Assembly (NCBI GenBank): GCA_028868875.1
Contig: JAGWTS010000008.1
Span: 1-36,604, forward strand
Direction of reading: 5' to 3'
DNA: 36,604 bases
Source of the DNA: Burkholderiales bacterium
GTDB taxonomy: Bacteria; Pseudomonadota; Gammaproteobacteria; Burkholderiales; Burkholderiaceae_C
The translations under genes were made by a program, and so were the position numbers. This document shows, piece after piece, positions 1 to 36,604 of the stretch. The notes beneath the pieces were generated by a model, which did no database searches, had not been told where the DNA came from, and saw only the letters and a list, made by a program, of their open reading frames with translations. Position 1 is the first letter of the stretch; each line of letters opens with the position of its first letter.

Positions 1-1
1 G

Positions 2-76
2 ACGCTGCGCTCGATCCACGGCAGCGATGGCGCAGCCGATCTGGCAAGACTGTGGCTGATCGCGCCCCACCCCTGA
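2..76 (+). CDS. 3' end of an upstream gene, cut by the window edge (tentative)
   Basis: An open frame runs from the first bases of the window to a TGA at 74-76 and encodes a 24-residue tail ending in Ala-Pro-His-Pro. It overlaps the GTG start proposed for the MarR gene by 25 bases, as is common in tightly packed operons. The fragment is too short to assign to a family, and it could be chance reading frame in GC-rich DNA. Confidence 0.3.
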   Translation, partial: TLRSIHGSDGAADLARLWLIAPHP

Positions 77-582
77 AGGCGCCGGCGCCGGATTCCGAGA
101 CCCGGGCCCGGGCCGAAGACCATCTGGCCTTGCGCCTGTGGCTGCGCATGCTGGCCTGCACCAACCTCGTCGAGGCACCGCTGCGCAGCCGCCTGCGCGA
201 GCAGTTCGACGGCTCGCTGCCGCGCTTCGACCTGATGGCCCAGCTCGAGCGCCAGCCCGGCGGGCTCAAGATGCGCGAGCTCTCGCACCGGCTCATGGTC
301 ACGGGCGGCAACATCACCGGGCTCACCGACCGCCTCGTCGCCGAAGGACTTGTCGAGCGCCGCGAAGACCCGGCCGACCGCCGCGCCTGGACCGTGGCCC
401 TCACGCGCGCCGGAAGGCGCCAGTTCCAGACCATGGCGCGGGCCCACGAGGCCTGGGTCGTCGACCTGCTCGGCGGCCTCGACGCCGCCCAGCAGGAGCA
501 GCTGTTCGAGCTGCTGGGCCGGCTCAAGAGCTCGCTCGCGCCCAAGCCCCCGGCCGGGCCCGGTCCCGGAGCAACCCCCTGA
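52..582 (+). CDS. MarR-family transcriptional regulator
   Basis: This 176-residue protein has the MarR winged-helix layout: an N-terminal helical dimer segment (residues 29-65), a helix-turn-helix around residues 75-100 that includes LSHRLMVTGGNITGLTDRL, and the beta-wing signature EDPADRRAWTVALT at about 106-119. MarR proteins are dimeric DNA-binding repressors that usually respond to small aromatic or acyl ligands. The GTG at 52 is the earliest start in frame. The first 24 residues are a weakly conserved leader, so a start slightly downstream is possible. It lies 19 bases upstream of the MBL-fold hydrolase and probably shares a transcript with it and the thioesterase, which suggests regulation of that small catabolic or detoxification cluster. 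No ligand can be inferred. Confidence 0.9.
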   Translation: MADRAPPLKAPAPDSETRARAEDHLALRLWLRMLACTNLVEAPLRSRLREQFDGSLPRFDLMAQLERQPGGLKMRELSHRLMVTGGNITGLTDRLVAEGLVERREDPADRRAWTVALTRAGRRQFQTMARAHEAWVVDLLGGLDAAQQEQLFELLGRLKSSLAPKPPAGPGPGATP

Positions 583-601
583 TGCGCACGCGCCAATCCG
601 C

Positions 602-1552
602 ATGAACCTGCCCTTCTTCGTCGAACCCTGCGGCCCCGAGGTCTACGCGGTGGACACCGGCTTCCAGCGCGAGCGCTTCGACGCCGCCTACCTCGTGACG
701 AGCCGCGGCCGCGCCGCCTTCATCGACACCGGCACCCGCTTCGCGCTGCCGCGGCTGCTGGGCGCGCTCGACGCCCTCGGCCTGGCGCGCAACGCCGTCG
801 ACTACGTCATTCCCACCCATGTCCACCTCGACCACGCCGGCGGCGCCGGGGCGCTGATGGCCGAGCTGCCGGCGGCGCGCCTCGTCGTCCATCCGCGCGG
901 CGCGCCGCACCTCATCGACCCGGGCCGCTTGTGGGAAGGCGCGCTCGCGGTCTATGGCGCCGAGGAAATGGCGCGCTCCTACGGCGCGCTGACGCCGGTG
1001 CCGGCCGAGCGCGTGCTGCCCAGCGCCGACGGCATGAAGCTCGAACTGGGCGGGCGCGAACTCCTCTTCGCCGACACCCCGGGCCATGCGCGCCACCACC
1101 ATTGCATCTGGGACGCGGCCTCGCGCGGCTGGTTCTGCGGCGACACCTTCGGCCTGTCCTACCGCGAGTTCGACAGCGCGCGCGGGCCCTGGATCCTGCC
1201 GACGACGACGCCGGTGCAATTCGAGCCCGAGGCCTTGCATGCGTCGATCGAGCGGCTGCTGTCATTCACGCCCGACTGCCTGTACCTCACCCACTTCGGT
1301 CGCGTCACCGACGTGCCACGTCTCGGCGCCCTGTTGCTGGACCTGCTCGAACGCACGGTGACGATGGCGCGCGCCCTGCCGGCCGACGCCCAGCGCGAGC
1401 CGGCCTTGCGCCGCGGCCTGTTCGAGATCTATGCCGCGAGCCTGGCCGAACACGGCTGCCCGCTCGGGCGCTCGCAGCTCGAGGCCCTGCTCGAAATCGA
1501 CCTGCGCTTGAACGCCCAGGGCATGAGCATCTGGCTCGGACGCGGCAGGTGA
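602..1552 (+). CDS. MBL-fold metallo-hydrolase
   Basis: The 316-residue protein has the metallo-beta-lactamase signature HVHLDH (H73, H75, D77, H78) in the context PTHVHLDHAGG. Further metal ligands are a His in the DTPGHARHHH segment (about residue 160), an Asp in WFCGDTFG and a His in YLTHFG. A dinuclear zinc or iron centre is therefore expected. Such enzymes hydrolyse thioesters, lactones or phosphodiesters; the DTPGHA motif is shared with glyoxalase II-like hydrolases. ATG 602 is chosen because the fold begins directly after it, although the frame is open upstream to 350. A hydrolase next to a PaaI thioesterase and glyoxalase I suggests acyl-thioester or aldehyde housekeeping, but the substrate is not known. 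Confidence 0.88.
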   Translation: MNLPFFVEPCGPEVYAVDTGFQRERFDAAYLVTSRGRAAFIDTGTRFALPRLLGALDALGLARNAVDYVIPTHVHLDHAGGAGALMAELPAARLVVHPRGAPHLIDPGRLWEGALAVYGAEEMARSYGALTPVPAERVLPSADGMKLELGGRELLFADTPGHARHHHCIWDAASRGWFCGDTFGLSYREFDSARGPWILPTTTPVQFEPEALHASIERLLSFTPDCLYLTHFGRVTDVPRLGALLLDLLERTVTMARALPADAQREPALRRGLFEIYAASLAEHGCPLGRSQLEALLEIDLRLNAQGMSIWLGRGR

Positions 1553-1577
1553 CGCCCGCTCCCTGACCCCGCAACCA

Positions 1578-2132
1578 ATGGAGCCGCACATGACCCCCGA
1601 ATCGAGCCTCGACGCCTGGCTGGCCGACGAAAGGCGCCAGCGCGAGATCCACGCCGCCGGCGCCGCCCCCGGCGTGGCGCGGCCCGAGCAACTGCGCGGG
1701 CGCGACGGCCTGGCGACGATGCAGGCCATGCTCGCCGGCGAGTTGCCGCCGCCACCGATCTCCCTGACGCTGGACTTCCTGCTGATCGAGGTCGGCCGCG
1801 GGCGCGCCGTGTTCCAGGGCACGCCCGGCGCCGGCCACCTGAACCCGTTGGGCAGCGTGCACGGCGGCTGGTTCGCGACCCTGCTCGACTCGGCCCTGGG
1901 CTGCGCCGTGCACACGATGCTGCCCGCCGGGCGCGCCTACACCACGGCCGAACTCGGCATCCACCTCGTGCGCGCACTCAGCCCCGAGGTGCAGCGGGTG
2001 CGCGCCGAAGGCCAGGTGGTGCACTGCGGGCGCCAGCTCGCGACCGCGACCGCCCGCCTCGTCGGCCCGGACGGCAGGCTCTACGCCCACGGCAGCACGA
2101 CCTGCCTCGTCTTCGACGCCCCGGCGCCCTGA
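1578..2132 (+). CDS. PaaI-type hotdog-fold thioesterase
   Basis: In this 184-residue protein the C-terminal 110 residues form a hotdog domain. The PaaI-type active-site segment [20 protein letters not shown] lies at about residues 92-111, with the conserved Asn and His-Gly-Gly. The family hydrolyses acyl-CoA thioesters, often aromatic or hydroxyphenylacetyl-CoA. The N-terminal 60 residues are a charged extension longer than in the minimal family. A second in-frame ATG (1590) gives a product four residues shorter and is equally plausible. It sits 25 bases after the MBL-fold gene on the same strand, consistent with one operon under the MarR gene. Confidence 0.87.
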
Positions 2133-2151
2133 TTGCGGCACACTCAGGCCC

Positions 2152-2550
2152 ATGAGACTCCTGCACACCATGATCCGGGTCGGCAACCTGCCGCGCTCGA
2201 TTGCCTTCTACACCCAGGTCCTGGGCATGAAGCACCTGCGCACGACCGAGCGGCCGGACCAGAAATACGACCTCGCCTTCGTCGGCTACGGCAGCAACCC
2301 GGAGCACGCCGAGATCGAGCTCACCTACAACTACGGCGTCGAGTCCTACGAGCAGGGCAGCGCCTTCGGCCATCTGGCGATCGGCGTGGCCGACGTCGCC
2401 GCCACCTGCGCCGCGCTGCGCGACAAGGCGGCGGCGCTGGGCGGCGCCGTCACGCGCGAGCCCGGCCCGGTCAAGGGCGGCAGCACGGTCATCGCCTTCG
2501 TCACCGACCCCGACGGCTACAAGATCGAACTCATCGAACGGCGCGACTGA
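2152..2550 (+). CDS. gloA: Lactoylglutathione lyase (glyoxalase I)
   Basis: The 132-residue protein matches the short, nickel-type bacterial GloA in length and pattern. The metal ligands are at the expected places: H5, E56 (in EIELTYNYG), H74 (in FGHLAIGV) and E126 (in YKIELIE). GloA isomerises the hemithioacetal of methylglyoxal and glutathione to S-lactoylglutathione in the cytosol, which glyoxalase II then hydrolyses. The start follows a short GC-rich spacer 19 bases after the thioesterase stop. The upstream MBL-fold protein could be the partner hydrolase, but it lacks close resemblance to classical GloB and this is only inference. Confidence 0.95.
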
Positions 2551-2583
2551 GCTCGTGAAACCCTGAACGCGCGCCACAGACCG

Positions 2584-3159
2584 ATGTACCTGCCCCGCCA
2601 TTTCGAACAGAACGACCCCGCGGCGCTCGAGGCGCTGATGCGCGAGCATCCCCTTGCCACACTCGTGACGCGCGCGGGCGATGCCCTCGAGGCCGACCTG
2701 ATCCCGCTCGAATACGACGCCGCGGCGCGGCTGTTGCGCGGCCACGTCGCGCGCGCGAATCCGCTCTGGCGCCATGCCGACGGCAGCGAGGTGCTGGCGC
2801 TGTTCCGCGGCGCCGACGCCTACGTCAGCCCCTCGTGGTATCCGTCCAAGGCCGAGCATCACAAGGTGGTGCCGACCTGGAACTACGCCGTGGTCCAGGC
2901 CCGCGGCACGCTGCGCGCGGTCGACGACCCGGCCTGGCTGCACGACTTCGTGCGCCGCCTCACCGCCCGCCACGAGGCCGCCTCCGCCCGGCCCTGGGCC
3001 GTGAGCGACGCGCCGGCCGACTACCTGCAGCAGATGCTCGCGGCCATCGTCGGCATCGAGATCGCCGTGACCGGACTCGTCGGCAAGTGGAAGGTGAGCC
3101 AGAACCGCAGCGCCGAAGCCGGGGCGGCGGCGATGGCGCGGCTGGTGCGCGGCGACTGA
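2584..3159 (+). CDS. PaiB-like FMN-binding protein
   Basis: This 191-residue protein has the PaiB-family split-barrel flavin-binding signature: MYLPRHFE at the N terminus, then SPSWYPSK (about residues 82-89) and VPTWNYAVVQARG (about 96-108), and a closing GLVGKWKVSQNRS segment. Members are annotated as FMN-binding negative transcriptional regulators after Bacillus subtilis PaiB, although most are probably flavin- or haem-binding oxidoreductase-like proteins with no proven DNA binding. It begins 33 bases after gloA and ends 17 bases before the convergent exported protein, so it closes the plus-strand cluster. Family assignment is firm; the biological role is not. Confidence 0.88.
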   Translation: MYLPRHFEQNDPAALEALMREHPLATLVTRAGDALEADLIPLEYDAAARLLRGHVARANPLWRHADGSEVLALFRGADAYVSPSWYPSKAEHHKVVPTWNYAVVQARGTLRAVDDPAWLHDFVRRLTARHEAASARPWAVSDAPADYLQQMLAAIVGIEIAVTGLVGKWKVSQNRSAEAGAAAMARLVRGD

Positions 3160-3176
3160 CTCCGGCCGCGGCCCGT

Positions 3177-3767
3177 TCAGGGCTTGGCGGACAGCGCAGA
3201 TGCCGCCGCCGATGCCGCCGCCGCGGCGCGCCGCGCAAGCAGCTCGCCGGCCAGGGAGCGCGCCAGGACCGCGGGCTTGACGCGATCCAGCGTCGTGCGC
3301 GTCCACTCGAAGCTGCGCTCGTCGACGAAGCTCGGCGCGCCGATGCGCAGGATCGGCGCTGCCGCGGCGCGGCCGGGGTCGACCAGGATCGGGTAGCTGC
3401 GCAGCCGCGCCACGAGCTGGCCGGCCGCCGCGTCGGCGAAGATCGTGGTCTCGACGAGGGTGGTGCAGCCTTCGGCGTCGGCGCGCTCGAGCAGGCGCCG
3501 GACGTTGGCGCGCAGGTCGGTCGCGGCGACGCGCAAGGCGAGCGCGATGACGTCGACGCCGCCGGCCTTCAGCCGCCCCGCGACCTCGGCGTTGAAGTCG
3601 ATGTTCACGTCGTCCCAGAAACGGTTCGCGGGGTCGCCCGCGGCGGCCCGGTTGCGGCCCTGGCCGAAGACGATGGTGCAACCCGCGGCGGCGCTTGCCG
3701 GCGCCGCGGGCAGGGCGAGCAGGAAGGCTAGCGCGAGCGCGGTCGACGCCGGACGGAGCGGATTCAT
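3177..3767 (-). CDS. Exported protein of unknown function
   Basis: A 196-residue protein with a clear signal peptide: MNPLRP, a hydrophobic core and a likely cleavage after AAPASA near residue 26. The mature part starts with GCTIVFGQGRNR and contains WDDVNIDFN and GCTTLVETTIFAD segments, with two cysteines that could form a disulphide. The last 25 residues are almost pure Ala/Ser/Arg. I do not recognise a named family. The AAGC near the cleavage site could be read as a degenerate lipobox, but a plain periplasmic protein is more likely. The gene is divergent from the lipoprotein at 3819 with 51 bases between the starts, so the two promoters share that gap. Confidence 0.72.
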   Translation of the reverse strand: MNPLRPASTALALAFLLALPAAPASAAAGCTIVFGQGRNRAAAGDPANRFWDDVNIDFNAEVAGRLKAGGVDVIALALRVAATDLRANVRRLLERADAEGCTTLVETTIFADAAAGQLVARLRSYPILVDPGRAAAAPILRIGAPSFVDERSFEWTRTTLDRVKPAVLARSLAGELLARRAAAAASAAASALSAKP

Positions 3768-3818
3768 CGGGCGCCGATTCTGGTGCAAGGCCGCGGCGCG
3801 GGCACAATGCGGCCAGTC

Positions 3819-4727
3819 ATGTCCCGCCGAACGATCCGCCTCGCGGTTTGCTGCCTCAGCGTCGCCCTGGCCTCCTGTGCGTCGCGCTCCGTCGACGTCA
3901 AGCCCACCCCCGCCGACCCGGCCGAATTTCTGGCCTGGGACTGCGGCCACATCGCCGACGAACTCGACTCCGTCCAGCAGCGCGCCGCCGAACAGGCCTA
4001 CACGGTCGACGAGCGCGCCGGCGACAACATCCTGGCCCTGGGCATCGGCGCCACGATCTTCTGGCCCGCGATCCTGGCGATGCGCCCCGACGGCGTCGAA
4101 GCGCGCGACCTCGCCGCCCTCAAGGGCCGCTACGAGGCGCTTCGCGTCGCCGCGCAGCGCAAGTCCTGCCCGCCCCCGGGCATCGACCTGCCGCCCGAGC
4201 TTGCGGCCGAGATGCCGATCGCCCCGGGCGAGCATCTCGTCTACGACCAGCGCGGCGGCAACGGTGGCGGCGCGAACGGCAGCTGGACGCTCGTGGTGAC
4301 GGCCCTGCGGCGCGACGAGATCGATTTCTCGACCGGCGCCCACTCCCGGCCCTGGCGCCAGGACCGGGCCGGCAACGTCCTGGCCGCGCCGCCGGGGTCG
4401 CTGATCTGGGAACACCTGCTGCGCCACGACCTCGAGCTCGGGCAGGTCATCGCAGGCAACCTGTCGATCGTCGGCGACGGCTTCCCGCGCGCCCGGGTGC
4501 GCGGCCAGGTGGTCGCGATCGGACCGCAGGACCTGGCCGGGCGCCATTTCGACGCCGCCGTGATCGAGCTCTTCGGCGACGTCCAGCTGCCCGAGCGCAG
4601 CACGCGGCTGGACGGTGCGCTCGTCGTCGACCGCAAGAGCGGCGTGCTGCTGCGGCTGGACCTGCGCAGCGCGGTGCCGCGCTTCAATTTCCAACGGCGC
4701 CTGATCCGCATCGACGGCGGCCACTGA
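3819..4727 (+). CDS. Putative outer-membrane lipoprotein of unknown function
   Basis: The 302-residue protein starts with a lipoprotein signal peptide (MSRRTIRLAVCCLSVALASC, with lipobox ALASC). The next residue is Ala, compatible with outer-membrane sorting. The first 120 mature residues hold a WDCGHIADELDSVQQRA helix and end with KSCPP. A short hydrophobic stretch, ILALGIGATIFWPAILAM, lies between and could insert in a membrane. The second half is beta-rich. I chose ATG 3819 because an upstream ATG at 3807 lies in what looks like promoter sequence (GCACAATGCGG) and would lengthen the charged n-region. No family is recognised. Confidence 0.75.
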   Translation: MSRRTIRLAVCCLSVALASCASRSVDVKPTPADPAEFLAWDCGHIADELDSVQQRAAEQAYTVDERAGDNILALGIGATIFWPAILAMRPDGVEARDLAALKGRYEALRVAAQRKSCPPPGIDLPPELAAEMPIAPGEHLVYDQRGGNGGGANGSWTLVVTALRRDEIDFSTGAHSRPWRQDRAGNVLAAPPGSLIWEHLLRHDLELGQVIAGNLSIVGDGFPRARVRGQVVAIGPQDLAGRHFDAAVIELFGDVQLPERSTRLDGALVVDRKSGVLLRLDLRSAVPRFNFQRRLIRIDGGH

Positions 4728-4853
4728 TCGGCCGGCGCGGCGCCGAACAGATCTTTACCGCCGCCGAATCGCGCCGATACAGCCGCGCGCCACAGTGCGC
4801 AGCATCGTCACAGCGTGCGCCGCATCGTCACGATGCGCCCCGAGGCAACCGAG

Positions 4854-5399
4854 ATGTCGACCCTTTCGAACACGAGCGCCGCCCTCCCCCTGCGCCAGGC
4901 CGCGGCCGCGCTGGCCCTGGCCCTGGCCGGCGCACTCGCCCCCGTCGCGCAGGCGCAGCCGATGAGGATGCCCGGCGGCCCGCCCGGCCCGATGATGATG
5001 CTCGGCGGTCCGCATCACATGGACCATGCGCTGGCCGCCGTGGGCGCCACGCCCGAGCAGGTGGCCCAGGTCCGCAGCATCATGAAGGCGGCACACGCCG
5101 ACCTGAAGGCGATGCACGAGGGCGGCGAATCCCTGCACGCCCAGGCCCGGCAGTTGTTCAGCCAGCCGGTGGTGGACCCGGCGGCGGCCGAGGCGCTGCG
5201 CCAGAAGATGCAGGCTCGCGACGACGCGGCGAGCAAGCGCATGATGCAGGCGATGATCGCGGTGAGCCAGGTCTTGACCGCCGAGCAGCGGGTGCAGCTC
5301 ATGGCCAACGCGGCCGCGATGCACGAGCGCATGGAGGCGGCGCACCATCACGGGCCGCACGGGCCGCAGGCGCCGGCCTCCGGCGGCGCCGCCCAGTAA
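4854..5399 (+). CDS. Spy/CpxP-like periplasmic protein
   Basis: This is a 181-residue secreted protein with a signal peptide ending near PVAQAQ (about residue 36). The mature chain is helical and rich in Met, His and Gln. It has two LTxxQ-like repeats typical of Spy/CpxP proteins: ATPEQVAQVRSIM and LTAEQRVQLMA. The Met/His-rich N and C termini (MRMPGG, HHHGPHGPQ) suggest metal binding. Spy and CpxP are periplasmic chaperones or negative sensors of envelope stress. The gene lies directly upstream of an OmpR-type regulator and its sensor kinase (94 bases to the regulator start), the usual place for a CpxP-like accessory protein. In-frame ATGs at 4815 and 4833 are possible, but 4854 gives the best signal peptide. 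Confidence 0.8.
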   Translation: MSTLSNTSAALPLRQAAAALALALAGALAPVAQAQPMRMPGGPPGPMMMLGGPHHMDHALAAVGATPEQVAQVRSIMKAAHADLKAMHEGGESLHAQARQLFSQPVVDPAAAEALRQKMQARDDAASKRMMQAMIAVSQVLTAEQRVQLMANAAAMHERMEAAHHHGPHGPQAPASGGAAQ

Positions 5400-5493
5400 C
5401 CGATCCGCTATGCTTCCCGACTGGTCCGCGCCGCCCCCGGGTGGTCCCCACCCCGCTCCCGCGGCGCCCCCGCACACGGACAACCCGCACCCG

Positions 5494-6198
5494 ATGAGCC
5501 GCCTGTTGCTGATCGACGACGACAGCCGACTGACCACGATGGTCGGCGACTACCTGCGCCGCAACGGCTACGAGGTCGACGCCGTCGGCTCGCTCGCCGC
5601 CGGGCGCGAGCAGTTGAAGCTGCGCGGCTTCGACGCCCTCATCCTCGACCTGATGCTGCCCGACGGCGACGGCCTGGACCTGACGCGCGAGCTGCGCGCC
5701 GACGCGCGCACCCGGCGCCTGCCGCTGCTGATGCTCACCGCGCGCGGCGAGCCGATGGACCGCATCGTCGGCCTCGAGATCGGCGCCGACGACTACCTGC
5801 CCAAGCCCTTCGAGCCGCGCGAGCTGCTGGCGCGCGTGAAGGCCTTGCTGCGGCGCTCGCAGCCCGAACCCTCGGGCGACGAGGTGCTCACCTTCGGCCG
5901 CCTCGAGGTCGACCTCGGCGCGCGCCAGGCCCGCCTCGACAACATCCCCTGCGATCTCACGAGCCACCAGTTCGACCTGCTCGTGGTGCTCGCGCAAAGC
6001 CCGGGACGGGTGCTTTCGCGCGACCAGATCATGGACTCGCTCAAGGGTCATCCGCTCGAAGCCTTCGACCGCAGCATCGACGTCCACATCTCGCGCATCC
6101 GCGCCGTGATCGAGGACGACCCGAAGAATCCCAAGCGCGTGCTCACGGTGCGCGGCGCGGGCTACGTGTTCGCGAAGAAGCAGGATCTGGAAGCCTGA
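5494..6198 (+). CDS. OmpR/PhoB-family response regulator (Cpx/Rst-like)
   Basis: The 234-residue protein has a receiver domain at residues 1-118 with the acidic pair in LLIDDD, phospho-acceptor D52 (LILDLMLPDGDG), the switch Thr in LLMLTARGE and the Lys in LPKPFEP. A winged-helix DNA-binding domain at about 135-230 ends with the family signature VLTVRGAGYVF. ATG 5494 is preferred over the upstream ATG 5410 because the receiver fold starts immediately and the upstream stretch is Pro-rich. It is followed after 20 bases by its cognate kinase. By neighbourhood it should control envelope or metal stress genes, including the Spy-like gene upstream; this last point is inference. Confidence 0.93.
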   Translation: MSRLLLIDDDSRLTTMVGDYLRRNGYEVDAVGSLAAGREQLKLRGFDALILDLMLPDGDGLDLTRELRADARTRRLPLLMLTARGEPMDRIVGLEIGADDYLPKPFEPRELLARVKALLRRSQPEPSGDEVLTFGRLEVDLGARQARLDNIPCDLTSHQFDLLVVLAQSPGRVLSRDQIMDSLKGHPLEAFDRSIDVHISRIRAVIEDDPKNPKRVLTVRGAGYVFAKKQDLEA

Positions 6199-6218
6199 GC
6201 GCCGCAGGCGCGCGCGCG

Positions 6219-7544
6219 ATGCGGTCGCTCTACCTGCGCATCTACGTCACGGTCGTGGCGACGCTGGCGCTTTTCGCCCTCGTCTCGGGCTGGCTGCTGC
6301 ACCACCACCTCGAGGCCGACCGCGCCCGCATCGAGCGCACGCTCAACGAGCGCGTCGCCGCCTGGGGCGACCTGCTGCAGCACTCGCTGCCGCCGCCGAG
6401 CGCGCAGCGCGCCGACCAGGCCGCGGCGCTGCGCGACTGGTCGATGCGGCTGCGCCTGCCGCTGGCCCTGCTCGGCGCCGACGGCACGCGCATCGCCGCC
6501 TCCGAGTCGTACCAGCGGCGCGAGGAAGACGGCGAACTCGCGACGAGCCGCCAGCTCGCGGTGAAGTTCGCCGACGGGCGCACGCTGCAGGTGCTGCAGC
6601 GCCCGATCGGCTTTCACGGGCCCGCCGGCGAGGGGCCGGGCCACCACCTGCCGCCGCCCTGGTGGTCGCCCGGGCTGCCCGACGGCCTGGGCCTCGTCGC
6701 CCTGCTCGTGATGCTCTTCGGCGCCGTCGCCGTCGGCTCCTGGCCGGTGGTGCGCCGCATCACGCGCCGCCTCGAGGCACTCAAGCGCGGGGTCGACGCC
6801 TTCGGCGCCGGCGACCTGCAGCGCCGCGTCGCCGAAGACGGCCAGGACGAGGTCGCCGCCCTCGGCGCCAGCTTCAACCAGGCGGCCTCGCGCATCGAGG
6901 CCCTGCTGCGCTCGCACCAGAGCCTGCTCGCCAACGCCAGCCACGAACTGCGCTCGCCGCTGGCGCGGCTGAAGATGGCGGTGTCGATGATCGAGGAGGC
7001 GCCCGCCGCCGAGCGCGAATCGCTGCGGCGTGAGATCTTCACCAACATCGGCGAGCTCGATGCCCTGGTCGAGGAAGTGCTGCTCGCCAGCCGCCTCGAC
7101 TCAGGCGTGGGCTACGACCGGCGCGATCCGGTCGAACTGCTCGCGCTCGCCGCCGAGGTGGCGGCGCGTTTCGAGGCCCGGGTCGAGGGCGAGAACCTCG
7201 TCGTCCAGGGCGACGAGCGGCTGCTGCGGCGCGCCTTGCGCAACCTGCTCGAAAACGCGCGCCGCTACGGCGGCGACGAGGTCGATGTCCGGGTGACGCG
7301 CCACGCCACCCAGGTCGAGATCGTGGTGAGCGATCGCGGCCCCGGGGTTCCCGAGGCGTATCGCGAGCGCATCTTCGAGCCCTTCTTCCGCCTGCCCGGC
7401 CATGCCGAGCGCGAAGGCGGGATCGGCCTCGGCCTGGCGCTGGTGCGCCAGATCGCCGCGCGCCATGGCGGCAGCGTGCGCTGCGACGCCCGCACCGACG
7501 GCGCCGGCAGCCGCTTCACGCTCGCCCTGCCCGTGCCCGCCTGA
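6219..7544 (+). CDS. Sensor histidine kinase (Cpx/Rst-like)
   Basis: This 441-residue inner-membrane kinase has a TM helix at about residues 7-27 and a periplasmic domain to about 155. A second TM helix follows at about 158-178, then a HAMP linker (to about 232) and a HisKA domain with H242 in ANASHELRSPLARLK. The HATPase domain has RNLLENARRYGG (N box), SDRGPGVP (G1) and GGIGLGLALVRQIA (G2). It autophosphorylates on H242 and should phosphorylate D52 of the regulator directly upstream. The periplasmic domain is short and carries a His/Pro-rich stretch before the second membrane helix (GHHLPPPWW). The stop codon lies in a 28-bp sequence that recurs 72 bases downstream. Confidence 0.93.
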   Translation: MRSLYLRIYVTVVATLALFALVSGWLLHHHLEADRARIERTLNERVAAWGDLLQHSLPPPSAQRADQAAALRDWSMRLRLPLALLGADGTRIAASESYQRREEDGELATSRQLAVKFADGRTLQVLQRPIGFHGPAGEGPGHHLPPPWWSPGLPDGLGLVALLVMLFGAVAVGSWPVVRRITRRLEALKRGVDAFGAGDLQRRVAEDGQDEVAALGASFNQAASRIEALLRSHQSLLANASHELRSPLARLKMAVSMIEEAPAAERESLRREIFTNIGELDALVEEVLLASRLDSGVGYDRRDPVELLALAAEVAARFEARVEGENLVVQGDERLLRRALRNLLENARRYGGDEVDVRVTRHATQVEIVVSDRGPGVPEAYRERIFEPFFRLPGHAEREGGIGLGLALVRQIAARHGGSVRCDARTDGAGSRFTLALPVPA

Positions 7545-7634
7545 GCGTCCGGCGCCACAGCCAAGGCCTCGAGCTCCATGGCTGATGCGGCGATTGGCCC
7601 GCCCACGCCCGCCTGAGCGTGCGGCGCCGCAGCC
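7535..7634. repeat. 28-bp imperfect direct repeat across the kinase stop codon
   Basis: The segment 7535-7562, beginning GCCCGCCTGAGCGT and containing the kinase stop codon, recurs at 7607-7634 with 2 mismatches in 28 positions, an offset of 72 bases. A GCCGCA micro-repeat follows the second copy. It looks like a local duplication of the 3' end of the gene; no function is evident. Confidence 0.6.
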
Positions 7635-7710
7635 GCAGCCGCAGCCGAAGCCCCAAGCCCGCACGGTCCGCTACCGCCTGGTCGGCCGTCACCACAGCCC
7701 GGCGCGCACA

Positions 7711-7730
7711 GCCCGGCGCGCGCGCCGGGC
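7711..7730. terminator. Perfect 20-bp palindrome between convergent genes
   Basis: GCCCGGCGCG followed by CGCGCCGGGC is a perfect inverted repeat that would fold into an 8-bp GC stem with a CGCG loop on either strand. It lies 8 bases past the stop of the minus-strand MATE gene and about 170 bases past the kinase stop, so it could act as a bidirectional terminator. There is no T-tract, so intrinsic termination is uncertain. Confidence 0.45.
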
Positions 7731-7737
7731 CTGCGGC

Positions 7738-9129
7738 TCAACGCCGGCGCGTGGCCCGGCCGAGCAAGGCCGCCAGCGTCGAGGCTGCCAGCAGGCCGCC
7801 CATGGTGGCGGCGCACCAGAAGCCGGCGGCACCATGCAGCACGGCGGGCAGGCGCGCATCGGAGCCGAAGGCGAGCGCATAGCCGCCGCCCAGGCCGACG
7901 CCCCAGACCGAGGCCGCGTACGCCAGCATCGGCAAGGTGGCGATGCGATAGGCGCGCAGCACCGAGGCGCAGACCGCCTGGCCGGCATCGGCGACGTGGA
8001 ACACGGCGACGATGGCCAGCAGCGGCAAGGCGGCGGCGGCAATCGCGCCGTCCTGGGCGTACCAGCCGACGATGCTGCGCCGCCCCGCGAACAGCAGCCC
8101 GCCCATCGCCACGGCGCAGGCCGCGGCGAGCGCCAGGCCGTGCCAGCCCAGGCGGCGCGCGTCGTCGAGGTCGGCGGCGCCGACGCGCTGGGCGACGAGC
8201 GCGCCGGTGCCGTTGCCGATCGCCAGGGGCATCATGAACAGCAGGCTCGCCAGGTTGGCCGCGATCTGGTGCCCGGCCACCGCCGTCGTGCCCAGGCGAG
8301 CGATGAAGATCGACATGAAGGCGAAGCCCGAGACCTCGACCAGGAACGAGGCCCCCATCGGCAACCCCAGGCGCAACTGGCTGGCGAGCGCGCGCCGGTC
8401 GGGGGCATCGAGGCCGCGCGCGCCGAGCTCGAAGTGCGCGTAGAAGGGGTCGCGCCGCACGAGCCAGCCCGCCGCCAGCACCTGCAGCCACATCGCCAGC
8501 GCCGTGGCGATGCCGCAGCCGAGCACGCCCAGCGCCGGGACCCCCAGCGCCGGCAGGCCGAAGACGAGCAGGGCCGACAGCGGCAGCTTCAGGCCGAGCC
8601 CGGCGAGCTGCAGCACCATCACCGCCTTCGGCCGCGACACCGCGATGTTGAAGCCGCGATAGGCCGAGAACAGCAGCGCCGCCGGCAGCGCGAAGGCGAG
8701 CGCCAGCATGTAGCCGCGCACCTTGGGCTCGACCGCGGGCGAGGCGCGGGCGAGCACGAGAAAGGGTTCGGGAAACACCAGCAGCAGGCTGCCCGCCAGC
8801 GCGAGCCCGAGCGCGAGCCAGACCGCCTGGTGCAGTTGGCGCCCGGCGTCGGCCGCGCGCCCGGCGCCGTAGAGCTGGCCCACGATCGGCCCCAGCGCCA
8901 GCACCACGCCCATGCAGCTGATGAAGACCGTCACGTAGCCGGCGGCCCCGATCGCCAGCGCCGCCAGGTCCTCGGCGCCACGGCGCGCGAGCAGCAGGGT
9001 GTCGATCGTGCTGAAGGCCAGCACCGACACCTGGCCGACGAAGACCGGCCAGGCCAGCGGTGCGATGCGGCGCGCGCTGGCGGCCAGGCCGGGCCGCATG
9101 TGCCGAGTCGCCTCTGCCGCGTGATTCAT
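7738..9129 (-). CDS. MATE-family multidrug/cation antiporter
   Basis: The 463-residue protein is hydrophobic along its whole length with about 12 membrane helices in two homologous halves, the MATE (NorM/DinF) architecture. Typical segments are AWPVFVGQVSVLAFSTIDTLLLARRG at residues 26-51 and, in the second half, the GLPMGASFLVEVSGFAFMS and VAGHQIAANLASLLFMMPLAIG segments. These exporters use Na+ or H+ gradients to extrude cationic drugs or metabolites. Its ATG overlaps the stop of the upstream DUF3717-DUF1289 gene as ATGA (9126-9129), so translation is probably coupled. The substrate is unknown. Confidence 0.93.
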   Translation of the reverse strand: MNHAAEATRHMRPGLAASARRIAPLAWPVFVGQVSVLAFSTIDTLLLARRGAEDLAALAIGAAGYVTVFISCMGVVLALGPIVGQLYGAGRAADAGRQLHQAVWLALGLALAGSLLLVFPEPFLVLARASPAVEPKVRGYMLALAFALPAALLFSAYRGFNIAVSRPKAVMVLQLAGLGLKLPLSALLVFGLPALGVPALGVLGCGIATALAMWLQVLAAGWLVRRDPFYAHFELGARGLDAPDRRALASQLRLGLPMGASFLVEVSGFAFMSIFIARLGTTAVAGHQIAANLASLLFMMPLAIGNGTGALVAQRVGAADLDDARRLGWHGLALAAACAVAMGGLLFAGRRSIVGWYAQDGAIAAAALPLLAIVAVFHVADAGQAVCASVLRAYRIATLPMLAYAASVWGVGLGGGYALAFGSDARLPAVLHGAAGFWCAATMGGLLAASTLAALLGRATRRR

Positions 9130-9602
9130 GCCCGTTTGCGCGGCATGACCATGCTAGTCAGATCTCGCTGTTCTCGAGAATCAGTTCGGCTCGCACCGGC
9201 CGGGTTCGCCCGTTCGGCGTAGCGGTTGAAGCGCCAGGCCAGCGCTTCCATCGTGATGCGGTGCCAGACCAGGCGCTTCTCGGCCGGCCCGTAGCGGGTC
9301 CATTCGCGCACTTCGGCAAAGCTGCGGCCGCAGCCCTTGCAGACGGCGTCGCCCTGGCTCGTCGAGCAGATCGCGATGCAGGGCGAGTCGGGCATGCTCG
9401 CATACCAGGCCAGCCAGGCCGCGCGCGCGGCGTGCGCGAGCGCCGCCTCGTCGATCCAGACCTGCCGCTGCCAGGCCATGGCCGCGTAGGCCTCGGCCAG
9501 AGCGCGCACTTCGGCGCAGGCGCTCACGCCGTCGACAGACGGCCGGCGCTGGCGCCACCAATTGATGGCCGCCTCGATATCGGTCACGTGCAGCGCTGCC
9601 AT
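9126..9602 (-). CDS. DUF3717-DUF1289 protein
   Basis: This 158-residue cytosolic protein joins two small domains. The N-terminal 70 residues (MAALHVTDIEAAINWWRQRR) match DUF3717, a short helical family of Burkholderiales. The C-terminal part has the DUF1289 zinc-finger-like pattern PCIAICS...CKGCGRSFAEVREW. ATG 9602 is supported by AAAGGA about 7 bases upstream; the frame stays open to 9761 without a better start. The gene overlaps the MATE exporter start by four bases. Neither domain has an established function. DUF1289 proteins have been proposed to bind iron or Fe-S, which here would be inference. Confidence 0.88.
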   Translation of the reverse strand: MAALHVTDIEAAINWWRQRRPSVDGVSACAEVRALAEAYAAMAWQRQVWIDEAALAHAARAAWLAWYASMPDSPCIAICSTSQGDAVCKGCGRSFAEVREWTRYGPAEKRLVWHRITMEALAWRFNRYAERANPAGASRTDSREQRDLTSMVMPRKRA

Positions 9603-9759
9603 CGGCGTCCTTTGAGCATCCCCCGGGATGCAGGGCCGCGGCCGGCTCGCCCCTCGAACCGCCACGGACCGACGCCTCGTGAACGGCCGAGGTGCACGGG
9701 TAAACCCGTTCAGCGGCCGGCAGGCCCCCGGGGAGACGCGCAGGATAGCAGCGCGCGCC

Positions 9760-9778
9760 AAGCCCCCGCCGGGGCCTT
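9760..9778 (-). terminator. Possible terminator hairpin after the AP2-like gene
   Basis: On the minus strand AAGGCCCC and GGGGGCTT flank a GGC loop, giving a stem with one mismatch. It overlaps the stop codon of the AP2-like gene. No T-run follows, so it may simply be a 3' stabilising hairpin. Confidence 0.35.
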
Positions 9779-10316
9779 ACTTCGCGGCCGCGCGTGCTGC
9801 CTTGAGCGTCTGGCTTTCGAAGCGCTTGGCCTTGGTCGCCGCGCGCTGGTAGATCTCCTCGGCCTCGGCGCGCATTTCCATCGCCTTGGCGAGCGCACGC
9901 TCATAACGAGCCACCGTGTAGGTGTTCTCGGTGCCGATGTAGACGGTGCGCCGCTTCGGGGTGTCGCCGAAGCGCGGGATCAGCACCGACAGGCTCGCGT
10001 CGCGCACCCGGGATCCCCGCCGCTGGCGGATCACGGGGCCGAAAATCCCGGCCGGCAGGTCGCTGGTCTTGTTCTCGCTCGGGCCGTGCTGCAGCCGCAC
10101 CGGCGCCGGCAGCTTGGCGATGCGCTTGAGCAGTTCGCGCGTCGCGGCTTCGAGCGAAGCGGCGGCACCGCTTCCGTCAGAACTGTGATCAGAAAACAAC
10201 TTCGTACCGCCGTAACGCAACTGCCAACCGTGTGTGGCACGGTGGTCGATACGCTGGATGCCTTGCGGCACGGCGAACTCTTGCCCTGAAAAAATGACGA
10301 TATCTCGCAGTTTCAT
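9777..10316 (-). CDS. Possible tandem AP2-like DNA-binding protein
   Basis: I do not recognise a named family for this 179-residue protein. Two segments have the look of the AP2/integrase three-strand-plus-helix fold. Residues about 19-65 (IQRIDHRATHGWQLRYGG, then LFSDHSSDGSGAAASLEAATRELLKRI) have the strand-turn-helix rhythm, and residues about 104-148 repeat it (SLSVLIPRFG, KRRTVYIGTEN, then an ARYERALAKAMEMR helix). In plants AP2 binds GC-rich DNA; in bacteria AP2-like folds occur in mobile-element proteins and small DNA-binding proteins. The C-terminal 30 residues form a basic Ala-rich helix. A good ribosome site (AGGAAG, 9 bases before ATG) supports the start. The repeats at 10330-10522 lie directly upstream. 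DNA binding is inference. Confidence 0.75.
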   Translation of the reverse strand: MKLRDIVIFSGQEFAVPQGIQRIDHRATHGWQLRYGGTKLFSDHSSDGSGAAASLEAATRELLKRIAKLPAPVRLQHGPSENKTSDLPAGIFGPVIRQRRGSRVRDASLSVLIPRFGDTPKRRTVYIGTENTYTVARYERALAKAMEMRAEAEEIYQRAATKAKRFESQTLKAARAAAK

Positions 10317-10329
10317 GGGATTTAACTTC

Positions 10330-10478
10330 CTGATCTGATCGATGTGAACCTGAACTGTCGCTCACTTAAAGTGTACAACAAATCATGTTAAGTGTGTTGA
10401 CACAAAAGTGATTATGCTGATCATTTGCTGATCGTCAAGCGATGGATGAGTTATAAGTGCGAAAAGTTACTGCTGATC
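10330..10478 (+). repeat. Five CTGATC repeats upstream of the AP2-like gene
   Basis: The hexamer CTGATC occurs five times on the plus strand at 10330-10335, 10335-10340, 10417-10422, 10428-10433 and 10473-10478, all in non-coding DNA. Three copies share the longer form GCTGATC. Chance expectation for one hexamer in 150 bases is well below one. They could be operator half-sites or iteron-like binding sites for a local regulator, and all contain GATC. Confidence 0.65.
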
Positions 10479-10522
10479 ATGTCTGGTTAGATTTCACACG
10501 TACTCGTTAAAAGTGAGCGACA
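10356..10522. repeat. 167-bp segment with perfect 12-bp terminal inverted repeats
   Basis: TGTCGCTCACTT at 10356-10367 is the exact reverse complement of AAGTGAGCGACA at 10511-10522. The enclosed DNA is clearly AT-richer than its surroundings and carries further AAGTG-containing motifs, such as GTTAAGTGTGTTGACAC. The TG...CA ends resemble those of DDE-transposase elements, so this may be a MITE-like relic. Alternatively the arms are binding sites. No target-site duplication is visible (TGAAC on the left, CCCCT on the right) and no transposase is present nearby. Confidence 0.5.
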
Positions 10523-10543
10523 CCCCTGCACTTGCGGGGGTGT
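10520..10543 (+). other. Hairpin overlapping the right inverted repeat
   Basis: ACACCCC (10520-10526) pairs with GGGGTGT (10537-10543) around a 10-base loop. It lies 33 bases before the small membrane-protein gene. There is no T-tract, so it is as likely a leader hairpin as a terminator. Confidence 0.45.
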
Positions 10544-10575
10544 AAGCACTTGTTCAGCCTTCGAAAATACCGGCC

Positions 10576-10854
10576 ATGGGTCGCGATCAACACCACGGGG
10601 CAGTACGCCAGTACAAGGGGACCACCGTCTTCGACTGGGACAGCGAGCCCGCCGACGAACGGCCGAGCGAATTCACGAGCAGCAGCCTCGGGTCGGGCAG
10701 CTCGCGCCGGTCCGGGTACGAAGGCATCGAGGTGCGGCGGAGGCGGCCGCCGCGCAAGCGTGCAGGAATGAGCGTGCTCATGCGCGCGTTCGTGCTCGTC
10801 CTCGTCCTCAGCGCCATCGCCATCGTCGTCGGATCCGTCCTGCTGCAGCGCTGA
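10576..10854 (+). CDS. Small tail-anchored membrane protein of unknown function
   Basis: A 92-residue protein with a polar, Ser/Arg-rich N-terminal two-thirds. It ends in a basic cluster (RRRRPPRKRA, about residues 54-63) and a single C-terminal hydrophobic helix, MRAFVLVLVLSAIAIVVGSVLL. The layout predicts a tail-anchored inner-membrane protein with its soluble part in the cytosol. No Shine-Dalgarno is obvious before ATG 10576, which is the main reason for doubt. No family is recognised. The next gene on the strand, the cyclase-FHA protein, starts 218 bases downstream. Confidence 0.62.
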   Translation: MGRDQHHGAVRQYKGTTVFDWDSEPADERPSEFTSSSLGSGSSRRSGYEGIEVRRRRPPRKRAGMSVLMRAFVLVLVLSAIAIVVGSVLLQR

Positions 10855-11072
10855 GGGCACGGGGCGCAGGCCGGTCCCATCTTGCCTGGGATTTAAATAC
10901 TCTAAAAACCAACAAAGTGACATATTCGCAATTTCTCGACCCGCGAAGGCCGAAGCGGGCCCGAACCCGATACAGCAACGAGTGGTGTAAGCTGTAACGT
11001 CAGATTTCAGGCTGCGTGAGCGGGCTCGCACTCCCGGTGTCAGGGCCCAGGCAAGGACAGGGGCACCTTTCG

Positions 11073-12071
11073 ATGATCGAGCTCGGCTCGTTGACGATGA
11101 CCGAGATCATCCGGCTGCAAGGCCAGCTGCAGCAGGAGCTGACGCGCCGCTTCCAGCGCTCGCTGCTGGTGATGTTCTCGGACATCGTTGGCTCGACCCA
11201 GTACTTTGCCCGCTTCGGCGACGCCGCCGGGCGCCAGCTCCAGCAGCTGCACGCCGACTTGCTCGACGCGGCCTGCCGCGATTGCGCGGGCCGCATCGTC
11301 GAGATCGCGGGCGACGGCTGCTTCCTCGTCTTTCCTTCGGCCGACAGCGCGGTACGGGCGATCATCCTGTTCCACCAGGCCTCGGCGCGCGCCAACGCCG
11401 AGCGCGGCCACCAGCACCAGTTGCACGTGCGCATCGGCCTGCACTGGGGTTCGGTCCTGACCGACGGCGTGGCGGTCAGCGGCGACGCGGTCAACCTGTG
11501 CGCGCGCGTGACCTCGAGCGCCGACGCCGGCGAGATCCACCTCACGCGCCAGGTCTACCAGGAGCTCGGCAGCAGCCTGCGCCTGAACTGCCATGCCAAG
11601 GGCACGGCCGTGCTCAAGGGCGTCGTCGACCCGGTCGAGATCTTCGGCTTCGAATGGCGTGACCATTCCGTGTTTCCGCGCAGCCTGCGCATCGAGGAGA
11701 CGGGCGAGGAAGTGGCGCTGCCGCGCCAGGACATCGTCACCTTCGGCCGGCTGCCGGAACACGAGGGCCAGCGCGCCAACGACATCGTGCTCAACCACCC
11801 CGACCCGAGCCGGGCGCGCCGCATCAGCCGCTGGCATTTCGAGCTGCGCCGCAACCCCGACGGCCTGCACCTGCGCTCGCTCTCGGACAACGCCACCGCG
11901 GTCAACGGCGAGCGCGTCGAGAAGGGCGTGGACACGCCGGTGCGCGCCGGCTCGCGCATCCTCGTCGCCGACGTGCTGAACCTGGTGCTGGTGGGCGAGG
12001 ATCCGGGCCGGATCAGCTCCTACGACGCGACCGTGCTGCGCCTGCCGACCTCGCGTGGCAGCGGCGGCTAG
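11073..12071 (+). CDS. Class III nucleotide cyclase with C-terminal FHA domain
   Basis: The 332-residue protein has a class III cyclase domain at about residues 30-195 and an FHA domain at about 225-315. The two metal-binding aspartates are D37 (FSDIVGST) and D81 (IAGDG). The transition-state residues N141 and R145 are present in AVNLCARV. At the two purine-selecting positions I see E77, in the place of the adenine-selecting Lys of adenylate cyclases and as found in guanylate cyclases, and A134 where cyclases usually carry Asp, Thr or Cys. The FHA domain shows FGR, ISRWHFEL and NATAVNGE, so it should bind phosphothreonine. ATG 11073 is chosen over GTG 11016 because the upstream stretch is not conserved-looking. 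No membrane segment is seen. Phosphorylation-dependent partner binding is inferred from the FHA domain. Confidence 0.88.
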   Translation: MIELGSLTMTEIIRLQGQLQQELTRRFQRSLLVMFSDIVGSTQYFARFGDAAGRQLQQLHADLLDAACRDCAGRIVEIAGDGCFLVFPSADSAVRAIILFHQASARANAERGHQHQLHVRIGLHWGSVLTDGVAVSGDAVNLCARVTSSADAGEIHLTRQVYQELGSSLRLNCHAKGTAVLKGVVDPVEIFGFEWRDHSVFPRSLRIEETGEEVALPRQDIVTFGRLPEHEGQRANDIVLNHPDPSRARRISRWHFELRRNPDGLHLRSLSDNATAVNGERVEKGVDTPVRAGSRILVADVLNLVLVGEDPGRISSYDATVLRLPTSRGSGG

Positions 12072-12096
12072 GCCCGCGCCGCCGCCACCCAGCCGC

Positions 12097-13095
12097 TCAG
12101 CCGAGCTTGCCGGCGCTGCGCTCGAGCAGGGCCCAGGCCTCGTCGCCGTACTTGTGCTTCCACTCGTCGTAGAAGCCGGCCTTGCGCATGTGCTCGCGGA
12201 AGCTGTCGGTCCGGGGCTGGTTGAAGGCCAATCCCTTGGCGGCGAGCGTCTTCTGCAGCCCGGCGTTGAGCGCCTCGACGTCACCGCGCTCGGCCAGCGC
12301 CGCGGCATCGATGTGGCGCGCGACGATCGCGCGCAAGTCCTCGGGCAGCCGCTCCCAGGCCTTCTTGTTGGCGAGGAACCAGAAGCCGTCCCACATGTGG
12401 TTCGTGAGCGAGCAGTATTTCTGCACCTCGTAGAGCTTGGCCGTGTCGATGACGGCGAGCGGGTTCTCCTGGCCTTCGACGATCTTGGTCTGCAGCGCCG
12501 AATAGACCTCGGCGAAGTTGATCGAGGTGGGCGAGGCGTCCAGGGCCTTGAACATCGAGGTCCACAGCGGCGAAGGCGGCACCCGGATCTTCATGCCCTT
12601 GAGGTCGTCGGCGCTCTGGATCGGGTGCGTCGAGGTCGTGATCTGGCGGAATCCGTTGTCCCAGATCTTGTCCATGACGACGAGCCCGGCCTTGCCGATC
12701 TGGCCCCGCACCCAGGCGCCGAGATCGCCGTCGAGCGCCTTCCACACCGTGGGGTAGTCGGGGAAGGCGAAGCCGATGCCGGTGATCGAGGCCGCCGGCA
12801 CCAGGGTCGCGAGGATCAGGCCCGAGAGGGTGAAGAAATCGATCCCGCCCGCGCGCAACTGGCTCAGCATGTCGGTGTCGCCGCCGAGCTGGTTGTTCGG
12901 GAAGATCTGGATGTCGACCCGGCCCTTGGTGTCGGCACGGATCGCGTCGGCCATCGCCGCGGCGCGCAGGTTCATCGGATGGCCGAGCGGCAGGTTGTTC
13001 GCGTACTTGTAGGCGAACTCGGCCTTCTGCGCGCGCGCGCTGGCGGCTGCGAGGGCGGCGGCGCCGACGATGAGGTTGCGACGGGTGAGACTCAT
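12097..13095 (-). CDS. TRAP-type solute-binding protein (DctP family)
   Basis: This 332-residue periplasmic protein starts with a twin-Arg-like signal peptide (SLTRRNLIVGAAALAAASARAQ). The DctP fold follows, with typical segments at LRAGGIDFFTLSG, the conserved ligand Arg in KGMKIRVPPSP (about residue 173) and YSALQTKIVEGQENP. Such proteins deliver carboxylates and related anions to DctQM membrane subunits. ATG 13095 has AGGAG about 9 bases upstream. No DctQ or DctM gene lies in the window, so this is an orphan or its membrane partners are elsewhere. It is divergent from an SDR gene with 113 bases between starts, which suggests co-regulation. Confidence 0.92.
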   Translation of the reverse strand: MSLTRRNLIVGAAALAAASARAQKAEFAYKYANNLPLGHPMNLRAAAMADAIRADTKGRVDIQIFPNNQLGGDTDMLSQLRAGGIDFFTLSGLILATLVPAASITGIGFAFPDYPTVWKALDGDLGAWVRGQIGKAGLVVMDKIWDNGFRQITTSTHPIQSADDLKGMKIRVPPSPLWTSMFKALDASPTSINFAEVYSALQTKIVEGQENPLAVIDTAKLYEVQKYCSLTNHMWDGFWFLANKKAWERLPEDLRAIVARHIDAAALAERGDVEALNAGLQKTLAAKGLAFNQPRTDSFREHMRKAGFYDEWKHKYGDEAWALLERSAGKLG

Positions 13096-13208
13096 GGACC
13101 GGGACTCCTGGGGTTCGACGGGGATTCGACCGGCCGATTCTGTCAAAGCGCGCGCCGCCGCGGCGCCGCTTCTCTAAACTCTGCCGCCCAACCCCACCCG
13201 GACAAACC

Positions 13209-14000
13209 ATGAGCCCAGCCGCCTCCGCCCCCGTCGCAGTCGTCACCGGGGGGGCCCGCGGCATCGGCCTCGCCATCGCGCGCTGGTTCCTGGGCCGCGG
13301 CCATGGCGTCGCCCTCGTCGACATCGACGGCCCCACCCTCGCCCGCACCGAGGCCGAACTCGCCGATCCCGAGCGCGTGCTCGCCTTCCACGGCGACGTG
13401 TCCAAGCCGGACCAGGTGGACGCGGCGGTCGCGGCGGTGGTGGCGCGTTTCGGGCGCATCGACGCGCTCGTCAACAACGCCGGGGTCGCGGTGTTCAAGC
13501 CGATCGGCGCGACCTCGTTCGCCGAATGGCGCCAGGTGCTCGACACCAACCTCGACGGCGCCTTCCTCTGCAGCCAGGCCTGCGCGCCGGTGATGATCCG
13601 CGGCGGCGGCGGCGCCATCGTCAACATCGCCTCGATCTCGGGCCTGCGCGCCAGCACCCTGCGCGTGGCCTACGGCACGAGCAAGGCGGCGCTCATCCAC
13701 CTCACGCGCCAGCAGGCGGTGGAACTCGGCAATGCCGGCATCCGCTGCAACTGCATCGCGCCCGGACCGGTGGACACCGAAATGTCCAAGCTGGTGCACA
13801 GCGTCGCGATCCGCTCGGACTACTACGATGCGATTCCGCAGAACCGCTACGGCACGACCGACGAGATCGCGAACGCGGTGGGCTTTCTCTGCAGCCCCGA
13901 GGCGAGCTACGTCAACGGCCAGGTGCTGGCGGTCGACGGCGGTTTCGACGCGGCCGGGGTCGGCCTGCCCACGCTCAGGCGCAAGGCCGCCGGCGACTGA
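13209..14000 (+). CDS. SDR-family oxidoreductase
   Basis: The 263-residue classical short-chain dehydrogenase has the cofactor motif TGGARGIG at residues 13-20, an acidic residue after strand two (ALVDIDG) that favours NAD(H), NNAG at about 89-92, and the catalytic Ser (NIASISG) with YGTSK at about 156-160. The C-terminal substrate-loop region contains APGPVDTEMSKLV, and the chain ends with the family segment ASYVNGQVLAVDGGF. It oxidises or reduces a secondary alcohol or ketone in the cytosol; the substrate is unknown. Its start lies opposite the TRAP binding protein, so it may act on the imported compound. A TAAACT sequence about 30 bases upstream could be the -10 element. Confidence 0.93.
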   Translation: MSPAASAPVAVVTGGARGIGLAIARWFLGRGHGVALVDIDGPTLARTEAELADPERVLAFHGDVSKPDQVDAAVAAVVARFGRIDALVNNAGVAVFKPIGATSFAEWRQVLDTNLDGAFLCSQACAPVMIRGGGGAIVNIASISGLRASTLRVAYGTSKAALIHLTRQQAVELGNAGIRCNCIAPGPVDTEMSKLVHSVAIRSDYYDAIPQNRYGTTDEIANAVGFLCSPEASYVNGQVLAVDGGFDAAGVGLPTLRRKAAGD

Positions 14001-14065
14001 TCCGAACCCGAATGCAGTTGCGATTCTTGCGACTACATTCAGATCTGATCGATGCCGATATCCGG

Positions 14066-14084
14066 GGCACTTCACGGTGCCTTT
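14066..14084 (+). terminator. Weak terminator-like hairpin after the SDR gene
   Basis: GGCAC and GTGCC pair around the loop TTCACG and are followed by TTT. The position, 66 bases after the SDR stop and before the next gene, fits termination, but the stem is short. Confidence 0.3.
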
Positions 14085-14181
14085 GCGTTCGAAGGCCCGT
14101 TTCTGCAGTTTGGAAAAGGCCCGACGTGAAACCGTTGTCCCCGTTGAGTTTCCGCGCCCGCCCCGCAGCGCCGTGGCATCG

Positions 14182-16368
14182 ATGAGGCCCGCAGCGCCAG
14201 CGCGCATCCTCGTCGTCGACGACGACCCCGGCGCGCGCCGCCGTGCCCGGGCCGTGCTCGGCCGTGCCGGCTTCGTCGTGGCCGAGGCCGCCGATGCCGT
14301 CCAGGCCCTGGACGCCCTGGGCGCGCAGCGCGCCGACCTCGTGCTGATGGACGCGTGCATGCCCGGGCAGGCCGGCTTCGCGGCTTGCACCGAACTGCGG
14401 CGCCTGGCCGGCGGCGAGCGCATCCCCGTGGTCATGATGGCGCGGCAGGACGACGTGGCGTCGATCGACCGCGCGCTCGAAGCCGGCGCCGACGACTTCG
14501 TCACCAAGCCCATCGACTGGCCCCTCCTCGCCCGCCGCGTGCAGTGCCTGTTGCGCGCGAGCAGCGCGATCGCCGAGCTCGAGCGCAAGCAGCAGCGCCT
14601 GTCGAACGCGCAGCGCATCGGCGTCATGGGCGACTGGGAATGGACCGTCGGCGAGAACCGCATCGTGCCCTCGGAGCAGGCGCGGCGCATCTTCGGCAAC
14701 GAGCCGCCCGAGACCTCGTTCGACATCGACGGCCTGTTGATGACCACCCACCCCGACGACGTCGAGCGCCTGCGCGGGGCCTTCGAGCGCGCGCTCGACC
14801 ACGGCGACTCGTTCGCGCTCGACCACCGCGTCGTGCTGCCCGACGGCAGCCTGCGCCACGTCCAGCAGCGCATCGAGGTGATCGACCGCGACCCCCAGGG
14901 CCACGCGCTGCGCCTGGCCGGCGCGGTGCAGGACATCACGCACCACAAGGAGGCGGAGGAGCAGATCCGGCGCCTGGCCTACTACGACCCCCTCACCGGC
15001 CTGCCCAACCGCCACCTGATCACGCAGGCGCTGGTCGAGGCGATCGCCCAGGCCGAACGCCAGCGCCAGCGCGTGGGCCTGCTGTTCGTCGACCTCGACC
15101 ACTTCAAGCGCGTCAACGACACGCTCGGCCACGGCGCCGGCGACGAATTGCTGCGTGTCGTCAGCGCCCGCCTCGCGGGCTCGCTGCGCGGCCCCGACCT
15201 GCTCGCCCGCCCCGCGAACGAGGAAGGGCCGGGCCGCATCGCGCGCCTGGGCGGCGACGAATTCATCGTCCTGCTGCCCGACCTCCAGGGCGCGGACGCG
15301 GCGGCCGCGGTGGCGCGCCGCCTCGTGGCCGCGCTCGCCGAGCCGCTCTCGATCGCGGGCCACGAGGTCCGCGCCGGCGCCAGCGTCGGCATCGCGATCC
15401 ACCCCGAGGACGGCGCCGATGCCGACACCCTGCTCACGAACGCCGATACGGCGATGTACCGCGCCAAGCAGGCCGGCGGCGGTCATTACCATTTCTACAA
15501 CCGCTCGATGAACGAGCGCGCGCTCGCGCGCCTGGCGCTGCAGGCCGAGTTGCGGCGCGCGCTCGAACGCGGCGAATTCATCCTCCATTACCAGCCCCGG
15601 CTGAACACCGCGAGCGGGCGCATCGTCGGTGCCGAGGCCCTCATCCGCTGGCGCCATCCGCGGCGCGGCATGGTGCCGCCCGCGGACTTCATGGCGCTCG
15701 TCGAGGAAAACGGCCTCGTGGTTCCGATCGGCGAATGGGCGATCGACGAGGCTTGCCGCCAGAACGCCGCCTGGCAGGCCGCCGGCCTGCCGCGCCTGCC
15801 CGTGGCCGTGAACCTCGCGCCGAGCCATTTGCGCGAGCGCGGGCTGCCCGAGCGCGTCGCGCGCGCGCTGCGCCGCCATGCCCTGGACCCGGCCGCTCTC
15901 GAGATCGAGGTCACCGAGGCGATCCTGGTGACCGAGCCGGAACTCGGCGTCGACGTCGCCACCCGCCTGGGCGCCATGGGGGTGCGGCTTTCGATCGACG
16001 ATTTCGGTACCGGCTATTCGTCGCTCGCGCGCTTGAAGCGCCTGCCGCTGCACGCGATCAAGATCGACCGCAGCTTCGTGCGCGACCTCGCGCTCGACCG
16101 CGACGGCGCGGACCTCGTCGCCGCGATCATCGCGCTCGCCCACAGCCTGAAGCTCGAGGTGGTGGCCGAAGGCGTCGAGACCGCGGCCCAGCTCGATGTC
16201 CTGCGCGCGCAGGCCTGCGACGAATACCAGGGCTTCCTCGCCAGCCCGGCGCTCGACGCCGCGAGCTTCGCGGCGTTGATGGCCGGGGCCCGCGCCCCGC
16301 ACGCGAGCGCCGCGGCGGCACCCGCCCCGAGCCCGTCGAAGGCGTCTCATGCCCACTTCGCGCGTTGA
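14182..16368 (+). CDS. REC-PAS-GGDEF-EAL c-di-GMP regulator
   Basis: The 728-residue cytosolic protein has four domains. The REC domain (residues 6-122) has D57 as phospho-acceptor and K109, but Ala at position 87 where the switch Thr/Ser is expected. PAS follows at about 150-255. The GGDEF domain (about 265-435) has intact GGDEF, expected to make c-di-GMP. The EAL domain (about 450-700) has EAL, the Asn in AVNLAP, the Glu in EVTEA, DDFGTG, the Lys in IKIDRSF, AEGVET and the Gln in EYQGF, all phosphodiesterase residues. An inhibitory-site-like RGPD precedes GGDEF, but 12 extra residues (PANEEGPGRIAR) separate them. ATG 14182 starts just before the REC strand; GTG 14173 is an alternative. The downstream hybrid kinase with an HPt domain is the obvious candidate phospho-donor. 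Confidence 0.93.
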   Translation: MRPAAPARILVVDDDPGARRRARAVLGRAGFVVAEAADAVQALDALGAQRADLVLMDACMPGQAGFAACTELRRLAGGERIPVVMMARQDDVASIDRALEAGADDFVTKPIDWPLLARRVQCLLRASSAIAELERKQQRLSNAQRIGVMGDWEWTVGENRIVPSEQARRIFGNEPPETSFDIDGLLMTTHPDDVERLRGAFERALDHGDSFALDHRVVLPDGSLRHVQQRIEVIDRDPQGHALRLAGAVQDITHHKEAEEQIRRLAYYDPLTGLPNRHLITQALVEAIAQAERQRQRVGLLFVDLDHFKRVNDTLGHGAGDELLRVVSARLAGSLRGPDLLARPANEEGPGRIARLGGDEFIVLLPDLQGADAAAAVARRLVAALAEPLSIAGHEVRAGASVGIAIHPEDGADADTLLTNADTAMYRAKQAGGGHYHFYNRSMNERALARLALQAELRRALERGEFILHYQPRLNTASGRIVGAEALIRWRHPRRGMVPPADFMALVEENGLVVPIGEWAIDEACRQNAAWQAAGLPRLPVAVNLAPSHLRERGLPERVARALRRHALDPAALEIEVTEAILVTEPELGVDVATRLGAMGVRLSIDDFGTGYSSLARLKRLPLHAIKIDRSFVRDLALDRDGADLVAAIIALAHSLKLEVVAEGVETAAQLDVLRAQACDEYQGFLASPALDAASFAALMAGARAPHASAAAAPAPSPSKASHAHFAR

Positions 16369-16520
16369 GCGCAGCAGGAACGACGCAGCCGCGCCTGCGA
16401 GCGTGAACTTCGACGGCAACCCGCGCGACTTGCGCCGGAGCGGACCGGCCGTGCGCTCGATAATCTTGGGGCTCGCCATCGAAGCGCAGCCCTGAAGGCG
16501 CAGGCCGCGATCCAACAGGC

Positions 16521-16537
16521 GCGGCGCCAGGCGCCGC
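16521..16537. other. Perfect 8-bp inverted repeat between signalling genes
   Basis: GCGGCGCC and GGCGCCGC flank a single A. As RNA it would form a 6-bp stem with a CCAGG loop, 45 bases before the hybrid kinase start. It could be a terminator remnant or a leader hairpin; no T-tract follows. A GATAAT at 16459-16464 is a possible -10 element for the kinase, but no well-spaced -35 is visible. Confidence 0.35.
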
Positions 16538-16581
16538 AGTCGAGGCGGATGCGCGGGCCCCTTTGGCGCAAAACCGAGTCG

Positions 16582-19500
16582 ATGACTGACGTTCCTGCAA
16601 AAGTCCGCACCCGCAGGCGGCTTCTGGCCTACGGCTGCCTGGCGCTCGTGCTCGTGGCGGGCTTCTCGCTGGCGGACGGCCTGCGCTGGCACAGCGACGC
16701 CCACCTGCACACGCTGCTCGAGACGATTGCGACCCTGCTCGCCTTGACGGTCGGCGCCGTCGCCCTGATCCGCTACTGCAGCCGGCCCACGAACACCGAC
16801 CTGTTCCTCGCCGCCGCGTTCCTGGGAACGGGGCTGCTCGACTGCTACCACGCGGTGGTCACGGCGCCCTGGCTCGCCGACGATTTCGCCTCCCGGTCGG
16901 CGACGCTCATCCCCTGGAGCTGGATGGCCCCGAGGCTGTTCCTGTCGGTGATGCTCTTTCTCACCTGGTGGGCCGGGCGCCGGGAAGCACGCCTGGGAGC
17001 GGCGGGCCGCATCGACGCGGCACCGGTGTTCTGGGGCACGGCCCTCTTCACGCTCGCGTCCTTTCTCTTCTTCGCCTTTGCGCCGCTGCCCGGAGCGTAT
17101 TTCGCGGTCGGACTCGGCATCCACCGCCCTCAGGAGTGGCTGGCCGCCCTGTTCTTCCTGCTCGCCCTGGCGGGCTATCTGCGCGATGGCCGGTGGCGCA
17201 CCGAAACCATCGAGCATGGGCTGGTGCTGTGCCTGATCACCAGCTTCCTGGGGCAGGCCTTGTTCATGCCGCATTCGCAGGAGCTGTTCGACCTGAACTT
17301 CGACGCGGGGCATTACCTCAAGCAGCTGTCCTACGTCTTCGTGCTCGCCGGCCTGCTGATCAACATGCTCACGCTGTACCGGCGCGCCGACCTGACGCGC
17401 GCACTGCAGGCCGAGATCGCCCAGCGCCGGGAGGTCGACGCCAAGGTGACGAAGCTGTCGATGGCCATCGACCAGGCGATCGAGGTGATCGTCATCACCG
17501 ATCTGCATGCCCGCATCGAATACGTCAACGACGCCTTCGTCGCCTCGACCGGCTACAGCCGGGACGACGTGATCGGCCGCAACCCGCGCCTGCTGCAATC
17601 GGGCCGGACGCCGCCCGACACCTACACCGCCTTCTGGGCGGCGTTGAATAGCGGCCGGTCCTGGCGCGGCGAGATGATCAACCGGCGCCAGAACGGCGAG
17701 ATCTATCCGGTGCAGGTGATCTGCACGCCGATCCGCGATGCCGAGGGCCGCGTCACCCACTATCTCGCGGTCGAGGAGGACGTGACGGAGAAGCGGCGCT
17801 CGGCCGAAGAGCTGAACCGGCACCGCCATCACCTCGAGGAACTGGTCGAGGAGCGCACCAAGGCCCTGGCCGCGCGCGAGCGGCAGCTGGACGTCATCCT
17901 CAGCGGCATTCCGGGGGTGGTGGGGTATTGGGACCGGACGCTCGTGAATCGCTACGCCAATCCGGCGTACCAGGAATGGCTCGGACTGAAGCCGGAACAG
18001 ATCGTCGGCAGGCACTACACCGAGGTGTTCGGCGAAGCGATCTACGAGCGCAACCGCCCGCTGCTCGAAGCCGCCTTGCGCGGCGAGCCGCAGCGCTTCG
18101 AAAGCGCCTATCCGCACAAGGACTCGCCCGACCACCTGCGCTACGCGCAGGTGCATTTCGTGCCCGACCTCGAAGACGACGGCGTCGCGGGCTTCTTCGT
18201 CATGGCGTTCGACATCGACGAGTTGAAGCGCAGCAAGGAAGCGGCGATGGAGGCGACGCAGGCCAAGAGCGCGTTCCTCGCCAACATGAGCCACGAGATC
18301 CGCACCCCGATGAACGGCGTCATCGGCATGATCGACGTGCTGCTGCAATCGGGGCTCGACCCGCAGCGGCGCAAGATGGCGCAGGTGGTGCGCGATTCCG
18401 CCTATACCCAGCTCGCGATCATCAACGACATCCTCGACTTCTCGAAGATCGAGGCCGGCAAGCTCGAGCTGGCCCCCGAGCCCTTCATGATCGAAGACGT
18501 GATCGAAGGCGTGTGCAACCTGCTCGACCCGATTGCCCTGGAGTTCGAGGTCGACCTCAAGCTCTTCGTCGATCCGGAATTGCCGCGGCTGATGCGCGGC
18601 GACGCGCTGCGGCTGCGCCAGATCCTGACCAACCTGACGCACAACGCCGTCAAGTTCAGCAGCGGCCTGGCGCGTGCCGGCCAGGTCCGGGCGCGCGCAA
18701 CGAGGGTGGCGCACGAGGGCGGCCGGATCGGGGTCCTGCTGCGCGTGGCGGACAACGGCATCGGCATGGACGAAGAAACGTCCAGGCGCCTGTTCACCCC
18801 CTTCACCCAGGGCGACACCTCGACGACCCGCCGTTACGGCGGCACCGGTCTGGGCCTGGTGATCACGCAGAAGCTGGTCGAGATCATGGGCGGCAGCATC
18901 GCCGTGCGCAGTGCAGCCGACGCCGGCACGGTCTTCGAAGTGAAGCTCGCGTTCGAGGCCCTGGCCGATGCCGACGAAGCCCTGGCGGCGCGTCCGCTGC
19001 GGGATCTGTCCTGCGCCGTCGTCGGCCAGGGCGAGCTGGCCGACGACATCCAGACCCACCTGAGCCATGCCGGAGCGAGCCTGGTCCGATGCACCGGAAT
19101 CGAAGCACTGCAGCGCACATCGGCGGCGGCGGCCGCGAGCCTGTGGATCTGGGTCTTCGACAGCGCCGAGCCACCGCCCTTGCAGAGGCTGCGCGAAGCA
19201 GCGCGGCGCCACGCCGGGTCGGCGGTGCAGATGCTGCTGATCAGTCATCTCGCGCTGGGCCGCGGCCGGCGCCGCCGCCCGCGCCAGCTCGCACCGGATG
19301 TGGTGCAGGTCGACGGCAACCTGATGACGCGGCGCGGCATTCTGCGGGCCGTAGCCCTTGCGGCCGGCCGCGACGGCGCCGAGGCGGGCGCCGAGGAACC
19401 CGGCGGCTTGCGCGACGCCGCCCCCGCTGCCAAGGCATCGGCTTCGCATGCGGGCTGTCGCATCCTGGTCGCCGAAGACAATGCGACGAACCAGGACGTG

Positions 19501-20304
19501 ATCCGGGCCCAGCTCGAGCTGCTCGGCTACAGCGCGGACATCGCCGGCGACGGCGCCCAGGCCTTCGAGCGCTGGATGAACACACCGTACGACCTGGTGC
19601 TGACCGACCTGCATATGCCTCGCATGGACGGCTACCAGCTCGTCGAGGCGATCCGCGACGAAGAGGCCCGCGCGGGCCACAAGCGCCCGATTCCGATCGT
19701 CGCGCTGACGGCCAATGCCATGAAAGGCGAGGCCGACAAGTGCAGGGCCGCAGGCATGCAGGACTACTTGTCCAAGCCGATCGCGCTGCAGGCGCTCGAG
19801 GCGGTTCTGGCGCGCTGGGCCGAGTCGGTCGAGCGTCGTGCGGACGCCCCGGGCACGCCCCCCGACGAGGCCGCGACGGGCCCTGAGGCCGAGGCCCGCG
19901 CGCCCGTGCTCGATGCCCAGGTGCTGGGCACCTACGTCGGCGCCGACCCCCAGGTCCAGGCGAAATTCATGCAGCGTTTCCGGGAAACCTTGCCCGGGCA
20001 CCTGGACAAGCTGGCCCGGGCCCAGGCCGACGGCGACCTGCGCGAGCTGGCCGCGGCGGCCCACACGCTCAAGTCGCCCGCGCGCACGGTGGGTGCGCTC
20101 GCGCTGGGCCATGCCTGCGAACGCCTCGAGTCCGTCTGCAGGGCCGGCGACGAGGCCGCGATGCGGCTGCAATGGCCGCAGGTCCGAGCTGCCGCCGCGG
20201 CTGCGGCCGCCGCGCTGCAAGCCCATCTGGCGCCAGTCGCCGCCCGCCAGGCCGCAGGCAGCGCGATCGGTCCGGAGCCGCCGCGTGGCAGCGGCGGCGC
20301 GTAG
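16582..20304 (+). CDS. Hybrid sensor histidine kinase (MASE3-like, PAS-PAS, REC, HPt)
   Basis: This 1240-residue inner-membrane protein begins with seven or so membrane helices (residues 15-265) that look like the MASE3 sensor, including the LLDCYHAVV and [12 protein letters not shown] segments. Two PAS domains follow (about 290-410 and 445-560). The HisKA domain has H571 in [12 protein letters not shown], and the HATPase domain has NAVKFSS, DNGIGM and GGTGLGL. The receiver domain has D1009 ([13 protein letters not shown]) and the HPt domain has H1161 ([14 protein letters not shown]). This is a complete H-D-H phosphorelay chain of the ArcB/BvgS kind, so a separate receiver protein must be the final target; the upstream REC-GGDEF-EAL protein is the nearest. 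ATG 16549 is an alternative start. The stop lies four bases from the stop of the convergent kinase. Confidence 0.93.
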
Positions 20305-20308
20305 GCCG

Positions 20309-22510
20309 TCACCGGCCCGGTTCGCAAGCCGGTCGCTGCGTGCCGGCTGGGGATTCGTCGATCAGCTGCAGCTCGATCCAGAAGGTGCTGCCCGAACCGG
20401 GCGTGCTGTCCACGCCGATGCGGCCTCCCATCGCCTCGATCAGGCGCTTGCTCAGCGCCAGCCCGATGCCGGTGCCTTCGACGTAGAGCCGGTCGGCGTC
20501 CAGGCGCTCGAAGGGGGCGAACAGACGCGCACGCTGCGCCGCGTCCAGGCCCGCCCCCGTGTCGCTGACCGCAACCCGCAGCCAGGCACCGGCGGCGCCG
20601 CAGCTCACTTCGACGCGGCCGTCGACCCGGTTGAACTTGATGGCGTTGGAAAGCAGATGAACCAGCACCTGCTCGAGCCGCCCGCGGTCTGCGCGCACCG
20701 ACAGCGCGCAGCCGGAGCCGGCCGCTACCAGTTCGACGCCCCGTGATGCCGCCCGCGCGCCGACCCGGCCCAGGCAGGCCTCGATCACGGGCGCCAGCGC
20801 CACCGCCTCGGTGCGGACCTCGAGCTGGCCGGTCTCGAGGCGCGAGACATCGAGCACGTTGTCGATCAGGGCCAGCAGATGGCGCCCGCTTTCGCCGATC
20901 TTGGCGGCCCAGTCGCGGACCTTCGGGCTCAGGTTCGGGTCGCGTTCGAGGAGTCCGCCGAAGCCCATGATCGCGTTCAAGGGCGTGCGCAATTCATGCG
21001 ACATGTTCGCCAGGAACACGCTCTTCTGCTGGTTGACCTCGCGCAGCTGAACGTTCTGCGCCTGCAGTTGCGCCGCCTGCGCGCGCGCCTCCTCGGCCTG
21101 CTTGAGCGGGCCGATGTCGACGATGACGACCAGCTGGTCGTCGACATCGTCGGACAGGAGCCGGGCGCTTTCGTCGATCCAGGTCAGGCTCCCGTCCTGG
21201 CGCATCACCTGGCGCTGGATCCTGGAATAGCCGCGTTCGGCCATTGCGTGCAGGCGCTCCTGGCGTGCGCGCTGGAACGATTCCTCGTCGGGATAGGCGC
21301 CGCGCACGGGCCGCCCCACCAGCGCCCCGCGCGCATAGCCGAAGATGAGTTCCGCGCCGCGGTTCGCCCAGGCCACCTTGCGCTCGCGCAGCCGGATGAT
21401 GCCGATGAGGTCGGTGTCCAGCATCGCCGCCTGCTCGCGTGCCAGTCGCTCGGCGCGTTCGTATTCGCGCTGGCGGATGGTCGTGGCGCGCAGCATGAGC
21501 CCCGACGCCGCCGCGAAGCACAGGATCAGCACCAGGCCCAGCGCCGAGTTGCGGCGCCAGCGGACAAGGTTGTCTCCGAGGTCTTCGCCGGCCTGGACGT
21601 AGAGCGGGTAGCTCGACAGGCGCCGGTAGGCCACCAGGCGCTCGATGGCGTCCGCATCGTTCGTCGCCCGGTACAGGCCGGACTCGGGGGCCGCTTGCAC
21701 CGCCTTGCGCAGCGCGCTCTCCGGTCCGAGGTAGATCGAATCGCCGCCGCCCGCCGGCTCGTCGCGATGCTGGACGAGTTGCAGGTCGGCGGTGCGCACG
21801 CTCGCCACCCCGTGCGTGCCCAGCTCGACCCGGTCGACGGCGCGCTGCAGCGTCTTGACGGGAACCAGGATCACGGCCACCCCGGCGAAGGCATGGCCGG
21901 GCCCGCGCAGCGCCAGCGCGAGCACCATCCCGTCGGTGCCGTCGACCCGGCTCGGGTACGGACCGTACAGGCCGATGGGGTCGTCGGGGTGGGCGCGCAG
22001 GCGCTCGAAGTAGTCGCGATCCGAGACGTCGACGGGCGGGCACCGGACGGCCGACCGGGTGGACGAACGGGCGGACGAACGGGCGGCCGATCCCGCGCAG
22101 ACGCGCCGCCCGTCCTCGTCGGCAATGCTGATGCGGTACGCGGCGTCGAGGAGCCCGGGGTTCGCGTCGACCGCCCGCGCCAGGGCGTCGCGGTCGACCT
22201 GTCCCTCGGCCAGCGACCGCTCCAGCGGCTTGCGCGTCGCCTCGAGCACCGCGGCAGGGCCATCGAGTGCCTCGCCGATCACCAGCGCCATCAGTTGCGC
22301 GACGTTGCGCACGTGAGCTTCATCCTCCTGGAGCCGGTGGTTCCTGGAGCTGACGACGAGGGAGACGAAGACGCTCGCCAGCACGCCGTTGAGCAGCAGC
22401 AGGCCCAGGCGCAGGCGGCGCGCCGCCCCTCCCGGGGTGGCGGTGCGAGATGCCGGATCCCCGCTCTGCGCTGCAGGCATGGGGAAGGGATCCGGCATCG
22501 CCGAAGTCAC
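20309..22510 (-). CDS. Sensor histidine kinase with dCache and PAS domains
   Basis: The 733-residue inner-membrane kinase has a TM helix at about residues 34-54, a large periplasmic dCache-type sensor domain (about 60-320, with DVSDRDYFERLR and GLYGPYPSR segments) and a second TM helix at about 326-346. It continues with a PAS domain (about 370-475), a coiled coil and a HisKA domain with H505 in NMSHELRTPLNAIMGF. The HATPase domain has LLSNAIKFN, DTGAGL and GTGIGLALSKRL. The DRDYF/GPY pattern is common in dCache domains that bind amino acids or amines, but no ligand can be named. The GTG at 22510 has AGGG upstream; ATG 22498 is an alternative start. No receiver domain is fused or adjacent on this strand. 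A 12-bp tandem repeat lies in the sensor domain. Confidence 0.91.
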   Translation of the reverse strand: MTSAMPDPFPMPAAQSGDPASRTATPGGAARRLRLGLLLLNGVLASVFVSLVVSSRNHRLQEDEAHVRNVAQLMALVIGEALDGPAAVLEATRKPLERSLAEGQVDRDALARAVDANPGLLDAAYRISIADEDGRRVCAGSAARSSARSSTRSAVRCPPVDVSDRDYFERLRAHPDDPIGLYGPYPSRVDGTDGMVLALALRGPGHAFAGVAVILVPVKTLQRAVDRVELGTHGVASVRTADLQLVQHRDEPAGGGDSIYLGPESALRKAVQAAPESGLYRATNDADAIERLVAYRRLSSYPLYVQAGEDLGDNLVRWRRNSALGLVLILCFAAASGLMLRATTIRQREYERAERLAREQAAMLDTDLIGIIRLRERKVAWANRGAELIFGYARGALVGRPVRGAYPDEESFQRARQERLHAMAERGYSRIQRQVMRQDGSLTWIDESARLLSDDVDDQLVVIVDIGPLKQAEEARAQAAQLQAQNVQLREVNQQKSVFLANMSHELRTPLNAIMGFGGLLERDPNLSPKVRDWAAKIGESGRHLLALIDNVLDVSRLETGQLEVRTEAVALAPVIEACLGRVGARAASRGVELVAAGSGCALSVRADRGRLEQVLVHLLSNAIKFNRVDGRVEVSCGAAGAWLRVAVSDTGAGLDAAQRARLFAPFERLDADRLYVEGTGIGLALSKRLIEAMGGRIGVDSTPGSGSTFWIELQLIDESPAGTQRPACEPGR
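22061..22084. repeat. 12-bp tandem repeat inside the dCache sensor domain
   Basis: GGACGAACGGGC occurs twice in tandem, with degenerate copies on both sides. On the coding strand it yields the Ser/Arg run SAARSSARSSTRSAVR. Each unit is a whole number of codons, so copy-number change would keep the frame. Confidence 0.6.
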
Positions 22511-22595
22511 GGCGAGGCCCTGAGTCGGGGGCGCCCGGCCAGACCCTCGGGGGGCCTCAGCTTCAGTTGTGAAACCATCAGTTCTGGGCTTTTAA

Positions 22596-22611
22596 CCTAA
22601 AAACAGCAGTT
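22596..22611 (+). repeat. Left terminal inverted repeat of the insertion sequence
   Basis: CCTAAAAACAGCAGTT matches the right end at 12 of 16 positions. Its last two bases are part of the transposase TAA stop codon. Confidence 0.75.
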
Positions 22612-24169
22612 ACCCGGTCGCCGCGAGCGCAGCTGGCGCTGGCGGCAGGCCAATCTGACCGACGATTCGTTGGCAGATGTAGGCCAGCAGTGCCCGCCAT
22701 CGGTCGACCTTGGGCAACTGCTCCGCAACAGCCTTGACGTGCTGGATTGCCGCATGAACATTGGCGATCATCGACTTGATCAACCCGGCTTCGGCGTGCA
22801 TCGGCGTGAGGTACAGCGTCGTCTGGTTTCCGCTGCTCGTGGCGCGGCCCACGGCGGCCAGCAGCAGCGGCCGGCTCGTCAGCGCCTCGCGCCGGGCCTG
22901 CGGATTGGCCGCTCGCACGTACCAACTCCACCAGTTGTAGACCAGCGCCACCGCGCGCGCGGTGATCTGGCTGCGGTGCATGTCTTGCGTGGTGAAGCCG
23001 CCCCAGCCCCACTGGTTCTTCAACTCGTCGAACCCGTTTTCGCAGTCGCAGCGGTCGCGGTACAGCTGGCCGACGGCGGCGATCTCGTACTCGACGTTGG
23101 TCGCCAGCACCGTGTATTCCCAGGCCTGTGCGCTGTCCTGCACTTCGTCGTGCGGCAGTGCCAAGACGAGCTGCTCATTGGCCTCTTGCTTGCCATGCCT
23201 TTTTGCCGTCAGCGCAATGTCGTTCTTGATCCGGCGGCGCAGCACGACCACGCGGCGCGCCTTGCTCCAGCCGCTCAGCCGCAGCTTGTCTTCGATGGCT
23301 TGCCAGCCCTGGCTGGCCTCGCTGGCGCGGGTCCAGTCGTCGCGTCTGAACAGCCTCTCGATCAAGCGCTTGACGTTGGCCGTCTTGCGCAGGCGCAGCA
23401 AGTAGCTCAGGGACCGCTGCTCGCATACGTCGATGATGTCTTCATTGCCGTAGCCGCAGTCGCCTCTCACGAGCGCCGGCGCTTTGTCGCCGAGTTCGTC
23501 GAGCAGCCGGGCCATCGCGGCCTTGGCGTGCCCCGAGGTGTGCTGCTTGCCCGAGCTGAGCACCGCATCGAGCACCAGGCGCAGGTTGCCCACCCAGAAG
23601 GTGTGCAGCACATGGCTGGGCCGGCCCGGCTTGTGGGGGTTGTAGCCGATCTCCGCGCCTTCCTGATGCCCGTACAGCGGCTTGATCGTGGCGTCCATGT
23701 CCAGCACCCAGGGCCGGTCCAACGCTTCGCGTACGCTGGCCATCAGGGCATCACGCATCCATGGTTCGCTCGCCGCAGGCGCCATCGCCGCCAGCGCGCG
23801 GCGCACCGAGTCTTCACTGACCATGCGCGCCAGGCCCAGTGCCCGGGCCGCGACGGCGTCGCCGCGAACTCCGGCTATGTGCGCGTAGCGCTTGCTGCCA
23901 GCCAGTATGCCCAGCATCAGCGTGCCCAGCACGTCGCGCACTCGCGATGCGTTGGGGCTGCTGTAGTGCAGGGGACAGGTCTGAACCCAGCGGTCGAACA
24001 CACCCGCCGTGGCCAGGAATTCGGCGAAGAACACGATCTGTCCGTGCGGCGTCGCTTGCGCCGTTTCGTCCCAGCGAACGTGCACCCGGCCACCCATCGT
24101 GTCGGCCACCATCGCATCCTCGCCGGCCTGCGCCAGCACGGTCTTCTTCGGTTTATCGGCTTCACCCAT
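22610..24169 (-). CDS. IS1380-family DDE transposase
   Basis: This 519-residue transposase carries the catalytic triad D159 (LDMDATIK), D237 (RGDCGYGN) and E377. The last lies in a perfect Y-x2-R-x3-E-x6-K signature (Y370, R373, E377, K384) shared by IS4-related and IS1380 enzymes. The segment ENGFDELKNQWGWGGFTTQD is typical of IS1380-type transposases. The frame is uninterrupted, so the enzyme is probably active. ATG 24169 is chosen because the open frame beyond it reaches only a TTG inside the right inverted repeat. No clear ribosome site is visible. It is transcribed away from gpsA. Confidence 0.9.
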   Translation of the reverse strand: MGEADKPKKTVLAQAGEDAMVADTMGGRVHVRWDETAQATPHGQIVFFAEFLATAGVFDRWVQTCPLHYSSPNASRVRDVLGTLMLGILAGSKRYAHIAGVRGDAVAARALGLARMVSEDSVRRALAAMAPAASEPWMRDALMASVREALDRPWVLDMDATIKPLYGHQEGAEIGYNPHKPGRPSHVLHTFWVGNLRLVLDAVLSSGKQHTSGHAKAAMARLLDELGDKAPALVRGDCGYGNEDIIDVCEQRSLSYLLRLRKTANVKRLIERLFRRDDWTRASEASQGWQAIEDKLRLSGWSKARRVVVLRRRIKNDIALTAKRHGKQEANEQLVLALPHDEVQDSAQAWEYTVLATNVEYEIAAVGQLYRDRCDCENGFDELKNQWGWGGFTTQDMHRSQITARAVALVYNWWSWYVRAANPQARREALTSRPLLLAAVGRATSSGNQTTLYLTPMHAEAGLIKSMIANVHAAIQHVKAVAEQLPKVDRWRALLAYICQRIVGQIGLPPAPAALAATG

Positions 24170-24236
24170 CGGGTGAGTGTGCCAAACAGCTTCAAGTCCG
24201 CGCCAGCGCTGAAGAAATCGGCAACTTCGCGGCTTC

Positions 24237-24252
24237 AACTGCCGGACTTAGG
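24237..24252 (-). repeat. Right terminal inverted repeat of the insertion sequence
   Basis: On the minus strand this reads CCTAAGTCCGGCAGTT. Its last plus-strand base is immediately followed by the ATG of gpsA; the plus-strand GGA at 24244-24246 may serve as a weak ribosome site for that gene. Confidence 0.75.
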
Positions 24253-25347
24253 ATGAATCCATTCCATGGCCTGGAAGCCCGATCCTTTCATTCCCGGTCG
24301 CGCCCGAGCATCGTCGTTCTCGGCGCTGGCAGTTGGGGCACTGCCTTGGCCGCGGCCTTGCGGCGGAGCGGTTGTGAGGTGTCGATGTGGACACGCCGAT
24401 TCGAGCTCTCGGAATCGATCCGGCGGCACAGGCTCAATTCGCGTCACCTCCCCGGCATCGGCCTGCCCGCCGGCCTGCGCGCAACGACCGAACTCGATGT
24501 CGCAATCGAAGGCGCGCAAGGCGTCATCGTTGCCGTGCCTTCGAGCGCGGTTCGCGAAACGGTGCGCGCCGCGGCGGCGCTGATCCGGGCGCTTCCGGTG
24601 CTGGTGGCGAGCAAGGGCGTCGAGCGCCGCAGCGGCGCGCTGATGACGCAGGTGGTGCACGCGGAATGCGGCGAGGACACGCCGGCCGGAGTGATCTCCG
24701 GGCCGAGTTTCGCCGACGAGGTGGCGCGCGGTCTGCCGACGCGATTGACCCTGGCCTACGACACGCTAGAAGGCGCGCCATCGCCGCGCGCGGGCGCCCT
24801 TGCGATCGCGCTGCGGCGTGCTTTGGGCTCGATCGGCATCGGCCTGGAGTTCGAGTCCGACGCCATCGGCGTGCAGGTGGCCGGGGCGCTCAAGAACGTC
24901 GTCGCCGTCGCCTGCGGCATGGCCCGCGCGCTGGAGCTGGGCGAGAACGCCCGCGCCGCGATCGTGAGCCGCGGCCTCGTTGACATGCGGCGCCTTACGC
25001 TGGCGCTCGGTGGCGATGCCGCCACGCTGTGGGCCAGCAGCGGCGCGGGGGATCTCTTCCTCACCGCCGGATCCACGTCTTCGCGCAATACCCGCGCCGG
25101 CATGCGGCTGGCCCGCGGCGGCGAGGCGCATGGCTGCGGCGAACTCGCCGAGGGACTCGTGAGCTGCGAAGCCTTGCGGGTGCTGGAGGGTCGCCTCGGG
25201 CTCGATCTTCAAGTCGCGCGCGCAGTGCGCGAGGTGCTGGCCGGGCAGGCCGAAGCGCGCTCTGCGGTGCTGCGGCTGATCTGCCCCGAAGGCGAGCCGG
25301 CGCCGGCGGCGAGCCACGAAGCCGCGTTGCTGCCGGCCGGCTCATGA
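24253..25347 (+). CDS. gpsA: NAD(P)-dependent glycerol-3-phosphate dehydrogenase
   Basis: The 364-residue protein has the Rossmann motif VVLGAGSWGTALA at residues 21-33, then SKGVE, ISGPSFADEVARG (about 140-152), the catalytic Lys in GALKNVVAVACG (about 211) and ASSGAGDLFLT. GpsA reduces dihydroxyacetone phosphate to sn-glycerol 3-phosphate in the cytosol. The protein is slightly longer than usual because about 18 residues precede the first strand. ATG 24253 is the only conventional start between the insertion sequence and the Rossmann motif, and it sits on the first base after the IS, so the native start and promoter may be lost. The stop overlaps the next gene as ATGA. In this operon it probably supplies glycerol 3-phosphate to GgpS rather than to lipid synthesis; that is inference from context. 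Confidence 0.92.
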   Translation: MNPFHGLEARSFHSRSRPSIVVLGAGSWGTALAAALRRSGCEVSMWTRRFELSESIRRHRLNSRHLPGIGLPAGLRATTELDVAIEGAQGVIVAVPSSAVRETVRAAAALIRALPVLVASKGVERRSGALMTQVVHAECGEDTPAGVISGPSFADEVARGLPTRLTLAYDTLEGAPSPRAGALAIALRRALGSIGIGLEFESDAIGVQVAGALKNVVAVACGMARALELGENARAAIVSRGLVDMRRLTLALGGDAATLWASSGAGDLFLTAGSTSSRNTRAGMRLARGGEAHGCGELAEGLVSCEALRVLEGRLGLDLQVARAVREVLAGQAEARSAVLRLICPEGEPAPAASHEAALLPAGS

Positions 25348-26192
25348 GCCGCGGCGCCGAAAACCGGACAGTCCGTCGCGACGCTTCGCGGCAGGGGCGG
25401 GCCGGCAAGGCCGGCGCGAGTCGCGATCCCGTCGTGCTCGCCACCGATCTCGACGGCACCTTCCTCGGCGGCAGCGAGGGGCAGCGCGAACAGCTCCATC
25501 GCTGGCTCGAAGAGCACCGCAGCGAAGTGGTGCTGGTCTTCGTGAGCGGGAGAGGACAGGACTTCATGCGCGAACTCGCGCGCACGCTGCCGGTCGCCCC
25601 GGACCATTGCATCGGCGATGTCGGCACCAGCGTGTGCCGCGGCGGCTCGTTCGAAACCTTGCCCGAACTCGAGACCTGGCTCGACGGCTGCTGGCCGCAA
25701 CATGCACCTGCCCGCATCGAAGACGCGATGCGCGCGCATCCGCGGCTGCGGCTGCAGGAGGGCTGCGGCGGACGCAGGCGCTCGTATTGCTTCGACGACG
25801 AAGCCGACGCGGTGGCTGCGGCGCGCGACGTGCAAGCCCTCGGCTTCGATACGCTGGTTTCTGACAACCTCTACTTCGACGTCCTGCCGCGCGGCGTGTG
25901 CAAGGGGCCGACCCTGCTGCGCACGCTCGAAGCGCTGGGGCTGCCGGCGCACCGCACGCTGGTAGCCGGCGACACGCTCAACGACTTGTCGATGTTCCAG
26001 ACCGGCCTGGCCGGCGTGGTGGTCGCCAATCGCGAGCCGGCGCTGGACGCCGCGCTCGGCCCCGCCGGCAACGTCTACCGCAGCCCGCTCCCGGGTGCGC
26101 AAGGCGTGCTCGATGCGCTGCGGCGCTTTCACCAACTCGGGAGAACCCATGAAGTCATCCTTGGTCATCGTCTATCACAGGCAGCCGTATGA
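25344..26192 (+). CDS. ggpP: HAD phosphatase, probable glucosylglycerol-3-phosphatase
   Basis: This is a 282-residue HAD-superfamily phosphatase of the C2-cap, sucrose-phosphatase-like kind. Motif I is ATDLDGT (nucleophile D35, acid D37), motif II is the Ser in VFVSGRG, motif III is the Lys in GVCKGPTLL (about 200) and motif IV is GDTLNDLSMF. Residues 1-27 are a basic extension. The start overlaps the gpsA stop (ATGA), and the last 44 bases overlap ggpS in another frame. In several GG-making proteobacteria a HAD phosphatase is fused to the N terminus of GgpS. By position and fold this is the stand-alone version and should dephosphorylate glucosylglycerol phosphate. The symbol is given on context; a trehalose-phosphatase role is less likely because the partner synthase is GgpS-like. 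Confidence 0.82.
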   Translation: MSRGAENRTVRRDASRQGRAGKAGASRDPVVLATDLDGTFLGGSEGQREQLHRWLEEHRSEVVLVFVSGRGQDFMRELARTLPVAPDHCIGDVGTSVCRGGSFETLPELETWLDGCWPQHAPARIEDAMRAHPRLRLQEGCGGRRRSYCFDDEADAVAAARDVQALGFDTLVSDNLYFDVLPRGVCKGPTLLRTLEALGLPAHRTLVAGDTLNDLSMFQTGLAGVVVANREPALDAALGPAGNVYRSPLPGAQGVLDALRRFHQLGRTHEVILGHRLSQAAV

Positions 26193-27630
26193 GGAACATG
26201 TCGAGAAGGGCCGCACCGTCCTGAAGGAGAACGCGAGCCCGAACGGCATCGTTCCCGCGCTCAAGGGCTTCATCGGCCAGGTCGAAAGCGCGAGCTGGAT
26301 CGCCTGGAAGCAGACCGCGTCGGACAAGCCGCGCTTCGAGCGCCGCATCACGGTCGAGGACAGCAGCGGCAAGTACGACGTGATGCGCCTGCCGCTGCGC
26401 GCGGAACAGATCCGGCAGTTCTATCACGTGGTCTCGAAGGAAGCGCTGTGGCCCGTGATCAACAGCTTCCCGTCGCTGTACTCGTCGGAGAACTCGCATT
26501 GGGAAACCTTCCGCGAAGTCAACCGGCTGTTTGCCGAGGCCGCCTGCGAAGAAGCGGCGCCCGGCGCGGTGGTCTGGATCCACGACTACAACCTGTGGCT
26601 GGTTCCGGGTTTCGTGCGCCGCATGCGCCCGGACGTGCGCATCGCGTTCTTCCACCACACGGCGTTTCCGGCGCGCGACATCTTCTGCATCCTGCCCTGG
26701 CGCGACGAGATCATCGACAGCCTGCTGTGCTGCGATCTCGTCGGCTTCCACATCCCGCGCTATGCCCACAACTTCGTCGCCCTCGCGCAGTCGCTGCGCG
26801 AAACACTGGGCGTCACGACGCGCCCGGTCGATGCCGACCTGCAGCGCATCGGCACCGCCCTGGCCGAGGCCACGACGCCGGTGGAGATCCGCCTGCCCGG
26901 GCGGCGCGTGCGCATCGACGCCTTCCCGATCGGTACCGATGCGAGCCTGATCCGCGAGCTGATGCAGCGGCCCGCCAACGACCTGCGCACGGCCGCCATC
27001 AAGCGTGAGATCGGCGAAGTCAAGGTGATCGTGTCGATCGGCCGCGTCGACTACGCCAAGGGCACGCGCGAGATGCTGCTCACCTTCGAGCGCCTGCTTC
27101 AGCGCCGGCCCGAGCTGCACGGCCGCGTCAAGCTCTTCCTCACGGCGGTGGCGGCGGCCGAGGGCATGCGCGTGTACCAGCGCGCGCGCCAGCAGATCGA
27201 ACAACTGGCCGGGCGCATCAACGGCCACTACGGCACGCTGTCGTGGCTGCCGGTGCTGCTGTCGACGACCTCGATGCCGTTCGAGGAAACGCTGTGCAGC
27301 TACCGTGCGGCCGACGTGTGCTGGGTCACGCCGCTGCGCGACGGGCTGAACCTCGTGGCCAAGGAGTTCATTGCCGCGCACGAGAACACGAGCGGCGTGC
27401 TCGTGCTGTCCGAATTCGCCGGCGCCGCGGTGGAACTGGGCGACGCCTTGCTGGTCAACCCGTACAGCATCGAGCAGATGGACAAGGCCATCGATCGCGC
27501 GCTGGACATGCCGGCCGACGAGCAGTGCGCGCGCATGCAGCGCATGCAGGCGTTGATCGAGCGCCACGACATCGTGCACTGGACCCGCCACGTGCTCGGC
27601 CTGTTCGCCGAGCTCAGGGCACAAGACTGA
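26149..27630 (+). CDS. ggpS: Glucosylglycerol-phosphate synthase (GT20)
   Basis: The 493-residue GT20 glycosyltransferase agrees with cyanobacterial GgpS from its first residues: [14 protein letters not shown], then [60 protein letters not shown] and [13 protein letters not shown]. The C-terminal nucleotide-sugar site contains [14 protein letters not shown]. OtsA (trehalose-phosphate synthase) differs in the N-terminal acceptor region. GgpS transfers glucose from ADP-glucose to glycerol 3-phosphate, the committed step to the compatible solute glucosylglycerol in salt adaptation. ATG 26149 has GGGAG five bases upstream, inside the end of the phosphatase gene, so the two are probably translationally coupled. 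No promoter is visible between gpsA and here. Confidence 0.93.
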
Positions 27631-27642
27631 GGAAGATCCCCC

Positions 27643-28755
27643 ATGCCGCCTTGGATGCACACCTGGATCGCTGGCAACGAACTGATGTCGTGGGCCCTGG
27701 CCGGCCTCTGGCTGGTGATGGTCGGCTTCGTCGTGTCGCTGCTCAAGCCGCGCCTGATCACGCGTCTGCGCGCTCTGACCCAGGCCACGGAAACGAAATG
27801 GGACGACGCCCTGGTCCAGGCGCTGGGGGCGAGCAAGACGCCGCTGATCGTGGCGATCGCGCTCTATCCGGTGGCAGCGAACCTGGTGCTGGCGCCGCGC
27901 GTCGAACGCTGGTTCGCGGCGGCCGCCACGGTCGGGCTGTTCCTGCAACTCGGCCTGTGGACGGGCAAGTTCCTCGACCACTGGATCAAGGCGTCGCGCG
28001 ACCGCGCGATGCAGGTCGACCCCGAGACCGCCACGGGTCTGGCCGTGACCAGCCTCATCGCGCGCACCGCGCTGTGGGCGGTGGTGCTGCTGGCGCTGCT
28101 CGACAACCTCGGCTTCAACGTCACGACCCTGCTCGCGGGCCTGGGCGTGGGCGGCATCGCGGTGGGCCTGGCGCTGCAGAACATCCTGCGCGACTTGTTC
28201 TCGAGCCTGTCCATCGTCTTCGACAAGCCCTTCAAGATCGGGCACTTCATCACCATCGACGATTTCGCGGGCACGGTCGAGAACATCGGCTTGAAGACGA
28301 CGCGAATCCGCAGCCTCGGCGGCGAACTGGTGGTGTTCTCCAACACCGACCTGACCAGCGCCCGCCTGCGCAATTACCGCTCGATGAAGGAGCGGCGCAT
28401 CGTGTTCACATTCGGCGTCGACTACAACACCACGCCGGAACAACTCGAAGCCCTTCCGGGCATGGTGCGCAGCATCGTCGGCGGATTGCCGCAAACCCGT
28501 TTCGACCGCACGCACTTCAAGTCGATTGCCGAATCGGCACTGCAATTCGAAGTCGTCTACTGGATGCTCACCCCGGACTACACGGCCTACATGGACACCC
28601 AGCAACGGCTCAACATCGCCTTGATGCGGGCGTGCGCGGACGCCGGCATCGGCTTCGCCTTCCCGACCCGCCATATCGAATGGCGTGCCCCGATGCCGCT
28701 GCCTCTGACCTGGGCGGGCGGGGGCCGGCGCACACCCGCAGCCGAGGCTTCGTAG
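27643..28755 (+). CDS. MscS-family mechanosensitive channel
   Basis: The 370-residue protein has about four membrane helices (near residues 16-35, 65-84, 90-110 and 138-156). They are followed by the MscS pore and beta-domain signature [32 protein letters not shown] at about 165-196, in which Gly/Ala packing forms the pore. A cytosolic beta/alpha domain and a polar, Pro-rich tail follow. Such channels open on hypo-osmotic shock and release small solutes. It begins 12 bases after ggpS with an AGGAAG ribosome site and is the last gene of the compatible-solute operon, where it would act as a safety valve or a route for glucosylglycerol release. Confidence 0.92.
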
Positions 28756-28777
28756 TGCCGAGTCGGGTCGCTTGTTG

Positions 28778-28807
28778 TTGACAAGGTCTGGGGCCGGCCG
28801 GCAGAAT
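28778..28807 (+). promoter_or_regulatory. Sigma-70 promoter of the thiamin operon
   Basis: TTGACA (28778-28783), an 18-base spacer and CAGAAT (28802-28807) form a near-consensus promoter. The predicted start, about 7 bases downstream, falls on the first base pairs of the TPP aptamer. Confidence 0.72.
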
Positions 28808-28813
28808 CGCCCT

Positions 28814-30913
<2,100 letters not shown>

Positions 30914-30918
30914 TCGCG

Positions 30919-32073
30919 ATGCCCCGCATCGTCATCGCCGGCGCCGGCGTGCTCGGCCGGCTGCTCGCCTGGCGCCTGGCGCACGCCGGCCACGAGGTGA
31001 AGGTCTTTGACCCCGCACCGGGCCCCGCGGCCCCGCCCACCGGCCGCGGGCCGGCCGAAATCGCGGCCGGCTTCACGGCCGCAGGCATGTTGAGCCCGCT
31101 GGCCGAACTCGACAACGCCGGGCCCGAACTCGCGGCGCTGGGCTGGCGCTCGCTCGTGCTCTGGCACGACGTGGCGCACCAGTTGAAGCCCGAAGGCAAC
31201 GGCTACGTGCGCCGCAACGGCAGCCTGATGGTGGCCCATGGCAGCGACCTCGGTGCGGCGCAGCGCGTGCTGGACCGGCTGCAGGCCGCACTTGCAGGCG
31301 CGCCCGAATGGCCGCGTCCGCGCGCCTTGTCGCGCGCCGAACTCCAGGCGCTCGAGCCTGCGCTGCAACCCGACCTCAAGGCCTGGCTGCTGCCCGAGGA
31401 AGGCCAGCTGCTGCCGCGTGAACTGCTGCAGGCGCTGGCCGAGCAGGCGCCGGGCGTGCAGTGGGGCTGGGGCCGCAGGGTGGCGCAGGTGCAGCCCGGG
31501 CGCATCGTGCTCGACGACGGCGCGGGGGTCGAGGCCGATCTCGCGATCGACGTGCGCGGCCTCGGCGCGCGCGCTGAAGTCGGCGGCCCGGCGTCGGCCC
31601 AAGGCGGCGCGGGCGCCGCAAGGGCGCACGATGCGGCGGGGGCGGACCGCCTGCGCGGCGTGCGCGGCGAACTCGTCTGGCTGCACGCCCCCGGCGTCGT
31701 CCTGCAGCGCCCGGTGCGGCTGCTGCATCCGCGCCATCGCGTCTACATCGTGCCGCGGCCCGGCGACCTCGTCGTCATCGGCGCGAGCGAGATCGAGAGC
31801 GAAGACCGCTCGGCCGTGAGCCTGCGCAGCGCAGTGGAGCTGATGGCCGCGGCGCACAGCGTGCTGCCCGAACTTGCCGAGGCGCGCATCGTCCACCTCG
31901 ACGCCAACCTGCGCCCGGCCTGGAACGACCATTTGCCGCGCATCGAGCGTGCGCCGGGGCTGCTGCGCATCACCGGGTTGTTCCGCCACGGCTGGCTGCT
32001 CGCGCCGGCGCTGGTGGAGGACGGGCTGGCCGCCTGCCGCGACCTCGAGCCGGCCGAGGTCGCCCATGGCTGA
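30919..32073 (+). CDS. thiO: Glycine oxidase (FAD)
   Basis: The 384-residue DAO-family flavoenzyme begins with the FAD-binding motif [24 protein letters not shown]. It contains [10 protein letters not shown] near residues 54-63 and closes with [19 protein letters not shown], which contacts the flavin and substrate. ThiO oxidises glycine to dehydroglycine, the C2-N3 source for the thiazole ring in aerobic bacteria. It begins five bases after the thiC stop and overlaps thiS by eight bases. An Ala/Gly-rich insert (about residues 218-246) interrupts the usual spacing in mid-protein and is probably a surface loop. Confidence 0.93.
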
Positions 32074-32290
32074 ATCCCGCACGGACGCCGCGCCGGTGCG
32101 CGTCAACGGGCGTGAGATGCCCTGGCGCGAAGGCCTCACCGTGGCCGAGCTCGTCGCCACGCAGACGCAAGACCCCGGCGCGCTCGCCTGCGCGCTCAAC
32201 GGCCGCTTCGTCGCCCGCGCCGAGCGCGCCGCGACGGCGGTGCAGCCCGGCGACCAGCTCACGCTGTTCGGCGCCATCGTCGGAGGATGA
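32066..32290 (+). CDS. thiS: Sulfur carrier protein ThiS
   Basis: The 74-residue ubiquitin-like protein ends in the required Gly-Gly (FGAIVGG), whose terminal carboxylate is converted to thiocarboxylate before donating sulfur to ThiG. The beta-grasp pattern ([33 protein letters not shown]) is complete. The start overlaps the thiO stop by eight bases. About eight extra residues precede the first strand. No ThiF adenylyltransferase gene lies in the window. Confidence 0.95.
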
Positions 32291-32294
32291 ATCG

Positions 32295-33104
32295 ATGAAC
32301 CCCCCTGTCCAGAGCGCCCCGTGGAAGGTGTATGGCCAGACCCTGCACAGCCGCTTCTTCATCGGCTCGGCGCGCTACCCCTCGCCCCAGGTGCTGCACG
32401 ACGCCATCGTCGCCTCGGGGGCCGAGGTGGTGACGGTGGGCCTCAAGCGCAGCCTGGCCGCGGGCGGCGACAACGGCTTTGTCTGCCAGGTGCGCGCCGC
32501 CTTGCGCGAGCGCGGCGGCCATCTGCTGCCCAACACCGCGGGCTGCCACAGCGCGCGCGAGGCGGTGACGCTGGCGCAGATGGCGCGCGAGCTCTACGAC
32601 ACGGCGTGGATCAAGCTCGAGGTGATCGGCGACGAGCACACCCTGCAGCCCGACCCCTGGGAAACCGCGGCCGCGGCCGAGACGCTGGTCAAGCTCGGCT
32701 TCTCGGTCTTTCCGTATTGCACCGACGACCTCGTGAGCTGCCGCCGCCTGCTCGATGCCGGCTGCGAGCTGCTGATGCCCTGGGGCGCGCCCATCGGTTC
32801 GGGCCAGGGACTGATCAACCCCTCGGCCCTGCGCACGCTGCGCGAACGCCTGCCCGGCGTGCCCTTGATCGTCGACGCCGGGCTCGGCGCGCCTTCGCAC
32901 GCGGCGCAGGCACTGGAACTCGGCATCGACGGCGTGCTGTTGAACTCGGCGGTCGCGCTCGCGGGCGACCCGGTGCGCATGGCCGCGGCCTTCGGCCATG
33001 CGGTGGCGGCCGGGCGCCTGGGCTATGAAGCCGGCGTGATGGCGCGCCAGGAGATGGCCGTGGCCAGCACGCCAGTCGGCGGGCGCCCCTTCCTGATCGG
33101 ATGA
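32295..33104 (+). CDS. thiG: Thiazole synthase
   Basis: This 269-residue TIM-barrel enzyme condenses deoxyxylulose 5-phosphate, dehydroglycine and ThiS-thiocarboxylate to the thiazole phosphate. The Schiff-base lysine is in [11 protein letters not shown] (about residue 107). The phosphate site is formed by [14 protein letters not shown] and the G-rich segment [10 protein letters not shown] strong GGAGG (32282-32286) overlaps the end of thiS and lies eight bases before the ATG. The stop overlaps the next start as ATGA. Confidence 0.96.
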
Positions 33105-34735
33105 AGCCGATGCGACCCCCGGTGGTGTGGAGCGTGGCCGGGCTCGACAGCGGCGGCGGCGCCGGGCTCTCGGCCGACCAGCGCGCGGCCGATGCCGCGG
33201 GCGTGCACCTGTGCCCGGTGGCGGCGGCCTTGACGGCGCAGAACAGCATCGCGGTCGAGGCCGTGATGGCGGTGCCCCCCGCGCAGCTCGAGGCCCAGCT
33301 TGCCGCGCTCGCCGACGACCTGGCGCCGGCCGCGATCAAGACCGGCCTGCTCGGCTGCGCCGCCAACGTCGTCGTGCTCGCGCGCTGGGTCGACCGGCTG
33401 CGCGAACGCGCGCCGCTGGCGTTGGTGGTCGATCCGGTGCTGCGCGCCAGCACCGGCGCGCCGCTCGCCGACGAGGCCCTGGTCGCCGCGTATCGCGAAT
33501 GGCTGCTCCCGCGCGCGAGCGCGCTCACGCCGAACCGTCGCGAAGCCGCGGCCTTGCTCGGCGTGGCCGAAGCGCGCAGCGCTGCCGAAGTGCCGGCACA
33601 GGCGCGGGGGCTGCAGGCCCTGGGGGTTGAAGCGGTGTGCATCACCGGCGGCGATGCCGACGAGACCGCGGCCCACGACTGGCTCGCCAGCCCGCAGGCC
33701 TGCGGCTGGCTGAGCCTGCCACGGCGCGCGAGCCGCCACAGCCACGGCACCGGCTGCTGCTTCGCCACCGCCTGGGCGGGTGCGATGGCGCGCGGCTTCG
33801 TCGCCGCCGATGGCGCGGTGCTGGCCAAGATGCTCACCACTTCGGCGCTCGACCACGACGGGGCGACGCCGGGTGCGGGCAGCGGTCCGGTGCGGCCCCG
33901 AGCGGATTTCATCGCCCGGCGCGAGTTGCTGCCGGCCTTCGGCGTCGGCGAGCAGGAGCCGCAGGCCCCCCAGGCCGCGATCTCGGCGCGCGCCGCAGGG
34001 CCGGGGCTGGAAGGCGTCTACGGCATCACCGACAGCGCCGCCGATGCGGCACGGTTGATGGCGGCCGGCCTGCGCGTCGTGCAACTGCGCAGCAAGCGCG
34101 GCGCGCAGGAATCCGCCGCCGCGTGGCAGGAGCGCATCAGGGCCCAGATTGCGCAGGCCCTGGCGGCGGCGCGCGAGCAGGGCGCCACGCTCGTCGTCAA
34201 CGACCATTGGCGCGAAGCGGTGGCCCTGGGCGCCGACTACGTCCACCTCGGCCAGGAAGACCTGCTGGCGCTGGCGCCCGAAGATCGCCGCCAATTTGCG
34301 CAGGCGCGCGAGCGCGGCCTGCGCCTGGGCATCAGCTCGCACAGCGTGTGGGAGCTGGCGCGCACGGTGGCCTGGCAGCCCGATTACGTCGCCTGCGGGC
34401 CGGTGTGGCCGACGCTGACCAAGGCCATGCCCTGGCGGCCGCAAGGCCTGGACAACCTCGCGTGGTGGGTGGCGATGGCGCCGGCGCCGGTGGTCGCCAT
34501 CGGCGGCGTGCTCGAACCGGAGCAACTCGAACGCCTGGCCGCCGCCGGCGCCACCGCGGGCTGCGTCGTGCGCGGCCTGCAGCCGGGCTCGGGCCACGCG
34601 CCGGGCGACTGGATCGCCGCCTGGCGGCGCGGGCTGGCGCGGCGCGCTGGTGGTAGTGGTGGTGGTGGCAGCGGGCATTGGCCGCATCCGAGCCTCGCTG
34701 TCGAGAACCCGGTCTTGCCCTGCGCAAGGCGCTGA
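33101..34735 (+). CDS. thiDE: Bifunctional HMP(-P) kinase / thiamin-phosphate synthase
   Basis: The 544-residue fusion has ThiD at about residues 6-285 and ThiE at about 300-515. ThiD shows [28 protein letters not shown], and the anion-hole HSHGTGC. It phosphorylates hydroxymethylpyrimidine twice. ThiE shows [34 protein letters not shown] and [14 protein letters not shown]. It joins the pyrimidine diphosphate to thiazole phosphate to give thiamin phosphate. The fusion keeps the final steps together in the cytosol. The C-terminal 30 residues are odd: a GGSGGGGSG linker-like run followed by a tail with no family match, perhaps from loss of the original stop codon. Confidence 0.93.
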
Positions 34736-34780
34736 GCGGGCCCCGGCTCGAGCCCGGCCGCGTCGACTTCCGGCGCCGCT

Positions 34781-35674
34781 TCAGGCCCGCAGTTCGCGGC
34801 CGAACCAGTCCAGCGTGCGCTGCCAGGCGAGCTTGGCGGCGGCCTCGTTGTAGCGCGGCGTGGTGTCGTTGTGGAAGCCGTGCACCGTGCCCGCATAGGT
34901 GTAGGCCTGGTGGCGCACGCCGGCGGCGGCCAGCGCCCGCTCGTAGGCCGGGGCGCCGGGGTTGACCCAGTCGTCGGTCTCGGCGTTGTGAATCAGCACC
35001 GCGGCCCTGATCTTCGCGGCTTCGTCGGCCGCGGGCTGGCTGCCGCCGTAGAACGGCACGGCCGCGGCAAGCCAGGGCAGGCGCACCGCGAGCAGGTTGG
35101 TGATGGCGCCGCCGTAGCAGAAGCCCACCACCCCGATTCCGGCGCCGGACTCGGGTTGCGCGCGCAGCCACTCGGCCGCGGCCACGAAGTCTTCGCGCGT
35201 CTTCTTCTGGTCGAGGCGGGCGAAAGCCTCGCGCGCCTGGTCGTCGTTGCCGGGATAGCCGCCCAAGGGGGCCAGGGCGTCGGGTGCGAAAGCGACGTAG
35301 TTCGCGAGCGCCAGGCGGCGCGCCACGTCCTCGATATACGGCGTCAGGCCCCGGTTCTCGTGCACCACGAGCACCGCGGGGCGCTTGCCCGCCGCGCCGC
35401 GGGGCTTGACGAAGTAGCCGCGGCCCCGGCCGTAGCCCGCAGGCGATTCGAACTCGGCGCGCCGGGCGCCGAGCCGGGCATCGTCGGGCGCGACCTGTTC
35501 GGCAAGGGCGTAGTCCGGGCTCAGCGCCTGGAGCAACATCGCCGCGCTCACGCCGGCGCCGGTGTAGCGCGACGCGCCGGAGAGGAATTCGCGGCGATCG
35601 ATGCGGCCATGGATGTATCGATTGAAGAGCTTCAGCACCTCGGGGTGGAAGTCGTCCGTGGTCAAGCGCGGCAT
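34781..35674 (-). CDS. Dienelactone hydrolase-family protein, probably exported
   Basis: The 297-residue alpha/beta hydrolase of the dienelactone hydrolase family has its Cys nucleophile in GFCYGG (about residue 188) and a catalytic His in VHGFHND (about 267); the Asp is probably in AETDDWVNPG. Residues 25-60 contain DRREFLSGASRYTGAGVSAAMLLQALSPDYALA, a Tat-like segment preceded by an unusual 25-residue N-terminal extension, so periplasmic export is likely. Members hydrolyse lactones or small esters; the substrate is unknown. ATG 35674 is preceded by AGGAGG-like sequence. It converges on the thiamin operon with 45 bases between. Confidence 0.9.
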   Translation of the reverse strand: MPRLTTDDFHPEVLKLFNRYIHGRIDRREFLSGASRYTGAGVSAAMLLQALSPDYALAEQVAPDDARLGARRAEFESPAGYGRGRGYFVKPRGAAGKRPAVLVVHENRGLTPYIEDVARRLALANYVAFAPDALAPLGGYPGNDDQAREAFARLDQKKTREDFVAAAEWLRAQPESGAGIGVVGFCYGGAITNLLAVRLPWLAAAVPFYGGSQPAADEAAKIRAAVLIHNAETDDWVNPGAPAYERALAAAGVRHQAYTYAGTVHGFHNDTTPRYNEAAAKLAWQRTLDWFGRELRA

Positions 35675-35854
35675 TGCGAAGTCCTCCTGCGACTTTCATC
35701 GAGTTTCGAGGATTCGTCTCGTCGCGGTCAACGGCTTTGCGCATTCTTGGCGAAGCCGAAACGCTTCGGCACATTGCGCTTTCGCCGCAGAAGCCACAGG
35801 CTGGAAGGGTGATCCGCGAGCGGATTGCAGCGTCCCCATTTCAGGGCCTAAATT

Positions 35855-35881
35855 CGGGTGCCCATTCTTCGGGCGCCCATT
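35855..35881. repeat. Two CGGGYGCCCATT repeats upstream of the CHRD gene
   Basis: CGGGTGCCCATT (35855-35866) and CGGGCGCCCATT (35870-35881) are spaced by 15 bases just before the CHRD ribosome site. They may be a regulator binding site or a small local duplication. Confidence 0.45.
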
Positions 35882-35902
35882 TGCTCGACTGGAGTTCATG
35901 TC

Positions 35903-36331
35903 ATGCGATTGCCCAATGGATTCATCTCGTCGGCGGCTCTGGCCGCGGTCTCCCTGGCCCTGTTGTCGGGTCCCGCGGCGGCAGCCGGACTCGCCTTGAG
36001 CCTGAGCGGCGACCACGAGGTACCGCCCGTGGCCACCGCGGCCAAGGGCAGCGGGACGATCACGGTCGGCGACGACGGCAGCGTCAGCGGCAGCATCCAG
36101 ACCACCGGCATTGCCGGCACGATGGCGCACATCCACATGGCTCCGAGCAAGGGCACGAACGGGCCGGTCATCATTCCGTTGACGCAATCGGCGCCCGGCG
36201 TCTGGTCGGTGCCGGCCGGCGCCAAGCTCTCGGCCGAGCAATTCGAGGCCTTCAAGGCCGGGCGGCTCTACGTCAACGTCCATTCCGCCGAACACAAGCC
36301 GGGCGAGATCAGGGCCGACCTGCAGCCCTGA
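35903..36331 (+). CDS. Secreted CHRD-domain protein
   Basis: This 142-residue protein has a signal peptide (MRLPNGFISSAALAAVSLALLSGPAAAAG, cleaved near residue 29) followed by one CHRD domain. Its signature pieces are GDHEVPPVATAAKGSGTITV, the AHIHMAP His cluster and LYVNVHSAEHKPGEIRADL. CHRD domains, named after chordin, form small immunoglobulin-like beta-sandwich proteins in the periplasm or outside the cell; their bacterial role is unknown. GGAG lies eight bases before ATG 35903. The gene is divergent from the dienelactone hydrolase-like gene with about 230 bases between them. Confidence 0.92.
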   Translation: MRLPNGFISSAALAAVSLALLSGPAAAAGLALSLSGDHEVPPVATAAKGSGTITVGDDGSVSGSIQTTGIAGTMAHIHMAPSKGTNGPVIIPLTQSAPGVWSVPAGAKLSAEQFEAFKAGRLYVNVHSAEHKPGEIRADLQP

Positions 36332-36352
36332 GCAAGCCAAACCCGCGCGCCG

Positions 36353-36604
36353 TCACATCGCGATGTAGCGCCCCGGGCGGTGGTTGACCGCGAGCGTCAG
36401 GTTCAGCACCAGGGCGCCGACGAGCGAATAGGCAACGCGCCGCGGGTCCGCCACGTAGAGCGCGGCGAGCACGATGGCGCTGTCCACCACCATCTGCACC
36501 TTGCCGGCGCGCCAGCCGCGCTCCTTTTGCAGCACGAGCGCGACGATGCCCACGCCGCCCAGGCTGGCGTGGTGGCGGAACAGCATGAGAAAGCCGGCGC
36601 CCAT
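36353..36604 (-). CDS. YitT-family membrane protein, 3' part only
   Basis: The 83 residues visible are the C-terminal half of a YitT-type (DUF161) membrane protein; the 5' part lies beyond the window. HHASLGGVGIVALVLQKERGWRAGKVQMVVD matches the conserved loop and helix of the family, followed by a membrane helix (VAYSLVGALVLNLTLAV) and a short polar tail NHRPGRY. The ATG at the window edge is probably an internal Met. Function of the family is not established. Confidence 0.75.
   Translation of the reverse strand: MGAGFLMLFRHHASLGGVGIVALVLQKERGWRAGKVQMVVDSAIVLAALYVADPRRVAYSLVGALVLNLTLAVNHRPGRYIAM

Follow-up and report, generated by a model that had tools for sequence, protein, structure and literature searches.

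Gene content and layout of the locus

The window analysed here is a 36,604-nucleotide stretch of DNA from a Burkholderiales bacterium (contig JAGWTS010000008.1, assembly GCA_028868875.1). On it we identified four consecutive genes, all with open reading frames, directly behind an insertion sequence (Table 1). The gpsA and HAD genes overlap by four bases in an ATGA junction, the HAD and ggpS genes overlap by 44 bases in different frames, and mscS starts 12 bases past the ggpS stop codon. These coordinates and junctions match those of a preliminary description of this DNA, and its names for the products (GpsA, HAD phosphatase, GgpS and MscS) were borne out by NCBIfam and Pfam scans. The insertion sequence was absent from that description.

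Table 1. Features of the glucosylglycerol locus in the window, with the basis of each assignment
Feature	Coordinates	Strand	Basis
gpsA paralogue, NAD(P)H-dependent glycerol-3-phosphate dehydrogenase, 364 aa	24253..25347	+	Family models, operon-clade tree
HAD-IIB phosphatase, S6PP type, 282 aa, proposed glucosylglycerol-phosphate phosphatase	25344..26192	+	Pfam, motifs
ggpS, glucosylglycerol-phosphate synthase, 493 aa, GT20	26149..27630	+	Curated model, tree, residues
mscS-type mechanosensitive channel, 370 aa	27643..28755	+	Pfam domains, tree
Insertion sequence, transposase gene 22610-24238, imperfect terminal inverted repeats	22596..24252	-	Other copies in the same genome

Phosphatase and synthase lie in two genes in different frames, so the window does not encode a fused GgpPS, in which both share one frame. 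The two genes are also separate in all 35 rows of relatives with gpsA upstream (33 of them distinct), overlapping by exactly 44 bases in 12 and by exactly 19 in 10. The overlap between gpsA and the HAD gene is exactly four bases in 25 of the 35. Because the split and the overlaps recur in relatives, the exact 44-base overlap included, we rule out that the two-gene form is a fused gene broken by a frameshift or by misassembly.

Identity of the synthase and the phosphatase

The ggpS product scored 645.8 bits against TIGR02398, the curated equivalog model of glucosylglycerol-phosphate synthase (cut-off 569), and 420 bits against the OtsA model TIGR02400, below the cut-off of 564.85. In an 82-row tree, 76 GgpS rows including that of the window were split from six OtsA (E. 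coli's included) with an SH-aLRT of 100. This was a quick tree with SH-aLRT support only, from which duplicates had been dropped and in which cyanobacterial rows had been thinned from 43 to 11; the six OtsA form long branches, and the set is without the Synechocystis PCC 6803 sequence. The window GgpS falls inside a 26-row clade (SH-aLRT 97) of stand-alone proteobacterial GgpS and outside the one containing the fused forms.

At the column of E. coli OtsA Arg301, which we take to bind the acceptor phosphate, Arg is present in all six OtsA and in none of the 76 GgpS rows (Ala in 69, Asn in 4, Asp in 2 and Thr in 1). The columns of Arg263, Lys268, Asp362 and Glu370, which presumably bind the sugar nucleotide, are kept in all 76. 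The TIGR02400 cut-off, the tree and the Arg301 column together rule out that the protein is an OtsA, and the original call of GgpS stands: the protein passes TIGR02398 and groups with GgpS. GT20 includes several activities, and the solved structures nearest to this protein by sequence are trehalose-phosphate synthases (none of the 25 matches listed is named GgpS), but another acceptor or product, such as a trehalose-like sugar phosphate, is very improbable given the curated cut-off, the tree placement, the loss of the acceptor-side Arg throughout the GgpS rows and the dedicated glycerol-3-phosphate dehydrogenase in the operon.

The HAD protein scored 125.7 bits against Pfam S6PP (cut-off 20.3), and its motifs are intact (DLDGT at residue 35, VFVSGRG at 65, CKGPTL at 186 and GDTLND at 209). 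Motifs and family point to a glucosylglycerol-phosphate phosphatase. Among the 13 NCBIfam families found at E 0.001, none bears that name, and only the general HAD-SF-IIB model was over its cut-off. The protein is approximately 34-43% identical to the N-terminal part of the fused GgpPS at the fused loci fetched.

Two glgC genes over the cut-off were detected in the genome, both on other contigs. With the sugar-nucleotide supply thus placed elsewhere, "self-contained route", as the locus had been described, is too strong a term.

A separate GpsA lineage

The operon GpsA scored above the cut-offs of two NCBIfam subfamily models, with 285.5 bits for NF000942 (cut-off 257) and 264.6 for NF000940 (cut-off 202), and keeps the conserved residues apart from one Thr that is replaced by Ala. 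Its N-terminus fits that of relatives in length, which makes a native start codon probable. A second, housekeeping gpsA lies on contig C266 and is 42% identical to the operon copy, which rules out a single gpsA pressed into service.

We searched 30 genomes with the operon GpsA (E 1e-20). All nine that carry the operon gpsA have two copies, and all 21 others (15 ggpS-positive without the operon gpsA and six ggpS-negative) have one. In a quick tree with SH-aLRT support only, 34 operon GpsA form one clade (SH-aLRT 97) against 23 housekeeping rows, E. coli's included, and nine cyanobacterial rows whose genes were found 3-5 kb downstream of ggpS; the housekeeping rows do not include those of the other eight operon genomes. 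Given the copy counts and the clade, we infer that the operon GpsA is a long-separate lineage that accompanies the operon. The preliminary description had taken this GpsA to be dedicated to the pathway, and the housekeeping copy and the separate clade agree with it.

Only four columns separate operon from housekeeping GpsA at 80% or more. Of these four, the column of E. coli Leu92 is Val in the window GpsA, and that of Gly268 is Ala in it, as in the housekeeping rows. One position is Gly in all 34 operon rows and Ala in 21 of the 23 housekeeping rows. In 31 of the 34 operon rows, the loop that precedes the invariant Ser-Arg-Asn contains a Ser. Published text mentions a feedback-resistant E. 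coli gpsA allele (PMC12157923).

Distribution and comparison with known architectures

Proteins over the TIGR02398 cut-off were found in 13 of 399 genomes of the order, 18 of 399 of the family and one of 81 of the genus, the last being the genome of the window itself. Together with 80 named loci (the best 80 of 585 relatives) and two plasmids, these finds gave 110 fetched loci, 107 of them with distinct GgpS and the window excluded; the counts describe this set and not frequencies in nature. The 107 comprise 33 gpsA-HAD-ggpS loci, 26 HAD-ggpS loci without that gpsA, 12 with fused HAD-GgpS and 36 with ggpS and no such HAD gene, all cyanobacterial by record title. Some of the 26 are on short contigs, and two that were scored as split (L020 and L058) are probably fused, their whole frames being 766 and 761 aa, which places the fused class at 12 to 14 of 107.

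The gpsA-HAD-ggpS core occurs in beta-, gamma- and alphaproteobacterial records. Carriers include Thiomonas, Thiobacillus, a Hydrogenophilales bacterium, Variovorax and Acidiferrobacteraceae and, among alphaproteobacteria, Dinoroseobacter, Falsirhodobacter, Palleronia, Oceanibaculum, Tistrella, Roseomonas, Pseudoroseomonas and Hyphomonadaceae. The window shares these three genes, their order and the ATGA junction between gpsA and the HAD gene with plasmids of Dinoroseobacter shibae and Falsirhodobacter algicola, whose GgpS are 53% and 49% identical to the window GgpS, respectively. Unlike the window, the plasmids showed neither an MscS gene nor a symporter of the types sought within reach. RefSeq annotation (via PLSDB) already gives the plasmid genes these names.

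In passages of the open-licence literature, the cyanobacterial pathway is given as separate genes and that of heterotrophs as a fused GgpPS (PMC10873239, PMC6753628, PMC8168540, PMC9361551, PMC7824335, PMC7404187, PMC12157923, PMC5924519). Fused GgpPS is noted in Stenotrophomonas rhizophila, Pseudomonas mendocina, Azotobacter and Marinobacter (PMC10873239). It has the same two activities as the window genes, with the phosphatase before the synthase, and the synthase at the fused loci fetched is approximately 41-49% identical to the window GgpS. The window differs in having two overlapping genes, gpsA in front and a GgpS of another clade.

For cyanobacteria, ggpS is described with a separate ggpP (PMC10873239, PMC6753628), and gpsA is named in a review's figure legend as one of the genes co-located with ggpS in some of them (PMC6753628). 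The cyanobacterial GgpS is stand-alone like that of the window, and both fall in one 62-row clade (SH-aLRT 100). In contrast to the window, no such HAD gene lies beside ggpS in 36 of the 43 cyanobacterial loci fetched, no channel was found beside ggpS at those 36, and the downstream GpsA seen in nine loci belongs to a different clade. The OtsA/OtsB trehalose pathway follows the same logic of a GT20 synthase and a HAD phosphatase; the window differs from it in the separate GgpS clade, the acceptor-site residue and the S6PP-type phosphatase.

The window module is therefore a conserved third architecture beside the fused GgpPS and the cyanobacterial type, distinguished by a dedicated GpsA lineage and often by a neighbouring MscS subfamily or sodium:solute symporter. 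The betaproteobacterial arrangement had been presented as unfamiliar. That is not supported for the core, which recurs at 33 other distinct loci (ruling out that it is unique to this genome) and has named plasmid copies. It may hold for the module with its GpsA lineage and MscS or symporter: within open-licence PMC full text, subscription papers and with them the original GgpPS work being outside this scope, we found no description of it or of a gpsA-HAD-ggpS-mscS operon. The operon represents a known pathway in a little-described form rather than a new one.

The MscS channel and its association with ggpS

The channel protein has the MscS domain architecture, with PF21088, PF00924 and PF21082 all over their cut-offs; those of the named NCBIfam MscS equivalog and subfamily models were not reached. 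In a quick tree (SH-aLRT only), 28 window-type rows from split and fused glucosylglycerol loci form one clade (SH-aLRT 99) apart from two paralogues of the same genome and from E. coli MscS. A paralogue from this genome, L148, is a fragment of 40 residues whose position inside the clade is meaningless.

The scan of each locus ran from 4.5 kb upstream to 5 kb downstream. An MscS-type gene was present at 17 of 33 gpsA-HAD-ggpS, 10 of 26 HAD-ggpS, 6 of 12 fused and none of 36 cyanobacterial loci; for a sodium:solute symporter the counts were 8 of 33, 2 of 26, 0 of 12 and 0 of 36, respectively. The window-type channel occurs at 13 of the 33 gpsA-bearing loci, and at 16 of the 33 no channel lies within reach, some of the contigs ending early. 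Some Thiomonas-type loci have a second, different MscS gene between ggpS and the window-type channel, and others have a symporter followed by a channel of that second type.

Matches to the window MscS at E 1e-100 or better were detected in 11 of 399 family genomes. All 11 are ggpS-positive, and the gene adjoins ggpS in 10; in genome G754 the two lie on different contigs. At the genus level, 11 of 141 genera have ggpS, and these 11 include all five with such a match. The probability of this would be approximately 1e-6 for independent genera and an E 1e-100 line fixed beforehand, when in fact the line was chosen after the scores were seen. Looser matches (E 1e-50) occur in 14 of 18 ggpS genomes and in 53 of 381 ggpS-negative ones, and since so many ggpS-negative genomes have weaker relatives, a tie to glucosylglycerol does not extend to the MscS family at large. 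Four MscS-domain genes were counted across the genome, from which we estimate a chance proximity to ggpS of about one per cent. Tree distances of GgpS correlate with those of the HAD protein, GpsA and MscS (Spearman 0.94, 0.82 and 0.95), with pairs that are not independent and values uncorrected for the species tree.

The single clade, the co-occurrence at E 1e-100 and the neighbour counts support a non-random link to MscS. It is possible, if on balance doubtful, that the channel is a mere neighbour, a generic emergency valve with no particular link to glucosylglycerol. MscS channels are known to be unselective (PMC6753628), ggpS and MscS are on separate contigs in G754, and at many split loci the place of the channel is taken by a symporter or is empty. 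Against this, channels of the same clade adjoin both split and fused ggpS, upstream or downstream, and two channel genes stand in a row at some Thiomonas-type loci.

The insertion sequence and the left-hand join

The ends of the insertion sequence follow from its other copies in this genome, the majority of which lie at contig ends. The gpsA ATG (24253-24255) starts directly after the last base of the element. In seven relatives the gpsA start is preceded by a purine-rich GGAG-type stretch, mostly GGAGAT, and in the window the end of the element occupies that place. A consensus scan found no sigma-70-like site on the plus strand of 23900-24253, and the only plus-strand promoter-like match in 23900-28960 is at 28778-28807, downstream of the operon. 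In this genome the element has probably removed the native gpsA leader. As a result, expression of the operon may be weak or absent here.

It is close to an even call whether the operon, with its coding parts intact, is cut off from its own leader and so either silent or driven from the element. The abutting element, the supplanted GGAG-type stretch and the downstream position of the sole promoter-like match all favour this. However, the four open frames indicate that no decay followed, many promoters escape consensus scans, and the join itself may be an artefact.

That last point concerns the contig as a whole, which could be a false join or a recombinant between two insertion sequences, with 1-22595 and 24253-36604 originally separate; we regard this as quite possible, if short of even. 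Among other copies of the element, five-base flanks pair as left and right (L153/L154, L151/L185, L189/L186, and L184 or L215 with L152), as duplications would, whereas the flanks of the window copy differ (TTTAA left, ATGAA right). ATGAA equals the left flank of contig C30, and most other copies are at contig ends. On the other side, the right flanks L187 and L188 and the left flanks L190 and L191 are also unpaired, so the pairing is incomplete, and a five-base match with a conserved T and A can arise by chance. The C30 flank, considered as a possible native gpsA leader because of this match, has no GGAG-type stretch, and a scan of its 400 bases gave no promoter-like site. The operon lies entirely to the right of the join and is independent of it. 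Expression in this genome is doubtful, as is even the left-hand join.

We consider it improbable that the contig is a contaminant. The draft has a contamination of 6.06%, and ggpS and thiC are rare in the genus (1 of 81 and 3 of 41 genomes, respectively). Nevertheless, copies of this contig's insertion sequence are spread over many contigs of the draft, the left flank matches contig C150 at 86% identity as far as the edge of the element, and the thi genes on the right side share 70-78% DNA identity with a genus mate, in the same order where matched.

Proposed role of the operon

The four genes very likely form one operon, presumably co-transcribed and responsive to salt, that would make and release the compatible solute glucosylglycerol. 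GpsA would convert dihydroxyacetone phosphate to glycerol 3-phosphate, and GgpS would transfer glucose to it from a sugar nucleotide, most likely ADP-glucose. The HAD enzyme would then strip the phosphate, and MscS may open when osmolarity drops and let glucosylglycerol out among other solutes.

A more elaborate make-and-release system is conceivable but unlikely as a whole. In it, a feedback-free GpsA lineage would feed GgpS, the co-travelling MscS subfamily would be tuned to vent glucosylglycerol, and a symporter, replacing or accompanying the channel in other lineages, would re-import it, such that the solute is cycled. The freedom from feedback by glycerol 3-phosphate is argued from the Gly column (34/34) and the Ser loop (31/34) of the operon GpsA. 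If synthesis is indeed linked to a particular mechanosensitive channel, it becomes testable whether such channels prefer certain cargo.

Glucosylglycerol is a salt-protecting compound and a commercial protectant. A widespread third form of the pathway with its own glycerol-3-phosphate dehydrogenase matters for engineering, where precursor supply is reported to be a bottleneck; in a strain provided with glucosylglycerol synthesis, extra glycerol-3-phosphate dehydrogenase reportedly raised tolerance to salt (PMC8168540). Judged by record names, the range of predicted glucosylglycerol makers widens to freshwater betaproteobacteria and to bacteria that oxidise sulfur and metals in mine-type waters.

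Flanks of the gpsA-HAD-ggpS-mscS operon

The insertion sequence on the gpsA side of the operon is a multi-copy element, with 14 additional sites in the source genome at ≥98% identity. Because most of the copies are located at contig ends, we infer that this element probably caused breaks in the assembly. Its target duplications are five bases long, with the internal T and A fixed. To its left is the start of a sensor histidine kinase gene, and this region is matched, at 86% identity, by the terminal stretch of another contig of the same genome (C150). The likeness between the two stops at the edge of the insertion sequence.

Features flanking the operon (window coordinates)
Feature	Position
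Sensor histidine kinase, gene start	21617-22596
Insertion sequence	22596-24252
Strong sigma-70-like site	28778-28807
TPP riboswitch	28809-28924
thiC	29018-30913

On the mscS side, a TPP riboswitch (58.2 bits against a gathering score of 54.3), with the sigma-70-like site immediately before it, precedes a thi gene cluster that runs from thiC onward. Only 3 of the 41 genus genomes searched, including the source genome, had a thiC match at E 1e-100 or better, and thus predicted thiamine synthesis is patchy within the genus.

ggpS loci in other genomes

In nine cyanobacterial loci (L092, L101, L112, L113, L120, L125, L126, L131 and L133), gpsA lies 3.3-4.7 kb downstream of ggpS. These gpsA genes form their own clade, and their pairing with ggpS apparently arose independently. 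Seven cyanobacterial loci (L111, L112, L127, L129, L130, L136 and L137) have an S6PP-type HAD phosphatase gene immediately upstream of ggpS; these HAD proteins share 41-46% identity with that of the operon.

Among the relatives, ggpS is adjoined (L065:8495-10753 and L068:8531-11212) by a tandem of two different MscS-type genes, or by a sodium:solute symporter and then the second of these MscS types. One in-frame TGA falls inside the match of the fused ggpPS in genome G323 (locus L005).
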